A stretch of DNA of 64,000 nucleotides from Actinoallomurus purpureus (lineage in GTDB: Bacteria > Actinomycetota > Actinomycetes > Streptosporangiales > Streptosporangiaceae), in contig NZ_JAMXMY010000023.1 of NCBI RefSeq assembly GCF_024055795.1, forward strand, positions 1 through 64,000, in the 5' to 3' direction. The notes under the pieces are model-generated. The model searched no databases and was not told where the DNA came from. It saw only the letters and a program-made list of their open reading frames with translations. Below, piece after piece: positions 1 through 64,000 of this stretch; the first letter of the stretch is position 1, and each line of letters begins with the position of its first letter. The position numbers were made by a program, and so were the translations under genes.

Positions 1-33
1 CCTACGGGTGACACGGCTCTGACCTCAGGCGTA

Positions 34-64
34 CGAAGCGATCATCCTCGGGGATGACGCTTCG
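34..64. terminator. Hairpin, probable terminator of an upstream gene
   Basis: Arms CGAAGCG + TCATCC (34-40, 42-47) pair with GGATGA + CGCTTCG (52-64), with one bulged A and a TCGG loop. It lies just upstream of the first deacetylase and may end a gene to the left of the window. No T-tract follows, so it could also be an operator. Confidence 0.35.
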
Positions 65-81
65 TTAACCCATGGTTTGAG

Positions 82-924
82 ATGATCTGTTGCATGGGTG
101 AGACGGGGGCTGATCAGCACGGAAGGCGCGCGATACTGCGCGCCGTGACGCTGGGCGGTGCCGGCGCCGCGGCGGGACTGGCCGCGGGGGCCGCCATCGA
201 TTCGGCCGAGGCGGCGCCGCCCTCGACGCCCCGCTCGGCGCTCGCCGCTCCGTCGGCGGGCCCATGGCGGCCGGTCGGCGGCCACGTCGACGTGACGTGG
301 GCGGTCAACACCTCGCAAAAGCTGGTGGCGCTCACCTTCGACGACGGCCCGATGCCGAACTGGACGCCGATGGTCCACGACATCCTCGACGAGGAGAAGG
401 TCAAGGCGACGTTCTTCCTCGTCGGCCAGCGTCTCGTGCGCAACGCCCGCCTCGTGCACGGCCGCATGGACCGGCACGAGGCCGGCAACCACACGTGGGC
501 GCACCGGGACCTGTCCCACCTGGACCACCAGGAGGCCCTGGCGCAGGTCCAACGGGCCCATGCCGCCATCAAGACGATCACCGGCAAGGAGGCGCGCCAC
601 CTGCGCCCGCCGTTCGGGAACATCGGCGGCACGACGCTGAGCGCCGCCGGCAGCCTGGACTACAACCTCGTCCTCTGGTCGATCAAGATGCTGGAGAAGA
701 CGTTCGAGAAGGACCCGCCCAAGCTCATCGACTACGTCGTCACCAACACCGTGCCGGGCACGATCCTGCTGGCCCATGACACGGGCAACCCGGACCGCCT
801 CGTCGCGCTGCGGAACCTCCCCACGATGATCCGCGGGTTGCGCTCCAAGGGCTTCGAGTTCGTCACCGTCTCCGAACTCATCGAGGCGGGAGCAGCCGTA
901 CCGGGAACGCGGTCGGCATCATGA
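82..924 (+). CDS. Polysaccharide deacetylase, Tat-exported (copy 1)
   Basis: A carbohydrate esterase 4 (NodB-fold) protein of 280 aa, expected to remove N- or O-acetyl groups from a cell-wall or secreted polysaccharide outside the membrane. A twin-arginine signal (GRRAILRAV, about residue 13) and an Ala-rich h-region precede an AEA-like cleavage site. NodB motifs are visible: LTFDDGP (catalytic and metal Asp), GNHTWAH (HxxxH metal ligands), LRPPFGN and LLAHDTG. The start may be the ATG at 82 or at 94; neither has a strong ribosome site. The next gene overlaps its end by 4 bp and is a close paralogue, so the two form a tandem duplication and operon. The substrate cannot be inferred. Confidence 0.88.
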   Translation: MICCMGETGADQHGRRAILRAVTLGGAGAAAGLAAGAAIDSAEAAPPSTPRSALAAPSAGPWRPVGGHVDVTWAVNTSQKLVALTFDDGPMPNWTPMVHDILDEEKVKATFFLVGQRLVRNARLVHGRMDRHEAGNHTWAHRDLSHLDHQEALAQVQRAHAAIKTITGKEARHLRPPFGNIGGTTLSAAGSLDYNLVLWSIKMLEKTFEKDPPKLIDYVVTNTVPGTILLAHDTGNPDRLVALRNLPTMIRGLRSKGFEFVTVSELIEAGAAVPGTRSAS

Positions 925-1850
925 CGGCCGAGACGGACTCCGAAAGACCACCCCGCTCGATCCTCAAGGCCCTGATAACGGGAGTGACCACCCGGCAGCG
1001 GGGCCGAGGGGACGACGCTCCGGTGGACGACCAGGCTCAGCCGACGTCGCGGCGCTCTCTGCTCCGGGCGGGCGGCGCCGGAGTGGCGGTGGGCGTCGTC
1101 GGCGGCGTGGCCGGCATCGTGGCCGGTGACGGCCTCAGCGCGGCCGAGGCTCTTCCCGAGACCCCCGTCTCGGCGGCGGGGGTGCCCTCCCTGGGGCCCT
1201 GGCGTCCCCGTCCGGCGCACGTCGACGTTTCGTGGGCGGTCGACACGACGCAGAAGCTCGTCGCGCTGACGTTCGACGACGGCCCGATGCCGAACTGGAC
1301 CCCCATGGTCCACGACATCCTCGACGACGCACGGATCCCGGCGACGTTCTTCCTCATCGGCCGGCGGGTGGTACGGCACGCCCGGCTGATCCACGGGCGG
1401 ATGGACCGGCATGCGGTCGGCAACCACACGTGGGCACACGCCGACATGTCCCGGATGTCGCACGCCGAGGCGTACCGTGCACTGAGCCGTGCCCATGCCG
1501 CCATCACCGAGGTCACCGGCAAGGAGCCGGCGATCCTGCGGCCGCCGCTCGGCAACATCGGCGGCACGACGCTGAGCGCGGCGGGCAAGATGGGCTACCA
1601 CGTCGTGCTGTGGTCGCTGAAGATGCGGGAGGCCGCCCTCAGGCATCCCGCCGGCCGGCTCGTCGACTACATCGTCGACTCCTGCGAGCCGGGCACCATC
1701 CTCCTCGCCCATGACACGGGCCACCGCGACCGTCTCGTGTCCATCCGCGGCCTGCCCGCAATGATCCGCGGGCTGCGCGCCAAAGGATTCGAGTTCGTCA
1801 CCGTTCCAGAGCTGCTGGAGGCGACGGGCTCGGCGCCTCCGGACGCCTGA
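921..1850 (+). CDS. Polysaccharide deacetylase, Tat-exported (copy 2)
   Basis: A second NodB-family deacetylase (309 aa) that starts in an ATGA overlap with copy 1 and is clearly its paralogue. The N-terminus has a longer cytoplasmic stretch (about 35 aa) before the twin-arginine signal SRRSLLRAGG. Motifs LTFDDGPMPNWTP, GNHTWAHADMS, ILRPPLGNIGG and LLAHDTG keep the metal and catalytic residues. The catalytic domain is nearly collinear with copy 1 while the signal regions differ. Both enzymes should act at the cell surface; whether they have different targets is unknown. Confidence 0.88.
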   Translation: MTAETDSERPPRSILKALITGVTTRQRGRGDDAPVDDQAQPTSRRSLLRAGGAGVAVGVVGGVAGIVAGDGLSAAEALPETPVSAAGVPSLGPWRPRPAHVDVSWAVDTTQKLVALTFDDGPMPNWTPMVHDILDDARIPATFFLIGRRVVRHARLIHGRMDRHAVGNHTWAHADMSRMSHAEAYRALSRAHAAITEVTGKEPAILRPPLGNIGGTTLSAAGKMGYHVVLWSLKMREAALRHPAGRLVDYIVDSCEPGTILLAHDTGHRDRLVSIRGLPAMIRGLRAKGFEFVTVPELLEATGSAPPDA

Positions 1851-2235
1851 ACCTACGACGGGCCGAGCAGTTCTCGATCGAGGTAAGGGGCGGCAGAGGG
1901 AGGATCACCCGGCGGTGGCAATGCCGCGTCGGACAGTGGTCGAGATCTCAAGTCGCAGGTAACCCGACGAATCGCGGTTGCGGAAACTGCCGTTTCGTTT
2001 CGGGCCCGATCGGCTCTGCACGCCGCTTTCTAGGGTTCTATTTAGCGGCCCGCGACCCAACCAAGAAAGTCTCTTAGCGCAACCAGTCATGCACTTATAG
2101 TAAGGAAGCTCAGGGTCCCGCCGGTGTTCGGAGGCCGGAATGGTGCTACCGGGTTGACAATTGCAGTCCGGAGATTCGATCATGGTGTCAACATCCGGCT
2201 GATGTCTTCTGCCGGGCGACGGGGAACTGAGGTAA
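1851..2235. other. Intergenic region; possible promoter for the I36 gene
   Basis: No convincing gene here on either strand. The composition drops in GC towards the right, matching the next two genes. A TTGACA at 2154-2159 with a weak GATCAT about 18 bp downstream may be the promoter of the following secreted protein. A GAGG precedes its ATG. Confidence 0.3.
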
Positions 2236-2649
2236 ATGTCAATGTGGCGAGCAGTTACGGTCGCACTAACCGCGACGGCGCTTGGGATCTCGCTCGGCGG
2301 CGCCGCGAATGCCGACGAGAAGGCGATGAGAAAGGCTCCCGGGTGCGCCGCCAACCGCTGGTGCATCTACACGAATGCGAATTGGGGCGGCGCATGGTAC
2401 TTCGCCCGAGACTCGGACAGGAGTCTGAAGAACAACAACGCAAGCGACGGCCACTCGATCAATGACCGCGGAAGTTCGGTGTGGAACAATCGCGACAACC
2501 GAGTGGTCCGATTCTACACCGATAACTGGAACTGGAACGGACGTAAGGTCTGTGTACGACCGTACACCGGAATCCGGAATCTGGCCCGATACAAAAAGAT
2601 GAACGACGCGATCAGCGCGGTTTTGGTCAATCAAACGCTATGTGGATAA
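2236..2649 (+). CDS. Secreted peptidase-inhibitor I36 / crystallin-like protein
   Basis: A 137-aa secreted protein. A signal peptide (about residues 1-26, cleaved near GAANA) is followed by a small Cys-containing domain with WCIYTNANWGGAWYFA and HSINDRGSSVWNNRD, the pattern of the I36 family (Streptomyces metalloproteinase inhibitor, beta/gamma-crystallin fold). The family includes protease inhibitors and structural proteins, so inhibition is only a possibility. GAGGTAA lies 3 nt before the first ATG and 9 nt before a second in-frame ATG (2242), which may be the real start. Base composition is lower in GC than the neighbours, suggesting transfer together with the next gene. Confidence 0.8.
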   Translation: MSMWRAVTVALTATALGISLGGAANADEKAMRKAPGCAANRWCIYTNANWGGAWYFARDSDRSLKNNNASDGHSINDRGSSVWNNRDNRVVRFYTDNWNWNGRKVCVRPYTGIRNLARYKKMNDAISAVLVNQTLCG

Positions 2650-2722
2650 CACGCGCCTACCGTCGATCGGGACACATGGCCGGAAGGCTTCCAAAATAGG
2701 TCGACGCCGCGGTGGCCGCTAC

Positions 2723-3769
2723 ATGGCCACCGCGGCACCAGTCCACTCAGGAATGAAAACCGCGGTGCGCGCTTCCTCATCCTTCCTCCTGCGCGACAGG
2801 AATTTCGGATTTTATTCCCACCCAGCGATACGTATAGGCGATCTGGCACGATGTACGATCATCGCCGCGCTGGCATTGCTGATGACGGCATGTGGTCCAT
2901 TCTCTGGATCTGCAGGTCATCCACGCGATGAAGCGATCGACTGGAAGGTTCCCTCCACGCCGGATCCTGGGGCTCGCCAGGAGTTCGTCGGCCTGTACCG
3001 CGGCCAGGATGTTACGGCGCGAGCGGAACAGGAGTTGATCAGTCGCTGCATGACGACGAGGGGATACCATTATATCCCATTCGTGAATGCCGCCCATACG
3101 GTCGAGTGGCCTGGGTTCAACCCAATCTCACCGTCCCGGGCGCGATCCGATGGCTATAATATCCGGCGACTGGTCGACACGGCCCCCGATTTGAACGAAA
3201 AACTCCTACAAACCATGTCGAGCGGCGAGCAGAAAAAATGGAATACCGCTCTAGGCGGCGACGAGAACGGACTCAAGATAGAGGTTCCGGTTCCGGAGGT
3301 AGGGGTCGCCATGATGGCCGCCGACGGCTGTGTGACAACAGGCAGAAAACAATTGTACGGCAATCTCCGGCGATGGCTCAAGAATTCCTATTTCGCCGAC
3401 AATTTTCCCGACCTGGTTACACGACGAATGGCGAGTGACCCTCTCGTTCGAACGCTGGATGCGCCCTGGTCGAACTGCATGAAGTCACTGGGCTTCTCTA
3501 ACGTCTCCAGTCCGATCCAAGCACGAGAGGCAGCAGAAGCCTTTTATGGGAAACTCGACAGCCGCAAGGCATTCGGAGAGGAGAAACGGCTCGCGAGCGC
3601 CGACGCCACATGTGAGGAGAGAGGAGGATACGCGACTCGGCGTCAGATACTGGAAGATAGATATCTGACTGCAGGGTTGCACGCCTATGCCACGCTGCTG
3701 GGCGATATCAGGAGAATGAACGATACGGCTCTCACATCAGCGAGGCGTGTGCTTTCCGGAGGCAGATAA
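2723..3769 (+). CDS. Putative lipoprotein, unknown function, low GC
   Basis: Not recognised. A hydrophobic segment TIIAALALLMTAC with a lipobox cysteine is followed by about 290 aa of soluble domain containing several Cys, suggesting a surface lipoprotein. The start is uncertain: the frame is open from 2642, with ATGs at 2723 and 2753, both leaving an unusually long stretch before the hydrophobic core, so a non-standard start nearer the lipobox or a damaged 5' end is possible. Many AT-rich codons (ATA, AAA, TAT) set it apart from the GC-rich genes on both sides, consistent with recent acquisition. Actinomycete genomes hold many such orphan lipoproteins. Confidence 0.6.
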   Translation: MATAAPVHSGMKTAVRASSSFLLRDRNFGFYSHPAIRIGDLARCTIIAALALLMTACGPFSGSAGHPRDEAIDWKVPSTPDPGARQEFVGLYRGQDVTARAEQELISRCMTTRGYHYIPFVNAAHTVEWPGFNPISPSRARSDGYNIRRLVDTAPDLNEKLLQTMSSGEQKKWNTALGGDENGLKIEVPVPEVGVAMMAADGCVTTGRKQLYGNLRRWLKNSYFADNFPDLVTRRMASDPLVRTLDAPWSNCMKSLGFSNVSSPIQAREAAEAFYGKLDSRKAFGEEKRLASADATCEERGGYATRRQILEDRYLTAGLHAYATLLGDIRRMNDTALTSARRVLSGGR

Positions 3770-3806
3770 CACCTGCGCGCCGCGTCCACCTGCATCAGCG
3801 GCCGGG

Positions 3807-4220
3807 TCAGCGGGCGCTGGGGCGCTCGGCCGCGGGCAGCGCGCAGGCCGGGGTGCCGCCCGGCAGCCGGTGCCGGTTGTTGGCGATGAGGCGATACATC
3901 CCGTGCGCGATCCAGCGGAACGGCGGGACGCGCGTGATCAGGCCGAGCGGCCGCCAGAACCCGCCGGCGTGGATCAGCAGCCCGGCCACCGCCTGCGCCC
4001 CGCCGTGGACCCGGCCGTCCTCGATCCACAGCAGCTCGTACTCGGCGCGCTCGGCAGTCGTGCCCAGCGCCGCCAGGTCCGCGTGCTGGAAGGCGACGAC
4101 GTCGGCGTCCGTCGGGACCCGCAGGCGCCGGCCCTCGGATCTCGCGGTGTCCCCGATGAGCCGCGCGGCCTTCGTGCAGATGCCGCAGTCCCCGTCGTAC
4201 ACGAGAGTCGGTCGCTCCAT
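3807..4220 (-). CDS. DCC-family (DUF393) thiol-disulfide protein
   Basis: 137 aa. The family signature YDGDCGICTKAA sits at the N-terminus, with the CxxC redox-like pair right after the conserved Asp residues, as in DUF393 proteins that resemble thioredoxin-fold oxidoreductases. Later FWRPLG and VPPFRWIAHGMYRLIANNRHRL also match the family. The start at 4220 is chosen because AAAGGATGGGG lies upstream and the motif begins within 10 residues; the open frame to 4502 has no family similarity. Its job and partners are not known. It is convergent with the lipoprotein gene and shares orientation with the propeller gene. Confidence 0.8.
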   Translation of the reverse strand: MERPTLVYDGDCGICTKAARLIGDTARSEGRRLRVPTDADVVAFQHADLAALGTTAERAEYELLWIEDGRVHGGAQAVAGLLIHAGGFWRPLGLITRVPPFRWIAHGMYRLIANNRHRLPGGTPACALPAAERPSAR

Positions 4221-4350
4221 GATCCCCATCCTTTCCCATGGGGACAACCGCGACGGCGCCGGTGCCCTTCCCCGCCGGCCCTCCGCGGGCTCTGTGCCGG
4301 GAATCCGGGACGACGGTGGAGCGTCGTCCCGGCCGGACGCCGCGCGCCGG

Positions 4351-5562
4351 TCACCAGGCGAGATCGTAGGCCTCATCGTCCTCATCGGAAACGGGGATCG
4401 CGCGGAAACGGCCGTCGTCGATGCGGCCGTATCCGCCGAAACCCGGTGCCGTGTCGGCGATGCTCGGGTCGTAGTAGAGCAGGTGACGCCCTGACGCGTC
4501 ACTACTCAGGGCGACGCCGGCCCCCACACCAGGCAGCGCGGAGACGGCCTCGCTCTCGGAACCCTCACGGTGCAGCATCCGGAGCACCCGCCCGTCGGCG
4601 ATCGAGACCTGGCAGACCGACAGCGCGCCGTCCGACCGGGAGTACTCCGCGACCACGGTGACCCGCGTACCGTCACCGTTGATCACGGCCGCCCAGATGT
4701 TCCTGAGCTCCCGGGACTGGCGGAGCAGGACCGTGCCGGCACGCAGATCCGTGCTCTTCGACGCGGTGTCCAACATCCTGACGACACCGTTCCTGGACGG
4801 CAGGGCGAAGCCGTCGTCCCGCGCGTGGGTGGGCTCCCGCCGCAGGAACACGATCTGGCGGGCGTCGGACGTCCACGAGAGGCTGGAGACGACACTCTCC
4901 TGCGGGTCCGTCCACTCCCGCTGCGCACCGGTCCGCAGGTCGACGACACCGATCTTGTAGTAGAGGCGGTCCGACGGGACGCCGCAGGGAAGCACCGCGT
5001 AGGCGAGCCGCCTGCCGTCCGGCGAGGCGGCGAGGCCGCCCGGCATCGCCTCCCTGCGCATGGTCCCGCCCTGAACCCGCGCTCCGAGCGGCGTGAACGC
5101 GGTGATCTTCCCGGTGGCGGCCACCTTCATGCGGTAGAGGCGAATCACGTTGCACGCGGTCTGCCGGATCGGCACCTCCATGACGAAGAACGTCCGGTCG
5201 TCCGGCGCCGCGGCGACGTACTGGAACGTCAGGCCGTGCGACGCCGATCTCTGGTCGTACACCCGCCCCTGGGCGTCCCGGACCTCCACCCGCGACGTCC
5301 CCTTCGGGAGCTCGCCGAAGCCGACCGTCGCCACGAGGAACGCCGGGCCCCCTCCGGCCGTCACCGGGTCCGTCGGAGCCCGCCCGCCCACCAGCACGGA
5401 CAGGACGACCGAGAGGGCCACCGCGGCCGCGCTGATCGCCGGCACCGGCCACGACAGGCGCCGCCGGCGCCTCGGGAGGGACAGCGACCGCACCGTCTCG
5501 GGCCGCACCGTGCGTGCCCCCTCGGCGAAGGCCTCGCGGAGGCGCTGTTCGGTCCTGGTCAT
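4351..5562 (-). CDS. Single-pass membrane beta-propeller, sigma-factor partner (A)
   Basis: 403 aa. About 40 basic cytoplasmic residues (start MTRTEQRLREAFAEGA) precede one transmembrane helix (AISAAAVALSVVLSVLVGG) and a long extracytoplasmic part with TolB/WD40-like blades (for example LAASPDGRRLAYAV and SWTSDARQIVFLRR). It starts in a 4-bp overlap with the upstream SigE-type sigma gene, so the two are translationally coupled. The arrangement suggests a sensor or anti-sigma-like partner, but no zinc-binding anti-sigma motif is present. The divergent pair at 6343-8012 has the same architecture, so this is a duplicated module. Confidence 0.75.
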   Translation of the reverse strand: MTRTEQRLREAFAEGARTVRPETVRSLSLPRRRRRLSWPVPAISAAAVALSVVLSVLVGGRAPTDPVTAGGGPAFLVATVGFGELPKGTSRVEVRDAQGRVYDQRSASHGLTFQYVAAAPDDRTFFVMEVPIRQTACNVIRLYRMKVAATGKITAFTPLGARVQGGTMRREAMPGGLAASPDGRRLAYAVLPCGVPSDRLYYKIGVVDLRTGAQREWTDPQESVVSSLSWTSDARQIVFLRREPTHARDDGFALPSRNGVVRMLDTASKSTDLRAGTVLLRQSRELRNIWAAVINGDGTRVTVVAEYSRSDGALSVCQVSIADGRVLRMLHREGSESEAVSALPGVGAGVALSSDASGRHLLYYDPSIADTAPGFGGYGRIDDGRFRAIPVSDEDDEAYDLAW

Positions 5563-6113
5563 GATGCCTCCCCGAGCTTGGCGGCGAGCGCGGCGAGCGC
5601 CCGCGAGGTGGTCGACTTGACGGTGCCACGGCTGACGCCCATGGCTTCGGCGATCTCGGCCTCAGACAGGTCGAGGTAGTACCGCAGCACCAGGGCCTCC
5701 CGTTGTCTGCGCGGCAGCGCGCGGAGGGCGAGGAAGACCTCACGGCGGTCCTCGCCGAGCAGCGCCGCCGACTCGGCGGACCAGATGGGCGGCTCGTAGT
5801 GGCCGCCGAAGCGCCGGGCGATCGCCCGTCTGCGCAGCACGCCACGGCAGCCGTTGATCACGGAGGCGCGGATGTACGGCAGGGCGTTGCGGGGATCGCG
5901 CAGCCGGTCGATCCTGCGGTGCACGGCCGCGAAGGCGTCCTGGACGACGTCCTCGGCGGTCGGCTGGTCGCCGACGATGAACAACGCCAGCCGGACGAGT
6001 CCGAGCTGGTGGTCGCGGAAGATCGTCGTCAGGATCACGGCTGCGCCGTGATCCAGGTCCGACGCGGCGCCCTCCGGTTCCGCCGTGGACGTGGCGTCCT
6101 CGGCTTCCGCCAT
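5559..6113 (-). CDS. SigE-family ECF RNA polymerase sigma factor (A)
   Basis: 184 aa with sigma-70 region 2 (FRDHQLGLVRLALFIVGDQ, AEDVVQDAFAAVHRR) and region 4 (LPRRQREALVLRYYLDLSE, AEAMGVSRGTVKSTTSRA). This is the short SigE family common in actinomycetes. The start at 6113 is preferred over 6140 because GGAGGAGG lies 8 nt upstream. The 3' end overlaps the propeller gene by 4 bp. A divergent paralogue begins about 230 bp away, so the shared intergenic region may hold autoregulated promoters. Confidence 0.9.
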   Translation of the reverse strand: MAEAEDATSTAEPEGAASDLDHGAAVILTTIFRDHQLGLVRLALFIVGDQPTAEDVVQDAFAAVHRRIDRLRDPRNALPYIRASVINGCRGVLRRRAIARRFGGHYEPPIWSAESAALLGEDRREVFLALRALPRRQREALVLRYYLDLSEAEIAEAMGVSRGTVKSTTSRALAALAAKLGEAS

Positions 6114-6342
6114 GGGTGTGGCCTCCTCCGGCACTGCCATGCCGCCGGTACGGCCGGGCGGTCCGTGCAAGGCTAGAGGGGCGCCCCACTCCCCCGCGAT
6201 CTTTGATCCCATACCTCTTACATGTCGGGGATGCCGGATCGGTTGCCCCCGCGCGGAAACTTCTGCCGCGCCGAGGACGCCGGCCCCGTAGGGTGGGCCA
6301 CCGGCCGAGGCAACCGATCGGCCGCTCGCGCATTTAAAGAGC

Positions 6343-6891
6343 GTGGAAAACGACATCGTGAGCGTCCTGACCGGCCGGTCGGCCGACCCACCCGACCCCG
6401 CCGATCCGCCCGGGGATCTCACCGCGCTCTTCCGGGAACACCACGCCGGGCTCGTGCGCCTCGCCCTGCTGATGGTCGGCGACCAGGCCACCGCCGAGGA
6501 CGTCGTCCAGGACGCCTTCACCGCCCTGCACCGCCGGCTGCCGCGGCTCGGCGCGGACGTCCGCCTCCTGGCCTACGTCCGCGCGTCCGTGCTGAACGGC
6601 TGCCGCATGGTGCTCCGCCGGCGAAGACTCGCGGGCCGGTTCCGCCCTGAGCCGGACCTCGCGGTCTGGTCCGCGGAGGCCTCCGTGCTGCTCAGCGAGG
6701 ACCGGCGTGAGGTCTTCGACGCGTTGCGCACGCTGCCGCGACGCCAGCGGGAGGCGCTCGCGCTGCGCTACTACCTCGACCTGTCCGAGGCCGAGACCGC
6801 CGAGGTGATGCGCGTGAGCCGCGGCACCGTCAAGTCGACCACCTCCCGGGCGCTCGCCGCGCTCGCCAGGAAACTCGGAGGCACCCCATGA
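6343..6891 (+). CDS. SigE-family ECF RNA polymerase sigma factor (B)
   Basis: 182 aa, GTG start. Paralogue of the sigma factor on the opposite strand: region 2 is FREHHAGLVRLALLMVGDQ with AEDVVQDAFTALHRR, and region 4 is LPRRQREALALRYYLDLSE with VSRGTVKSTTSRALAALA. A second GTG at 6358 is possible. The gene overlaps the following propeller gene by 4 bp (ATGA), as in pair A, showing that the whole two-gene unit was duplicated in inverted orientation. Confidence 0.9.
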   Translation: MENDIVSVLTGRSADPPDPADPPGDLTALFREHHAGLVRLALLMVGDQATAEDVVQDAFTALHRRLPRLGADVRLLAYVRASVLNGCRMVLRRRRLAGRFRPEPDLAVWSAEASVLLSEDRREVFDALRTLPRRQREALALRYYLDLSEAETAEVMRVSRGTVKSTTSRALAALARKLGGTP

Positions 6892-8012
6892 CGGACATCG
6901 AGAACCGGCTGCGCGACGCGTACGGTGCCGCGACGAGCACCGTACGGCCCGAGGCCATGCGGCCATTGGCCGCTCGCCCGGCCCGGCGCGCGAGGTCGCC
7001 CTGGCTCACGCCCGTGGCCGTGGCCGCCACCGTGGCGCTCATCGTCACCGGGACGGTCCTCCTGACCACGCGTGAGGAACGCACCGGCCTATCGGCCCCC
7101 GCCCCCGCCTACGCGGTCGCCCTCATCGATGAGGGCAACGGGCACCCGTCCCACGCGGTGGTGCTGGACACTCGGAGCGGCCGCGAGGTCGCCGCAGTTC
7201 CCGGGACGTACGCGGATGGATCCGTGGCCGCAGCGGGCGACACGGGCACCTTCTTCCTGACCAGGCGTGAAGGCGACTGCGCGACAAGGGTCTACCGAAT
7301 CCGGGTTCGCGGTGACGGCTCGGTGAGCCGGCCCGAGGCACTTCCCGGGGCGCCACTCACCGGAGCCGCGCCCAGTGGAGACCTTGGGGACTGGACCCAG
7401 CTCGCCGCAACCCCGGACGGGCGCCGTCTGGCGTTCGGAGGCGTCTGCGGGGCCAGCGGCCGTCTCGTCGTCATCGACGTCGACACGGGCCGGCAGCGCG
7501 TGTGGACCGTAGGGACCGGGGCCCCTGACGGCCGGGACCCTCGGCAGCCGGTGTGGGCGCCGGACGGCCGCACGATCGGTTTCCGGTACGAGCAGGCACC
7601 GAACCGCGACATCCGGTCGATCGACGCCGACCAGGCAGGCACCGGGCGGCTCCTGACGGACTCCCGCCTTCTGCGCCCGCAGAACATGAGTAAGGAGCTC
7701 AAGGACCGCCGGTTCAACCACGGCGCGATCGACGCGTTCGCCTTCAATCCCGACGGAACGCTGACCGCGCTCGTCCAGCGGTCGAGCGACAGATCCTTCG
7801 AAGGCCAGTCCGGGCTGCTCCGGCTCACGGCGGCCGGAGCGCCCATCGGTCGTGCGACGTGGTTGCCTGACCTGGCCATCAGTGGACTGCTGCGAATCGA
7901 TCCGTCCGGCGAGCACTTCCTCACCATCGAGAACGGCCGAATCTCGCGGATGGAGCGCGGCCGGTTCTCCTGGCTGAGCGGAAAGAGGTCTTACTACGAC
8001 GTCGCCTGGTGA
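6888..8012 (+). CDS. Single-pass membrane beta-propeller, sigma-factor partner (B)
   Basis: 374 aa. Basic N-terminus (TDIENRLRDAYGAATSTVRPE), one membrane helix (VAVAATVALIVTGTVLLTT), then extracytoplasmic propeller-like repeats (LAATPDGRRLAFGG, VWAPDGRTIGFRY). It ends YYDVAW, echoing YDLAW at the end of partner A. Coupled by overlap to sigma factor B. Role in controlling the sigma factor is inferred from position and shared architecture only. Confidence 0.75.
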   Translation: MTDIENRLRDAYGAATSTVRPEAMRPLAARPARRARSPWLTPVAVAATVALIVTGTVLLTTREERTGLSAPAPAYAVALIDEGNGHPSHAVVLDTRSGREVAAVPGTYADGSVAAAGDTGTFFLTRREGDCATRVYRIRVRGDGSVSRPEALPGAPLTGAAPSGDLGDWTQLAATPDGRRLAFGGVCGASGRLVVIDVDTGRQRVWTVGTGAPDGRDPRQPVWAPDGRTIGFRYEQAPNRDIRSIDADQAGTGRLLTDSRLLRPQNMSKELKDRRFNHGAIDAFAFNPDGTLTALVQRSSDRSFEGQSGLLRLTAAGAPIGRATWLPDLAISGLLRIDPSGEHFLTIENGRISRMERGRFSWLSGKRSYYDVAW

Positions 8013-8058
8013 CGTGCGTTGCCTCGTGTGGGTCGGCGGTCCGCACGAGATCGATGGC

Positions 8059-8610
8059 TCAGTCGTGGGGCCAGGCGTCGGCGATGATCTGGCGGGTCTC
8101 GCGCAGGAGCTGGGGCAGCACCTTCGTCTGGCCGATGACCGGCATGAAGTTGGTGTCCCCGCCCCAGCGCGGGACGACGTGCTGGTGGAGGTGGGCGGCG
8201 ATGCCCGCGCCGGCGACCGTACCGAGGTTCATGCCGACGTTGAACCCGTGGGCGCCGCTCGCCTTGCGCAGCGCGGTGATGGCGCACTTCGTGAGCCGGG
8301 TCAGTTCGGCGGTCTCGGCCTCGTCCAGCTCGGTGTAGTCCGCGACGTGCCGGTAGGGGCACACCATGAGATGACCGGAGTTGTACGGGTAGAGGTTGAG
8401 GACGGCGAAGGTGCTCTCCCCGCGCTGGACGATCAGCCCGTCCTCGTCGTTCATCTTCGGGATCTCGCAGAAGGGGCAGCCGTCGTCCGCTCCCTCGCCG
8501 GTGGGCTTGCTCTCACCCTTGATGTAGGCCATCCGGTGAGGCGTCCACAGGCGCTGGAACTGGTCGGGCTCCCCCACTCCGTACTGTTCCTCACGGTCGG
8601 ACTCCGTCAT
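8059..8610 (-). CDS. HIT-family hydrolase / Ap4A phosphorylase-like protein
   Basis: 183 aa. The histidine-triad motif HLHQHVVPRW is intact, with an upstream CPFC and LNLYPYNSGHLMVCPYRH. It resembles the mycobacterial Ap4A phosphorylase Rv2613c, which lies directly downstream of thrS in M. tuberculosis (recalled gene order). Here thrS has the same orientation but is 4.3 kb away, the gap being filled by broken genes. The start at 8610 is chosen where family similarity begins (MTESDREEQYG). Likely role: cleavage of dinucleoside polyphosphates or nucleotide conjugates in the cytoplasm. Confidence 0.9.
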   Translation of the reverse strand: MTESDREEQYGVGEPDQFQRLWTPHRMAYIKGESKPTGEGADDGCPFCEIPKMNDEDGLIVQRGESTFAVLNLYPYNSGHLMVCPYRHVADYTELDEAETAELTRLTKCAITALRKASGAHGFNVGMNLGTVAGAGIAAHLHQHVVPRWGGDTNFMPVIGQTKVLPQLLRETRQIIADAWPHD

Positions 8611-9121
8611 GCCAGCAGCATAGGGCCGAGCCCTCGCGGGACCGCATGCGGGCTTCAAACGAGCGCTCGGTTGCCTGCGGTCGGCACTAGGCTGGCGTGG
8701 TGGATTTCGCCGAGGGAGAACGGCTCTGGGACCCAGAGCCGGGATGGCTGAACACCGCAAGCTACGGCATACCTCCGGGCCTGGCATTCGATGCGTTGCA
8801 GAGCGCACTCGCCGAATGGCGTCGCGGAGCCAACGGCTGGGACAAGTGGGACCGGTCCACTGATCGCGCGCGCGGCGCGTTCGCGCGTCTGGTCGGCGTC
8901 GCGCCCGACGACGTGGCCGTGGGTGCCTCCGCCTCGCAGGTGCTGGCCCCGGTGGCGGCCTCCCTGCCGCCCGGGTCGCGCGTCGTCGTCCCTGACATCT
9001 AGCACACGTCGAACCTGTTCCCCTGGCTCGTGCACGACCTCGACGTGCGCACCGTGCCGACCGCCGAGCTGCCCGGCGCGATCGACGAGCGTACGGACGC
9101 GGTCGCCTTCAGCGTCTCTAA

Positions 9122-11134
9122 TCAGCTTAGGGATCCGTAGTCGTATTGGGTATTTGTGACTGGGGGATCTGCCCACCGGGGTGGGGTGGCGTGGGCGTGC
9201 AGGTGGAAGCCTGCGCCCAGTGCCGCTCCCCTGGGCCGGTGTGGTGGCCGGTCCGGTCGGGTGGTGGGGGTGGTTGAGCTGATCGTGTGCACGGGTGTGC
9301 GCACGCCCTGGTACCGGCAGGCCGCACGGGGCGGTCTGTGGTCCGTGTGAGCGTGTCCCTCCGGACGCTGACCCGCCGGCCTTTGGGGGCCGGGGGTGGA
9401 GGGTGCCCCGCGTCGCCTGGGCGCGGGGCGTGGGGATCTGGGCGGGGTGGGTCCGGTCTTGGACCGGTCACCCCCGCCGGCTGGGGCAGGTGCGGTCGGG
9501 GTGATGACCGCACTGGTTTCGAGGCTGTCGACGATGCGGCCGATGGCCATTTGGCCGGTGGCGCGGTCGAGGGTGGTGTTGGCCTGATGGGTCAGCCCGC
9601 GGGCGGCGATACGCCGCCACGCGCCGTGGTCGCGGTCACCCTGCCAGCCACACTGCGGGTCCGGGCAGTACGCCCATTTCCACCCGGAGGTGGTGGGCCG
9701 GTCGGGGGCCTTGCAGTGCCGCAACGGCAGTAGACACTGCGGGCAGTGCTTGGAGGTGTTGCGGGCCGGGACGGTGACCACGGCGATACCGACCTCGGCG
9801 GCCAGGTGCCGCATATTGCCGACAATCTGCCCGCGCACGGCCTGAGACAGGCGCGTGTTCATCGTGCGGCCCATGCCCTTGGCCTCCAGCGACCGCAGAT
9901 CCTCCACATAGATCACGCTCGTACCCGCGGCGACCGCCTGATCCACCGCCCACCGCGCCGCCGACCAGGCCAGCGCGTCGTTCAGGCCCGACCGGCGATC
10001 GGCCACATACTGCCGTTCGGCCTTCACTACAGCGTGTTTCGCGGCCAGGGCGTGGTGCTCGTCGGCGCCGATGAGGCGGGTGTAGGTGTCGGTCTTGGCG
10101 TGCAGGTATTCGCCGTGGCGGCGCAGCCGGTGCTGGCGGGCCATCACCCCACCGGCCCTAAACATCGCCCCGGCCCCCAGCGCAGTGATGGCGCCGTCGC
10201 CGTGACGGTGCACCGCGCCCGCCGACAGCAGAGTGTTCAGGCCCCAATCGACCCCCAGCGCCGTCGTGTGGCCGGTCCGCTCGGTTTTGGGGACGGCGTG
10301 GGAGAACACCAGGTCCGCGTGCACTTTCCTGCCGTGTGGGCGCAGCGTGGGCAGGTGCAGCACCGCATCCGGCGGGACGGTGGACGGCAGCGTGAGCGGG
10401 CCGGCCACCCAGGTCCAGTCGGCATACGACGCCGGATCGGGCCGGGTGGGCAGTTGCACGCGCAGCAGCGCCCTGGCCGGGTCATCCTCGGCGCGTTCCA
10501 GGGTGGCCTGCTGCCGGTCCACCGCGGCCAGCACCAGCATCCGCGCCGCCCGCGGCGCAGCCTCCAGCTCAAACACATCGACCGGAAGCCGCCCACGCTC
10601 AGCACAGAACGCGGCGATCTGCCGTGTGCGCGCCTTGATCACACTGCCGGGCAGACACCGACCATCGGGCACCGCCTCACGAACCTCGTCCCACTCGACC
10701 GCCGTCCGCTCGGCCGGGTCGGCAGGCCAGGTCGCCAAGATCCCCGCGACCATCTCGGCACGGTACCGCACACCGCGCAGGGTCCGCCCGGCCTGCTCCT
10801 GAGCCATCCGCACGATCCGGTCATTGACCTTGATTGCCTCCGGAGTCACGTCCCAGCCCAGCCTGCGCAACGCCATCCACGCATTCGACGGCAACGCACG
10901 GCCCGCCTCATCCACCCCGGCGGCCAGCACAGCCACATCACCGGCGTTCCAACGCTCCGCCAGCAGGCCGGCGACCATCCCCGCGACCAAATCAGCGGCC
11001 CAGCCCACCCGCTCGGCCACCACCCGCGCCATCAGGGCCTCACCGGTCTTCTCATCCACCCCGCCACGCAAAAGCACGCGGGCGGACGCGGTCCGGGCGG
11101 CCTGACCAGCGGCCAGCGCAAGCTTACGGCTCAT
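9122..11134 (-). CDS. TnpB-like RuvC/zinc-ribbon nuclease
   Basis: About 670 aa from the ATG at 11134; the frame is open to 11305. A long helical N-terminal half precedes the RuvC nuclease motifs: ALGVDWGLN (Asp about 296), IYVEDLRSLE (Glu about 411) and GDRDHGAWRRI (Asp about 500/502, where most TnpBs have DxNAA). A zinc ribbon is inserted between (CPQC near 464-467, CPDPQC near 490-495). TnpB proteins of IS200/605 and IS607 elements are RNA-guided DNA nucleases that help the element persist. The catalytic acidic residues seem present, so it is not an obvious inactive regulator type. The last 130 residues are Pro/Arg-rich and run through the terminal repeat; this part may function mainly as RNA. 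Confidence 0.8.
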   Translation of the reverse strand: MSRKLALAAGQAARTASARVLLRGGVDEKTGEALMARVVAERVGWAADLVAGMVAGLLAERWNAGDVAVLAAGVDEAGRALPSNAWMALRRLGWDVTPEAIKVNDRIVRMAQEQAGRTLRGVRYRAEMVAGILATWPADPAERTAVEWDEVREAVPDGRCLPGSVIKARTRQIAAFCAERGRLPVDVFELEAAPRAARMLVLAAVDRQQATLERAEDDPARALLRVQLPTRPDPASYADWTWVAGPLTLPSTVPPDAVLHLPTLRPHGRKVHADLVFSHAVPKTERTGHTTALGVDWGLNTLLSAGAVHRHGDGAITALGAGAMFRAGGVMARQHRLRRHGEYLHAKTDTYTRLIGADEHHALAAKHAVVKAERQYVADRRSGLNDALAWSAARWAVDQAVAAGTSVIYVEDLRSLEAKGMGRTMNTRLSQAVRGQIVGNMRHLAAEVGIAVVTVPARNTSKHCPQCLLPLRHCKAPDRPTTSGWKWAYCPDPQCGWQGDRDHGAWRRIAARGLTHQANTTLDRATGQMAIGRIVDSLETSAVITPTAPAPAGGGDRSKTGPTPPRSPRPAPRRRGAPSTPGPQRPAGQRPEGHAHTDHRPPRAACRYQGVRTPVHTISSTTPTTRPDRPPHRPRGAALGAGFHLHAHATPPRWADPPVTNTQYDYGSLS
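9127..9138 (+). repeat. Left terminal inverted repeat of the tnpB element
   Basis: TTAGGGATCCGT, the exact inverted copy of the right repeat at 11344-11355. It lies inside the last codons of the tnpB reading frame (which read DYGSLS and then stop), so this is the tnpB 3' end, where a guide-RNA scaffold would be expected. Confidence 0.8.
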
Positions 11135-11343
11135 GCGACACGACCGGACGACACGCAACCAAGCATGTACGCACAGTAGCGACCCGTGTCCGCATCCCAC
11201 CCGATGATTCGAAAACCCAAGCGAGCCCAGCCCGTCAGGGCACCGACCGCCTTCCGGCGAAACACCATCGAGCGCACCCCCGCTTTCGCCATCTTGAGCA
11301 ACCACAGCAACTCGACACCCTCCAGCGACCGCTACATAACATC

Positions 11344-11355
11344 ACGGATCCCTAA
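11344..11355 (-). repeat. Right terminal inverted repeat of the tnpB element
   Basis: ACGGATCCCTAA, exact inverse of the left repeat. It marks the tnpB 5' side of the element; the chromosomal bases just beyond it would be the place to look for a TAM-like target motif. Confidence 0.8.
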
Positions 11356-12111
11356 GGAAACCCGTGAGCCTGGTCCAGTCGGCGACGGGCGAGGTCGCAC
11401 CCGCCGACGAGATCGTCGCGGCGGCGCGGGCGCACGGCGCGCTCGTCGTCGCTGACGCCACCCAGGCGGCGGGCCGGCTGCCGATCGGCGCCGGCCGATT
11501 CGACGTCCTCGCCGTCTCGGCCTACAAGTGGCTGATGTGCCCGCACGGCACCGCCTTCTGCGTAAGCCCGGCCGTACGCGACCGCATCCGGCCAATCGCC
11601 ACCAACTGGTACGCCGGTGACGGCGACGCCTCGTACGGCCCGCCGCTGCGGCTGGCGAAGGACGCCCGGCGATTCGACATCGCCGCCCCCTGGTTCTCCT
11701 ATGTCGCGGCCGCCCCGCGCTGGAGCTGCTCCTGGAAATCGGCATCGGCCCGATCCACGACCACGATGTACGGCTGGCCAACCGGTTCCGGACCGGCCTT
11801 GGCATGCCGCCCGGCGACAGCGCGATCGTCACCGTCGCCCTGCCGGGCGCCGCCGAGCGCCTAGCGGCGGCCGGGATCCGCATGTCGGTGCGCAACGGCG
11901 CAGCGCGCCTAGCCTTCCACCTCTACACCACCGAGGACGACGTCGACCGCGCACTGAATGTTCTCAGGTGATCCTCGGGCTGCCGCCGGCGCGGTTCGGT
12001 GTGCTGAAAGCTCGGCGAACGCCGCGGGGGTCATCCCGTTAAGGGGACGCGGCGGGGCAATTCGGCTCGCCGCAGGGGTGTTCTCCGAGAGTTCTGCACG
12101 GTGGCGACCGG

Positions 12112-12222
12112 AGCGAGGACGGGGCGACATCCGGAGGGGCCGGCGGGCTCGCGGCGGCGATCGGGCTCTGCCGGGTGGGTTGCCCGTCACCGTGCTGGAA
12201 CGGGCGCGGCCGACGAACTGAG
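12112..12222 (+). pseudogene. Relic of an FAD-dependent oxidoreductase N-terminus
   Basis: One frame encodes GGAGGLAAAIGLCRVG and, after a +1/-1 shift near 12179, another encodes LPVTVLERAR. Joined, these give the dinucleotide-binding motif of FAD monooxygenases (GxAGLAAAxxLxxxGxxVxVLER). No flanking coding sequence could be recognised, so only the Rossmann motif survives. The rest of 11,972-12,509 contains no gene I can support. Confidence 0.5.
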
Positions 12223-12509
12223 CCGAGGGCCGGCAGAACGCTCGGCGAAGGCCACGCGCGGCCCGCCCCACCAAGGGCAAAACCGGGCAAACCGGGCCGC
12301 TGCCGGTTTGTTCCCGAGCGTTCTGCGCGCCGCCCTCCGCCGGCTACACACGTCCGCGTCGGCCGACCGGTGCCTGCACCCGGTCGAGGACGCCTTCGCC
12401 GGTGTTTTCAAATCCCTCCCGGCGTGACAGCCCAGGGCACACTGGCCCGCCTGAGCGGTCTGGTTCGGAGTTAGGCGACAGCCTCTCTTCACACCGCGAC
12501 CGCCAAGGA

Positions 12510-12863
12510 TCAAGCCGCTACGACGGCCACCTCGACGCAGTTACCACCACCGTTGGAGCTAAACGTGCTGGTGCACACCTCGGTAGCGAGCTGCAGGAGG
12601 ATCTCGCGCTGACGGGCCTCCTCTACGCCGTACAGGTCGATCAGGGCCATGAAGTCGCCGCGTCGGATCGGGTAGACGCCCGTCTCGAAGCGGCTGATCA
12701 TCGATAGATCTCGCTGGAGGTACTCCGCGGCGTCCTTGAGCGTGAGACCGTTCGCCTCGCGCAGGTCACGCAGCAGGTTGGCGGGAAGGCGGTCACGTTC
12801 GGCGAGGGGAACGTCGGGGAGTGGTCGAGTCCGGCGGGCACCGCACGCCTGATGTTCGCCGAC
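12510..12863 (-). pseudogene. Fused remnant of an XRE/DUF5753 regulator and DUF397 protein
   Basis: The frame opens after a stop at 12864-12866 and has no start codon before the helix-turn-helix. It reads LREANGLTLKDAAEYLQRD, then MISRFETGVYPIRRGDF and LIDLYGVEEARQREIL, the N-terminal HTH of actinomycete XRE/DUF5753 regulators. After LATEV it jumps directly to CTSTFSSNGGGNCVEVAVVAA, the hallmark of DUF397 proteins that normally sit next to those regulators. An internal deletion therefore seems to have joined the two genes, losing the DUF5753 domain. Probably non-functional. Confidence 0.7.
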
Positions 12864-12949
12864 CTACGGTGGCTGTGATCGGCGAAAACGAGTGATCCTT
12901 GGCGCGTGCTGCGCACTCAGGCACAGCACACGCCAGGGATCGGACGGCC

Positions 12950-14989
12950 TCAGACCTGGATGCGGCTCTCGGCGGCCTTGACGATCTCCTCGACGGCCTC
13001 GTCGAGGGGGACGCCGTTCTTCTGCTCTCCGTTGCGGTAGCGGAACGACACGGCGTCCTTCGCCACGTCGTCGTCGCCGGCCAGGAGCATGTACGGCACC
13101 TTCTGCTTCTGCGCGTTGCGGATCTTCTTCTGCATCCGGTCGGACGAGGTGTCGACCTCGACACGGATCCCGCGCTCGCGCAGCTTCGCGGCGAGCTTCT
13201 GCAGGTGCGGGACGTGGTCGTCGGCGATCGGGATGCCGACCGCCTGCACCGGGGCCAGCCACGGCGGAAGCGCGCCCGCGTAGTGCTCCAGCAGCACGCC
13301 GAAGAACCGCTCGATCGACCCGAACAGCGCCCGGTGGATCATGACGGGCTGCTGCCGCGAGCCGTCGGCGGCCTGGTACTCGAGGCCGAACCGCTTGGGC
13401 TGGTTGAAGTCGACCTGGATGGTGGACAGCTGCCAGGTGCGGCCGATCGCGTCCTTGGCCTGGACGGAGATCTTCGGGCCGTAGAACGCGGCGCCGCCGG
13501 GGTCGGCGACGAGGTCGAGTCCGGACTCGTCGGCGGCCTGCCGCAGCGCGGCGGTGGCCTCCTCCCAGTCCTCTGCGGAGCCGATGAACTTCTCCGACTC
13601 GTCACGGGTGGACAGCTCGAGGTAGAACTCGCTCAGCCCGTAGTCACGGAGCAGGCCCAGCACGAAGTCGAGCAGGCCCTTGATCTCGTCGCCCATCTGC
13701 TCGCGGGTGCAGTAGATGTGGGCGTCGTCCTGGGTCATGCCGCGCACGCGGGTGAGGCCGTGCACCACGCCCGACTTCTCGAACCGGTAGACGCTGCCGA
13801 ACTCGAACAGCCGCAGCGGGAGCTCGCGGTAGGACCGCCCGCGCGCCCTGAAGATCAGGTTGTGCATCGGGCAGTTCATCGGCTTGAGGTAGTAGTCGGC
13901 CCCGTCCAGCTCCATGGGCGGGAACATGTCGTCCTTGTACCAGCCGAGGTGGCCGGAGGTCTCGAACAGGTCGCCCTTGGTGATGTGCGGGGTGTTGACG
14001 AACTCGTAGCCCTCCTCCTCGTGCCGCCGCCGGGAGTAGTCCTCCATGATCTTGCGGACGACGCCGCCCTTGGGGTGGAAGACCGCGAGGCCGCTGCCGA
14101 TCTCGTTCGGGAAGGAGAACAGGTCGAGCTCGGCGCCGAGCTTACGGTGATCGCGCCGCTCGGCCTCCTCGAGCATCTTGAGGTATTCGTCCTGGCGCTC
14201 GCGGGACTCCCACGCGGTGCCGTAGATGCGCTGGAGCTGAGGGTTCTTCTCGCTGCCGCGCCAGTAGGCGCCGCCGGAGCGCATCAGCTTGAACGCCGGG
14301 ATGACCCGGGTGGTCGGCACGTGCGGGCCGCGGCACAGGTCCTTCCAGCGCAGGTCGCCGCTCTTGGCGTCGAGGTTGTCGTAGATGGTCAGCTCGCCGC
14401 CGCCGACCTCCACGCTCTCCTCATCCGCCGCCGCGCCCTTGAGGCCGATGAGCTCGATTTTGTACGGCTCGGCGGCGAGCTCCTCGCGGGCCTCGTCGTC
14501 GCCGACGACCCGGCGGGAGAACCGCTGCCCCTGCTTGACGATCTCCCGCATCCTCTTCTCGATGCGCTTGAGGTCGTCGGGCTGGAAGGGGTGCTCGACG
14601 TCGAAGTCGTAGTAGAAGCCGTTCTCGACGGGCGGGCCGATGCCGAGTTTCGCCTCGGGGAACAGCTCCTGCACCGCCTGGGCCATGACGTGCGCCGCGG
14701 AGTGGCGCATGATGGCGCGGCCCTCGGGCGAGTCGATCCGGACGGGCTCGACGACGTCGCCGTCGCGCAGGACGTACGCCAGGTCGCGGTCCTGGCCTCC
14801 GACGCGGGCGGCGATGACGGTGCGGCCATCGGCGTCGAGCGCTTCTCCGGCGGTGGTGCCGGCCGCCACCACACGCTCGCTTCCGTCGAGGGTGATGCGC
14901 AGCTCAGACACGGGAACTCCTCGATGGTCAGGGATGTCGGGATCGAATGCTACCGATTGTGCGGCTCCGGCGGACGCCATCGGGTCCAT
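12950..14989 (-). CDS. thrS: Threonine--tRNA ligase
   Basis: 679 aa, full length for ThrRS. An N-terminal TGS-like domain ([17 protein letters not shown]) and an editing domain with [12 protein letters not shown] precede the class-II catalytic core ([40 protein letters not shown]) and the C-terminal anticodon-binding domain. It charges tRNA-Thr in the cytoplasm. GAGAGGAG lies 6 nt before the ATG at 14989. The 5' leader carries a Thr-rich leader peptide and a terminator hairpin, so expression is probably controlled by attenuation. The related HIT gene is in the same orientation but 4.3 kb downstream. Confidence 0.96.
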
Positions 14990-15027
14990 GGTCGCTCCTC
15001 TCGCGTGGCGGGAGCGAGCCGGGAAGC

Positions 15028-15063
15028 ACCGAAGGCCCCGGGATCGCTCCCGGGGCCTTCGGT
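15028..15063 (-). terminator. thrS leader terminator/attenuator hairpin
   Basis: A perfect 15-bp stem: ACCGAAGGCCCCGGG (15028-15042) pairs with CCCGGGGCCTTCGGT (15049-15063) around a 6-nt loop. It lies between the Thr-rich leader peptide (stop at 15072) and the thrS start (14989). A second hairpin, CGCCGGG-CGAGC-CCCGGCG in transcript sense, follows the Thr codons directly. Two successive hairpins in a leader behind regulatory codons are the standard layout of ribosome-mediated attenuation. Confidence 0.65.
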
Positions 15064-15071
15064 CGTGCAGG

Positions 15072-15134
15072 TCAGTGCAGGCGACCGTCGCGCCGGGGCT
15101 CGCCCGGCGTCGTCGTCTCGAGTACGGCAGCCAT
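15072..15134 (-). CDS. thrS leader peptide with Thr-Thr-Thr codons
   Basis: A 20-aa open frame beginning [13 protein letters not shown] and ending RLH before TGA. Three consecutive ACG threonine codons sit at positions 7-9, immediately before a hairpin, and the stop is 8 nt before the terminator stem. The ATG is 6 nt after a TACACT -10 box, so the transcript would be leaderless. Proposed function: ribosome stalling at Thr codons when charged tRNA-Thr is low prevents terminator formation and raises thrS expression. Inferred from layout; no homologue was checked. Confidence 0.55.
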
Positions 15135-15140
15135 GGATCG

Positions 15141-15149
15141 AGTGTATCA
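15141..15149 (-). promoter_or_regulatory. Extended -10 promoter for the thrS leader
   Basis: Reads TGA-TACACT on the minus strand: a TGn extended -10 followed by TACACT, matching the actinobacterial TANNNT. The TGA is also the stop codon of the upstream PIG-L gene. The first transcribed base would fall at or next to the A of the leader-peptide ATG (15134). No convincing -35 is seen. Confidence 0.5.
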
Positions 15150-17048
15150 GCGGCCGATCGCCCGCCAGGCGGCGTGCGCGCCGCCCGAGCGCGGCGCCAC
15201 GTGCAGCCGCCCGTCCGCGCCCAGGGCGCACAGCTGCGTGCCGTCCGGCAGCGGCGCGGGGGCCCCGACCAGCTGCGATCGGGGAAGAGTGCCGGTGACG
15301 GGCGCCTCGCCGTCGAGGTCCGACGCGGCCCGTACGAGGGCGGGGCTGTCCCATACGCCGGTCGCGGCCGACCTGGAGATCATCAGAGTCCGGGCGGTCC
15401 ACGGCTCGCGGAACATCACCCGGACCTGGCCGGCGGCCTGCTCGGCGGCGAGCGGCGCGATCGCACCGGCCACCGGCAGCGCCCCGGCGAAGGCGAGGGG
15501 CCTGCCCTGCTGGTGCTGGCGCCACCACAGGATCTGCGAGCGGGTCGCGGCGAACAGCTCGATCAGTCCACCGTCGGTGACGATCACCGCCAGGCCGTCC
15601 TGGACGTCGCCGTACCGGCGGTGCTTCTTCTTCGGCTGCGGCGAGACGACCTGCCGCAGGTCGACGCCCGGCAGGTCCGTCCACGCGTGGCTCCAGCCGC
15701 CGGTGCCGAGGAAACGCGCGCTGACGCCACCGCGACCGTTGCGCACGAACACCGCGAGCATCCCCGAGCCGTCGACCACGGCCACCGGGGCTCCGGCCTG
15801 GTTGTGGATCTTCGCCGGATCGGGCCGGCCGAGCGACTGCCAGCCCCGCTGGTCGTACGCGACGATCTCTCCGTTGTCGGCGCGCAGGCCGAGGACCATC
15901 GGTCCGGCCGCGACCACGGACGGCGCCAGCGGGCCTCCCGGATCGCCGAGCGCGCGAGGGGGCGACCAGCGGCCGCCCTTACGCCGCCAGACGACCAGGC
16001 GGCCCCCGCCGACCGCGTACACGGCGTCCGTGGCGGTGAAGCCGGTGCCGCGCGGCCACCGGTAGACCATGCGCGCCTCGTAGGCGTCCCAGTGGGGGTT
16101 CTCGGCGTTGATGCGGTAGTCGTGCGCGGAGTAGGCCGAGAACACGCGCTGCTTGAACCCGTTGGCGGTCTCGCTCAGGTTCACCGCCAGGTTGCGGATG
16201 TTGTAGTCCCGGTAGTTGACCTGCAGGAGGAGCTGCTCGGGGTGGCGTGCGACGTGGCGGCGCACGGCCTCCCCGGCGAAGCGGGCCGCCGCGATGTGGT
16301 CGGGGTGGTCCGCGCTGTACCGCTCGTCCGGCGCGATGTCCTGGGAGCGCACGACGGTCGGCCGGAAACCCTGGATCAGACCGGTGAGCGCGCCGAGGAC
16401 GTCCTCCCGGCCGAGGCACCGCCGGTACGGCGACCCCACCGGCGCCTGCGTCCATCCGCACTGGTCCGGATGGTGGGCGACGTCCCACAGCTTGCCCAGC
16501 GTGTGCCAGCTCAGGCTGGCCCGCGGGTCACGCCCGTCCGGTACCAGCAGGAACACCAGCTGGATGTCCGGCCGGTCGACGAGGGTGTACGACAGCAGCC
16601 GCAGTGTCCCCGCCTTGAGGGTCTGTCGGCGCCACCGGTCAGGGACGCCGAGCATGAGGGCGTACGCCGTGCGCGCCCCGCTCTGCCGTTCGGCGACGTA
16701 GGCGTTCACGTCGTGGGTGTCGGGCGGGACGCCGGCCGTGCTCTCCCCCGCGCTGAGGTAGACCGTCATGTGCGGCGAGCCTGCGCGCAGCGACTCCGAC
16801 AGGTCGGGGGTCATGAAGAGCAGGTCGTCGTCCTCGTGCGCGACGATCTGAAGGTAGCGCGAGCGGGCCGCCGGGGTTCCCGGCGCCGCCGCGCCGTGGC
16901 GGTCGGTCGGCCCGCCGCTGGCCCGGCTCTCCGACAGCAGGCCCATTCCCGTCCCCAGTCCGGCGGCGGCGACCGCGCCGATCAGAAAGAACCGCCGCCG
17001 GTCGACCCCCGACGGAGAAGGCTCCGAGGCGGACGGTTCGGTGGACAT
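15147..17048 (-). CDS. Tat-exported PIG-L deacetylase with C-terminal propeller domain
   Basis: About 633 aa. Twin-arginine signal [15 protein letters not shown], then a PIG-L/LmbE N-acetylglucosaminyl deacetylase domain: [14 protein letters not shown] gives the zinc-binding HxDD-type motif and HPDHIAAA the third His ligand. The C-terminal half (from about residue 320) has repeated segments such as [20 protein letters not shown] and [15 protein letters not shown], typical of lectin-like or sialidase-like propellers. The start at 17048 lies just before the signal. Likely acts on a secreted or surface amino sugar; the substrate is unknown. Confidence 0.82.
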
Positions 17049-17333
17049 GCGGCACTGTCTCCAAGATCGGTCTAAGTGGTGGCGACCGAATGAGTATCGC
17101 GGAATGTCGGCACTCCTGTAGCGCGGAACGGGACGCCGAGGCGTCGAGTAGGCTGGGCGCGGCGAAGGGGAGTAGTCCCGCCGGCCGGTCGTCGACATGC
17201 TGGAGCGCCTCGCGCTCCCGGTGCCCGGGCCCCGTGACAGGGGTGGACGAGACCTTCGGCTGCCGGTGACCGCTGATCACCGTGAGCCGAGGTCTTCTTC
17301 TTGTCTCACGGTGCCCGATCCTTGAGGGAACTC

Positions 17334-18404
17334 ATGCTGCACGTCGTGATCCTGCTGGCATGCGCCGTGGCGATCTACCTGTCCTGCGAGTGGTTCGTCA
17401 ACGCCGTGGAGTGGCTGGGCGTCCGGCTGAAGGTGGGCCCGCTCGCGGTCGGCACTCTTCTCGCCGCGTTCGGCACCGCTCTTCCGGAGAGCGTCGTGAC
17501 CTTCATCGCCGTGGTGTTCGGCTCCAGCCCGGATCAGAAGGACATCGGGGTCGGCGCGGCGATGGGCGGCCCCCTGGCCCTGGCCACCGTCGCGTACGGC
17601 GTGACGGGTTTCATGATGCTGACGAGCCGCCGGAGGGTCCGGGCCGCCGCCCGTACGGCCGCTCCCGTCGGCGGCGGAACCGCCGCGCCCCCCGACGCGC
17701 CGAGCGGCGCCGCGGCCGCGCCGGGTGACGACCTGGGCGACACGGACAAGCTCGCGCGCGACCAGCGCTGGTTCCTCGCCATCTTCGTGGTCAAGGTGGC
17801 GGTGGGCCTGGTGGCCTTCGCGTACAAGCCGTGGCTCGGCCTGCTGTTCTTCGCCGCGTACGCCGTCTACTTCTGGCGGGAGCTGCGCGACGGCGGAGAG
17901 CACGGCGACGGGGCCGACCTCGAGCCGCTGCTTCTGCAGCGCCGTCGCGAGGTGCCGGCGACGTGGGCCGTCGTCACGCAGAGCCTCGTCACGCTTGTGA
18001 TCATCTTCTTCGCGTCGCAGCTGTTCGTGCACCAGCTCGACGCGATCGGCCCGATGATCGGCCTGCCCGCGGCGGTCACCGCGCTGCTGCTCTCCCCCAT
18101 CGCCACCGAGCTGCCCGAGATCATGAACGCCATCATCTGGGTCCGCCAGGGCAAGACGCCTCTCGCCCTGGCCAACATCAGCGGCGCGATGATGATCCAG
18201 GCGACCGTGCCCTCCGGGCTGGGCATCCTGTTCACGCCGTGGCGGTTCGACGGCGCCCTGCTCCTGTCGGGGGTAGTGACGATGGCCGCCATGGTCTTCC
18301 TGCTGGCCATGCTCCGGACGGGTCGCCTCACCGCCCGGACCCTGACCATGGCGGCCGCGTTCTACGCGGTCTTCGGGCTCTGCCTGATCCCGGTGCTGTC
18401 CTGA
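17334..18404 (+). CDS. CaCA-family sodium/calcium exchanger
   Basis: 356 aa from the ATG at 17334 (GAGGGAA upstream). Multiple hydrophobic helices and the two inverted alpha-repeat motifs of cation/Ca2+ antiporters: GTLLAAFGTALPESVVTFIA and LLSPIATELPEIMNAIIW. A hydrophilic loop rich in Ala/Pro (about residues 100-150) separates the halves. Probably exchanges Ca2+ or another cation for Na+/H+ at the plasma membrane; the ion is not predictable. A TTG at 17301 would add 11 residues. Confidence 0.88.
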   Translation: MLHVVILLACAVAIYLSCEWFVNAVEWLGVRLKVGPLAVGTLLAAFGTALPESVVTFIAVVFGSSPDQKDIGVGAAMGGPLALATVAYGVTGFMMLTSRRRVRAAARTAAPVGGGTAAPPDAPSGAAAAPGDDLGDTDKLARDQRWFLAIFVVKVAVGLVAFAYKPWLGLLFFAAYAVYFWRELRDGGEHGDGADLEPLLLQRRREVPATWAVVTQSLVTLVIIFFASQLFVHQLDAIGPMIGLPAAVTALLLSPIATELPEIMNAIIWVRQGKTPLALANISGAMMIQATVPSGLGILFTPWRFDGALLLSGVVTMAAMVFLLAMLRTGRLTARTLTMAAAFYAVFGLCLIPVLS

Positions 18405-18455
18405 TCGCTGCGCCGCGGACCGGTCGGTGTCGCCCTGCGACCTCCGCGGACGGAG

Positions 18456-18815
18456 TCAGGACTTGCCGGCCAGGCGGCCGCGCACGTCGTCCATGTCGAG
18501 GGCGCGCACCTGCTCGATGAGGCTCTCCAGCGACTCGGCGGCAAGCGCGCCGGGCTGGGCGAACACGATCACGCCGTCGCGGATCGCCATGATCGTGGGG
18601 ATGGACCTGATGTCGAAGCGCTCGGCCAGGTCCTGCTCGGCCTCGGTGTCGACCTTGCCGAACACGATGTCCTCGTGCTTGACCGACGACTCCTCGTAGA
18701 TCGGCGCGAACATCCGGCACGGCCCGCACCAGCTCGCCCAGAAGTCGACCAGGACGATGCCCTCGCCGCTCGCCGTCTTCTCGAAAGTGTCGGTCGTCAG
18801 CGTCGTCGTCGCCAT
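18456..18815 (-). CDS. trxA: Thioredoxin
   Basis: 119 aa with active site FWASWCGPCRMFAP and the cis-Pro segment IRSIPTIMAI. A cytoplasmic protein disulfide reductase. GAGGAG lies 6-7 nt before the ATG at 18815. Convergent with the cation exchanger. Whether it is the main thioredoxin or an accessory copy cannot be told here. Confidence 0.93.
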   Translation of the reverse strand: MATTTLTTDTFEKTASGEGIVLVDFWASWCGPCRMFAPIYEESSVKHEDIVFGKVDTEAEQDLAERFDIRSIPTIMAIRDGVIVFAQPGALAAESLESLIEQVRALDMDDVRGRLAGKS

Positions 18816-18816
18816 G

Positions 18817-19026
18817 TCACTGCTCCTCGATGTCGGGGAAGCGGGACCCCGCCGGGCCGCCCGCCCCCTGCACAACAGAGGAGTCACCTCGGTAATTCCG
18901 GCGACGCGCCCGCGCGTGCGGTCCGGCGATGATGGCCACGACCCCCGACGTCACAGCCCGGTTCCCGGTCATGGTCATGGTCATGCCGGAGGCACCCGGG
19001 ATGCGAAACTCATCGAGAGTCATCAC
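18817..19026 (-). CDS. Small hypothetical ORF before thioredoxin
   Basis: 69 aa, not recognised. It has AGGAG about 9 nt before its ATG, and its stop overlaps the region just before the thioredoxin ATG, which would allow coupling. Composition (MTMTMTGNRAVTSGVVAIIAG then an Arg-rich stretch) is not convincing. It lies between the secreted peptide gene and trxA on the same strand. It may be chance. Confidence 0.2.
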   Translation of the reverse strand: MMTLDEFRIPGASGMTMTMTGNRAVTSGVVAIIAGPHARARRRNYRGDSSVVQGAGGPAGSRFPDIEEQ

Positions 19027-19084
19027 CGGACCGCTCCTGAGGCGCGCCCGTGCCGGGGACGCACCGCGGAGTCGTCAGGAGTGC

Positions 19085-19225
19085 TCAGCAGCACCTGCTG
19101 AACGACGAGTCCGACGAGGAGTCGACCGACACCGAGGCGGAGGCGGCCCCCGCGACCTGCAGGGCGACAAGTGAAGTGACTATAGCCAAAACGAACAGGG
19201 CGATGACCCTGCGAAGGTGTGACAT
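19085..19225 (-). CDS. Short secreted peptide, candidate signal for the adjacent TPR regulator
   Basis: 46 aa. A textbook signal peptide: basic MSHLRR, hydrophobic VIALFVLAIVTSLVALQV, then AxA-type site GAASA. The predicted mature peptide is SVSVDSSSDSSFSRCC, acidic/Ser-rich with two terminal cysteines. AAGGA lies 9 nt before the ATG. The gene starts 52 bp from a divergent XRE-TPR regulator. Secreted pro-peptides beside HTH-TPR regulators are the layout of RRNPP (Rap/PlcR/Rgg) quorum sensing in Firmicutes. Here the link is by position only; no export or import partner is adjacent. Confidence 0.6.
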   Translation of the reverse strand: MSHLRRVIALFVLAIVTSLVALQVAGAASASVSVDSSSDSSFSRCC

Positions 19226-19277
19226 TATTTTCTATCCTTTCGCGTGGTTCTGTCATTTTCTTGTAGAGGCGGGCGGG

Positions 19278-20576
19278 ATGCCAGGTCAAGAATCGCTCGG
19301 GGAACGGGTTCGTAACTTCCGGCTGCGCAAGCAGCTTTCGCAGGCCCAGTTGGCCTGGCCGGAACTCTCCGACAGCTATGTGTCACTCATCGAAAGCGGC
19401 AAGCGCACCCCCGCGCCGAGCATGGTGGCACTGCTGGCGCGCAAACTCGGGTGCTCCGAGTCGTACCTCCTCACCGGCGTCACCGAGGAGACGATCAGCG
19501 GGCTCCGGGAGACGCTGGGCTACGCCCAGATCGCACTGCAGAACGGCGCCGCCTCCGAGGCCCGCATCCGCTTCGCGGAGGTCCTCGCCGACCCGGCCCT
19601 CACCGATCTCCCCGCGCTCGCGCACGAAGCCCGCTGGGGTCACGCGCTGGCGCTCGAGGCGACCGGCGCGCTCGAGGAGGCGATCAGCGACCTCGAACTC
19701 GCCACGCAGACCCTCTCGCCGCTGTCGGAACCCGAACGATGGGCCGAGGTGCACACCGCGCTCAGCCGGTGCCACCGCGAACGCGGGGATCTGGCACGCA
19801 GCATTCAGGTCGGCGAGGACGCCCTCGAACAGCTGACCGCGGCCGGAGGTCAGTGGACCGACACGATGGTGATGCTCGGCTCCACCATCCTCGCCGCCTA
19901 TGAGCAGCGCGGCGACCTGGCCTACGCGCGGCAGCTCGCCACGATGCTCATCGAGCGCGCGGAGGCGATCGGCAGCCCCCGCGCGCTGATGGCCGCGTAC
20001 TGGAACGCCGCTTGGGTGGCGGACCTGCGCAGCGACGCCCGGGAAGCGCTGAAGCTGTCCGAACGCGCGATCGCCCTGCTCGGTGAGGAGGACGATTCCC
20101 GTAACCTTCCGCGGCTGCGGATGGCGTACGCCCACTTCCTGCTACGTGCCCAGCCCGAGCAGGCCGAGCACGCCCGCGAGCTACTGGACCAGGCCGAGCG
20201 GGAGATGGACTCCAGCGCCGCGAGCACCGTCGACATCGCGTGGTGCCTCATGTACCAGGCGCAGGCCGAGATCACGCTGGGGCGGCCGGTCGAGGCCGCC
20301 TCGCTGGCACGGCGGGCGACCGAGATGCTCGCCGACACGGCGGGGATGGCCATCGCGGAGGCGTACACCGTGCTGGGCGACGCCCAGGTGCGTCTCGGCC
20401 TCCGCGAGGAGGCGGTCGCCGCCTTCTCCCAGGCGGTGGAGTACCTGGAGAAGATGGAGGCGCACCGGCCCGCTGCCCGCGCGTGGTTCGACCTCGCCGA
20501 GTTGCTGGGGGCCGCGGGTCAGGCCGACGGCCAGAAGGCGGCCTTCCAGCGCGCTCTCGCCTGCATGGGGCTCTGA
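19278..20576 (+). CDS. XRE-family HTH regulator with TPR sensor domain
   Basis: 432 aa from the ATG at 19278; the frame is open further upstream without similarity. Residues 1-70 are a Cro/CI-type HTH (LGERVRNFRLRKQLSQAQLA, YVSLIESGKRTPAPSMVALL, ending at SYLLTG). The rest is a helical array of tetratricopeptide-like repeats (for example RWGHALALEATGALEEAISD and AEAYTVLGDAQVRLGLREEA) able to bind a peptide or protein. Same order and similar size to RRNPP regulators. The 52-bp divergent spacer with the secreted peptide gene probably contains promoters and operator for both. Confidence 0.85.
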   Translation: MPGQESLGERVRNFRLRKQLSQAQLAWPELSDSYVSLIESGKRTPAPSMVALLARKLGCSESYLLTGVTEETISGLRETLGYAQIALQNGAASEARIRFAEVLADPALTDLPALAHEARWGHALALEATGALEEAISDLELATQTLSPLSEPERWAEVHTALSRCHRERGDLARSIQVGEDALEQLTAAGGQWTDTMVMLGSTILAAYEQRGDLAYARQLATMLIERAEAIGSPRALMAAYWNAAWVADLRSDAREALKLSERAIALLGEEDDSRNLPRLRMAYAHFLLRAQPEQAEHARELLDQAEREMDSSAASTVDIAWCLMYQAQAEITLGRPVEAASLARRATEMLADTAGMAIAEAYTVLGDAQVRLGLREEAVAAFSQAVEYLEKMEAHRPAARAWFDLAELLGAAGQADGQKAAFQRALACMGL

Positions 20577-20764
20577 CCTGCGATTATCCAGCGGGCACTC
20601 GTCCGCACGGAGCCGGGGCGTTCCCGCCGCCCCGGCCCGTACGGAACTCCACCCGGGAGCCGGGAACCGATCGTCGGCCCGTCGCGTCTGTTTTGTCGTT
20701 GATGAGGGTTTGCTCCGGAGAAGCCGGAAAAACCCTGAGGATGCGATTCTCGGAGGAAGACGTG

Positions 20765-20908
20765 ATGGTTCGGCGGATCCGGCTGGCGACGGTGGCGGTC
20801 GCGGCGCTCGCACCCGCGTTGCTCACGCTGTCGGCCTGCGGCCACTCCCACCACGTGGTGCACCACCATGTCGTGCACCACCACGTGGTGGTGCACCGCC
20901 ACCACTGA
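20765..20908 (+). CDS. Histidine-rich mini-lipoprotein
   Basis: 47 aa. GGAGG lies 8 nt before the ATG. A basic MVRRIR, a hydrophobic core and lipobox LSAC (Cys25) indicate a lipid-anchored surface peptide. The mature 23 residues carry 12 histidines in a VVHHH-type repeat (CGHSHHVVHHHVVHHH and so on). Such a sequence should bind Zn, Ni, Co or Cu at the cell surface, but no metal transporter is adjacent. A perfect 12-bp terminator hairpin follows 10 nt after the stop, supporting a separate transcription unit. Not assigned to any family I know. Confidence 0.65.
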   Translation: MVRRIRLATVAVAALAPALLTLSACGHSHHVVHHHVVHHHVVVHRHH

Positions 20909-20917
20909 GCGATACCG

Positions 20918-20944
20918 CACCGGCCGGGGAACCCCCGGCCGGTG
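20918..20944 (+). terminator. Terminator after the His-rich lipoprotein
   Basis: CACCGGCCGGGG (20918-20929) pairs perfectly with CCCCGGCCGGTG (20933-20944) around AAC. Rho-independent-like stem without a clear T-tract, usual for high-GC actinomycetes. Confidence 0.6.
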
Positions 20945-20964
20945 GACGGATTCCCCGATACCTC

Positions 20965-20993
20965 TTGACGTACGGGCGGAATCGACTCATCCT
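20965..20993 (+). promoter_or_regulatory. Promoter of the GH8 gene
   Basis: TTGACG at 20965-20970 and CATCCT at 20988-20993, separated by 17 bp. The palindromic operator begins 6 bp later, so it would cover the transcription start. Confidence 0.5.
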
Positions 20994-20998
20994 CGGAG

Positions 20999-21023
20999 CT
21001 TGTTAGGAAACCTTCCTAACAAG
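20999..21023. promoter_or_regulatory. Palindromic operator upstream of GH8
   Basis: CTTGTTAGGAA (20999-21009) and TTCCTAACAAG (21013-21023) are perfect 11-bp inverted arms with a 3-bp centre. The core TTAGGAAA-x-TTCCTAA resembles, from memory, the box bound by the ROK-family repressor CsnR near chitosanase and other glycoside hydrolase genes in Streptomyces. No ROK regulator is in this window, so control would be in trans. Confidence 0.65.
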
Positions 21024-21083
21024 AGTCGCCCGGGCACCGGCGTGCCGAACCGGCGACGCAGTCCCCCTCCGAGGAGCCCCGCC

Positions 21084-22337
21084 ATGCTCGACAGAAAGGG
21101 CCGGTCGACCGCCCTCGCCACCGCGGTCGCCGCAATGTCGCTCCCCCTCATCGCCATGACCGGCCAGGCCGGCGCCGCTCCGGCGGCCGCTGCCCGGCCG
21201 GCCCGCGCGGCCGCCGCCCCCGCGCACCCCTTCCCGGCGCACGTCACCTACAAGACGGGTGTCATGCCGTCCGCGAGCCAGTCCACGCGGGACGCCGCCG
21301 TCACGAAGCAGTACGCCTCCTGGAAGAGCAAGTACCTGCGCTCGGCCTGCGGCGGCTACCTCGTCTACGCGACCGATGACGCGCCCAACAAGGGCACCGT
21401 CTCCGAGGCGCAGGGGTACGGCATGAACATCGTGCCGCTCATGGCCGGATACGACGCCGACGCGCAGGCGGAGTTCGACGGGCTGTGGCACGTGGTGTCG
21501 ACCCACCGCGACTCTCAGGGCATGATGCAGTGGAAGATCGACGGCAGTTCCTGCAAGTACGCCGACTCCGGCACCCCGGACGCCGCCACCGACGGAGACC
21601 TCGACGTCGGATACGGCCTGGTCCTCGCCGACAAGCAGTGGGGCGGCTACACCAGCGCCGCGAAGGACTGGCTGGCCAAGCTCTACGCCGCCGACGTCGC
21701 CCCCGACGGGCATCTCAAGTGCGAGGACGACGGTCCGAACACCGACACCCGCCCGTCCGACCACATGCTCGACCACCTGCGCGCCTTCGCCGCCTACGAC
21801 ACCGCCCACGACTGGAACAAGGTCGTCACGCGCACCGAGGCCGTGATCCAGGAGTTCACCGCGAAGTACTCCTCCACCGCGAACCTGCTGTCGGACTTCG
21901 TGGTGAACGCCAACACCACGAGCCCGAAGCCGGCTCCCGCCGACTACCAGGAGAGCCAGCCGGACAACATCGTCGGCTACAACTCGGTGCGCGTCCCCTG
22001 GCACATGGGCACCGACGCCCTGGTGTACGGGTCGCCGGTGACCATCGGCGTCGCCACGAAGGAGTCCGCCGCCTACAAGAGTCACGCGGGCGGCGACCCC
22101 GCCAAGATCTACCCGCACACGAAGCTCGACGGCACCCCCACGCAGACCGATGACCAGTCCGAGGCGGCCAACGACCCGGTCGGCGTGGCCGCCATGGCCG
22201 CCGGGGACCAGGCATGGACCGACAAGCTCTGGAACTTCCTGGCCACCAACCCGTACGGCGACACGTACTACGGCGAGACGATCAAGATGCTCGTCTACAT
22301 CGTCATGGCCGGTGACTACTGGTCGCCCGCGAGCTGA
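21084..22337 (+). CDS. Secreted glycoside hydrolase family 8 enzyme
   Basis: 417 aa from the ATG at 21084 (GAGGAG 8 nt upstream). Signal peptide with TGQAGAAPAAA, then a GH8 alpha6/alpha6-barrel: SEAQGYGM supplies the general acid Glu and ATDGDLDVGYGLVLAD the family signature with the catalytic Asp. GH8 includes endoglucanases, chitosanases, lichenases and xylanases; specificity is not decided by what is seen. The upstream CsnR-like palindrome favours chitosan or cellulose as substrate. Ends at a strong hairpin shared with the convergent GH31 gene. Confidence 0.85.
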   Translation: MLDRKGRSTALATAVAAMSLPLIAMTGQAGAAPAAAARPARAAAAPAHPFPAHVTYKTGVMPSASQSTRDAAVTKQYASWKSKYLRSACGGYLVYATDDAPNKGTVSEAQGYGMNIVPLMAGYDADAQAEFDGLWHVVSTHRDSQGMMQWKIDGSSCKYADSGTPDAATDGDLDVGYGLVLADKQWGGYTSAAKDWLAKLYAADVAPDGHLKCEDDGPNTDTRPSDHMLDHLRAFAAYDTAHDWNKVVTRTEAVIQEFTAKYSSTANLLSDFVVNANTTSPKPAPADYQESQPDNIVGYNSVRVPWHMGTDALVYGSPVTIGVATKESAAYKSHAGGDPAKIYPHTKLDGTPTQTDDQSEAANDPVGVAAMAAGDQAWTDKLWNFLATNPYGDTYYGETIKMLVYIVMAGDYWSPAS

Positions 22338-22347
22338 GACCCGCGAA

Positions 22348-22386
22348 GCCGCCCGGCCGGTGACCTCTGGTCACCGGCCGGGCGGC
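22348..22386. terminator. Bidirectional terminator between GH8 and GH31
   Basis: A perfect 18-bp stem, GCCGCCCGGCCGGTGACC (22348-22365) with its complement at 22369-22386 and loop TCT, located between two convergent genes. Confidence 0.8.
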
Positions 22387-22401
22387 GTCCGTCGTGCTGG
22401 G

Positions 22402-24507
22402 TCAGCCCGCCTGCGCGACGCCCGTGCGCCTGAGCGCGCGGATCGCCTTGGCGGCTCCCTCGGCCTTCAGGTCGACGAACGCCGGGGTGACGTCCAGGGG
22501 TGTGCGGTAGCCGCGGAGCGTCTTCGGGCCCCGGATGACGGTGCCGTGGTTCACGTCGAACCACGTTCCGGACGGGAGGAACACGTCGCGGGTGACGCCG
22601 CCGGTCAGCTGCGGCGCCGCCAGCACCGCCGGGCCGAGCATCCACTCGTCGTTCACCGTGTAGGCCGTGGCGTCCTTCGGGAAGTCGAAGAACAGCGGGC
22701 GCATGATCGGGTCGCCGGTGGCGACGCTGTGCCTCACCTGGTCCCAGATGTAGGGCGCGAGCCGGCCGTGCGCCTTCACTGCCTCGCGGTAGCGGTCGAT
22801 GGTCTCCTGGTCGTACGCGACGGGCTTACCGGTCTTCGGGTCGTTGGTGCCGGCGGGCGAGGTGGAGGAGTACATCAGCGGCATCAGCGACGCCGACTGC
22901 GCCCAGCGGATGAGGACGTCCTTCTTCGGCGCGGGCTGGCTGCTCGAGCCGCCGATCATGTCGGTCTCGACGAACGGGTAGCCGATCGTGGAGATCGCGA
23001 GGTTCTGGCTGACCGAGGCGGCGAGGGAGTTCCAGCCCGTCCCCTTGTCGATCTGGCGGATGACGAAGCCGGTCTTCTGGGACCCGCTCCAGTGCACCCG
23101 GATGCCCGCGCCCTGCAGGTCGAACTGGTCGGCCAGCTCCGCGCCGAGCCGCTGGTAGTCGGCGCGCTTGTAGCCGGGGTCGGGCGCGCACGTGTCGTCG
23201 AAGAAGCGGGTGTCGAACTTGAAACCGTCGACCCGGTAGGTGCTCATCAGCTTCTTGAGGTTCGCGACGTACCACGCCTTGGCGTCGGGGTTGGCCAGGT
23301 CGACGATGCCGGCGGTGCCGTTCCACCACGTCACGTTGCAGGGCTTCGTGCTGTCGTTCTTGTCCTTCAGCAGGTAGCCGTGGTCGGCGGCGTACTGGTG
23401 GTTCGTGGAGTCGAGGTTGATCCAGAGTGTGACCCAGATGCCGAAGTCGTAGCCCATCGCGTGGATCTTGTCCGACATCGCGCGGGCGTCGGGGAAGGTC
23501 TTCGGGTCGAAGGTCAGGTTGCCGTAGTTGGACTCCCACTTGTCGTCGAGCTGGATGGTGTGCCCGGGGATGCCGTTGGCGTGCAGCTTCTGGGCGTAGT
23601 CGAGGAGCTTGGTCTGGTCGACCTTCGTGTAGAACTGCGCCCAGGAGTTCCACAGCGGCTTCGCGTACTGCGTGTAGGTGGCGTCGCTCTTCGCGGGCTT
23701 GCCGACGACACCGGTGTGGTCGCGGTACACCTCGCGGGGGTCCGCCTCGACGAACACCGTCGCGTTGTACGTGCCGCCCGAGTCGATCGTGAAGCGCCCG
23801 AGACCGTCGTCGCCGTCGTTGATGGCGACGTCCATGACCTCTCCGGTGTCGACCAACAGGCCCGTGGCGCTGGAGGTGTACCAGAACGGGTCGACCATCT
23901 CGTACGCGGCGGGGCCGAACGCGCTGTCGTGCACGTGCCCGGTCTCCAGCGGCCAGGGCTGGTCGACGCCGGGACCGCCCTGCGGGGTGGCCGTCTCGCC
24001 GTGGCCGTACCAGTGCCCACCCGACTTCAGGTCGTACGCCAGTCCGAGCCGGTCGGGGCTGCCGCCCTTGACGCTCCAGGACAGGGCGTACCGGTCGGCC
24101 TTCGGTGTGAGCAGCGCCTCGGCCGTGACGCCGCCCTGCGTGGTCGCCGCGTGGAGGCGAAGGACACCGTTCTTCCACGTCCAGCCGGTGACCTTGGTCG
24201 CCCGCTGCCAGGCCCCGCCCGCGTGGAAGCGGAGGCCGCCGGTGGCGCCGCCCGCCGTGGCCAGCACCGTACGCCCGCGGCGCGCGGTCGTGATGTTCAG
24301 GGACCCGGTGGTGATGTCGACCGAGTAGCCGGGCGCCCCGGACGACGCGGGCACCGTCACGGTCACGGAGTCGGAGTCGTGGGTGACGCGCGGGCCGCCG
24401 GCCGGCCCGGTCGCGGCCTGCGCGGGCGATACGGCGACGAGCGCGCCGAGCGCCGGCGCCGCGAGGGAGAGGCCGACCCTGGCGAGTCGGTCATGCCATG
24501 ACAGCAC
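22402..24507 (-). CDS. Secreted glycoside hydrolase family 31 protein
   Basis: 701 aa, GTG start with AAGGAGG 7 nt upstream. A signal peptide ending SPAQA, an N-terminal beta-domain, then the GH31 barrel: IQLDDKW and FGIWVTLWINLDS, the nucleophile segment VDGFKFDTRFF and the acid/base region YPFVETDMIGG. A C-terminal beta-sandwich follows (GPAVLAAPQLTGGVTRDVFLP). Likely an exported alpha-glucosidase, alpha-xylosidase or related alpha-glycosidase; the narrow specificity is not predictable. Convergent with GH8, so the two may act on plant or microbial polysaccharide together. Confidence 0.85.
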   Translation of the reverse strand: MLSWHDRLARVGLSLAAPALGALVAVSPAQAATGPAGGPRVTHDSDSVTVTVPASSGAPGYSVDITTGSLNITTARRGRTVLATAGGATGGLRFHAGGAWQRATKVTGWTWKNGVLRLHAATTQGGVTAEALLTPKADRYALSWSVKGGSPDRLGLAYDLKSGGHWYGHGETATPQGGPGVDQPWPLETGHVHDSAFGPAAYEMVDPFWYTSSATGLLVDTGEVMDVAINDGDDGLGRFTIDSGGTYNATVFVEADPREVYRDHTGVVGKPAKSDATYTQYAKPLWNSWAQFYTKVDQTKLLDYAQKLHANGIPGHTIQLDDKWESNYGNLTFDPKTFPDARAMSDKIHAMGYDFGIWVTLWINLDSTNHQYAADHGYLLKDKNDSTKPCNVTWWNGTAGIVDLANPDAKAWYVANLKKLMSTYRVDGFKFDTRFFDDTCAPDPGYKRADYQRLGAELADQFDLQGAGIRVHWSGSQKTGFVIRQIDKGTGWNSLAASVSQNLAISTIGYPFVETDMIGGSSSQPAPKKDVLIRWAQSASLMPLMYSSTSPAGTNDPKTGKPVAYDQETIDRYREAVKAHGRLAPYIWDQVRHSVATGDPIMRPLFFDFPKDATAYTVNDEWMLGPAVLAAPQLTGGVTRDVFLPSGTWFDVNHGTVIRGPKTLRGYRTPLDVTPAFVDLKAEGAAKAIRALRRTGVAQAG

Positions 24508-24647
24508 CCGATGCCTCCTTGTGAGGGTTCAGCAGGGCTGGCACCCCGAATCCCGGCCCGTGCAAGGTCATGATTTTTTCTGCTCATACTTCGATCCGAG
24601 CGAGCACATGTCAACAGAGCCTCGTGGGGAAACTCGAGCAGACCTGG

Positions 24648-26951
24648 TCACTCTCGCGAAGCGTCATCAGCCATCCAACCTGCGATCTGGGCGCGCGAGT
24701 TGAAGCCGAGCTTGTTCAGGATGTTGCGGACATGGCTCTCGACGGTTCGTTCGGATATGAACAGGCGCGAGCCGATCTCTTTGTTGGTCAGACCGTCGGC
24801 CAAGAGCCGTGCGACATCGGCTTCGCGCCGTCCGAGAACTCCGACGCTCTCATGATCTGAAGCCGCGACAGCGGAAGGAGCGGCCTCGCGGAGCGCGAGC
24901 CGCGCTGCGGCATCTCTGCCGAGCTGCTGCCCGGCCTTGAATTCCGCCTCGAATTTCGATGGGCCGAGTGTCGCCGTCACCGACATGGTGGCATGCGCGA
25001 ATGCCGGAGCCATGCCCGCATTGATGGTGGCCCCCACTTCGGCGCGCAGGTTCTCCATCGCCCCGAAGAGCTGCGCTGCCAGCCGCGGCTCGCGCGACCC
25101 GGCCGCACAGCAGCCCAGCGCTCCGAGCAGGTAGCACTGTGCCAACCGGTCATCGAGTCGGCGGGCGATCCGCAGACCTTCAGCGAACAGTCGCTCGGAC
25201 TCAGGAAGGTCCCGGGACATCAGCGCGGCGAAGCCCTGGTTCATCAGCATCATGTCGAGGCTGTACAGGTCGCCCACCTCGCGGCTCAGCCGCGCGCCCT
25301 GCGATGCCACCGATCTGACCGCGTCGAGATCGCCATCGAGGAAGCCGTTGAGCGCTCGTGCCTGGTGAATCATGAGCGTGGCTCCTGGGTCATCCAGACC
25401 ATCAGCGACGCCCCGCGCCTCGTCGAGCAGCCGCCTCGATGACGTGCGATCACCGGCCATGTTCGCGGCGATCGACGCCATGGCAAGTGACTGCGACAGC
25501 GCATCGAGCTGTCCCGCTGCGCGAGCCGCCACCACGCCGCGTTCGAGCGCCGGCAGGGCAGCCGCTGGGTCGCTCTGCAGGACGCCGAGGAATCCACGGA
25601 CGAAGTACGCCCACGGGTGAGCGGCAGGCTCAGCATCTCGTACGAGCAGCTCGTCGAGGCACCGCACGCCCTCAGCCGTAGCGCGCGTGACCCAGAACCA
25701 GACCAGGCAGGTTGCGAGATCGATACCGCGCCCGGAGTCATCCTGGTCCATGCATCCGCGGAGGACCGCTCGGACGTTGTCGATCTCCAGCTCCATCCAA
25801 GCGAGCCACTCGACCAGCCGGTATCGTCCCTCCGCCGCAAAGTCCAGACAACGCGACACGTAATAGTCGGCGCAGCGCCGTTCGACGGCGCCCTCCTCCC
25901 CCGCCTCGTGCAGCTTGAGGCGCGCGTATTCCCGCATCGTCTCGTGCAGTCGGTAGCAGACGGCGCCGTCGGCGTCCTCCTTGGTCACCAACGACTTGTC
26001 GAGCAGCGATGACAGTAGGTCCAGCGCACGCGCCGCCGGCAGGTCGCCGGAGCAGCACACCGCCTCGACGTCTGCCAGTGTGAAGCGGCCCGCGAACACG
26101 CACAACCGCGTGAGCAGCGTCCGCTCGGCAGGCGCCAGCAGGTCGTAGCTCCACCCGATCGTGGTGCGCAGCGTCTGGTGGCGCGGGAGCGCATCCCGGC
26201 TACCGCCGGTGAGAAGGACGAACCGGTCGGCCAGGCGGTCGCGGATCTGCTCGGGGCTCAGCGCCCGCGTCCTGACGGCCGCCAACTCGATCGCCAGGGG
26301 AAGGCCGTCGAGTCGGTGGCACAGGTCGACGACCGCCTCCTGGTTGGAGTCGGTCAGCTCGAAACTGCCCGATGCCGCGGCCGCCCGCTCGATGAACAGC
26401 CTGACGGCCTCGTTCTGGCGCAGCCGGGCGAGCGGCCCGGGGGCGCGAGGTGACGGCAACTGTAGCGGCGGAACTGGCAGCACATGCTCACCGGCCACCG
26501 ACAATGGCTCGCGGCTGGTCGCGATCACGCGCACCCCCGGCCCCGCCCTCATCACGTCGCTGACGAGCTGAGCAGCGGCTTCGAGCAGGTGTTCGCAGTT
26601 GTCCAGGACCAGCAGCAGTTCCTTGTCCTTGAGATACGACCGGATCAGGGCCACTGGCTCGATCGCGGCCTGGTCGCGTAGGTCGAGGGCGGCCATGACA
26701 GCGTTGCTGACCAGCGCCGGATCGCGCAGCTCAGCGAGCTCGACCATCCAGATGCCGCCTGGGAAACCGCGTCCGAGGTCGGTCGCGATGCGGATCGCAA
26801 GGCGTGTCTTGCCCACACCGCCCGGGCCGACCAGGCTGACCAGACGCGCGACCGTCAGCCTCTTCCTGACTTCGGCCAACTCATGGCGGCGGCCGACGAA
26901 ACTCGCCGCCTCGGCGGGCAGATTGCCCGACCGGCGGGCGGGCTTGGGCAC
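24648..26951 (-). CDS. LuxR-family regulator with NB-ARC-like ATPase
   Basis: 767 aa, GTG start. The N-terminal ATPase has Walker A LVGPGGVGKTRLAIRIA and Walker B LLLVLDNCEHLLEA, followed by a winged-helix and helical repeat region. The C-terminus is a LuxR/GerE HTH (LGRREADVARLLADGLTNKE, then SERTVESHVRNILNKLGF). Such proteins act as signal-gated activators. It is divergent from the DUF4386/precursor/YcaO/TfuA genes with a 155-bp spacer and is the obvious candidate to control that RiPP locus. Confidence 0.87.
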   Translation of the reverse strand: MPKPARRSGNLPAEAASFVGRRHELAEVRKRLTVARLVSLVGPGGVGKTRLAIRIATDLGRGFPGGIWMVELAELRDPALVSNAVMAALDLRDQAAIEPVALIRSYLKDKELLLVLDNCEHLLEAAAQLVSDVMRAGPGVRVIATSREPLSVAGEHVLPVPPLQLPSPRAPGPLARLRQNEAVRLFIERAAAASGSFELTDSNQEAVVDLCHRLDGLPLAIELAAVRTRALSPEQIRDRLADRFVLLTGGSRDALPRHQTLRTTIGWSYDLLAPAERTLLTRLCVFAGRFTLADVEAVCCSGDLPAARALDLLSSLLDKSLVTKEDADGAVCYRLHETMREYARLKLHEAGEEGAVERRCADYYVSRCLDFAAEGRYRLVEWLAWMELEIDNVRAVLRGCMDQDDSGRGIDLATCLVWFWVTRATAEGVRCLDELLVRDAEPAAHPWAYFVRGFLGVLQSDPAAALPALERGVVAARAAGQLDALSQSLAMASIAANMAGDRTSSRRLLDEARGVADGLDDPGATLMIHQARALNGFLDGDLDAVRSVASQGARLSREVGDLYSLDMMLMNQGFAALMSRDLPESERLFAEGLRIARRLDDRLAQCYLLGALGCCAAGSREPRLAAQLFGAMENLRAEVGATINAGMAPAFAHATMSVTATLGPSKFEAEFKAGQQLGRDAAARLALREAAPSAVAASDHESVGVLGRREADVARLLADGLTNKEIGSRLFISERTVESHVRNILNKLGFNSRAQIAGWMADDASRE

Positions 26952-27106
26952 GGACAGAACGTACTACGACCTCGAGCCACTCGACGCTGCGCGTTCAGTA
27001 CCGGCTCAGGGATTCCACTGATGACGGCGCTGTGCGTGCTGCGTAGGTTCCCGAGCATGCCGCCGGTCGAACCGATGTCAACAACGCGAGCGGAAGGAGA
27101 TCTTTG

Positions 27107-27886
27107 ATGGACTCCATTGCGGGCGCTTCGCCGCGCAAGCTGGCAAGGACCGCCGGCGCCCTGTACCTGATCAACATCGTCGCGGGCTTCTTCGCCATCG
27201 GCTTCGTTCGCGCCCTGTTGTTCGTGCCCGATCCGGCGACCACGGCCCACAACATCCAGACCCACGAGTTCCTCTACCGGTCCAGCCTCGTGGCGCACAT
27301 CGTCGTCACCGTGACCAACGTCCCGCTGGCGATGATCTTCTACGAACTGTTCAAGGTGGTGAACCGAAGGCTTGCCCTGCTGGATGTGTTCTTCACCCTG
27401 GTCGCGACCGCGATTGAGGCCGCCGGCATCCTCAGCCAGTTCGCACCGCTGGTCCTTCTGGGCAGCAGACACCATACGAGCGCCCTTCCGGCGGCACAGT
27501 TGCAGACGCTGGCACACTTGCCCGGCGACCTGTCGGCCATCGACTACGACATCTACACCGTGTTCTTTGGCTTTGACATCATCTGCGTGGGATACCTGTT
27601 GTTCACGTCAACGTTCCTGCCCAGAGCCATCGGCGTCCTGATGGCGATCGACGGCTTGGCCTACCTGGTCAATAGCTTCACGGACCTTCTGGCACCACGG
27701 TTCGCGGTCCACCTGGTCCCCTGGATCCAACTGCCCGCGCTCCTCGGCGAAGGATCGCTGTGTCTGTGGCTCCTCGTAGCGGGTCTGGACGTCGAGCGAT
27801 GGAGGCTGCGGGCTGCCAACGGACCGGCCGCGAGCATCCACTCGTCAGCACAGTCGGGACGAGACATACCCGGAAAGATCAACTAG
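27107..27886 (+). CDS. DUF4386 membrane protein
   Basis: 259 aa from the ATG at 27107, with AAGGAG 8 nt upstream. About six hydrophobic helices (ALYLINIVAGFFAIGFVRALL, YRSSLVAHIVVTVTNVPLAM, and so on) and the IDYDIYTVFFGFDIICVGYL pattern seen in DUF4386 proteins. Function unknown. It is the first gene after the divergent LuxR regulator and is followed within 60 bp by the RiPP precursor, so it may be an immunity or export component, but this is guesswork. Confidence 0.75.
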   Translation: MDSIAGASPRKLARTAGALYLINIVAGFFAIGFVRALLFVPDPATTAHNIQTHEFLYRSSLVAHIVVTVTNVPLAMIFYELFKVVNRRLALLDVFFTLVATAIEAAGILSQFAPLVLLGSRHHTSALPAAQLQTLAHLPGDLSAIDYDIYTVFFGFDIICVGYLLFTSTFLPRAIGVLMAIDGLAYLVNSFTDLLAPRFAVHLVPWIQLPALLGEGSLCLWLLVAGLDVERWRLRAANGPAASIHSSAQSGRDIPGKIN

Positions 27887-27944
27887 TGTCATGATCAACA
27901 CGGGATCGCTGTTGCGATCCTGGCCGACGATCGGAGGTTGGCAG

Positions 27945-28169
27945 ATGGTTCTCGTTCTCCCCACCGCGGCGGAACTCCGCGAGGAACTGGACGACGCAGG
28001 GTCCAGCATGCGCGCGAAGGGCAAGGACAGCGCCTAGTGCGTCAAGCTGAAGGCTGAGGAACTGGACGACGCAGGGCCCAGCATGCGCGCGAAGGGCAAG
28101 GACAGCCACTGGTGCATCAAGCTGAAGGCTGACGACAACGTTGAGCCCGCCGACGTGCATGGTGCATGA
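27945..28169 (+). CDS. Candidate RiPP precursor with internal tandem duplication and amber codon
   Basis: GGAGG lies 7 nt before the ATG at 27945. The frame reads MVLVLPTAAELREELDDAG..., stops at TAG (28035-28037) after 30 codons, and continues open for 43 more codons to TGA at 28169. Codons 13-37 and 38-62 are two copies of one 25-residue unit, EELDDAGxSMRAKGKDSx[W/stop]CxKLKA. In copy 2 the stop position is TGG (Trp), followed by Cys. The tail is DDNVEPADVHGA. It directly precedes YcaO and TfuA, as RiPP precursors do. Either the amber codon has silenced the full peptide, or the 30-aa product or an internal start is what is made. Confidence 0.6.
27981..28130 (+). repeat. 75-bp tandem duplication within the precursor gene
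   Basis: 27981-28055 and 28056-28130 are in-frame copies differing at only a few bases: TCC/CCC, GCC/CAC, TAG/TGG, GTC/ATC. The near identity points to recent duplication, and the TAG looks like a later G-to-A change of a Trp codon in the first copy. Confidence 0.85.
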
Positions 28170-28178
28170 CGGATCTGA

Positions 28179-29402
28179 GTGAGCCGCCTTATCACTGTTG
28201 ATCACGCCGACAGCGGTATGGCGGAGAACATGTCGGTCGGGGGCGGAGTGCTCGGACGTCCCGTCCCCGCCCTCGACGACACCCGCAAGGCATGCCTGTC
28301 CGGCACCCACCGGGTGCTGACCGCCGCGGAGACGCTGCGCCGGATCGAGCCGCTCTTTCCAGTCGTCGGCATCACCCGGCTGGCCGACGTCACCTGGCTC
28401 GACGAGATCGGCATACCGGTCTATCAGGCGGTGCGACCGAACTCCTGGACGGTGTCGGTGAGCCAGGGCAAGGGGCTGACCGATGACCTCGCCAAGGTCT
28501 CAGCCGCGATGGAGTCGATCGAGTCGTGGCACGCCGAGCGCGTGGGTCCCGGCGCGATGGTCGCGACCGTGGCCGACATGGAGCGCGAGTGCGGGTACCG
28601 CGTCCACGAACTGTCGCTGGAACGCCGCCACCACCTCTGGCCGGGCCTGGAACTGGAATGGACAAGGGCAATCCGCCTGGATGGCGGCGCGGACACCTTC
28701 CTGCCGACCGAGGCGCTGCGGCTGGACGGCCGGGTGCGCGACGCCTGGATGCCGCCTCTGTTCGCTCTGAACAGCAACGGGCTGGCCAGCGGCAACACCT
28801 TCGTCGAAGCGGCGTTGCACGGGCTGTACGAGGTCATCGAACGGGATTGCCTCGTTCGCGCCGAGAAGGCCACGCCGCCGGTACTGGACCTCACCTCCGT
28901 GGACGGTCCAGCGCGTGACCTGCTGGATCGCATGGATGCGGCCGCAGTCGACGTCCGGGTCGAGGTAATGCCGTCGCCTACTGGGCTTGCCTGCTTCTTG
29001 GCGACCATATGGAGTGAGGAGGTCCCGGTGCTCTTCGCCGGGGTCGGCGTTCACCTCGACCGTGATGTCGCCCTGTGCCGGGCCCTGACCGAGGCGGCAC
29101 AATCGAGGGTCACCCAGATCGCCGGAACCCGGGACGACCTCACCTCGGGCAGCTACCGGCGCGCCGCTTCGGACCGCTCCACGCGGCTGGCGCCACCTTC
29201 GAGGACCGACCGGCTGACGTACGACGAGATCGGTTCCGTCCGAAACGAGAGTCTCACGGACGACCTGCACACCACAGTGGCACGCGTCGTGGCACTGACC
29301 GGTCGCTCTCCGCTGGTCGTGGACCACACCAGGCCCGATGTGGGCATCCCGGTCGTGCGGGTGGTCTCCCCCGGCCTGGACTGCGAACCGGCGTTCATGT
29401 GA
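28179..29402 (+). CDS. YcaO-domain cyclodehydratase/thioamidation enzyme
   Basis: 407 aa, GTG start (ATGs at 28218 and 28230 are alternatives). YcaO hallmarks: RPNSWTVSVSQGKGLT, VSAAMESIESWHAE, ALNSNGLASGNTFVEAALHG with YEVIERD, and TEAAQSRVTQIAGTRDD, which form the ATP/Mg site. The C-terminus ends EPAFM rather than in a PxPxP tail. No E1-like or dehydrogenase partner is nearby; a TfuA gene follows 9 nt later. YcaO-TfuA pairs are known to install peptide backbone thioamides. The likely substrate is the short peptide encoded just upstream. Confidence 0.9.
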   Translation: MSRLITVDHADSGMAENMSVGGGVLGRPVPALDDTRKACLSGTHRVLTAAETLRRIEPLFPVVGITRLADVTWLDEIGIPVYQAVRPNSWTVSVSQGKGLTDDLAKVSAAMESIESWHAERVGPGAMVATVADMERECGYRVHELSLERRHHLWPGLELEWTRAIRLDGGADTFLPTEALRLDGRVRDAWMPPLFALNSNGLASGNTFVEAALHGLYEVIERDCLVRAEKATPPVLDLTSVDGPARDLLDRMDAAAVDVRVEVMPSPTGLACFLATIWSEEVPVLFAGVGVHLDRDVALCRALTEAAQSRVTQIAGTRDDLTSGSYRRAASDRSTRLAPPSRTDRLTYDEIGSVRNESLTDDLHTTVARVVALTGRSPLVVDHTRPDVGIPVVRVVSPGLDCEPAFM

Positions 29403-29411
29403 GGAAAGCCG

Positions 29412-30824
29412 ATGACCCGTTACCTTTTCGTCGGCCCGAGCCTGCCGGACGCCGCCGACCTGCTGACCATGGACGACATCACCGTCCTTCCACCGGTGGA
29501 GGCGGGAGACCTGCTGAGGCTCGCACCGCGGCAGGGGGACGTGGTCGGCATCATTGACGGGTACTTCCATCACACTCGCGCCGTACGGCACAAGGAGATC
29601 CTCACCCTCCTCGACGCGGGCGTGCAGGTCCTCGGCGCCGCCGGCATGGGCGCACTGCGCGCAGCCGAACTCGACACCTTCGGTATGCGCGGCGTGGGGC
29701 GCATCTACCGTGACTACCGGCAGGGTCGGCTAACCGCCGACGACGAGGTGGCCCTGTCGCACGGGCCAACGGAAGAACGCTATCGGCCGATCTCGGAACC
29801 CCTGGTCAACATCCGGGCCACCCTGCACCTTTGCCTACAGGAGGGAGTCCTTGACGAGTCCACCGCCGGTCAGCTCGTCGCCGATCTGTCCCGGCGGCCG
29901 TACCGGATGCGCTCATACCCGGAACTGATCCGGCTCGCCCGCGAGGCGGGGATGCCGGAAGCGAGCGTTCAGGCGCTGCAGCACCTGAGCGCGACCCGGG
30001 CCGTCAACCTCCAACGCGACGACGCACTCCTACTGGTTCAGACGCTGCGCACGCTTGAAGACGGCCAAGCGAACGGCAGCGCGCCATACGCCGCGAACCA
30101 GCCCGGCTTCACCGTGGCGCCCACCGTCTACCTGCACCGCTGGCAGCTGGGAGCACGCGGCGTCGATACCGGCGACGGCTGGACCGCTGAGATGAGCATC
30201 CTGCGAATGTGCCAGCTCTTCGCCCGCGACTATCCGAGGTTCTACCGCGACCTGGTCTTCGGCCATCTGGCTCAGGAGTGCGCCAACACCTGCCAGGCTC
30301 AGCAAGCGGAGACGACCCTCGACACGGTGCTGGCACACGCGAGGCACCGCAGCGTCGTCCCGGACATCCGATCGGCCGGTCCCGAGGATCTGAGCTTCCT
30401 CGACCTGTGGCTGACCACGGCTGAACGGACCTCGCGATCCCTGGCGGACCAGCTTGGCACGTTCGTGGTTCGGAGCTTCCAGCTGACGCCTGGAGTGCCC
30501 GCGGACACCCTGGCGCTGGACGCGCTGCGCCGACGGCAGGTCATCCCCACAGTGGCGAAACTCGTCGCTGCCGCGCGATCGGTGAACGAACACGCACAGC
30601 AGATTCAATCCGGCTTCGACATCCACACGCTGTCGGCGGATCGCATCCTGTCCCACCTCAGCGAACTGTGGGGCGTCGAGCCCGGAACGTTGGAACTGCA
30701 CGCGCTGAACCGGGGTATCGGCTCCCTGGACGTCCTGACCGCCGCGGCACGGCCGTACCACCTCCTGGCCAAATACAACCCGGACCTCGTGGACCTGAGG
30801 GTCACCCCAACCACCCGAACATGA
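29412..30824 (+). CDS. tfuA: TfuA-like protein
   Basis: 470 aa. The N-terminal 200 residues are TfuA-like: FVGPSLPDAADLL, GDVVGIIDGYFHHTRAVRHKE, VLGAAGMGALRAAELDTFGM and RIYRDYRQGRLTADDEVAL. The C-terminal 250 residues are helical and less conserved. TfuA proteins help YcaO enzymes make thioamides, probably by delivering sulfur, as shown for McrA and thioamitide biosynthesis. Tight coupling with the YcaO gene supports that role here. Confidence 0.88.
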   Translation: MTRYLFVGPSLPDAADLLTMDDITVLPPVEAGDLLRLAPRQGDVVGIIDGYFHHTRAVRHKEILTLLDAGVQVLGAAGMGALRAAELDTFGMRGVGRIYRDYRQGRLTADDEVALSHGPTEERYRPISEPLVNIRATLHLCLQEGVLDESTAGQLVADLSRRPYRMRSYPELIRLAREAGMPEASVQALQHLSATRAVNLQRDDALLLVQTLRTLEDGQANGSAPYAANQPGFTVAPTVYLHRWQLGARGVDTGDGWTAEMSILRMCQLFARDYPRFYRDLVFGHLAQECANTCQAQQAETTLDTVLAHARHRSVVPDIRSAGPEDLSFLDLWLTTAERTSRSLADQLGTFVVRSFQLTPGVPADTLALDALRRRQVIPTVAKLVAAARSVNEHAQQIQSGFDIHTLSADRILSHLSELWGVEPGTLELHALNRGIGSLDVLTAAARPYHLLAKYNPDLVDLRVTPTTRT

Positions 30825-31007
30825 ACCAATCCGCTACGAGTGCGGTCTGTTCTGAGTGACTGAGCCGATCAAGCTGTGAGGCTGTATTCACCTGATCAGC
30901 CAGGAGGACACCGAGGAGCGTGAGCGGCGCTTGCACCGGTCTTCGGATTCCCGGCGAAACCCCCACCGGCCGAAGCGTGATGGGGGCCGTTGGCTTATCG
31001 CACTACG

Positions 31008-31118
31008 TCAGGCGTCGTCCTCGGTGACCTCTACGGTCGCCACTCCAACGCAGTTGCCGTTACCACCGCTTCGGCTACTTGTGCGCCAGCCTGCGCGGGA
31101 CACCTCAGGGGTTGCCAT
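31008..31118 (-). CDS. Short DUF397 protein (orphan)
   Basis: 36 aa. WRTSSRSGGNGNCVGVATVE is the DUF397 signature; AGAGGAG lies upstream of the ATG at 31118. Shorter than the usual ~60 aa, ending soon after the signature. The normal XRE/DUF5753 partner is absent, so it may be a truncated leftover. The rest of 30,825-31,166 holds no recognisable gene. Confidence 0.6.
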   Translation of the reverse strand: MATPEVSRAGWRTSSRSGGNGNCVGVATVEVTEDDA

Positions 31119-31166
31119 CCCGCACTCCTCTCACTTATATCTCTCGGCCGCGACGGTTCAGACGGG

Positions 31167-32102
31167 TCAGGACGGTTCGGGGAGTGTGCTCAGGTGCCGG
31201 AGGATGACGCCCTCGCGCAGCGCCCACGGGCAGATGACGACCTCGGACAGGTTGAACAGGTCCATCGCGGCGTCGGCGACGATGGCGCCCGCCGGAAGCT
31301 GCGGCACCCGCCCCTCCGACACCCCCGGCAGCTGTGCGCGCTCCTCCACGGTCATCTCGGCGAGCCGCCTGGCCGACTCGGTCAGGTCCTGGTGGCTGAG
31401 CACCCGCCGGACCAGTGGACCCTGGCTGGTCGGGACGGCTCCGGTGATGCGCGCGAGCTGCTTGAACGTCTTGGACGTCGCGACGGCGTGATCCGGGGTT
31501 CCCCGGCGTGTCACTCCTGAGACCTCTCGGGCGATGGTGGCACGGACGTACTTGCGCAGCGCCCGTACCTCGTCGGGCGGCGGCGGGTCGGCGGTGAACC
31601 AGTCCCGCGTCAGCCTCCCCGCACCCAGCGGCACCGACGTGGAGAAGTCCGGGTCCTCGTCGGCGCCGGCGGCGATCTCGAGCGAGCCTCCGCCGATGTC
31701 CAGCACCAGCAGGCGGCCCGCCGACCAGCCGAACCAGCGGCGCGCCGCCAGGAAGGTCAGGCGCGCCTCCTCCGCCCCGGACAGCACCTGCAGGTCGACC
31801 CCGCTCTCGGCGCGTATCTTGGCGAGGACGTCCTCTCCGTTGGCCGCCTCGCGCACGGCGGAGGTGGCGAAGCCGATGAGCTTCTCCACGCCCTTGTCCT
31901 CGGCGATCCGCACGGCCTCTTCCACGAAACCGCGCAGCAGTTCCCCGCCCTCCTCGGACAGCCGGTCGCCGTCCTCCAGGTGGGCGGCCAGCCGCAGCTC
32001 CTCCTTGTGGGAGAAGGCGGGCAGCGGCGCGGCGCCGTGGTGCGCGTCGACCACCAGCAGATGCACCGTGTTCGATCCGACGTCCAGGACACCCAATCTC
32101 AT
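31167..32102 (-). CDS. Ppx/GppA family exopolyphosphatase
   Basis: 311 aa with the ASKHA phosphate-binding motifs [14 protein letters not shown] and [14 protein letters not shown], and conserved [15 protein letters not shown]. Hydrolyses polyphosphate and/or pppGpp in the cytoplasm. TAGCGT lies about 6 nt before the ATG at 32102, suggesting a leaderless transcript of its own, although the CoA-lyase gene ends only 9 bp upstream on the same strand. The metabolic link to that operon is unclear. Confidence 0.9.
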
Positions 32103-32111
32103 GGCCGCACG

Positions 32112-32969
32112 CTATCCAACGCCGGAGCCGGCGCGTCGCCCGCCGTTCACGAACCGGCCATGGGCGGCCTCGGCCAGCACGTTCCGCGCCTGGCGGACGA
32201 CGGCGATGTCGACGAAACCGCCGTCGGGGAGGGCGACGGCACCGGTCCCCGTGGCCTCGCCCTCCTCGTAGGCCGCGACGATCCGGTGGGCGGCGGCGAT
32301 CTCCTCCGGAGTCGGGCGGTACACCTCGGCGATCACCGGCAGCTGGGCCGGGTGGATCGCCGCCCGGCCGCGGAAGCCGAGGGCGCGGCCGAGCCGGCAG
32401 GACGCGGCGAGCCCGTCGAGGTCGCGGACGTCGGGGTGGACGGACTGGACCGGGGCCGGCAGCCCGGCGGCCCGCGCCGCGACGACGATCCGTGATCGTG
32501 CCCAGGCCAGGCCCGCCTCGTCGGCGACGCGGAGGTCCGCCTTCAGGTCCGCCTCGCCGAGCCCCACGCTCGCCACCGCCGGGTGGGCGGTCGCCAGGTC
32601 GTGGGCGCGTTCGACGCCCAGCGCGGACTCCAGCAGCAGGTGCAGGGCGGCACCGGGGACGAGCGCCGCGATCTCCCGTACCTGCTCCACGGACTCGATC
32701 TTCGGCAGGCGGACGCCATCCGTCGCCGGGAGCAGCCCGGCCAGGGCCGCCAAGTCGGCACGGCCCCAGGCGGTCCGTACGTCGTTGACGCGGACCTGAA
32801 CCGGGCGCGGCAGGTCGGCCGGCAGCCCGGCGACGTAGTCGCGCGCCTGGTCCTTGTGCGCGGGGGCGACGGCGTCCTCCAGGTCGAGGATCACGACGGC
32901 GGCGTCGGTGGCGAGCGCCTTGGCCACCCGGTCGGGCCGGTCCGCCGGGACGTACAGCAGCGTCGGCAT
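32112..32969 (-). CDS. HpcH/HpaI (CitE-like) CoA ester lyase
   Basis: 285 aa. MPTLLYVPADRPDRVAKAL, the metal-binding DLEDAVAP, RLPKIESVEQV and LLLESALGVERA are typical of citrate lyase beta/malyl-CoA/citramalyl-CoA lyase enzymes, which cleave or form C-C bonds in hydroxyacyl-CoAs. It starts 2 nt after the stop of the CaiB-type CoA-transferase gene, so the pair probably activates and cleaves one organic acid. This is the distal end of the LacI-regulated operon. Confidence 0.88.
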   Translation of the reverse strand: MPTLLYVPADRPDRVAKALATDAAVVILDLEDAVAPAHKDQARDYVAGLPADLPRPVQVRVNDVRTAWGRADLAALAGLLPATDGVRLPKIESVEQVREIAALVPGAALHLLLESALGVERAHDLATAHPAVASVGLGEADLKADLRVADEAGLAWARSRIVVAARAAGLPAPVQSVHPDVRDLDGLAASCRLGRALGFRGRAAIHPAQLPVIAEVYRPTPEEIAAAHRIVAAYEEGEATGTGAVALPDGGFVDIAVVRQARNVLAEAAHGRFVNGGRRAGSGVG

Positions 32970-32971
32970 GC

Positions 32972-34159
32972 TCAGACCACCCCGCGGGCGCGCAGCGCGT
33001 CGATCTCGGCGGCGGTCAGGCCGACCTCGGTGAGGACGCGGTCGGTGTCGGCGCCGTGCGCGCGCCCGGTCCAGCGCAGCGCGCCGGGCGTGGCCGACAG
33101 GCGGAACAGCACGTTCTGCATGCGCAGCGGCCCGAGGTCCGGGTCGTCCACGGTCGTGATCGCCTCCAGCGCGGCCAGCTGCGGGTCGGCCATGATGTCG
33201 CGCACGTCGTAGATCGGGGCGACCGCCGCCTCGGCCTTCTCGAACTCGGCGAGCACCTCCTCGCGGGTGCGCTCGCCCACCCACGCCGCGACGGCCGCGT
33301 CCAGCTCGTCCGCGTGCTCGGCCCGGCCGGCGCCCGTGCCGAACCAGGGCTCGTCGGCGAACTCGGGGCGTCCGACGAGTCGCACCACGCGCTCGGCGAT
33401 GCTCTGGGCGGAGGTGGAGACGGCGACCCAGGCGCCGTCGGCGCACCGGTAGGTGTTGCGCGGGGCATTGTTGACCGACCGGTTCCCGGTGCGCGGCGGC
33501 ACCAGCCCGAGCTGGTCGTACGCGGTGGGCTGGCCGCCGAGCACGGTCAGGATCGGCTCCAGGATCGACAGGTCGACGATCTGGCCGTCGCCGGTGAGGT
33601 CGCGGGCCCGCAGCGCGGTCATCACCGCGTACGCCGTGGCCAGCGCGGCGATCCCGTCGGCGAGCCCGAACGGCGGGAGCGTCGGCGGCCCGTCCGGCTC
33701 GCCGGTCATCGCGGCGAATCCGCTCATGGCCTCGGCGAGCGTGCCGAACCCGGGGCGGCGGGCGTACGGGCCGAACTGGCCGAAGCCGGTGACGCGGGCC
33801 AGCACGAGGCCGGGGTTGGCCTCCCGGAGCCGTTCGTACGGCAGGTTCCAGCGTTCGAGGGTGCCGGGGCGGAAGTTCTCGATGATGACGTCGGTCTCGC
33901 GGGCGAGCCGGAGCAGGACGTCCTGGCCCTCGGGCGCCGACAGGTCCAGGGTGATCGTCTGCTTGTTACGGCCGAGCATCTTCCACCACAGGCCGATGCC
34001 GTCCTTGGCCGCGCCGTGCCCGCGCGCGGGGTCGGGCCGGCGGGGGTGCTCGACCTTGACGACCTCGGCGCCGAAGTCACCGAGGAGCATCGCGGCCATC
34101 GGCCCGGCGAACAGCGTCGCCAGGTCCAGGACGCGGACTCCGTCCAGCGGGCGGGTCAT
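32972..34159 (-). CDS. CaiB/BaiF-type CoA-transferase (family III)
   Basis: 395 aa from the ATG at 34159 (GGAGG 8 nt upstream; an ATG at 34201 with GGAGAG is an alternative). LDGVRVLDLATLFAGPMAAM, GDFGAEVVKVEHP, the NKQTITLDL segment and GDGQIVDLSILEP with the conserved Asp are family III CoA-transferase features. Moves CoA between carboxylic acids. Tight linkage to the CoA lyase suggests the acid is then cleaved to acetyl-CoA or similar. Downstream of four ADP-ribosylglycohydrolase genes. Confidence 0.9.
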   Translation of the reverse strand: MTRPLDGVRVLDLATLFAGPMAAMLLGDFGAEVVKVEHPRRPDPARGHGAAKDGIGLWWKMLGRNKQTITLDLSAPEGQDVLLRLARETDVIIENFRPGTLERWNLPYERLREANPGLVLARVTGFGQFGPYARRPGFGTLAEAMSGFAAMTGEPDGPPTLPPFGLADGIAALATAYAVMTALRARDLTGDGQIVDLSILEPILTVLGGQPTAYDQLGLVPPRTGNRSVNNAPRNTYRCADGAWVAVSTSAQSIAERVVRLVGRPEFADEPWFGTGAGRAEHADELDAAVAAWVGERTREEVLAEFEKAEAAVAPIYDVRDIMADPQLAALEAITTVDDPDLGPLRMQNVLFRLSATPGALRWTGRAHGADTDRVLTEVGLTAAEIDALRARGVV

Positions 34160-34196
34160 CGCCGGTCCCTCCGTTGCGCGAGGACGTGCCTCGGGT

Positions 34197-34281
34197 GTCA
34201 TCGGCTCTCCGCTCGTGAGGACCGCTTACACGTCATCGGCTCTCCGTTCCCGAACACCGTTCACGCGTCATCGGCTCTCCG
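34197..34281. repeat. Three direct repeats with exact 35-bp period
   Basis: GTCATCGGCTCTCCG occurs at 34197-34211, 34232-34246 and 34267-34281. The third copy contains the last codons (ESR) and stop of the ADP-ribosylglycohydrolase gene, and the others look like duplications of that gene end. Each copy in minus sense reads GGAGAGCCGATGA, an SD plus ATG, so the repeat may affect coupling to the CoA-transferase gene. Confidence 0.75.
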
Positions 34282-35608
34282 CGAGCGCGGCCGTGCGGGC
34301 GGCGAGGTCGCTGAGGCGTACGCCGTCGAAGCCGGTCAGGCTGCTGGCGACGCGGTCGCGCAGCGGACGGGTCCACTGCTCGGGCAGGCGCCCGGCGCCG
34401 AGCAGCGCCCCGGCGACCGATCCGACGGTCGCGCCGTCGGAGTCGGTGTCCCAGCCGCCCGCCACCGCCGCGGCGATCGACCGGGTGAAGTCCCCGCCGC
34501 CGTGGATGAGGGCGGCGGCGACCAGCGCGGCGTTGTTGATCGAGTGAACCCAGTGCAGGTCGCCGTGGCGTTCGTGCAGTCCGTCGGCGACCCGCTCGAA
34601 GTCGGTCTCCGCGCGGGCGGACGCCACGGCCTCGCGTACGGCCCGGGCCAGGCGGGACTGCGGCGGCACGACCGCCAGGCCCGTCGCGACGACCTCCTCG
34701 ACCGTGTCGGCGACCAGGGCCTCCGCGCACATCGCGGCGGCGAACATCGCGCCGTACACGCCGTTGGCGGTGTGGCTGAGGCGCGCGTCCCGGTGCGCCA
34801 TCGACGCGGCCGCCGCCGGGTCGCCGGGGTTGACCCAGCCGTACACGTCCGCGCGGATCTGCGCGCCGATCCACTCCCGGAACGGGTTGCGGTACGTCGC
34901 CGTGCGCGGCGGCTCGACGCCGAGCAGGAGATTGCGGTAGGCGACGCGCTCGGCGGTGAACACCCGGCCGCCCGGCAGCTCGTCCAGCCAGGCCTGCGCG
35001 ACGTCGTCGGTCGTGAAGCCGCGCCCGTGCCGCTCCACGAGGGCCAGGGCGAGCATGGGGAAGTTGAGGTCGTCGTCCTCGGGCGTGCCGTCGAGGTTCT
35101 CGGCGAGGCTGGTGGTCGCGCTGCGCCGGTTCCACGGCCAGCGTTCGGCGACCTCCGCGGGCAGGCCCTCGGCCGTGAACCAGCCGCGGATCGGCCAGTT
35201 CCCGGTCGCCTCGGCGATCTCCCGGATGCCCGCACGCGGGATCTTCTCCACGGGCTTGCCGAGCACGCATCCGGCGGCGCGGCCGAGCCACGCGCCGTGC
35301 ACCCGGTCGTACGCGGCGGGGCGCGGCTCTCCCGACGGCCAGTCCGGGCACGCGGCGATGATCTCCTCTAGCTCGGTCGGCTCGTCGTACGGCGACGGCA
35401 TCGCCGCGAGCTCGTCGAGCAGCCGCTCGGCGAGCGTCCGCAGCTGCGGCGACGCCGGCTCCGGCGAGGCACCGGCGCGGGGCGGGGCGTCGTGGCCGCC
35501 GGCGGCGTGCCAGCGCGCCGCGATGTCGGCGACGTCCCGGCCGTCCAGCGCGGCCTGGCGGAGCTCGTGCCCGATCAGGTCCTCGGGCTGGACCCAGGTC
35601 AGCCGCAT
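34268..35608 (-). CDS. ADP-ribosylglycohydrolase family protein 1
   Basis: 446 aa. The helical DraG/ARH fold: GAWLGRAAGCVLGKPVEK, TPEDDDLNF in place of the usual TDDT, and GGWDTDSDGATVGSVAGALLG with the Asp-rich metal site. An extra N-terminal 110 residues (MRLTWVQPEDLIGHELRQAA) precede the domain. It starts in a TGATG overlap with the next upstream paralogue. The family cleaves ADP-ribose N- or O-glycosidic bonds. In this importer operon it more likely acts on a small ribosyl-type metabolite than on modified protein; this is inference. Confidence 0.85.
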   Translation of the reverse strand: MRLTWVQPEDLIGHELRQAALDGRDVADIAARWHAAGGHDAPPRAGASPEPASPQLRTLAERLLDELAAMPSPYDEPTELEEIIAACPDWPSGEPRPAAYDRVHGAWLGRAAGCVLGKPVEKIPRAGIREIAEATGNWPIRGWFTAEGLPAEVAERWPWNRRSATTSLAENLDGTPEDDDLNFPMLALALVERHGRGFTTDDVAQAWLDELPGGRVFTAERVAYRNLLLGVEPPRTATYRNPFREWIGAQIRADVYGWVNPGDPAAAASMAHRDARLSHTANGVYGAMFAAAMCAEALVADTVEEVVATGLAVVPPQSRLARAVREAVASARAETDFERVADGLHERHGDLHWVHSINNAALVAAALIHGGGDFTRSIAAAVAGGWDTDSDGATVGSVAGALLGAGRLPEQWTRPLRDRVASSLTGFDGVRLSDLAARTAALAESR

Positions 35609-36741
35609 CACAGCAGCTCCGCGAACGCCTGCTCGTGCGCGCGCCGCCGGGCCACATCGGCGGCGCGCACGCGCTCGGCGACCGCCGCGATCGCCAGACC
35701 GGGCGCCTCCAGGTCCATGCGGCTGGCGACGGCGACGTCCTCGCGCCAGTCGGCGGGCACGGCGGCCACGCCGCCCAGCGCGCCGGCGATGGCACCGCCC
35801 ATGCTGGCGATCGAGTCGGCGTCGCGGCCGTAGTTCACCGCGCCGATCACGGTGTCGCGGTAGCCGCCCTTCGCGATGAGCAGGAAGGCCAGCGCGAGCG
35901 GCAGCTCCTCGATGCTGTGGGTACGGCTGGGCCGCCGCGCTCCCAGGCCCTGGTCGCGGTAGGTGTCGGCGACCGTGTCGAACGGCCGGACCGCGTCGCG
36001 CAGGCCCTCGAACGAGCCTTCCCAGTGCGCCGCGCCGCGGGCCCGTTCGCAGACGGCCTCGATCGCCGCCTTCGTGCCGTCCTTGGCGAGCCGTACGGCC
36101 GTCGCGACGACGGAGTCGGGCGTCGCACCCGGCCGCATCGCCTCGGCCACGGCCGCCGCGAACACGCCCGCCGCCTCCCGGCCGTAGCTCGACTGGTGCG
36201 CCCCGGCCAGGTCGATCGCCTCGGCGTACGCGCCATCGGGATCGGCCGCGTTGACGACGCCGACGGGCGCCACGTACATCGCCGCGCCGCAGTTGACGAT
36301 GTTGCCCACGCCCGCCTCACGCGGGTCGACGTGCCCGTAGTGCAACCGCAGCACCAGCCACTTCTCGGCCAGGAACACCCGCTGCAGCGGCAGCGCCTCC
36401 GCCTCCAGTTCGGGGATCCAGCGCTTCTCCCCCATCATCTCCGGCACGAGGTGCTCGGCGGCGGCGTACGCGTCGAGGTGGCCGCCCGCCCGCTCATAGA
36501 CCCGTACGAGCGCGTGCGTCATGAGGGTGTCGTCGGTGACGTGCCCGTCGCCCTTGTGGTACGGCGCGATCGGGCGCGCGTTGCGCCAGTCGGCGAAGTA
36601 CGGCGGGACGATGCCGGTGACCCAGCCGTCGTAACGCTCCCGGATCTGCTCGGGGGTCCATCCCTCCGTCGCCCCGCCGAGCGCGTCCCCCACCGCCGCG
36701 CCGACGAGCGTGCCGACGGCCTTGTCCTGCAACGGAGTCAT
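35608..36741 (-). CDS. ADP-ribosylglycohydrolase family protein 2
   Basis: 377 aa from the ATG at 36741 (AGGAGG upstream, 4-bp overlap with the previous gene). Both metal motifs are canonical: GHVTDDTLMTHAL and NYGRDADSIASMGGAIAGALG. The N-terminus DKAVGTLVGAAVGDALGGATEGW is typical. Of the four tandem copies this and copy 4 look fully catalytic. The open frame extending to 37677 is only an artefact of high GC. Confidence 0.87.
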   Translation of the reverse strand: MTPLQDKAVGTLVGAAVGDALGGATEGWTPEQIRERYDGWVTGIVPPYFADWRNARPIAPYHKGDGHVTDDTLMTHALVRVYERAGGHLDAYAAAEHLVPEMMGEKRWIPELEAEALPLQRVFLAEKWLVLRLHYGHVDPREAGVGNIVNCGAAMYVAPVGVVNAADPDGAYAEAIDLAGAHQSSYGREAAGVFAAAVAEAMRPGATPDSVVATAVRLAKDGTKAAIEAVCERARGAAHWEGSFEGLRDAVRPFDTVADTYRDQGLGARRPSRTHSIEELPLALAFLLIAKGGYRDTVIGAVNYGRDADSIASMGGAIAGALGGVAAVPADWREDVAVASRMDLEAPGLAIAAVAERVRAADVARRRAHEQAFAELL

Positions 36742-37769
36742 CCCAGTCCCTCCTGGTGAGCGGTTCCGGCCGGCCCGGACCCGCTGAGTCGATCGGCGAT
36801 GGCGACGAGGTCGGCGCCCCGGAGGTCCGGCAGGCAGCACCCGTCCAGGTTCCGGACCCGCTCGCGCCAGGTCTCCGGCAGTCCCGTCCAGCCGGTGACG
36901 GCGCCGGTCAGCGCCCCGGTCAGCGCGGGCGCCGAGTCGGCCAGCGAGGCGAGGCAGGCCGCGGCCGGCACGGCGCGGGACAGGTCCCCGCCCGAGGCGC
37001 GGGTGAGGGCGAGCGCCACCGCCACGGTCTGCGCCGCCGCGACGCCGTAGCTGTACACGTGGTCCTGCAGGGTCGCGTCCAGGGCGGGCACCAGGGCGAA
37101 CGCGTCGCCGGGCAGGGCGAGCGCGAGCGTCGCCGCTCGGCGGATCGCGGTGCCCTCCGGCAGTTCGGCCAGGGCGGCCGCGACGACGTCGCCTGCGGGG
37201 GCGCCCGCCACCGCGACGGCGATCGCGGCGGCCATCGCCCCGGCCCCGTGCACGCCGTCCTCCGCGTTGGTGATCTCCGCGTCGGCGCGGGCGGCGCGGG
37301 AGGCCGGGTCCGGCTCCCCCGGGTGCGCCGCGCCGAACGCGACCGCCCGCACGGCGGCGGCGTCGTCGAAGAAGTGTGGGTTGTCGTGGCCACTGGCGGG
37401 CGGGCCGACGCCCCGCGCCAGGTTGTCCAGCGCGGTGCGCACCGAGATCCGGGCCCGTACGTCCTCGCCCAGGGCCTCGAACGCCGCGCGGCGGTCGGTG
37501 CCCAGCGTGCGCGCGGTCCAGGCGAGCCACTCGGCGTCGTCGGACGGGCCGACCGCGAGGGCGGCCACCGGCTGGTTCAGCGCGAACGGCACCGGCAGCG
37601 TCGTGACCCGGTGCTCCTCGGCGAAGCCGTCGAGTTCCCGCCCGAGCCGGCGGGTCCACGGGGCCAGCAGGTTCCACCGGTGCCGCGCGGCCGGCCAGCC
37701 GGCCGCGTCACCGATGGCCAGCCCCGTGAACGCGCCACGGATCCGATCGCGTCGATCCCCCGATGACAT
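36738..37769 (-). CDS. ADP-ribosylglycohydrolase family protein 3, degenerate metal site
   Basis: 343 aa. Overall fold recognisable (IRGAFTGLAIGDAAGWPAARH, EDGVHGAGAMAAAIAVAVAG, QTVAVALALTRASGGDLSRA), but the metal motifs are changed: PSDDAEW where TDDT is expected, and ACLASLADSAPALTGALTG where RDADT normally stands. This copy is probably catalytically dead or altered and may serve as a structural or regulatory partner. GGAGGAG precedes the ATG at 37769; the end overlaps copy 2 by 4 bp. Confidence 0.82.
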   Translation of the reverse strand: MSSGDRRDRIRGAFTGLAIGDAAGWPAARHRWNLLAPWTRRLGRELDGFAEEHRVTTLPVPFALNQPVAALAVGPSDDAEWLAWTARTLGTDRRAAFEALGEDVRARISVRTALDNLARGVGPPASGHDNPHFFDDAAAVRAVAFGAAHPGEPDPASRAARADAEITNAEDGVHGAGAMAAAIAVAVAGAPAGDVVAAALAELPEGTAIRRAATLALALPGDAFALVPALDATLQDHVYSYGVAAAQTVAVALALTRASGGDLSRAVPAAACLASLADSAPALTGALTGAVTGWTGLPETWRERVRNLDGCCLPDLRGADLVAIADRLSGSGPAGTAHQEGLG

Positions 37770-37787
37770 CCGTCTCCTCCCTCTCCG

Positions 37788-38810
37788 TTAGCCGTTCCGT
37801 ACCCGCGTGCGCGCACCCACCAGCGCGTCTGCGACCTCGCGGACGTCCCGGCCCGCCACTGACGGCAGGCAGGCGCCGCGGACCGGGCCGATCGCCCGCG
37901 CCCAGCGCTCCGGAACACCGCCCTCGCCGCGGCCCGCGCCCGCGAGCGCGCCGGCGATGGCGGCGGTGGTGTCGGCGTCGCGGCCCAGGCTCACCGCCGT
38001 CACCGCGGACTCCTCGACGTCTCCGCCGCCGGCCACGTACGCGGCGAAGGCCAGCGCGACCGCCTCCGGGGCCAGGTCGGTCCACGGGTAGTGGCGCGCG
38101 ACGACGGCGTCGTGCAGTTCCCCGGCCAGGCCGTGCCCTTCCGGCCCCGCCTCCGAGGCACGTCGCCTGGGGCCTGCGGCGATCGCCGTGGCCGCGCGGA
38201 CGCTGCGGGCGGTCCAGGAGTCGGCGGGGACGACCGCCAGCCCGGCGGCCACGACCTCGGCGGGAGTGGCACCGGTCATCGCGGCGGCGACCGCCCCCGC
38301 GACGGCCCGCCCGCCGTGAATCCCCTCGCCGCTGTGGCTGACCTCGCCGTCGACGGCCGCGAGACGGGCCGCCTCGTCCGGATCGCCCGCCGCGAAGATC
38401 CCGTACGGGGCGGCGCGCATCGCCAGGCCGTCGGACCAGCCGTGCGCGTGCCAGCGCCCGGTCAGCGGCGGGGCCAGTCCCCGCCGCAGGGCTTGGACCG
38501 TTCCCAGCTCGGAGAAGCCCGCGCCCTTCATCGGCCCGTCGATCGGCAGGATCTGCTCCCGGTAGGCGGCGACGACGTCCTCGCTCGTGAGCGCGGAGCC
38601 GTGCGCCCGCAGCAGCGACGCCGCGAAGATCGCGTACTCCGTGTCGTCGGTGCCCGCCGGGCCCCCGTCCAGTCCGGGTTCGAGCTCGGTGAGGCGGCCC
38701 CACCGGCGGGTGATCTCCTCGGGCGTGAGGTTCTCGGCGGGCCGCCCGAGGGCGTCGCCGGCCGCCAGGCCGAGCAGGCACCCCCGGGCGCGGTCGCGGA
38801 ACTCGATCAC
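37788..38810 (-). CDS. ADP-ribosylglycohydrolase family protein 4
   Basis: 340 aa. ARGCLLGLAAGDALGRPAENL, GGPAGTDDTEYAIFAASLL and SLGRDADTTAAIAGALAGAG give an intact metal site. It starts in a 4-bp overlap with the end of the solute-binding protein gene, tying the enzyme directly to the importer. Paralogous to copies 1-3 and to the gene at 62457-63329. Confidence 0.88.
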   Translation of the reverse strand: MIEFRDRARGCLLGLAAGDALGRPAENLTPEEITRRWGRLTELEPGLDGGPAGTDDTEYAIFAASLLRAHGSALTSEDVVAAYREQILPIDGPMKGAGFSELGTVQALRRGLAPPLTGRWHAHGWSDGLAMRAAPYGIFAAGDPDEAARLAAVDGEVSHSGEGIHGGRAVAGAVAAAMTGATPAEVVAAGLAVVPADSWTARSVRAATAIAAGPRRRASEAGPEGHGLAGELHDAVVARHYPWTDLAPEAVALAFAAYVAGGGDVEESAVTAVSLGRDADTTAAIAGALAGAGRGEGGVPERWARAIGPVRGACLPSVAGRDVREVADALVGARTRVRNG

Positions 38811-40105
38811 TTGGCGTACCGGGACAGGACCTTGTCTCCGTCGTCGGTCAGCTTCTTCGCCAGCTCATCGAGGCTGATCTTGTTGGCGAAGTAGGACTGC
38901 AGCGCCGGCGTCGCGACCTTGCTCTTGAACTCGTCGAAGCCGTTGACCTTCAGGTACGGGGCCAGGACGAGGCTCTTGGCGGAGGCGGTCGCGACGTTCC
39001 AGCCGTACTTGTCGCTGGTCAGCGTCGGGTCCTGCGCGGCCGTCTTACTCGTGGGGATCAGCCAGTCGCCCTTGGCGAGGTCCGCCTGGTGCTGCCCGTT
39101 CAGGAACCAGGAGATGAACTTCATCGACTCCTCGGGGTGTTTGCTGTCGGCGGCGACCGAGAGCGTCTGCGAGACGGCGCCCTGCTGGGTCGTCTGGCCC
39201 TTCAGCGGCGGGATCGTCACCCACTGGAAGCCGCTGGGCGCCTGCTCGACGAGCTGCTGGCGCAGGTAGATCCCGGCGGGCACCATCGCGTACTTGCCCG
39301 CGTAGAAGCCGGGCAGCGGGTCGGTCGTGCCCATTCCGAGCGTCGAGGGATCGGCCGTCTTGTCCTTGTAGAGCTGGTCGTGGATCCGCTGCAGGACCTC
39401 CCTCTCCTGCGGGCCCACCTTGACCGTCGTCTTGCCGCCGGAGGTCTGGAAGAAGGTGCCGCCGAAGTTCAGCGAGAGGTTGAGCACCTTGTTCACCGGT
39501 GACTTCAGCGGCCACGCGATGCCGTAGCGCTTGCCGACGGTCAGCTTCTTGGTGATCTGCTGGAACTCGTCCCAGGTCCACGGGGCGTCGACGGTGGGGA
39601 TGCGCACCTTCGCCTCGTCCAGCATCTTCTTGTTGGCGAGAAGGACCTGCGACTCCTGCAGGAACGGCACCCCGTAGATCCCCTGCCCGCCCTTGCCGTC
39701 GAAGGTCGCGGTGCCCCAGGCGGCGTCCGGGATGTCGTTCTTCAGCTCGGTGGGGATGAGCTTGGTCAGGTCGGTGAGGTACCCCTGCCCGGCGAAGCCG
39801 GCCAGGGCCGAGGAGTCGTCGTGGATGACGTCCGGCGGGTCGCCGCCCTCGAAGGAGGTCACCAGCTGGTCGTTGACGTTGTCCCAGCTGCCCTGGACGT
39901 ACTGCACCTGGATCTTCGGATTGGCCTTGTTCCATTCCGCGACGAGCCGCTTGTTCGCGGCCAGAGAGTCCTTCTGCCAGGCGAGGCTCAGGAACTTCAG
40001 TGTGACCGGCTTGCCGGAGTCGTTGCCGCCCCCGGAACACCCGGCGGTCAGGCCGATGACGGTGGCAGCGGCGACCGCGAACGCGGAGCGAAGACCGCGA
40101 CGCAT
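38807..40105 (-). CDS. ABC importer extracellular solute-binding lipoprotein (family 1)
   Basis: 432 aa. Lipobox LTAGC after the signal, then a family-1 sugar-binding fold (VTLKFLSLAWQKDSLAANKR, VQGSWDNVNDQLVTSFEGGD, DVIHDDSSALAGFAGQGYL). Captures a substrate outside the cell and passes it to the two permeases encoded upstream. No ATPase gene is in the cluster; a shared MsiK-type ATPase is usual in actinomycetes. The substrate is probably a sugar or glycoside given the family and the LacI regulator. Confidence 0.92.
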   Translation of the reverse strand: MRRGLRSAFAVAAATVIGLTAGCSGGGNDSGKPVTLKFLSLAWQKDSLAANKRLVAEWNKANPKIQVQYVQGSWDNVNDQLVTSFEGGDPPDVIHDDSSALAGFAGQGYLTDLTKLIPTELKNDIPDAAWGTATFDGKGGQGIYGVPFLQESQVLLANKKMLDEAKVRIPTVDAPWTWDEFQQITKKLTVGKRYGIAWPLKSPVNKVLNLSLNFGGTFFQTSGGKTTVKVGPQEREVLQRIHDQLYKDKTADPSTLGMGTTDPLPGFYAGKYAMVPAGIYLRQQLVEQAPSGFQWVTIPPLKGQTTQQGAVSQTLSVAADSKHPEESMKFISWFLNGQHQADLAKGDWLIPTSKTAAQDPTLTSDKYGWNVATASAKSLVLAPYLKVNGFDEFKSKVATPALQSYFANKISLDELAKKLTDDGDKVLSRYAK

Positions 40106-40126
40106 GGGTACCTCCTGTCTGACTGT

Positions 40127-40945
40127 CTAACCCTTGACGGCACCGGCGGTGAGGCCCGCGCGGAGCCGGCGTTGGATGATGGCGAAGAAGATGAGGCTGG
40201 GGATGGTGGCCAGCAGGGACGCGGCGGCCAGCGGGCCGAGCCGGGCGGCCTGCTCCGCGCCGGTGAACTTCACCAGCGTCAGCGGCAGGGTCGCCTTGTC
40301 CGGATCCTTGAGGATCACCAGGGCGAAGAAGAACTCGTTCCACGAGGAGATGAAGGCGAACAGCAGGGCGGCCACGACCCCCGGCGCCAGCAGCGGCGCG
40401 ACGACGCTGACCAGCGTCTTCACTCGCCCGGCGCCGTCGACGGCGGCGGCCTCCTCCAGCTCGCGGGGGACGCCCCGGACGTAGCCCTGGAGCATCCACA
40501 GCGCGAACGGCAGCACGAACGTGATGTGCACGAGGATCAGGCCGGGCAGGGTGTTCACCAGCTCCAGCCGGCGCAGGATGATGAACAGCGGGATGACGAT
40601 CAGCACGACCGGGAAGACCTGGCTGACCAGCACCCACCCGATCGCGATCCGGTTCAGCACCGACCGGCGGCGCGCCAGCGCGTACGCCGCCGGGAGCGCG
40701 ATCACCACGGTGAGTACCGCGACCGAGACGGCCACGATCAGGCTGCGGGCGGCGCTGCCGGTCAGGTCCTGCGCGGCGAAGGCGTCACTGAAGTTCCGCA
40801 GCGTCGGGTGGTGCGGGATCCAGCGCGGATGCAGGTTCGCCATCTCGCGCGGCGTCTTGAACGCCGTCGACAGCAGCCACAGCAGCGGGAACGCCAGGAA
40901 GACGAGATAGCCGAGCAGCGCGAGGTACTTCAGGGACCTTCTCAC
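40127..40945 (-). CDS. Carbohydrate ABC transporter permease (MalG type)
   Basis: 272 aa, GTG start at 40945 in a 4-bp overlap with the other permease. Six predicted membrane helices; EAA loop EAAAVDGAGRVKTLVSVVAP for contact with the ATPase. N-terminus RRSLKYLALLGYLVFLAFPLLW. Works with the neighbouring permease and the solute-binding lipoprotein. Confidence 0.92.
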   Translation of the reverse strand: MRRSLKYLALLGYLVFLAFPLLWLLSTAFKTPREMANLHPRWIPHHPTLRNFSDAFAAQDLTGSAARSLIVAVSVAVLTVVIALPAAYALARRRSVLNRIAIGWVLVSQVFPVVLIVIPLFIILRRLELVNTLPGLILVHITFVLPFALWMLQGYVRGVPRELEEAAAVDGAGRVKTLVSVVAPLLAPGVVAALLFAFISSWNEFFFALVILKDPDKATLPLTLVKFTGAEQAARLGPLAAASLLATIPSLIFFAIIQRRLRAGLTAGAVKG

Positions 40946-41883
40946 CGGGCGCTCTCCCTCATCCGGCCCCAGAGATAGAAGCCGAGGACCACGAGCACGA
41001 CGAGAGTGATGGCGACCCCGAGCGCCGCCGCGTACCCGAAGAACCCGTAACGGAACGCCTCTTCGTACGCGAACAGCATCGGCAGGCGTGTACGTCCGCC
41101 CGGGCCGCCCTGTGTCAGCGCGTAGACCATCGCGAACTGGTTGATGTTCCAGACGAAGTCCAGCGAGGTGATCGTGACGATGACCGGCCGCAGCTGCGGC
41201 AGCGTCACGTTCCAGAAGCGCCGCCACACGCTCGCGCCGTCGACGGCGGCCGCCTCGTGCAGCTCCTTCGGCACGCCCTGCAGCCCGGCCAGCAGGACCA
41301 CGGTGGTCTGCGGCATGCCGGTCCAGACGCCGACGACGATGATCGCCGGCAGGGCGGTGCCGAAGTCGTTGAGCCAGTCCACGTTGTGGTCCAGCAGGTG
41401 AAGGTTCTGCAGTGTCGCGTTCAGGATGCCGGCGTTGGGGTGGTACACCAGCCGCCACATCAACCCGATCACGATCGGCGGCATCGCCCACGGGGCCATC
41501 GCCAGCACTCGGGCGAGCCCGCGGAGCCGGAGGTTCTGGTTCAACAGCAGCGCCAGGCCGAGCGCGGCCAGGAACTGCAGCACGGTGACGCCGACCGCCC
41601 AGATCAGCCCGATCTTGAACGAGGACCAGAAGTCGCCGTCGGCCAGAACGTCGCCGAAGTTCTTCAGTCCGACGAAGGAGATGACGGCGTTCCGGCCCCC
41701 GCGCGCGTCGGTGAGCGACAGGTAGATGCCGTAGAGCAGCGGCCCAACGCTGAACAGCAGCACTGGCACGAGGGCCGGGAGCAGCAGGAGCAGCGTCCCC
41801 CGGTCGCCTCCGCCGCGCGGGTTCGGCCGGGCATGCGGGCGCCCGGTTCGAGGCGGACGGGTCGCGGTCTGCGTGGCGGTCAC
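40942..41883 (-). CDS. Carbohydrate ABC transporter permease (MalF type)
   Basis: 313 aa, GTG start at 41883 (GGAGGGAG upstream), overlapping the LacI gene end by 4 bp. Polar Arg/Pro-rich N-terminus, then helices starting LLLLLPALVPVLLFSVGPLL; EAA loop EAAAVDGASVWRRFWNVTLP. Forms the membrane channel with the MalG-type permease. Confidence 0.92.
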   Translation of the reverse strand: MTATQTATRPPRTGRPHARPNPRGGGDRGTLLLLLPALVPVLLFSVGPLLYGIYLSLTDARGGRNAVISFVGLKNFGDVLADGDFWSSFKIGLIWAVGVTVLQFLAALGLALLLNQNLRLRGLARVLAMAPWAMPPIVIGLMWRLVYHPNAGILNATLQNLHLLDHNVDWLNDFGTALPAIIVVGVWTGMPQTTVVLLAGLQGVPKELHEAAAVDGASVWRRFWNVTLPQLRPVIVTITSLDFVWNINQFAMVYALTQGGPGGRTRLPMLFAYEEAFRYGFFGYAAALGVAITLVVLVVLGFYLWGRMRESAR

Positions 41884-42887
41884 GGAGCTCCCTCCGTCGA
41901 GGCGCGTACGGCGAGCGTGGGCTCGACCGTGACGATCCGGGGTTCGGCGACACCGTTGTCGAGCCGGTCGAGGAGCAGTTCGGCGGCCCGCCGGCCGCGC
42001 TCGGCCGACCCGAGCCCGACGCTCGTGAGCGTCGGCCAGGCGGCGGTCGCGAGCTCGGTGTCGTCCATCCCGACGAGCGCGATGTCCTCGGGCACCCGCA
42101 GCCGCTCCTCCCGCAGCACGTCGAGCGCCCCGAGCGCGATCAGGTCGTTGGCGCACAGGAGGGCGTCCGGCCGGGATCGTTCGAGGAGGCGGCGCGCCGC
42201 CTGCGCTCCCTCGGCCCGGTAGAAGTCGCCGACCTCCACCAGGCTCGGGTCGTAGGGCAGGGCGAGCGCGTCCAGCGCGTCGGTGTACGCCGCGGCCCGC
42301 GCGGCGCCCGGGACGGTGTCCAGGGGACCGTTGAGGAAGCCGATGCTCCGCCGCCCGAGGTCATGCAGATGCTTCAGTGCCAGCCGCACGCCGGCCCGTG
42401 AGTCGGTCCGCACGTTGTCGACCGGGGCGCCTTCGGGCACCGAGCCGATGACGACGACGGGCGCCGGCGCGGCGGTCAGCAGGTCGAGGTGCTTGCGCGT
42501 GATGCCGCGCAGCGGGCTGATGATGAGCCCATCGGCGTAGCGCTCCCCCAGCCGCCGGAGCACGTCCAGCTCGTCGTCGAGGTCACCGCCGGTCGAGTGC
42601 AGGACCAGGCGGTACCCGGCGGCCTTGAGCACGGGCTGGATCTCCCGCACCATCGCGACGTAGGTCGGGTTGCCGATGTCCGCCATCGCGAACGCCACCT
42701 GGTACGTGCGGTTCGACTTGAGGGAGCGGGCCACGGCGTTCGGCACGTAGCCGAGCTCGTCGGCGGCTGCCATCACCTTCCGCACGGTGTCCTCACGCGT
42801 CGGCAGTCCGTTCAGCACGCGCGACACCGACGCGATCGAGACCCCCGCGTGCGCGGCGATCGTCGTGATCGTCGGTCCCTGAGCCAC
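41880..42887 (-). CDS. LacI-family transcriptional regulator
   Basis: 335 aa from GTG at 42887 (GGGAGGG 6 nt upstream). HTH TITTIAAHAGVSIASVSRVLNG and hinge NAVARSLKSNRTYQVAF, followed by a periplasmic-binding-like ligand domain. First gene of the importer/ADP-ribosylglycohydrolase operon. Two palindromes (GTAAACGTTTAC) lie directly upstream, so it probably represses its own operon and responds to the transported sugar or a product. Confidence 0.93.
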   Translation of the reverse strand: MAQGPTITTIAAHAGVSIASVSRVLNGLPTREDTVRKVMAAADELGYVPNAVARSLKSNRTYQVAFAMADIGNPTYVAMVREIQPVLKAAGYRLVLHSTGGDLDDELDVLRRLGERYADGLIISPLRGITRKHLDLLTAAPAPVVVIGSVPEGAPVDNVRTDSRAGVRLALKHLHDLGRRSIGFLNGPLDTVPGAARAAAYTDALDALALPYDPSLVEVGDFYRAEGAQAARRLLERSRPDALLCANDLIALGALDVLREERLRVPEDIALVGMDDTELATAAWPTLTSVGLGSAERGRRAAELLLDRLDNGVAEPRIVTVEPTLAVRASTEGAP

Positions 42888-42948
42888 GACATCCCTCCCG
42901 CCTCGCCCGCGAGCCCACACGAGGCTCACCCGGATCGTTCTGATTGCC

Positions 42949-42960
42949 GTAAACGTTTAC
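42949..42960. promoter_or_regulatory. LacI operator 1
   Basis: GTAAACGTTTAC, a perfect 12-bp palindrome with the central CG typical of LacI/GalR operators, 62 bp upstream of the LacI start. Confidence 0.8.
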
Positions 42961-42978
42961 AGTTCGCCGAATCGACGT

Positions 42979-42994
42979 CCGTAAACGTTTACGG
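42979..42994. promoter_or_regulatory. LacI operator 2
   Basis: CCGTAAACGTTTACGG, a perfect 16-bp palindrome with the same core as operator 1, centred 32 bp away (three helical turns), suiting cooperative binding on one DNA face. Confidence 0.8.
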
Positions 42995-43102
42995 GAGTGA
43001 GGAGTATGAAACCCCGCCGAAACCCGCCGCGTCAAGAGGGTGTTCAGCGCACGGCGCGGAGGGACGGCGAACGCCGCCCCGGACGATCCAGCGGCCGGCC
43101 GT

Positions 43103-43729
43103 TCACCGGCCGACGCCGTCGAGGACGGCGGCGACCAGGGCGTCGACCTCATCCGGCGCGACGGGCACGGCGTCCGGTGTCACGGCGCCGTGGAACAACA
43201 GGGACAGGACCGCCTCGTGACAGACGCCGACGATCATCCTCGCCGCGGCGTCCACCGGGGCCTCCGGGGCCAGTCGCCCCAGCTCCCGCTCCGCGCGCAG
43301 GTACCCGATCAGCTGGTCACGCCAGTTCTCTCCCGGACCGCCCAGATCCGCGAACCTGGCGAGGACCTGCGGCTGGGCGAGCAGCCCGGCGAAGGCCGGC
43401 AGGACCGCCCGGTGCAGGTCCAGGCCGTGGGTGATGTAGGCGCGTAGATTCCCCTCGACCGTGCCGCCGCCCGGCTCGGGCAGGCCGCTCAGGCCACGTT
43501 CGACGGCCCGCACCCGCGCGCGCAGCGCGTGGGCCAGCAACTCCTCCTTGTCGGCGAAGTGGTTGTACAGCACGCCGTCGGCGACCCCGGCCTCGCGGGC
43601 GATCCCGCGTACCGTGAGCCCGATCGTCCCGTGTTCGGAGATCATGCGTTCGGCGGTGGCGATCAGATGCGCGCGCAGGCTCTGCTCGCCACCCCCGTCG
43701 CGGAGCACCGCCGCTCGTCTGGGTGACAT
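43103..43729 (-). CDS. TetR-family transcriptional regulator
   Basis: 208 aa. HTH ISEHGTIGLTVRGIAREAG with VADGVLYNHFADKEELLAH is classic TetR; the C-terminal ligand domain is not assignable. It follows a methyltransferase gene on the same strand after 100 bp. Two adjacent TGAAC-N4-GTTCA palindromes upstream of the methyltransferase are the probable operator. Confidence 0.9.
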   Translation of the reverse strand: MSPRRAAVLRDGGGEQSLRAHLIATAERMISEHGTIGLTVRGIAREAGVADGVLYNHFADKEELLAHALRARVRAVERGLSGLPEPGGGTVEGNLRAYITHGLDLHRAVLPAFAGLLAQPQVLARFADLGGPGENWRDQLIGYLRAERELGRLAPEAPVDAAARMIVGVCHEAVLSLLFHGAVTPDAVPVAPDEVDALVAAVLDGVGR

Positions 43730-43829
43730 CAGCAGTCATCGTAGTGAGCCGCGGTGCGGGCCGGGATGGGCTCCGGCCACCCGCGACCTCCTGCGCGGGC
43801 CCGCCTTCCAGGCGCGGCACGCCCGGTCA

Positions 43830-44672
43830 TCAGGACTGGGAGCGGCGGGCGGTCACCAGCCATGCGGTGCCGCGCAGCCGGACACCGTCGGGCCGGGCGA
43901 AGGCCCCCAGTGCGGCCGTGAGGGCGTCACGGGCCCGGGCCGCCGCCTCCGGCGCCGCCTGCTCCAGGTGGAACCTGACGGGCCCCCAGGCGCAGATGAA
44001 CGCGGTCGCGTCGGCGACGTCCCGGCCCCAGACCTGCTCCGCCTCGACGTGAGCGCAGGTGACCTCGCAGAATCCCGCGTCGGTCAGCACCTCCCGTACG
44101 CGCGCCGGATCCGCGAACGACGTGGGGCCGGTGCCGTCCGGTCCGGTGGGTCGCGGAAGATGGGCGGCCATCGCCCCGAAGGCGGTGCCCAGGTCGGTGC
44201 CTTCCAGCCGGGTCATGCACACGAAGGCGAGCCGTCCGCCCGGCCGAAGGGCGCGGCCGATGTTGGCGAACGCGCCGACCGGATCGGCGAAGAACATGAC
44301 CCCGAACCGGCTGACCGCGACGTCGAAGCCGCCCGCCGGGAACGGCACGACCTGGGCGTCCGCCTGCTCAAAGGTCACGTTGGCCACGCCCTCCCCGGCC
44401 GCCCGGGCACGTGCCGTGGCGAGCATGGGAGCGGACAGGTCGATGCCGTGGGCTCGTCCGGCTCGCGCCGCGCGGGCCGCCAGCCGGGTCAGCTGCCCGT
44501 TGCCGCAGCCGATGTCCAGGGCCCGATCGCGGTCACCGATCGCGGCCGCGTCCAGAACGAACCGGTTGAACCCGCTGTTCACGGCGTCGTACCGGTCGGC
44601 GTGGCCCGCCCAGTGCTCACCCTCGTACCCGTTCCACGCCTCGGCCTGGGCGGTGTTGACGATCTGCGGCAT
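43830..44672 (-). CDS. Class I SAM-dependent methyltransferase
   Basis: 280 aa. Motif I ALDIGCGNGQLTRLAA, then GIDLSAPMLATARARA and the DVAVSRFGVMFFADPV post-motif typical of UbiE/Methyltransf_11 enzymes. N-terminus AQAEAWNGYEGEHWAGHADRYD matches a common actinomycete group. Acceptor unknown. Probably co-regulated with the downstream TetR through the paired operators near its start. Confidence 0.87.
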   Translation of the reverse strand: MPQIVNTAQAEAWNGYEGEHWAGHADRYDAVNSGFNRFVLDAAAIGDRDRALDIGCGNGQLTRLAARAARAGRAHGIDLSAPMLATARARAAGEGVANVTFEQADAQVVPFPAGGFDVAVSRFGVMFFADPVGAFANIGRALRPGGRLAFVCMTRLEGTDLGTAFGAMAAHLPRPTGPDGTGPTSFADPARVREVLTDAGFCEVTCAHVEAEQVWGRDVADATAFICAWGPVRFHLEQAAPEAAARARDALTAALGAFARPDGVRLRGTAWLVTARRSQS

Positions 44673-44688
44673 CGAAGCTCCCTCGATA

Positions 44689-44716
44689 TGAACGTATGTT
44701 CATGAACTACCGTTCA
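44689..44716. promoter_or_regulatory. Two abutting TetR-type operators
   Basis: TGAACGTATGTTCA (44689-44702) and TGAACTACCGTTCA (44703-44716): two 14-bp sites with identical TGAAC/GTTCA arms, side by side, 17 bp before the methyltransferase ATG. Confidence 0.7.
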
Positions 44717-45021
44717 TACTGAGGCCGCAGACGGCTGCGGGTCAAGTCCACTGCCGATCGAGCCCGCCGACGGCGCCCCCGGCGGGATACACACCACATC
44801 TACGGCGCCGCTCTTGCAGGATCCGCGCGATCGTGAGCACTCGCGGGCTGGCTACCTGCGACGTTGTTGGAAGTGAGCAACGATGCGGCGCCAGGTTTCC
44901 GGATGATCACGAGCAAATTCGCCTCGACGTCCTATGGATCTTGGTCGTTCAGGGCAGAGCCAGCACCCGCGACAGAAGAGTGCGTTGGAGATGCTGCCGA
45001 TAGCGATCGTCCGCGCCGTGA
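44717..45021. other. Gene-poor stretch
   Basis: No convincing gene. Short open frames exist on both strands but show no family motif, ribosome site or signal sequence. Confidence 0.4.
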
Positions 45022-45333
45022 TCAGTCTTCGTGGTCGCGGGGCGGAAGGAAGACGTCACCGCGAAGACAGTCACTCCTGGGTTCGGGCGACAATGGAGCC
45101 GGTTCGTCGACGACGATCTGCGCGCGCCACACACCGACCGCGAGCCCGTCGGCGGCGTGACCGGACAGCCGGTCGTCGGCTGCGTCACCGAGCAGGCCAG
45201 CGTGCTCAAGGATGACGAACAACGCGTCTGCGGGGCAGGTCACCGTCCCGGCGGCTTCGTCGGCGCTCGTGTCCGGATTGAGTTCGTGGTAGATGCGGCG
45301 CGCGGCCATAAGGAGATGGTCGGCGTCGGTCAC
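45022..45333 (-). CDS. Hypothetical protein
   Basis: 103 aa, GTG start, no clear ribosome site. The sequence TDADHLLMAARRIYHELNPDTS and CPADALFVILEHAGLLGDAAD looks like a real helical protein, but I do not recognise a family. An ATG at codon 9 is an alternative start. Stands alone between the methyltransferase/TetR unit and a secreted protein. Confidence 0.4.
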   Translation of the reverse strand: MTDADHLLMAARRIYHELNPDTSADEAAGTVTCPADALFVILEHAGLLGDAADDRLSGHAADGLAVGVWRAQIVVDEPAPLSPEPRSDCLRGDVFLPPRDHED

Positions 45334-45480
45334 CGTGAAATCGCTGGAAACTACTCTCGGTGATCATTTCCACGCCTACCGTGATACCCCCGTCATAAGC
45401 TCGCGCGCCGGAGGCATGGCTGGATTTACGCACCTACGACCGTGACGTGTGCTGGGCCTCTCTTTGAGAGCCCCGCAACC

Positions 45481-45531
45481 GCGGAGCCCGGGTGACCGGT
45501 CCCGAAGCGGGACCGGTCACCCGGGCTCCGC
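45481..45531. terminator. Very long perfect terminator hairpin
   Basis: 24-bp perfect arms (45481-45504 and 45508-45531) around AAG, just downstream of the secreted protein gene on the minus strand. Confidence 0.85.
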
Positions 45532-45569
45532 GCGAGTGGGCGCCTAAGCGCGCGCCGCCGGAGAGGCGG

Positions 45570-46001
45570 TCACCTGACCGGGGTGTCCTTGCTGCAGATG
45601 CTGGTGTCGTCCGCCTTGAACAGGCACTTCTGCACAGAGATCTTCACCTTGGCCGCCTGGGCGGCGGTCTTCGCGGTGTACGACGGCGCGAACGTCCGGC
45701 CCTTCTTGGTGTCGGTGAAGTACTGCCTGAGCAGCACGAGCTTGCCGGACAGGCGGACGCTCACGACCACGCTCGCCGACGCGGCGTCGCCGGGGCTGTA
45801 ATCCTGGACCCTGCCACTGATCGTGAACTTCTTGCCGTGGCGGCTCCACTGCCCGGCGGTCCGGGCGTCCGCGGGCTTGACCTTTTTGTCCAGGTTCCAC
45901 GAGTGCGGCGGCTTGGGGGCAGTGGCGGCGGACGCTGCCGAGGCGCCCGCCCCGACGACGGTGCAGGCAAGAGCGGCGACGATCAGGGCCGACTTCCGCA
46001 T
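45570..46001 (-). CDS. Secreted hypothetical protein
   Basis: 143 aa. Signal peptide MRKSALIVAALACTVVGAG ending SAASA, then a small basic domain with FTISGRVQDYSPGDAASASV, YFTDTKKGRTFAPSYTAKT and two Cys near the C-terminus (QKCLFKADDTSICSK), suggesting one disulfide. AAGGA precedes the ATG. Similar beta-rich secreted proteins are common in Streptosporangiales-type genomes; no function known. Confidence 0.7.
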   Translation of the reverse strand: MRKSALIVAALACTVVGAGASAASAATAPKPPHSWNLDKKVKPADARTAGQWSRHGKKFTISGRVQDYSPGDAASASVVVSVRLSGKLVLLRQYFTDTKKGRTFAPSYTAKTAAQAAKVKISVQKCLFKADDTSICSKDTPVR

Positions 46002-46486
46002 TGGCGGTTCCTTCGCTCATGAAAGGCCACGGGCCGGTCCGCCGCAGGTGGAGGGCGGCATGGGTCGGCCCGTGAACGTCGAGTGGGATGCCCGTCGACC
46101 ATCGCATCGGCAGGCCGCCCGACGGTAGAGGCCACAGGCCCAACTTCCGGCTGGGCCCCCAGTCCCTACGGTCCGCCCGGGCGCGGACGCGGTCCGCGAG
46201 CGCCGTGAACGCCGTGAACGCCTTGCCTCGAAGCCCCCCCAGCCCCGTCGAAGGAAACCGCTGCTGCCGCCGTAGATGTGATGGGTGCCCCCGGCGGGGC
46301 GCTCGAAGAACTCGGTGAAGCCAGCCACCTCCGGGCGACGGTTCACCCTTTGACGCGACGAATCCCCGCTGACCAGGCGCCTTTGCCGAACATTTCGTAC
46401 GGCCACTGTGAGCCGTGAATACGGCGAACGCGGAGGAACCGGAAGGATAGGCGCCCGGCCCATCGGACGGCACTGAGGAAGGTCCC
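46002..46486. other. Intergenic region with a possible coding relic
   Basis: No complete gene. On the minus strand about 46,250-46,350 encodes VAGFTEFFERPAGGTHHIYG, which looks protein-like but has no start, ribosome site or recognised family. It may be a gene remnant. Confidence 0.3.
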
Positions 46487-47302
46487 GTGAACGACAGCTC
46501 CCCCGGCCGCGAACCGGTGCCGACGCCGGAGATCGACACCGGCGTTCCGCACTCGGCGCGGGTCTGGAATTACTGGCTGGGCGGAAAGGACAATTACCCG
46601 GTCGACCGGGCGGCCGGTGACCGGTACCGCGAGATCTTTCCCGGAATCGTCGACACCGCCCGCGCGGCCCGCCACTTCCTCGCCCGGGCCGTCCGGCATC
46701 TGGCCGGAGAAGAGGGCATCCGGCAGTTTCTCGACGTCGGTACCGGACTGCCGACGGTCGACAACACCCACGAGGTGGCGCAGCGCGTCGCGCCCGACTC
46801 CCGGATCGTCTACGTCGACAACGACCCGCTGGTCCTCGCGCACGCCCGCGCACTCCTCACGAGCGCACCGGAGGGCCGGACCGACTACGTCGACGCCGAC
46901 ATGCGCGACCCCGAGAAGATCGTCCAAGCGGCCGCCGCGACCCTCGACCTGACCCGGCCCGTCGCCCTCATGTTCATGGGCGTGCTGGGCCACATCGAGG
47001 ACTACGACGAGGCCCGGTCGATCGTACGGAGGCTGGTGAACGCCCTGCCCCCGGGTAGCCTCCTGGCGCTGGCCGACAGCATCGACGTCGGAGCGGCGCA
47101 CCGGGAGGCGGCCCGCAACTACAAGGACAGCGGGGCGATCCCCTACCTCCTGCGAACGCCGGAGCAGGTCACCGGCTTCTTCGCCGGCCTGGAGCCGATC
47201 GAGCCGGGCATCGTGCCGATCCGGCAATGGCGTCCCGAGTCGGATCCGTTCGGCCCTCCGAAGGAGGTGGCGACCCTCGGCGGCGTCGCCCGCAAGCCCT
47301 GA
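46487..47302 (+). CDS. Methyltransf_19 (DUF574) SAM-dependent methyltransferase
   Basis: 271 aa, GTG start with GAGGAAGG upstream. PHSARVWNYWLGGKDNYPVDR and FLDVGTGLPTVDNTHEVAQ are hallmark motifs of this actinomycete-specific family; YVDNDPLVLAHARALL is the SAM-binding beta2 region. Many paralogues exist in actinomycetes and most have no known substrate. Stands alone. Confidence 0.9.
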   Translation: MNDSSPGREPVPTPEIDTGVPHSARVWNYWLGGKDNYPVDRAAGDRYREIFPGIVDTARAARHFLARAVRHLAGEEGIRQFLDVGTGLPTVDNTHEVAQRVAPDSRIVYVDNDPLVLAHARALLTSAPEGRTDYVDADMRDPEKIVQAAAATLDLTRPVALMFMGVLGHIEDYDEARSIVRRLVNALPPGSLLALADSIDVGAAHREAARNYKDSGAIPYLLRTPEQVTGFFAGLEPIEPGIVPIRQWRPESDPFGPPKEVATLGGVARKP

Positions 47303-47345
47303 CCCGGCGGTGCCGCGCGTGGCTTCAGGGGCGCACGGTCAGCGG

Positions 47346-49055
47346 TCACGCGACGGGGATCGCCGCATAACGGCCCGCCACCCAGAAGTCACTCTCGATG
47401 CGCGCGGCCGCCGCCCGCAGGGCGGGGAGTACGGTGTCGAGCGTCTGCTCCATCGTTCTCCGGCGCACGTGCATGGACACGTTGACCGCGCTGACCACCG
47501 TCCCGGTGCGATCACGCACCGGGACGGAGATGGACCGGAGCCCTTCCTCGAGCTCGTCCTCCACTAGAGCGAATCCGTCACGGTCGGCGCGATCGAGGAC
47601 TTCGCCGAGCCGTGCGGGGGACGTGATGGTGTGCGGAGCCAGCGGCTTGAGGGTCACGCGTTCCAGATAGGCGGCCCGTTCGGCGTCGGGCAGGCCGGCC
47701 AGCAGCACTCGTCCCATCGACGTCGCATACGCCGGGAACCTCGTGCCCAGGGTGATGTTGACGCTCATGATCCGCACTGTGGGCACCCGTGCCACGTACT
47801 GGATGTCATCTCCCGCGAGGATCGCCATCGACGCCGAGTCGTGCACCTGCTCGGCGAGCGAGGCGAGGTGAGGCTGGGTGATCTCGGGGAGCGTCAGTCC
47901 TGACAGGTGGGCGAACCCGAGGTCCAGCACTCGTGGGGTCAGCCGGAAGAGCCTCCCCTCGGATGTCACGTAGCCGAGGTGCGTCAAAGTGATCAGCGAG
48001 CGCCGGGCGGTGGCGCGGGCCAGGCCGGTGGCCTCGGCCACGGCCGCGAGTGACATTTCGGCACCGCCCCGTTCGAACGCCGTGATCACCGTTAGACCGC
48101 GGGCGAGGGACTCCACGAACTCCGGGCCTGGCTCCCGCTTCGCTTGGTCCGTTCGCGGCATGGACGGCTCCCGCTTCGCTTGGTCCGTTCGCGGCATGGA
48201 CGGCTCCCGCTCCGCTTCATCCGCGCGCGCCGAGGTCGCCGCTCCGGCAGGCTCGGCGTGGAGCAGCTTCTCCATGGCCGCCGCGGTCCTGCGCAGCCGG
48301 GGCGGCATCGCCTCCCGCAGGAACGCGGCGCTGTGCCGGCCGGTGTGGCTGACCACACCGACCGCGCATACGCACCGCCGGGCCATGTCGTATACCGGCA
48401 CCGCGACGGCGACCAGACCCGGCTCGATCAGCTGGTCGTCGAGCGACCAGCCGTCGCGACGCGCCGCCGCGGTCCGCTGTTCGAACGACGCCGCGCTGCC
48501 CGAGCCTCCGCCGGGCGCCGCGCGGAGGGCGACGTCACCGGGGTCTGCTTCGCGGCGCGACCGCCAGCCGGCCCAGTCCTCGTCTCCCCAGTCGATCGCG
48601 AAGAGAGGCCCCGGAGCGCCCATCTCGGCGGGCACGAGATCGCCGATCCGAAAGGCCAGCGGCATCGCGCGCCGTCGTGTGGCCTGGTAGACGAAGCGCA
48701 CGCCGTCCCGGTCGGGAACGGCGAGGGAGACGGACTCGTCGAGGTCGTCGGCGAGGTCGTCCGCGAGCGGGCCGAGCAGGTCCGGTATCCGGCTGGAGGC
48801 GAGGTAGCCGTTGCCGAGTTCCATGAGCCGAGGGGTGAGGATCGCGTCCCCGCCCTGCAGACGCACGTAGCCGAGGAACGCGAGGGTGCCGAGGAGCCGG
48901 TCGACGGTGGCCCGCGCCAGCCCGGTGCCGCGGACCAGGTCGGCCACGCGCTGCCGCCCGTCCGCTTCGCTCAGCGCACGGAGCACGGCCAGGCCCCGCA
49001 CGAGCGGGGTCACCGCCTCTGGCGGTGCCGGGGAACCGGAGATCGGGTACGTCAT
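47346..49055 (-). CDS. Tandem-fused double IclR regulator
   Basis: 569 aa, twice the normal IclR length. Unit 1 (about 1-265): HTH VTPLVRGLAVLRALSEADG, VADLVRGTGLARATVDRLLG, then an effector domain. Unit 2 (about 310-569): FVESLARGLTVITAFERGG, ATGLARATARRSLITLTHLG and an effector domain with ITLGTRFPAYATSMGRVLLA, typical of PcaR/PcaU/CatR-like regulators. A 12-residue repeat (REPSMPRTDQAK) makes up the linker. Divergent from the 3-oxoadipate CoA-transferase and thiolase genes, which it probably controls. GGAG precedes the ATG at 49055. Confidence 0.88.
   Translation of the reverse strand: MTYPISGSPAPPEAVTPLVRGLAVLRALSEADGRQRVADLVRGTGLARATVDRLLGTLAFLGYVRLQGGDAILTPRLMELGNGYLASSRIPDLLGPLADDLADDLDESVSLAVPDRDGVRFVYQATRRRAMPLAFRIGDLVPAEMGAPGPLFAIDWGDEDWAGWRSRREADPGDVALRAAPGGGSGSAASFEQRTAAARRDGWSLDDQLIEPGLVAVAVPVYDMARRCVCAVGVVSHTGRHSAAFLREAMPPRLRRTAAAMEKLLHAEPAGAATSARADEAEREPSMPRTDQAKREPSMPRTDQAKREPGPEFVESLARGLTVITAFERGGAEMSLAAVAEATGLARATARRSLITLTHLGYVTSEGRLFRLTPRVLDLGFAHLSGLTLPEITQPHLASLAEQVHDSASMAILAGDDIQYVARVPTVRIMSVNITLGTRFPAYATSMGRVLLAGLPDAERAAYLERVTLKPLAPHTITSPARLGEVLDRADRDGFALVEDELEEGLRSISVPVRDRTGTVVSAVNVSMHVRRRTMEQTLDTVLPALRAAAARIESDFWVAGRYAAIPVA
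48130..48218 (-). repeat. 36-bp tandem repeat in the IclR-IclR linker
   Basis: Two exact 36-bp units (48130-48165 and 48166-48201) plus a partial third, in frame, encoding the 12-residue linker repeat. Likely to vary in copy number between strains. Confidence 0.85.
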
Positions 49056-49105
49056 GTGCTCTCCATGGGGCGGATTCTCGTCGAAACCGTACCCACGCCC
49101 TTTGT

Positions 49106-49171
49106 TTGACAGCGACGGCACGCGGGACGCAGACTCGATCCAGCTTACGAACGAAAGTTCGCTACGCGAAC
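49106..49171 (+). promoter_or_regulatory. Promoter and IclR-type operator for the CoA-transferase operon
   Basis: TTGACA (49106-49111) and CAGACT (49130-49135) at 18-bp spacing. Downstream are the perfect palindrome GTTCGCTACGCGAAC (49157-49171) and a partly overlapping GAACGAAAGTTC (49149-49160). The size and GTTCG start are similar to binding sites of PcaU/PcaR-type IclR proteins, fitting the divergent double-IclR gene. Confidence 0.6.
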
Positions 49172-49217
49172 ACGGCGCGCGAGCCCGGCTCCATCGGACG
49201 CGCGGAAGGTGAGGGAC

Positions 49218-50042
49218 ATGTCCGAGATCCGATTGCTACGCGATGCGGTGGCGCAGCTGATCCACGACGGCGACATCGTGGCCTTCGAGGGCTTCACCCA
49301 CCTCATCCCCTTCGCCGCCGCCCACGAGGTCATCCGTCAGGGCATCACGGACCTGACCCTCGTCCGGATGACGCCGGACGTCATCTATGACCAGCTGATC
49401 GGTGCCGGGCTCGTGAAGAAGCTGGTCTTCTCCTGGGGCGGCAATCCCGGGGTCGGCTCGTTGCACCGTTTCCGCGACGCGGTCGAGAACGGCTGGCCCA
49501 GGCCGTTGGAGATCGACGAGCACAGCCACGCCGGTATGGCCAACCGCTACGTCGCCGGCGCTTCCGGACTTCCCTTCGCCGTCCTGCGCGGCTACCGCGG
49601 CACGGATCTCGTGGAGCGCACCAACACCGTCTCCACGATCGCCTGCCCCTTCACGGGTGAGGAGCTGGCGGCCGTCGCGGCCCTCAACCCCGACGTCACC
49701 GTCATCCATGCCCAGCAGGCCGATCGCGACGGCAACGTGCAACTGTGGGGCCTGACCGGTGTTCAGAAGGAGGCCGCGCTCGCCGCCAAGCGGGTGTTGG
49801 TCACCGTCGAGGAGATCGTCGACCGCCTGACGCTCCGACCCGGTGGTGTCGTCCTTCCGTCCTGGGTCGTCACAGCCGTCGCCGAGGTGCCCGGTGGCGC
49901 CCATCCCTCCTACGCGACCGGGTACTCGATCCGCGACAACGACTTCTACCAGGCGTGGGACCGGATCTCCCGGGATCGCCAGACCTTCACCGGCTGGGTC
50001 GACGACCACATTCTGCGGACCGAGGAAGCGAGCGCCCGATGA
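49218..50042 (+). CDS. pcaI: 3-oxoadipate CoA-transferase subunit A
   Basis: 274 aa (ATG 49218 with AAGGTGAGG upstream; GTG 49209 is an alternative). A family I CoA-transferase alpha subunit (EGFTHLIPFAAAHEVIRQG, LVKKLVFSWGGNPGVGSL, LNPDVTVIHAQQADRDGNVQ). With the next gene it would transfer CoA from succinyl-CoA to 3-oxoadipate. The family also contains glutaconate CoA-transferases; the assignment rests on the neighbouring thiolase and hydroxyquinol-pathway genes. Confidence 0.82.
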   Translation: MSEIRLLRDAVAQLIHDGDIVAFEGFTHLIPFAAAHEVIRQGITDLTLVRMTPDVIYDQLIGAGLVKKLVFSWGGNPGVGSLHRFRDAVENGWPRPLEIDEHSHAGMANRYVAGASGLPFAVLRGYRGTDLVERTNTVSTIACPFTGEELAAVAALNPDVTVIHAQQADRDGNVQLWGLTGVQKEAALAAKRVLVTVEEIVDRLTLRPGGVVLPSWVVTAVAEVPGGAHPSYATGYSIRDNDFYQAWDRISRDRQTFTGWVDDHILRTEEASAR

Positions 50043-50788
50043 GCGACTGGACCAATGACGAGCTGATGACCGTCAGCGCGGCCCGCGCCCTGTCGGCCGC
50101 CCGCACCTGCTTCGTCGGCATCGGCCTGCCGAGCACCGCTGCCAACCTCGCCCGGCGCACCTCCCGCCCCGACCTCGTGTTGATCTACGAGTCCGGCGCC
50201 CTCGGTTCCAAGCCGACTCGCCTGCCGCTGTCCATTGGCGACGGCGAACTCGCTGAGACCGCCGACGCGGTGGTGTCCGTGCCGGAGATGTTCAACTACT
50301 GGCTGCAGGGTGGCCGGATCGACGTGGGATTCCTCGGCGCGGCCCAGCTCGACCGGCACGCCAACATCAACACCACGGTCGTCGACCGTGGCCCCGGCAG
50401 GCCCGAAGGCCGTCTGCCCGGCGCCGGAGGCGCACCGGAGATCGCGGCGAACTGCGGCGAGGTCCTCATCGTGCTGCGCCACTCCACCCGTAACTTCGTG
50501 GACAGGCTCGACTTCACCACCTCGGTCGGGCATGGCGCCGGGAACGGTGACCGGCGGCGGCTCGGCCTACGCGGCAGAGGACCGGTCGCCGTCATCACGG
50601 ACCTCGGCATCCTCCGTCCCGCTCCGGACACCGCCGAGCTCGTTCTGACCGACCTGCACCCGGGTGTCACCGTCGAGCAGGCCCGGGCCGCCACCGGCTG
50701 GCCGCTCAAGACCGCCGACGCGGTCGGTGTCACCGCGCCCCCCACCGATGCTGAACTCGCCGCGCTACGTGGCCTCAAGGCCGCCTGA
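50039..50788 (+). CDS. pcaJ: 3-oxoadipate CoA-transferase subunit B
   Basis: 249 aa, starting in an ATGA overlap with subunit A. Beta-subunit features: RTCFVGIGLPSTAANLARR, the catalytic Glu in LIYESGALGSKP, and MFNYWLQGGRIDVGFLGAAQ. Forms the active heteromer with subunit A. Followed 15 nt later by the thiolase. Confidence 0.84.
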   Translation: MSDWTNDELMTVSAARALSAARTCFVGIGLPSTAANLARRTSRPDLVLIYESGALGSKPTRLPLSIGDGELAETADAVVSVPEMFNYWLQGGRIDVGFLGAAQLDRHANINTTVVDRGPGRPEGRLPGAGGAPEIAANCGEVLIVLRHSTRNFVDRLDFTTSVGHGAGNGDRRRLGLRGRGPVAVITDLGILRPAPDTAELVLTDLHPGVTVEQARAATGWPLKTADAVGVTAPPTDAELAALRGLKAA

Positions 50789-50803
50789 AGGGAGCTCCCC
50801 GAG

Positions 50804-51982
50804 ATGACCGACGTCTACATCGTCGACGCCGTCCGCACGCCGTTCGGCAAGTACGGTGGCGCGCTGTCCGGCGTTCGCCCCGACGACCTCGCCGCCCACG
50901 TGGTCCGCAGCATCGTCGCCCGTACACCGCGGCTCGACCCGGCCCGGATCGACGACGTCTTCTTCGGCAACGCCAACGGAGCCGGCGAGGAGAACCGCGA
51001 CGTCGCGCGGATGGCGGTGCTGCTGGCGGGGCTCCCCGTCACCGTCCCGGGCACCACGGTGAACCGGCTGTGCGGCTCGGGCATGGAAGCCGTCATCCAG
51101 GCGGCGCGGGCCATCGCGCTCGGCGACGCCTCGATCGCGCTGGCCGGGGGCGTCGAGTCGATGTCCCGTGCGCCATGGGTACTGCCCAAGCCCGAACGCG
51201 CCTTCCCACCCGGCAACCAGGAACTGCACTCCACCACGCTGGGATGGCGTATGGTCAACCCCGCCATGCCACCGGAGTGGACCGTCTCGCTCGGTGAGGG
51301 CGCCGAACTCATCGCCGACAAGCACGGCATCACGCGCGAGGCGCAGGACGCCTTCGCCCTGGCCTGCCACGACAAGGCGGCCCGCGCATGGAAGGACGGC
51401 GCCTACGCGCACGAGGTCGTGCCGTACGAGGGCGTCGACCTGCCCCGTGACGAGTCCATCCGCGACGGCGGGAACCTCGCCACCATGGCCAGGATCAAGC
51501 CGTCCTTCCGACGCGACGGCACCGTCACGGCGGGCAACGCCTCCCCCCTGACCGACGGCGCGGCCGCGCTGTTGCTCTGCGACGAAGCGGGCCTGCGCGC
51601 CACCGGACGGGAACCGCTGGCGCGGATCGGTGCCCGCGCCGTCACCGGCATCGAACCGCAGTACTACGGCCTGGGGCCGGTCGAGGCCGTCAGGAAGGCG
51701 CTCGCCAAGGCCGGCCGCGGCTTCGGCGACCTGCGCACGGCCGAGCTCAACGAGGCGTTCGCCGCCCAGGCACTGGGCTGTCTGGCCGAGCTCCCCGAAC
51801 TCGACCCGGCCCTGGTCAACCCGCTCGGCGGTGCCCTCGCCATCGGCCACCCGCTGGGCGCCTCCGGCGCCCGCCTGACCGGTGCCGTCGCTCACCGGCT
51901 GTACGCCGCGGGCTCTGGCGTCGGGGTGGCCACGATGTGCGTCGGCGTCGGTCAGGGCCTTGCCCTCGTCCTCGAACGGTGA
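50804..51982 (+). CDS. pcaF: 3-oxoadipyl-CoA thiolase
   Basis: 392 aa. Nucleophile Cys in NRLCGSGMEAV, NEAFAAQALG, GGALAIGHPLGASGARLTG and the C-terminal Cys in CVGVGQG. Splits 3-oxoadipyl-CoA into succinyl-CoA and acetyl-CoA, the last step of the beta-ketoadipate route. As a general acetyl-CoA acyltransferase it could have other substrates, but its position after the CoA-transferase genes supports this role. Confidence 0.9.
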   Translation: MTDVYIVDAVRTPFGKYGGALSGVRPDDLAAHVVRSIVARTPRLDPARIDDVFFGNANGAGEENRDVARMAVLLAGLPVTVPGTTVNRLCGSGMEAVIQAARAIALGDASIALAGGVESMSRAPWVLPKPERAFPPGNQELHSTTLGWRMVNPAMPPEWTVSLGEGAELIADKHGITREAQDAFALACHDKAARAWKDGAYAHEVVPYEGVDLPRDESIRDGGNLATMARIKPSFRRDGTVTAGNASPLTDGAAALLLCDEAGLRATGREPLARIGARAVTGIEPQYYGLGPVEAVRKALAKAGRGFGDLRTAELNEAFAAQALGCLAELPELDPALVNPLGGALAIGHPLGASGARLTGAVAHRLYAAGSGVGVATMCVGVGQGLALVLER

Positions 51983-52031
51983 GGAGGCCGCCCCGTCACG
52001 CCGGAAACAGGCCGCACGGCGACTGGCCGGA

Positions 52032-54869
52032 TCATGTGGACGGAGCGGGCCGCCCTCCCTCGTCGGCCAGGGACGAGTCCGGCGGGAGTACGTGCGTCGC
52101 GGCGATGCGCGTCACCTCGACCCTTGTGCTGACGCCCAGTTTCGCGAAGACGTGCCGAAGGTGCGAGTTGACCGTGTGCGGGGAGAGAAAGAGGCGGTCG
52201 GCGACGGCCCGGTTCGACAGCCCCTCGGTCACGAGACGCACGACACGTAGCTCGGACTCGGTCAGGCTCTCCCATCCTCGCTTCGGCGCCACCACGCGGT
52301 CGGGCGGTCCGGATCGGCGGTCGACCTTTTCCAGGCGTCGCTGCAGGCGTTCCGCGTCCCCCACGGCTCCGCAGGACAGGGCCAGGCTCATCGCCTGCCG
52401 CAGCCACCGGGCCGCGTCGTGCGGCCGGTCCGCGGCGCCGGTCAGCCGAGCCAAGTCCTCCTCCGCGGCTGCGGCCGCGAGCGGCCGCAGCGCCTGCCGG
52501 TGCCCGTCGGCGGCCTGCTCCAGGGCGGCCTCGTCTGCGTGGAGCAACCCGCGGACGTGCGTGGCCGACGCGAAGACGGCCCGGTCGAACAGATCCCGCT
52601 CGGGGAGCCGTCCCAGTGTCGCCGCGAGGGCTTCAGCCTGCGGACGGGCGTTCGCGCGCAGCGCGACGGCGGCCAGCAGCGGCCACAGACCAGGCGGCAG
52701 CGCGAGCAGGTCCGCCGTGGCGCCGGCCTCGTACAGGTGGCCGCCCGCGGCGACGCCGGCGCCGGGATCACCCTGTGCGTCGAGAAGGAGGACCTGTGCG
52801 CACGCCGTCCACGAACCGGGCGGCGGATGTCCTGCTTGACGATCCTGGTCCGCGGAGGCCAGGTGACGGGCGGCCGCGGACAGGTCGCCCCGCCGGATCG
52901 CCACGAGCGCCAGCACCGCGAGCGCGGCGTCATCGGGGGTCCCGATGTCGAGTTCCTCGCCCACCGCGAGCGCCGACTCGGCCTCGGCTTCGGCGTCTCC
53001 GAGCTCACCGCGCTCCAGGAGCAGACAGGCGCCTCGCGTGTGCCAGGCAGGGAGCGACCACACGTCACCCGACGCCTCCGCCTGCGTGCGTCCCTCACGC
53101 AACAAGCGATCCGCCTCCTCCAGGCGTTCCGTCGAGGTCAGCACGGTCGCGAGCCACAGCTCAGGCGGGCGTAGCGGTCGCAGCCGGATGCCCGCGGGGG
53201 TCTCCTCCGCACGGCGCACGGCCGCCCCGGCCAGTTCGGCGGCCCTGGCCAGCCGGCCGCGCAGGAACGCGATGTGGGACTGGAAGAGCATGGCGCTGGC
53301 GACGACCGCCGGATCCGGATCATGGTAGGCGGCGTCGACGAGGTCGAGGCCGATCGCTTCGGCGATCTCGACCTCCCCGAGGTTGGCGTGGGTGGTCCCC
53401 TTAGCCTTGAGCAGGGTGAGCCGGAGCGCGGGCGGCAGGTCGGGAAGGGTGAGGGCGGTGTCCAACTGTTCCAGAGCCTCCGGGTACCGCCCCCCTGCCA
53501 TGCGCATCTCGGCAGTGGTCAGCCGCAGTGACGCCTCGGCCGCGGGCGTCATCGGCAGGCTCAACGCCTCGGTGGCCAAGGCCAGTGTTTCACCGAGTCG
53601 GCGGGTCGCACCGAGCAGCCGCACGGTGTCTGTGAGCGCCTCGACCCGTTCGGGATCCTCCGGAGGCGTCAGCTCGAGGGCGGACAGTGCCAGATCGGCC
53701 GCCGTGTCCGGCAAGAAGTCGGCGATCTCTCGCGCTGCCGCACGCAGGGTGGCCGCGGCCTTGATGTCTCCGGGCAGGGCTCCCGTCAGCAGGTGCCGTA
53801 CCACCTCGGCGGGCCGCCTGCCGAGTGCCAGGAGGGTGTCGGCGGCCTCCCGGTGCAGCGCCCGGGCGAGCGGAGTCGGCAGGTCGGCCCGCACGGCCTG
53901 GCGGAAGAGGTCGTGACGGAACGCGAGCCAGGGCCCCGACTCGACGAGCAGCTCCTCACGCAGCAGCCGTCTCATGGGCCGCACCAACTGACCAACGCTG
54001 TGACCGAGCAGGCGGGCGACATGGAGGAGATCGAACTCCCTGCCAAGGACCGAGGCGACCCGCAGCAGGTCCGCCATGTCCTCGGGCATCGCCTCCAGCC
54101 GCTGGGCGATCCTGGCGGAGAAATCCGCGGCGAGGCCGGACCGGGACAGCCGCGCACGGCCGTCCGTCACCGTCCAGGAGCCTTCCCCGATGGCCTCTCG
54201 AAGCAATTCGGTAATGAGGAAGGGATTTCCTCCGGCGGCGGCCAGAAATTCCGAAAAATTGGAATCCGGTGGCGCGCCCAGCAGGTCGGCCGCCAATTCC
54301 GCCGCCGCCTCCGCGGGCAGCGGGGCCAGCCGGAGCACCCCCGGCTCCGACTGTTCCACCAGTCGCATGACGGCCGAGTCCGGGACCGGCTCGCCGGCCA
54401 TCAGCCAGACGATCGGGGAGCCGGCCAGGCGGTTCGGCAGGACGCGCAGGGTGAGCAGTGTCGCCGGATCGGCCCAGTGGACATCGTCGACCAGCACGGC
54501 CACCGGGGCACGCTCCGCCCGCCTCTCGAGCACTTCGGCAAGCCGGTCCAGTAGCTGATGGCGCCGGACCGCCCCTCGCGTACGCCCGTGGGCCTCCGCT
54601 TCCCGTCCCTCCAGGGACTCGGCCTCGGGGAGGGCGGAGAGCAGCGGCGCCAGCGGCGGATAGCGGTTCGACTCGTCGACGCGCACGGCGACCACGTCGA
54701 AACCCGAGCCCTTGGCGAGAGTCGCGGCCTCGGCCAACAGCCGCGTCTTTCCCAGCCCGGCGGCGCCCTCGATGTACAGGACAGCCGAGTGGCCGCCGGC
54801 GGCGCCGTCCAGCAGCTCTCGCATCCGGCGAAGCTCCGCGTCTCTGCCCCGTAGTGGCTGGTCGGGCAC
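52032..54869 (-). CDS. Large AAA-type LuxR regulator (LAL)
   Basis: 945 aa, GTG start. Walker A IEGAAGLGKTRLL, Walker B-like PVAVLVDDVHWADPATL, a long helical sensor region, and a C-terminal LuxR HTH (LTESELRVVRLVTEGLSNRA, FLSPHTVNSHLRHVFAKLG). Convergent with the thiolase gene and divergent from the maleylacetate reductase operon (270-bp spacer), so it probably activates one or both parts of the aromatic pathway. Confidence 0.9.
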   Translation of the reverse strand: MPDQPLRGRDAELRRMRELLDGAAGGHSAVLYIEGAAGLGKTRLLAEAATLAKGSGFDVVAVRVDESNRYPPLAPLLSALPEAESLEGREAEAHGRTRGAVRRHQLLDRLAEVLERRAERAPVAVLVDDVHWADPATLLTLRVLPNRLAGSPIVWLMAGEPVPDSAVMRLVEQSEPGVLRLAPLPAEAAAELAADLLGAPPDSNFSEFLAAAGGNPFLITELLREAIGEGSWTVTDGRARLSRSGLAADFSARIAQRLEAMPEDMADLLRVASVLGREFDLLHVARLLGHSVGQLVRPMRRLLREELLVESGPWLAFRHDLFRQAVRADLPTPLARALHREAADTLLALGRRPAEVVRHLLTGALPGDIKAAATLRAAAREIADFLPDTAADLALSALELTPPEDPERVEALTDTVRLLGATRRLGETLALATEALSLPMTPAAEASLRLTTAEMRMAGGRYPEALEQLDTALTLPDLPPALRLTLLKAKGTTHANLGEVEIAEAIGLDLVDAAYHDPDPAVVASAMLFQSHIAFLRGRLARAAELAGAAVRRAEETPAGIRLRPLRPPELWLATVLTSTERLEEADRLLREGRTQAEASGDVWSLPAWHTRGACLLLERGELGDAEAEAESALAVGEELDIGTPDDAALAVLALVAIRRGDLSAAARHLASADQDRQAGHPPPGSWTACAQVLLLDAQGDPGAGVAAGGHLYEAGATADLLALPPGLWPLLAAVALRANARPQAEALAATLGRLPERDLFDRAVFASATHVRGLLHADEAALEQAADGHRQALRPLAAAAAEEDLARLTGAADRPHDAARWLRQAMSLALSCGAVGDAERLQRRLEKVDRRSGPPDRVVAPKRGWESLTESELRVVRLVTEGLSNRAVADRLFLSPHTVNSHLRHVFAKLGVSTRVEVTRIAATHVLPPDSSLADEGGRPAPST

Positions 54870-55103
54870 CGGGCGCCTCCGTTCGGGTACGCTCCCTCAC
54901 TCCACGTCTACAGCGCGCCCCGCGCCGGGAACAACGCACAGATGAGTGATGTGGACCGAGACCTTGCTCCACGGCTCCGCACCGCCATCACTCGATCGTG
55001 CGACACGTTCCTGAGACAGGAGTCGCGCCCCATACCCGATGGCCGCCGAGTCACCTGAATGCGCTAATTCCGGCCCTCTCCGTCTAATTTTACCCCATTT
55101 CCC

Positions 55104-55132
55104 TTGACCTCACTTCGAGGGCTGCGCACACT
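55104..55132 (+). promoter_or_regulatory. Promoter of the maleylacetate reductase operon
   Basis: TTGACC (55104-55109), 17 bp, CACACT (55127-55132). The ATG at 55140 is 7 nt after the -10, so the transcript is probably leaderless; no ribosome site precedes the ATG. This also argues against a TTG start at 55104. Confidence 0.6.
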
Positions 55133-55139
55133 CGAATTC

Positions 55140-56249
55140 ATGCAACCCGATATCTCTTCTAATCGGGAAACTCCGGTGGACACATTCGTCCATCCGGGTT
55201 TTCCGGCGAGAGTGGTCTTCGGCAGCGGTACCCGCGAGCGCATTCCTGAGGAGATGGCAGCCCTCGGATGCGGCCGGGTGCTGGTCCTGAGCACTCCCGG
55301 GAAGACAGCGCGGGCATCCGAGCTGAGCGATCTGCTCGGTGACCTCGCCGTCGGCGCCTTCACCGAGGCGGTCCCGCACACCCCGGTCGCGACCACGGAG
55401 CGTGCGGTGGCATTCGCCCGCGCACTGGAGGCGGACTGCGTTCTCGCTGTCGGCGGAGGCTCCACCATCGGTCTCGGCAAGGCCGTCGCGCTGCGTACCG
55501 GCCTCCCCCAGCTGGTGCTGCCCATGACGTACGCCGGCTCGGAGATGACCCCGATCCTGGGGGAGACGAGCGAGGGCCGCAAGACGACCCGGCGCCTGCC
55601 GGAGGTGCGGCCGCGCGTCGTGATCTACGACGTCGACCTCACCCTCACGCTGCCTCCGGCCATATCGGCGGTCAGCGGCCTCAACGCCCTGGCACACGCC
55701 GTCGAGGCGCTCTACGCGCAGGACCGTGACCCGGTCACGTCCCTGCTGGCCGAGACGGCGATCTCCGCGCTCGGCTCGGCCCTCCCCGAGGTCGCGCTCC
55801 GGCCGCGGGACACCCGTGTCAGAGCCGAGGCGCTGTACGGAGCGTGGCTGGCCGGCATGTGCCTCGGAACGGTCGGCATGGCGCTGCACCACAAGATCTG
55901 CCACGTCTTGGGCGGCGCCTTCGACCTCCCGCACGCGGAGACCCACGCGGTGCTGCTGCCCCACGTCGTCGCCTACAACGCGCCGGCCGCCGAGCAGGCG
56001 ACCGCGGCGATCACCCGGGTGCTGGGCGGGCCGGACGCCGCGACGGCCCTGCGCGAATTCGCCGACCGGCTCGGCGCCCCCCGTGCCCTGCGCGATCTCG
56101 GCATGCCGGAGGAGGGGATCGACCAAGCGGCCGACCTCGTCGTGCGGCAGGCCTACTGGAATCCGCGTCCCGTGGACCGCGAAGCGGCCCGGCGACTCCT
56201 CTCCCGCGCGTGGGCCGGAGAGGCCCCCCGTTCCGACATCGAACCGTAA
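55140..56249 (+). CDS. Maleylacetate reductase
   Basis: 369 aa, iron-alcohol dehydrogenase fold. FPARVVFGSGTRERIPEEM, the NAD-binding LAVGGGSTIGLGKAVALR, the MTYAGSEMTPILG segment, and metal-type histidines in NALAHAVEALYAQ and KICHVLGGAFDLPHAETHA match maleylacetate reductases. Reduces maleylacetate to 3-oxoadipate with NAD(P)H. First gene of a four-gene operon with the dioxygenase, flavin reductase and a LuxR regulator. Confidence 0.92.
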   Translation: MQPDISSNRETPVDTFVHPGFPARVVFGSGTRERIPEEMAALGCGRVLVLSTPGKTARASELSDLLGDLAVGAFTEAVPHTPVATTERAVAFARALEADCVLAVGGGSTIGLGKAVALRTGLPQLVLPMTYAGSEMTPILGETSEGRKTTRRLPEVRPRVVIYDVDLTLTLPPAISAVSGLNALAHAVEALYAQDRDPVTSLLAETAISALGSALPEVALRPRDTRVRAEALYGAWLAGMCLGTVGMALHHKICHVLGGAFDLPHAETHAVLLPHVVAYNAPAAEQATAAITRVLGGPDAATALREFADRLGAPRALRDLGMPEEGIDQAADLVVRQAYWNPRPVDREAARRLLSRAWAGEAPRSDIEP

Positions 56250-56258
56250 GGAGCCACG

Positions 56259-57128
56259 ATGCGTGACTTGAACGCGGAAACGATCACCCAGGCCGTCGTC
56301 TCCACCCTTGGCGACTCCGTCGACCCCCGGCTGGCGGAGGTCATCGAGGCGCTCGTCCGGCACGCCCACGCCTTCGTCCGGGAGGTCGGCCTCACCGAGC
56401 GTGAATGGGCCGAGGGGATACAGTTCCTGACCCGTACGGGCGCGCTGTGCACGCCGACGCGGCAGGAGTTCATCCTGCTCTCCGATGTGCTGGGCGTGAC
56501 CATGCTGGTCGATGCCGTGAACAACCAGCGTGGGGCCACGGCCACCGAGAACAGCGTCCTCGGGCCCTTCTTCCGTGAGGATCGCCCGCAGCACGCGGAC
56601 GGCGCGGACATCTCCGATGAGCTGCCCGGTATCCCGCTGATCTTCGAGGGCCGGGTCGTGGACCACGAGGGCGAGCCGGTGGCCGGCACGCTGGTGGACG
56701 TATGGCACAGCGACGCTGAGGGACACTACGACGTCGACGTCCCCGGACAGGCGGATCCGGCGATGCGGGGCTCTTTTCGCACCGATGAGCAGGGGTCGTT
56801 CAGCTTCCGTTCCATCCGGCCCGCCAGCTATCCGATCCCGGGCGACGGCACGGTCGGGGAGCTGATGCGTGCGACGGCACGGTCGCTGATGCGCCCCGCC
56901 CACGTCCACTTCCTCATCGACGCGCCCGGATTCGAGCGGGTCACGACCATGCTCTTCCCGTCGGACGACCTCTACCTGGACGCGGACCCGGTCTTCGGCG
57001 TCAAGCAGTCTCTGGTGGCCGCCTACGACGAGTACGCGGCGGGCACCGGTCCCCACTCCGAACTGACGGATGGCCCTTACACCCTGCTGCGGCACACCTT
57101 CGTTCTCGAGCCCACCACCGGGCGCTGA
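56259..57128 (+). CDS. Hydroxyquinol 1,2-dioxygenase
   Basis: 289 aa, intradiol dioxygenase. An N-terminal dimerisation domain (VEVIEALVRHAHAFVREVGL-like) then the Fe(III) site: Tyr in GHYDVDVPG, Tyr in SYPIPGDG and two His in RPAHVHFLI. ATENSVLGPFFREDRPQ and DVWHSDAEGHYD favour the hydroxyquinol over the catechol subgroup. Opens hydroxyquinol to maleylacetate, the substrate of the enzyme encoded just upstream. Confidence 0.92.
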   Translation: MRDLNAETITQAVVSTLGDSVDPRLAEVIEALVRHAHAFVREVGLTEREWAEGIQFLTRTGALCTPTRQEFILLSDVLGVTMLVDAVNNQRGATATENSVLGPFFREDRPQHADGADISDELPGIPLIFEGRVVDHEGEPVAGTLVDVWHSDAEGHYDVDVPGQADPAMRGSFRTDEQGSFSFRSIRPASYPIPGDGTVGELMRATARSLMRPAHVHFLIDAPGFERVTTMLFPSDDLYLDADPVFGVKQSLVAAYDEYAAGTGPHSELTDGPYTLLRHTFVLEPTTGR

Positions 57129-57170
57129 ACGCTCCCTCACCCCCGAACCTGGCTCTCCAGGGAGGTCTCG

Positions 57171-57671
57171 ATGTCTGACAGCACCGTCCTTGAACCGGCG
57201 AACGCCTTCCGCTCCACGATGGGCAAGCTCGCCACCGGCGTCAGCGTGATCACGACGCGGACCGCGGATCGCCCCATCGGGATCACGGTCAGCTCCGTCG
57301 CGTCCCTGTCACTGGACCCGCTGCAGGTCCTCGTCTGCGTCAGCAACCACCTGTACACCCGCACCGCCATCGAGGAGCACGGCCGGTTCGCCGTCAACAT
57401 CCTCGGCGAGGAGGGCGAGTACCTCGCCCGGCAGTTCGCCTCCTCCCGCCCGGACAAGTTCACCGGAGTCGACATACAAGAGGACCACGGGGTGCCGGTC
57501 CTCAGGGACGCCATCGCGTACCTCGTCTGTGACGTGTCCGACGTCCTGCCCGGGGGTGACCACACGATCTTCGTCGGCGACGTCCGGCACTTCGAGCACA
57601 TCCAGGACGGCCGGCCGCTGCTCTTCTTCGCGGGTGCGTTCCACGCGCTGCCCGGAGCCGCGGCAGGATGA
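57171..57671 (+). CDS. Flavin reductase (small component of a two-component monooxygenase)
   Basis: 166 aa, HpaC-like: FRSTMGKLATGVSVITTRT, GITVSSVASLSLDPLQVLVC and FAVNILGEEGEYLARQFAS. Supplies FADH2, most likely to the HpaB-type hydroxylase at 60701-62227. Overlaps the LuxR gene by 4 bp. Confidence 0.9.
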   Translation: MSDSTVLEPANAFRSTMGKLATGVSVITTRTADRPIGITVSSVASLSLDPLQVLVCVSNHLYTRTAIEEHGRFAVNILGEEGEYLARQFASSRPDKFTGVDIQEDHGVPVLRDAIAYLVCDVSDVLPGGDHTIFVGDVRHFEHIQDGRPLLFFAGAFHALPGAAAG

Positions 57672-59911
57672 ACCGGCCCGTCGTGCACGATTTCAAGCTG
57701 CGACCGCCCATGCCGCACCACCGGCTGGTGCACCGACCGCGTCTGCTTCGGCGGCTGGACACCGCGACCGGAACGCTGGTCGTCCTGTCGGCACCGGCCG
57801 GGTACGGCAAGACCGCGCTGCTCGCCGACTGGTCGCGAGATCTCCTGGCGCGAGGCGACTGCGCGTGGCTCAGCCTCGACGCGCACGACAACAGGCCCGA
57901 CCGTCTGTGGGGCGGCATCCTGCGAGCCCTCCGGCAGGCCCGGCCGGACCTGCGGCTGCCGGAGGGCACCGACGGCTGGACCGTGGACCTATGGGTCGAG
58001 GAGATGCTGCCCGCCCTGCTGGCCGCACTCCCCGGCGACAGGCCGCTCACGCTCATCCTCGACGGTGCGGAGAACGTGACGGACGATGAGGCGGCCGGCA
58101 GCCTGGGCGACTTTCTCGTCCGGCTGCCGGCCGGCCTCCGCGTCGTGCTGTCGACGCGGTACCGGCCCGGCGCGCCGGTTCCCGCTCTCCGCGTGCAGGG
58201 GGCGGTGGCCGAGTTCGACCAGATGGATCTGCGATTCTCCCGGGAGGAGGCCGCCGCGCTGCTCGCCGACGGCCTGGGAGCGTCGCTTCCCCCGGATCGG
58301 GTGGAAGAACTCCATGCGGTCACCGAGGGCTGGGCCGCAGGGCTGTGCCTCACCGGCCGTACGCTCGCCGGGCAGGGGGGCGAGGCTCTGCCGCTGCTCG
58401 CCCCGGCGGGACGGGTGGTCGCGGACTACCTGACGACCGAGGTACTCGACCCGCTGACGGCCGAGCAGCGCCGTTTCCTGGCTCGATCCAGCGTCCTCGA
58501 CGTCCTCGACGTCGGAGCGTGCGAGGCCGTCACCGGGAACGATCACGCGGGCCTGCTGCTCCGTGAACTGGCACGGAAGGTGCAGTTCCTGGTGCCCGTC
58601 GGTGCCGGGAGGGAGACGTACCGCCTCCACGGCGCCCTGCGGTCGGTCCTGACGACGTTCCTGTCCGCCGAGCAGCCGGCCGGTCCGGCGGAACTGCACC
58701 GTACGGCGGCCCGGTGGTACGCCGGGCAGGGGCGGACCGAGTCGGCGATCCTTCAGTCGGCCCTGGGCGGCGACATCGCATCGGCGACGACGACCGTCCT
58801 GGACCGATGGGAGGAACCGGTCGCCACGGGGCGGGCGGCGGACGTCGCGCGGTGGCTGCGCATCCTGCCCTCTCGCACGGTCTCGAGCGACCCCCGCCTC
58901 TGCGTGGTGGCGGCCATGGCCGCGCTCTCCTGCGGAGACCTGGAAGAGGCCCAGCGCCGGCTCGACATCGTGCAGGGCCCGGCACGCGGTGCCGACGCGT
59001 TCGGGCCGGCGACGACGGTGATCGACGCCGCCACCGTCGCGCGGGCCGTGGCGGGGTGCCTGAGGGGCGACATCCAGGCCGCCGACCGGTTGCCCGATGT
59101 CGGCGACCCCCGCGACGCACGGGAGCTTCCCACGATGTGGCGGGCGCTCGCCCGAGTCGCCTGCGGTACCGCTCTGCTGTGGCAGGGAGCCTACGAGGAA
59201 GCCGACCACCGGCTCAGCGAAGCGGTCCGGGACGCGTACGCCGCCGAGCACACGCTCGTCCTGGTCCGCGCCTTGGGCGCTCGCGCGGTCTGTGCCGCCC
59301 TCGACGGTCGCCAGGCGGATGCCCGGCAACTGAGCGAGGAGGCCGTGCGGATCGCCGAGGCGGAGGGGCTGAGCCGCCATTTCGTGGCCGCGCTCGGCCA
59401 TGTCTGCCGCGGCCGGCTGCTGATCCGATCGGATGCCCTCGATGAGGCGGAGCACTCCCTGATGTGTGCGGAGGAAGCCCTCGCGGCTACCACCGCGGCC
59501 GGCGGCGAGCCGCACGCACGGACTTTGTGCCAGCTCTCCCGGGCGATGCTCGAGGACGCGCGCCGCGATGCCGATGCCGCGCGAGCGGCGGTCCGTGCCG
59601 CCGTTGACACGGCGGCGCGCTGTGAGTCGCCCGGCGTCTTGGGCGACCTCCTCATCCGGGCGGAGACGCGCTGCTCCCGGACACGACCCGCCTCCGGCCA
59701 CGTGGACGCGCCGGCCGTGCGGGAGCTGTCGCCCACAGAACGGCGGGTGCTGCGTGCGCTGTGCGGCCCGCTGACCCTGAAGGAGATCGCCTCGGAGCTG
59801 TACGTCTCCCACAACACGGTGAAGACCCAGGTCAGAGCCATCTTCCAAAAGCTCGACGCGCACAGCCGCAGCAGCGCGATCGTCCAGGCACGCGAGCGCG
59901 GTCTCCTGTAG
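57668..59911 (+). CDS. MalT-type LuxR regulator
   Basis: 747 aa. Walker A VVLSAPAGYGKTALLADW is the MalT/LAL form; a TPR-like middle; LuxR HTH LSPTERRVLRALCGPLTLKE, YVSHNTVKTQVRAIFQKLDA. Last gene of the dioxygenase operon (4-bp overlap with the flavin reductase), a natural pathway-specific activator. It ends convergently with the nitroreductase gene. Confidence 0.9.
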   Translation: MNRPVVHDFKLRPPMPHHRLVHRPRLLRRLDTATGTLVVLSAPAGYGKTALLADWSRDLLARGDCAWLSLDAHDNRPDRLWGGILRALRQARPDLRLPEGTDGWTVDLWVEEMLPALLAALPGDRPLTLILDGAENVTDDEAAGSLGDFLVRLPAGLRVVLSTRYRPGAPVPALRVQGAVAEFDQMDLRFSREEAAALLADGLGASLPPDRVEELHAVTEGWAAGLCLTGRTLAGQGGEALPLLAPAGRVVADYLTTEVLDPLTAEQRRFLARSSVLDVLDVGACEAVTGNDHAGLLLRELARKVQFLVPVGAGRETYRLHGALRSVLTTFLSAEQPAGPAELHRTAARWYAGQGRTESAILQSALGGDIASATTTVLDRWEEPVATGRAADVARWLRILPSRTVSSDPRLCVVAAMAALSCGDLEEAQRRLDIVQGPARGADAFGPATTVIDAATVARAVAGCLRGDIQAADRLPDVGDPRDARELPTMWRALARVACGTALLWQGAYEEADHRLSEAVRDAYAAEHTLVLVRALGARAVCAALDGRQADARQLSEEAVRIAEAEGLSRHFVAALGHVCRGRLLIRSDALDEAEHSLMCAEEALAATTAAGGEPHARTLCQLSRAMLEDARRDADAARAAVRAAVDTAARCESPGVLGDLLIRAETRCSRTRPASGHVDAPAVRELSPTERRVLRALCGPLTLKEIASELYVSHNTVKTQVRAIFQKLDAHSRSSAIVQARERGLL

Positions 59912-59941
59912 CACCTCTGGTGTCGGACGCCGGCCGCCGCG

Positions 59942-60553
59942 TCAGACGCTGGTCACGACCTCCTCGTAGTCCAGGCGCGGGGAGCGGGCGAACCAGGCGT
60001 TCTCACCGGGCTTGCCGATGTTGACGACGGCCAGCACCCGGTGGTCGCCTTCGGGGAAGAACTCCTTGCTCAAGCCAGCCGCGTCGAAGCCCGTCATCGG
60101 GCCGGCGGCGAGGCCGGCGGCCCGTACGCCGAGGATGAAGTAGCCGACCTGGATGGCGCCGTTGAACGCCGCGGACTGCTCGCGCACCGAACGCTCGCTG
60201 AAGAGTAGATCCTTGGCCTGCGGGAAGCGGGGGTAGACCCGCGGCAGGCTCTCGTGGAACTCGAAGTCGGCGGCGAGGATGGCGGTGAGAGGGGCCTTGG
60301 CGGTCTTCTCCTTGTTGCCGTCCGTGAGGTGGCCGACCAGACGCTCACGCGCCTCCTGGGACCTGACGAGCACGATCCTCAGCGGCTGCTGGTTCATCGA
60401 GGTCGGGGCGTACTTGATCAGATCGTAGATGGCCTGGATCTGGGCATCGGTCACCGGCTCGTCGGTGAAGGCGTTCGCGGTCCGGGCGTTGCGGAACAGC
60501 AGGTCCTGAGCCTCAGCGTCGAGCAGGATCTCGGTGTTGGCATCTGCGGGCAT
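59942..60553 (-). CDS. Nitroreductase / RutE-like malonic semialdehyde reductase
   Basis: 203 aa. FMN-dependent nitroreductase fold: FRNARTANAFTDEPVTDAQI, AIYDLIKYAPTSMNQQPLRIV and GPMTGFDAAGLSKEFFPEGDH are typical of the RutE/HadB subgroup. GGAGG lies 7 nt before the ATG at 60553; the frame upstream to 60643 is not conserved. Its closeness to the hydroxylase suggests it may act on a nitro- or quinone-type aromatic, but the sequence does not decide this. Confidence 0.87.
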   Translation of the reverse strand: MPADANTEILLDAEAQDLLFRNARTANAFTDEPVTDAQIQAIYDLIKYAPTSMNQQPLRIVLVRSQEARERLVGHLTDGNKEKTAKAPLTAILAADFEFHESLPRVYPRFPQAKDLLFSERSVREQSAAFNGAIQVGYFILGVRAAGLAAGPMTGFDAAGLSKEFFPEGDHRVLAVVNIGKPGENAWFARSPRLDYEEVVTSV

Positions 60554-60700
60554 GGAGAAACCTCCGGTCGGATTCGGTAGTGGCCACGGTGACGCGCGGA
60601 CGCGTCGCCCGTGGCCGGAAGGATTCCCCCCTACCGCCCTCATCTGGTGAAAAGCGTTAGAGGGGAGGATTTGGGACGCTGACGGCGTCGTCCGACGGAC

Positions 60701-62227
60701 TCAGCTTTTAGACGCGTCCTGGCGGCGGGCGTAGTCCGCCTGCGCCGAGTACGCGGACCCGGTGTTTTCGGCGTCGTGCGTCTCGATGCCGCAGACCTTG
60801 CGGGCGAGGTCGGCGATCGGTCCACCGGGCGACAACTCCGCGCGCTTCATGGTGAGCGTGCGGATGGCCAGCAATGGGGTGCCGTTGAAGTTCTCGAATG
60901 TGCTGATCCGGCTGCCCCAGTCGGACAGGAACAGGTCGCGGATCACCCTGCTGATCTTCAGCCGGTCGTGTGGCTTGCCGACCGGCCCGGTCTGCAGCGC
61001 CTCCAGCCATGGCCGCAGCTCGGGCCGCTGCCACTGGCCCTCGGTGGGGAAGATCAGCGATGCACGGCCGGCGAGATCGACGATCTCGTGCACCAGCTGG
61101 GCGACGTTCTCCAGGTAGTACGCGCGACCGAAGTCGAACGTCAGTACGTTCGGCTTGTACAGGCCGCCCGGCGTCGTGAAGCCCTCGACCTCCGAGGCGA
61201 TCACGTGCGCCTTCAGGGTCTGGTGGAAGCCGACGAATTGGGCCAGCCGGGTCTGAACCGGGGGCAGCCGGTAGGTGCCGATGTGCTCGGTGATCAGCAG
61301 CGCGACGCCCAGCATGAGCTCCGCGCGGACCATCTGGCGAACCAGCGCCTGATAGTGCAGCCAGTCGAACACGCGCTGCGGGTAGAGCGAGGTGTGTTCG
61401 GGGTTCCCGACGTGGAACACCCGCTCCCATGGGATGAACACGTCCTCGAAGATGATGATGTTGTCCAGCTCGTCGCCCTTGGCGGCGAGCGGATGTTCGA
61501 CGTCCTGCCCGTCCCGCACGTTGCTTTCGCGGGTCACCAGCGTGACCCCCGGCGTGTTGGGCTTTACGGCGCCGAAGATGACCTGCTCCGGCAGGATGCC
61601 GGGACGGTAGAAGACACCGATGTGGATCCAGTCGGCGAAGGCCGTGCCGGTCCCGATCGCCTTGACACCACGGACGACGATGCCCTCGTCTGTCGTCTCG
61701 ACGATCCGCAGAGCGGGGGACTCGGCCTGCGCGGACTCGCGGGAGCGATCCGTCTGCGGGTCGACGAAGGCCGGTGTGGCGTTGAGGTCGCCCTCACGCA
61801 CCAGGTTCCAGAAGTCCAGGATCCCCTTGGTGAGGTCCCGGCCGCCCGTGCCGACCGACTGGGTGCTCCAGGGCTCCGGGTCGTCGACGTAGGTGAGCAG
61901 CACGTAGTTGTTGACGTCCGGAGTCCGCGGGGTCGAACCGCCGCCGAGCTCGCGCAGCACCGTCTCCATGTAGCGCCGCTTGCGCTGCAGGTCCTCCAAT
62001 GTGCGGTGCTGGAACCACGTCATGGAGCGGCGTTCGCCTGACTCGTCCACGAACGTCATGACGTCCGTCAGATCCGCACGGTGGTGCAGGTCATAGAACT
62101 CCGCGATGCGCTGGGCGTAGGCCCGGGTCTTGGGGTGCGTCGCCACGTTGTCGACGAGCTCGTCACCCACCCATACCTTGCGACCGTCGTTGAGCGACTC
62201 CAGATAGTCCTTGCCGGTGCGCAGCAT
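60701..62227 (-). CDS. HpaB-type FADH2-dependent aromatic monooxygenase
   Basis: 508 aa, full length for the 4-hydroxyphenylacetate 3-hydroxylase/chlorophenol/nitrophenol monooxygenase family. LRTGKDYLESLNDGRKVWVG, FVDESGERRSMTWFQHRT, ESNVRDGQDVEHPLAAKGDE and FEDVFIPWERVFHVGNPEHT are family segments. It hydroxylates a phenol using FADH2 from a separate reductase. With the dioxygenase and maleylacetate reductase, the product should be hydroxyquinol, so candidate substrates are resorcinol, 4-nitrophenol/nitrocatechol or chlorophenols. Confidence 0.92.
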   Translation of the reverse strand: MLRTGKDYLESLNDGRKVWVGDELVDNVATHPKTRAYAQRIAEFYDLHHRADLTDVMTFVDESGERRSMTWFQHRTLEDLQRKRRYMETVLRELGGGSTPRTPDVNNYVLLTYVDDPEPWSTQSVGTGGRDLTKGILDFWNLVREGDLNATPAFVDPQTDRSRESAQAESPALRIVETTDEGIVVRGVKAIGTGTAFADWIHIGVFYRPGILPEQVIFGAVKPNTPGVTLVTRESNVRDGQDVEHPLAAKGDELDNIIIFEDVFIPWERVFHVGNPEHTSLYPQRVFDWLHYQALVRQMVRAELMLGVALLITEHIGTYRLPPVQTRLAQFVGFHQTLKAHVIASEVEGFTTPGGLYKPNVLTFDFGRAYYLENVAQLVHEIVDLAGRASLIFPTEGQWQRPELRPWLEALQTGPVGKPHDRLKISRVIRDLFLSDWGSRISTFENFNGTPLLAIRTLTMKRAELSPGGPIADLARKVCGIETHDAENTGSAYSAQADYARRQDASKS

Positions 62228-62312
62228 GCCGTGCGCCTCCCTCCCGTACGTCCGAACACGACGAGGTCAGGATCGCCTCCGACAGGGTGAACCGGACGTG
62301 TCGCCTGCGATA

Positions 62313-62325
62313 TCACCCGGGGTGA
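62313..62325. promoter_or_regulatory. Possible operator palindrome
   Basis: TCACCCGGGGTGA, 6-bp perfect arms with one central base, within the divergent region between the monooxygenase and the fifth ADP-ribosylglycohydrolase. Confidence 0.3.
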
Positions 62326-62332
62326 AACGCCG

Positions 62333-62364
62333 TCGCCGGCCGTCCCGCCCGGCCCGTGGCCGTG
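62333..62364 (+). pseudogene. Duplicated fragment of the downstream ADP-ribosylglycohydrolase
   Basis: In one frame it reads AVPPGPWPWTDDTE, almost identical to AVPPAPWPWTDDTE inside the gene at about 62560-62600, with a run of more than 20 identical bases. It carries the TDDT metal motif but no rest of the gene. A relic of a local duplication or recombination. Confidence 0.7.
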
Positions 62365-62392
62365 GACGGACGACACCGAGGCGGGAACGCCC

Positions 62393-62432
62393 GCAGACCG
62401 TGACAGCGGTCGCCTGCAGACCGTGACGGCGG
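62393..62432 (+). repeat. Direct repeats upstream of ADP-ribosylglycohydrolase 5
   Basis: GCAGACCGTGACAGCGG (62393-62409) and GCAGACCGTGACGGCGG (62416-62432), 17 bp with one mismatch, 23 bp apart, ending 24 bp before the ATG. They may be activator or repressor sites. TACCGT (62442-62447) about 9 nt before the ATG may be a -10 for a leaderless transcript. Confidence 0.45.
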
Positions 62433-62456
62433 CAACGTCCGGTACCGTTGCGGGCG

Positions 62457-63329
62457 ATGACCGCTCTGGACTCCCTTGCCGGGCTCTCCGTCGGTGACGC
62501 GTTCGGCGCCCAGTTCTTCGCCGCCGAGAACAGACGGCTGCTCCTCGACGAGACGGCGGTGCCGCCGGCTCCCTGGCCGTGGACGGACGACACCGAGATG
62601 GCCTGCAACCTCGTCGATGTCCTGCAGCGGCACGGGGAGGTGGACCGCGACGCCCTCGCCGCCGCGTTCGCGGATCGTTACGACCCCTACCGCGGGTACG
62701 GACCGGGCACGGTCGTCCTGCTGCGCGCCCTCCGCGACGGGGCGTCCTGGCGGACGGTCTCCCCCGCGCAGTTCGGCGGCCACGGTTCGATGGGCAACGG
62801 GGCCGCCATGCGCGCCGCCCCACTGGGCGCCTATTACCCCGGTGACCTCGAACGGGTCGCACTGGAGGCCGCCGCTTCCGCCGTCGTCACGCACGCGCAC
62901 CCGGAGGGCATCGCCGGTGCCGTCGCGGTGGCGATCGCGGCCTCGTATGTCGCGCGCGGTGACGCGGACGGGCTGATGGACGCCGTCCTCGCGCACACCC
63001 CGCCCGGCGCCGTGCACGACGGCGTCCGCAGAGCGGCCGGTCTACTCGACCGGACGCGTGAGGAGGCGGCGTACGAACTCGGCAACGGTTCGCGCGTCCT
63101 CGCGCACGACACCGTGCCGTTCTGCCTGTGGGTCGCCGCCCGCCATCTCACCGACTACGAGCGGGCGGTGCGCACCTGCGTGGCCGTCGGCGGGGACATC
63201 GACACGACGGCGGCCATCACCGGCGGCATCGTCGCCGCCCACACCGGCGCCGGCGGCATCCCCGAACCCTGGCTGGCGGCCCGCGAGCCCCTGCCCGGCT
63301 GGATCGCGGAGTCCAAGGCGCGTCGATGA
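62457..63329 (+). CDS. ADP-ribosylglycohydrolase family protein 5
   Basis: 290 aa from the ATG at 62457. SLAGLSVGDAFGAQFFAAENR, PWTDDTEMACNLVDVLQ, GNGAAMRAAPLGAYYPGD and VGGDIDTTAAITGGIVAAHTG show an intact binuclear metal site. More compact than the four operon copies. Stands alone, divergent from the aromatic monooxygenase, with a duplicated piece of itself upstream. Substrate unknown: protein ADP-ribose or a metabolite. Confidence 0.88.
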   Translation: MTALDSLAGLSVGDAFGAQFFAAENRRLLLDETAVPPAPWPWTDDTEMACNLVDVLQRHGEVDRDALAAAFADRYDPYRGYGPGTVVLLRALRDGASWRTVSPAQFGGHGSMGNGAAMRAAPLGAYYPGDLERVALEAAASAVVTHAHPEGIAGAVAVAIAASYVARGDADGLMDAVLAHTPPGAVHDGVRRAAGLLDRTREEAAYELGNGSRVLAHDTVPFCLWVAARHLTDYERAVRTCVAVGGDIDTTAAITGGIVAAHTGAGGIPEPWLAAREPLPGWIAESKARR

Positions 63330-63460
63330 ACCGCCATGGCCGCCACCACCCTGCGCGGCCCATGCCTTCCTCGCCCGGGGCGGCGCGACGACGGCGGAGG
63401 CCGCCCGCCGCCGTCGGGTGCCCCGCGCGGCACCGCCGTTCGGGCCACGCCCTCTCGGCC

Positions 63461-63775
63461 TCAGGGGGTGCAGGTGTACGTCGTCCAGTTCTTCGTGGAC
63501 TTCGCCTTAATGATCCAGGCGATCGTCTGCCCGTGCTTCACATAATGGCACTTGCCACCGATCTTCAGGGTCTTGTTGTTGACCGGCTCTTTTCCGATCT
63601 TCCACTTATCGCAGTTGTGGTAATGCATGGAGATCTTGCCATGGCCGAGGTTGGCCGTCGACGTGCCACAGCGCCAATGGGGATCGGCGTGTGCGGCAGG
63701 AGAAACGGTGGCCAGCAGTCCGGCCGTCATCGCCAGACTCGCGAGCGCCGTGCGGGTGATACGGCGATTCTTCAT
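63461..63775 (-). CDS. Small secreted protein
   Basis: 104 aa. Signal peptide MKNRRITRTALASLAMTAG ending SPAAHA, then about 75 residues with three or four Cys (HWRCGTSTANLG, HYHNCDKWKIGK, GGKCHYVKHGQTIAWI) and a C-terminal YTCTP, suggesting two disulfides. AAGGAA lies upstream of the ATG at 63775. A type of small secreted protein common in actinomycetes; no function known. Confidence 0.7.
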   Translation of the reverse strand: MKNRRITRTALASLAMTAGLLATVSPAAHADPHWRCGTSTANLGHGKISMHYHNCDKWKIGKEPVNNKTLKIGGKCHYVKHGQTIAWIIKAKSTKNWTTYTCTP

Positions 63776-64000
63776 CCGATTCCTTCCACGAGGCAGGACT
63801 CCTCCATCGAGCCCTCCTCCGTCGGCGGGATGGTCCCGGGCCACCGGCGCTGCGGGATACGACGCCGGGCCAGTGCACCCGCTGATCACTTTCTCGCGTC
63901 GGAAAGAACCGATGCCAGAGCCTGCAGCCCCAATCTCAGCGCTCCGCACTGAGCCCACAGCCCCAGCGTTCCTAAGACAGGGGCAGAGACGCCCTACAAC

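Follow-up and report, generated by a model that had tools for sequence, protein, structure and literature searches.

A peptide with a Cys-Cys end encoded divergently from an XRE-TPR regulator in Actinoallomurus purpureus: a candidate propeptide-receptor signalling module in actinomycetes

The window analyzed here, a stretch of 64 kb from the genome of Actinoallomurus purpureus, contains a gene for a 46-residue peptide with a Sec-type signal and a Cys-Cys (CC) end, divergent from a gene for an XRE-TPR regulator, and it is likely, in our judgment, that these two genes constitute a propeptide-receptor signalling module. Directly observed are the conservation of the pair, its specificity for one regulator subfamily, the co-variation of the peptide end with receptor residues, and tandem end units in one propeptide; expression, export, maturation, re-import and binding of the peptide, the direction of regulation and the target genes are inferred. 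The best reading is a system that works like RRNPP (NprR/PlcR) and is spread through the class Actinomycetes. The recurrence of the pair in several actinomycete families suggests a peptide signalling system that is undescribed for them in the literature searched; no description of an actinobacterial XRE-TPR regulator paired with a secreted peptide was found in the open-licence PMC literature. The features of the pair are:

19085..19225, minus strand: propeptide gene, 46 aa, with a Sec-type signal and a 16-residue tail that ends Ser-Arg-Cys-Cys
19136..19225, minus strand: signal-peptide part, residues 1-30, with cleavage between AASA and S by rule (from sequence; inferred)
19088..19135, minus strand: predicted mature part SVSVDSSSDSSFSRCC, its last residues being the inferred signal unit (from sequence and conservation; inferred)
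19226..19277, no strand: 52-bp intergenic region, alike in 8/8 genus loci (by eye)
19278..20576, plus strand: XRE-TPR regulator, 432 aa, the inferred peptide receptor (Pfam, orthologues, model)
19296..19475, plus strand: HTH DNA-binding domain, residues 7-66 (Pfam, model)
19485..20564, plus strand: TPR superhelix, residues 70-429, with the inferred peptide-binding groove (model, fold comparison)

The ORF at 19085-19225 on the minus strand translates to MSHLRRVIALFVLAIVTSLVALQVAGAASASVSVDSSSDSSFSRCC and comprises an n-region (MSHLRR), a hydrophobic core, an AASA cleavage-type motif and the 16-residue tail with its CC end; the cleavage site was placed by eye, following the A-x-A rule. The original prediction, of a 46-aa peptide with these properties starting 52 bp from a divergent regulator, was confirmed in its coordinates and starts. 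The window contains no second CC-ended, signal-like ORF in the size range of 35-75 aa. For 19 close peptide pairs (20 were tried, and one was removed by a 50% identity filter), 162, 103 and 236 differences were counted at codon positions 1, 2 and 3, respectively, which is a coding pattern. A Pfam scan of the peptide gave no significant match, no PHROGs family matched it, and no NCBIfam model was above cut-off for either the peptide or the regulator.

With the ATG of the regulator at 19278, 52 bp (19226-19277) remain between both starts, and the control elements of both genes must lie inside this region or overlap it; no operator was identified. In five loci of another family, an ACTAC-CTG-TAGT palindrome is found shortly before the start of the regulator; operator function of the intergenic sequences is only inferred. 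A TGACA...TGTCA half-site in the intergenic region of the genus was rejected because one half overlaps the first codons of the peptide.

For the regulator (432 aa), the Pfam families HTH_3, HTH_31, TPR_12 and TPR_8 all exceed their cut-offs, and matches in PHROGs were to transcription-regulator families only. An AlphaFold2 model (7 sequences; mean pLDDT 89.8, pTM 0.81) predicts the HTH domain followed by helices over residues 70-429, which we read, from the model, as nine TPR helix pairs. The description of the protein as an XRE HTH with TPR-like helices, initially made from the sequence alone, is therefore upheld by Pfam and by the model.

An orthologue of the regulator (type A) is present in all eight genomes of the genus including the source, with 70-80% identity in the other seven; the six named orthologue records are from five Actinoallomurus and one Actinomadura sp. 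All eight orthologues are accompanied by a divergent ORF of 46-57 aa, with its ATG 52-61 bp before the regulator start, and all eight ORFs have an MSHLRR-like beginning, a hydrophobic core and a CC end. For a paralogue (B; 51-53% identity), a divergent CC peptide was found in 5/8 genomes, with the end FHCC in four of the five, and for a third paralogue (C; 39-43%) a CC peptide was found in 0/8. The lack of a short signal ORF beside orthologous regulators had been named beforehand as grounds for refutation; such ORFs are present at 8/8 orthologues and, furthermore, in several other families.

Genomes of the family and beyond were sampled as drawn by the search tool, and a uniform rule was applied for CC ORFs (35-75 aa, hydrophobic segment, CC end, at most 450 bp from the regulator). 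Among the matches listed, 71 of 120 genomes of the family sample carry the regulator at E<=1e-30. The same-family set of 85 regulators comprises the listed search matches down to about E 1e-82, plus G077:C10; left out were G010:C376 and all lower matches, except eight low-scoring genus genes (type C) that served as controls, and not included were second genes on the same stretches (L077b, with a CC peptide; L066b and L103b, with none). A CC signal ORF adjoins 62 of these 85 regulators (A, 8/8; B, 5/8; others of the family, F, 49/69). The same is true of 34/42 regulators that come from the class but from outside the family (tier 2); the class search gave 46 matches outside the family, of which G363, G372, G424 and G462 were left out. 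Control XRE-TPR regulators had a CC ORF in 0/16 cases (C, 0/8; other family regulators, T3, 0/8). The rule was satisfied by 1 of 1,430 shuffles and by none of 273 tiles of the window. Within 500 bp of regulators at the loci scanned, 106 CC-ended signal ORFs were found in 166 kb, and none in 358 kb of farther flanks or in 246 kb inside regulators.

The CC ORF is absent from 23/85 same-family and 8/42 other-family regulators. Nine of the 23 same-family cases have a peptide with the same signal and a non-CC end, and 14 have none; the scan outside the family was targeted at CC ends, so that other ends there would be missed. A further 15 loci came from an order search, most of them belonging to the genus suspected of non-CC ends (13 with a non-CC peptide, one with a CC peptide, one with none). 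No credible peptide was seen near the regulators of L017-L019, L039, L042-L046, L048 and L051 on re-inspection, and these were treated as orphans. The position of the peptide gene varies (divergent, antiparallel downstream and, at one locus, co-directional upstream), and it remains adjacent. Among named records, Nonomuraea gerenzanensis (NZ_LT559118) has a divergent peptide with the end TGDAGCC; Streptomyces goshikiensis (NZ_CP115937) has an annotated hypothetical protein (WP_008741297.1; end DIPLCC) just downstream of the regulator; and Streptomyces sp. NBC_01707 (NZ_CP109191) has a small annotated ORF (end DLPLCC) about 1.9 kb downstream. CC peptides are also present in Nonomuraea and Streptomyces records of the plasmid collection, and no CC peptide was found at the named loci L173, L174 and L175. 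In genus g87 (probably Streptomyces, as inferred), 42/101 genomes carry the regulator at E<=1e-35, and of 30 loci examined, six of the ten best-scoring and none of the 20 others have a CC peptide. Regulators from outside the class had a CC peptide in 0/5 cases examined, with a sixth match left out.

In the phage collection and IMG/VR, matches were limited to a partial relative in one 11.9-kb phage record and one HTH-only match in IMG/VR. The phage record (MT836207.1, 'Bacteriophage sp.', human faeces) carries its relative, unannotated and 38% identical, at 104-1069. Other single observations concern gene copies. At L140, a second CC signal-like ORF (+1434..+1607 from the regulator start) is found in addition to the divergent one, so that two candidates flank one receptor. 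L056/L094 (G063) and L066 (G099) contain tandem receptor genes, with a divergent peptide gene only at the first. At L028 and L030 (G001:C1:7347888-7348184), fragments of a second regulator copy, 67% and 79% identical, lie about 1.4 kb from the intact one and are possibly a decayed duplicate.

No conserved target gene was recognized beside the pair, in that none of the 14 largest clusters of neighbouring genes includes loci from the window's family together with loci from other families. Two clusters, one PucR-like (33 loci; its representative falls short of the Pfam cut-off) and one of CopC type (14 loci), look like synteny, and most of the clusters are unidentified. Thioredoxin was considered as a functional partner of the peptide and dropped, as its gene was seen only at loci of the genus Actinoallomurus (most flanks 1.5-2.5 kb). 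Just downstream of the regulator in the window (20765-20908, plus strand), there is a 47-aa lipoprotein-like ORF that consists largely of His-Val repeats (ACGHSHHVVHHHVVHHHVVVHRHH), with relatives at L006, L008 and L010. The surroundings at 15147-26951 encode, by Pfam, a PIG-L deacetylase, a Na/Ca exchanger, the thioredoxin, GH8, GH31 and an NB-ARC LuxR-type regulator, with no evident functional link to the pair. Near the pair of N. gerenzanensis there is a 946-aa ORF that is SARP/AfsR-like by eye (L171, 2678-5518, minus strand), and near that of S. goshikiensis an annotated BTAD regulator (L172, 6205-9212, minus strand).

It is the C-terminal end that seems to be the code. In some clades the peptide tails are constant (six loci share GPRVHCC, and six of another family share WPxMCC); in other clades they vary fast, even between close receptors, yet still end CC, so that only the very end may be read. 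One clade, which includes Streptosporangium, has the same kind of signal sequence followed by ends such as GWNHPD, GWGYPD, GWGWPG and PWQWPI; among its first nine loci, one ends LGPLNNAE instead. In 16/16 genomes of the genus to which Streptosporangium sp. NBC_01495 belongs, a divergent peptide is encoded whose end resembles W-x-x-P or W-x-x-A; one propeptide of this non-CC genus contains four tandem GWNGPD units, and another contains two related units. Second paralogues in five genomes of this Streptosporangium-like genus are without a peptide; these paralogues correspond to the entries L103 and L163-L166 and were counted once.

The receptor positions for which co-variation with the peptide end was seen in the regulator alignment are, in the window:

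19884..19886, plus strand: T203, TPR4 A-helix; Thr in 63/63 same-family CC receptors, Gln in 17/22 non-CC receptors
19992..19994, plus strand: A239, TPR5 A-helix; Ala in 63/63 same-family CC receptors, Leu in 20/22 non-CC receptors
20001..20003, plus strand: W242, TPR5 A-helix; Trp in every peptide-bearing receptor examined, lost in several peptide-less clades
20100..20105, plus strand: R275-N276, start of the TPR6 A-helix; N276 in 63/63 same-family CC receptors, 0/22 non-CC receptors

All 63 same-family CC receptors have T/A/W/R/N at residues 203/239/242/275/276. For the 34 CC receptors of tier 2, the counts are T 30, A 23, W 34, R 33 and N 27, and for the 22 non-CC receptors they are W 22, R 20, T 2, A 0 and N 0, with mostly Q, L and R at 203, 239 and 276. 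T203, A239 and N276 are thus exchanged where the end of the peptide changes, and W242 and R275 stay. The five residues were selected for contrast on part of the data and in the same alignment. Of receptors that were not used for the choice, 13 later ones, which belong to the non-CC clade, have T203, A239 and N276 in 0/13 each, and eight Streptomyces or Streptomyces-like CC receptors have T203, W242 and R275 in 8/8 and A239 in 6/8, with His or Ala at position 276. The switch away from CC is confined to one clade and therefore represents one event (plus several losses). From the order of the helices in the model, the side chains of all five residues are inferred to face the groove; the pheromone pocket of RRNPP receptors is the concave TPR surface (PMC9765709).

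Several, not all, of the receptors without a peptide have lost the signature residues. Losses were seen in C (W 0/8, R 2/8), in T3 (W 3/8, R 1/8) and in Streptomyces-type receptors (W 12/26, R 7/26). The residues are often retained in peptide-less F regulators (n = 11; W242 in 8, R275 in 10, N276 in 5), and the counts are W 8, R 7 and N 4 for those of tier 2 (n = 8) and W 4, R 3 and N 0 for those from outside the class (n = 5). The three B orphans retain all five residues except N276 (Asp).

The co-change of peptide end and receptor residues, the tandem end units, and the persistent adjacency despite relocation mean that position is not the sole ground for the pairing, and RRNPP-like peptide signalling, as first proposed for the locus, is supported in the sense of 'works like'; secretion, re-import and binding are unproven. 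In fold comparison, the regulator model resembles peptide-bound Rap (Z about 24), NprR (Z 22.9 and 21.1), AimR and PlcR; MalT, APPBP2 and APC/C subunits outscore Rap and NprR, and the likeness of the modelled fold is not specific on its own, the TPR fold being generic. The profile of the full protein finds PlcR (2e-9, over HTH and first TPRs) and NprR (9e-8, over TPRs) among 11 chains at E<=1e-5, some of them kinesin-like, designed or other TPR proteins; with the profile of TPR2-7 alone (residues 118-354), kinesin light chains rank above NprR. Placing the pocket on NprR by the latter profile was abandoned, since generic TPR matches came first and no residue mapping was obtained. No RRNPP model in Pfam or NCBIfam was above cut-off, and the AimR model gave only E 0.034, for a B paralogue. 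Proteins with generic TPRs reach similar or higher scores in these comparisons, and common descent of the receptor with Rap/Rgg/NprR/PlcR/PrgX/AimR is no more than a possibility.

PlcR contains five TPRs, ComR reads a C-terminal doublet (WW in XIP), and we know of no CC code in NprX. RRNPP receptors contain five to nine TPRs and, in those subfamilies that are regulators, also an HTH (PMC9765709); the present regulator fits this description (Pfam; nine helix pairs as read in the model). An adjacent gene for a secreted propeptide with a C-terminal signal is likewise given, the C-terminal unit being constrained or repeated and secretion predicted only. For the binding of a re-imported peptide in the concave groove, with an effect on receptor activity, the co-variation of receptor residues with the peptide end is the only indication, and an indirect one. 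The actinobacterial genomes searched lie outside the known range of RRNPP (Bacillota and their mobile elements), and this is less a mechanistic criterion than distribution; according to PMC9765709, RRNPP is reported in Firmicutes, with all but one match within Bacilli. NprR-NprX of Bacillus likewise has an HTH with nine TPRs and an adjacent exported propeptide; it differs by phylum and by gene order, the Bacillales pheromone gene lying immediately downstream (PMC9765709) and the actinomycete one being mostly divergent. NprR also carries an extra three-helix bundle (PMC9765709). PlcR-PapR of Bacillus similarly combines an HTH-TPR transcription regulator and an exported propeptide; PlcR has fewer than the nine TPRs of the actinomycete regulator, and there is no CC code, PapR7 being ADLPFEF. 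Rap-Phr of Bacillus and phages has the TPR groove fold in common with the regulator; Rap is without a DNA-binding domain (PMC9765709), unlike the actinomycete regulator. Phr propeptides are reported to contain pheromone units in repeated or pseudo-repeated form (PMC11343458), as does one actinomycete propeptide. ComR-ComS and Rgg-SHP of the Lactobacillales likewise have a small peptide gene near an HTH receptor; their TPRs are degenerate, the doublet is not CC, and only Lactobacillales are given for them in PMC9765709.

Among actinobacterial TPR regulators, the NsdA family of Streptomyces (NCBIfam NF053720) scored 18-35 bits in 6/8 regulators scanned, with no match in two, and its curated cut-off of 75 bits was not reached by any regulator scanned. 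Peptide signalling is not unheard of in actinobacteria, given that 'TPR' is among the quorum-sensing-related entries for some actinobacterial genera, and cyclic or modified peptides are mentioned, in an older review (PMC4748050).

In the proposed mechanism, the product of the small gene would be a propeptide that is exported via the Sec route, and its C-terminal residues, ending in Cys-Cys, would be released by cleavage as a short signal. The processed signal is inferred to return to the cytoplasm, presumably via an oligopeptide permease, where it may occupy the groove at TPR4-6 of the XRE regulator from the divergent gene. This would alter how the regulator binds DNA in the promoter region common to both genes, and probably also at further genes.

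Other explanations were weighed against this signalling module. If the function of the Cys-Cys (or His-Cys-Cys) end is to bind metal or thiols, the two genes would form a module of metal or redox homeostasis without cell-cell signalling; CC or HCC ends are found in most lineages, a thioredoxin gene adjoins, the His-rich lipoprotein-like ORF is present in the window and at three other genus loci, and the CopC-domain cluster lies downstream in 14 same-family loci. However, in the flanks examined, the thioredoxin adjacency is limited to the genus and CopC to one family, so that both may be plain synteny, and the tails of the non-CC clade are without Cys, yet the layout, the signal, W242 (22/22) and R275 (20/22) are kept. 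We regard this explanation as unlikely. The peptide could also be a bacteriocin or membrane-active toxin, and the XRE-TPR protein would then repress it or regulate it in the manner of an antitoxin. Toxin loci, too, can consist of a small hydrophobic peptide next to an XRE protein, fast-varying tails would suit antagonism, and no permease or maturation gene was recognized in the short flanks examined; this is nevertheless quite unlikely, considering that the constrained part is the end (CC across families; W-x-x-P-like in one clade and tandem in one propeptide), that receptor residues switch with it, and that orphan receptors are retained where the peptide is missing, which is not the behaviour of an antitoxin (all this without a dedicated search for immunity genes).

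A circuit of export and import can operate inside a single cell, and the peptide is short and hydrophobic with a gene start adjoining that of the regulator. The peptide might never be re-imported but stay in the membrane, or act cell-autonomously, to modulate the regulator or an envelope process; in that case the pair would sense the state of secretion, not population density. We hold this to be very unlikely, as the tail is predicted outside the membrane, beyond the cytosolic TPR groove unless re-imported, and tandem tail copies suit released units. Spurious ORFs are abundant in this GC-rich DNA, and hardly any room is left for a chance ORF or annotation artefact, which is refuted by the conservation, the shuffles, the coding pattern and the absence of such ORFs elsewhere.

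An extension of the signalling module that we put forward only tentatively, and which is rather doubtful, is that a C-terminal Cys-Cys is the general code of a class-wide pheromone system with intracellular receptors, recognized in the form of a free dithiol or of a vicinal disulfide, and the strength of the signal would then also report the redox state; the code would have been replaced once, by the W-x-x-P-like units of the Streptosporangium clade, and the receptor may represent a lineage separate from the RRNPP of Bacillota. On this extended reading, peptides of the CC type would be candidates for the unidentified oligopeptide signals that are imported by Streptomyces through BldK.

Actinomycetes are the makers of many known antibiotics. 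Their signals are typically small molecules made by enzymes, according to PMC10075063. With a genetically encoded pair that occurs in 8/8 genomes of the genus, elsewhere in the class and on Streptomyces plasmids, signalling in these bacteria would become accessible to direct tests: each peptide could be made synthetically, its sequence being known from the genome, and cultures that receive it could be examined for genes that are switched on, and the clade with the switched code would provide a natural specificity swap for structural work.
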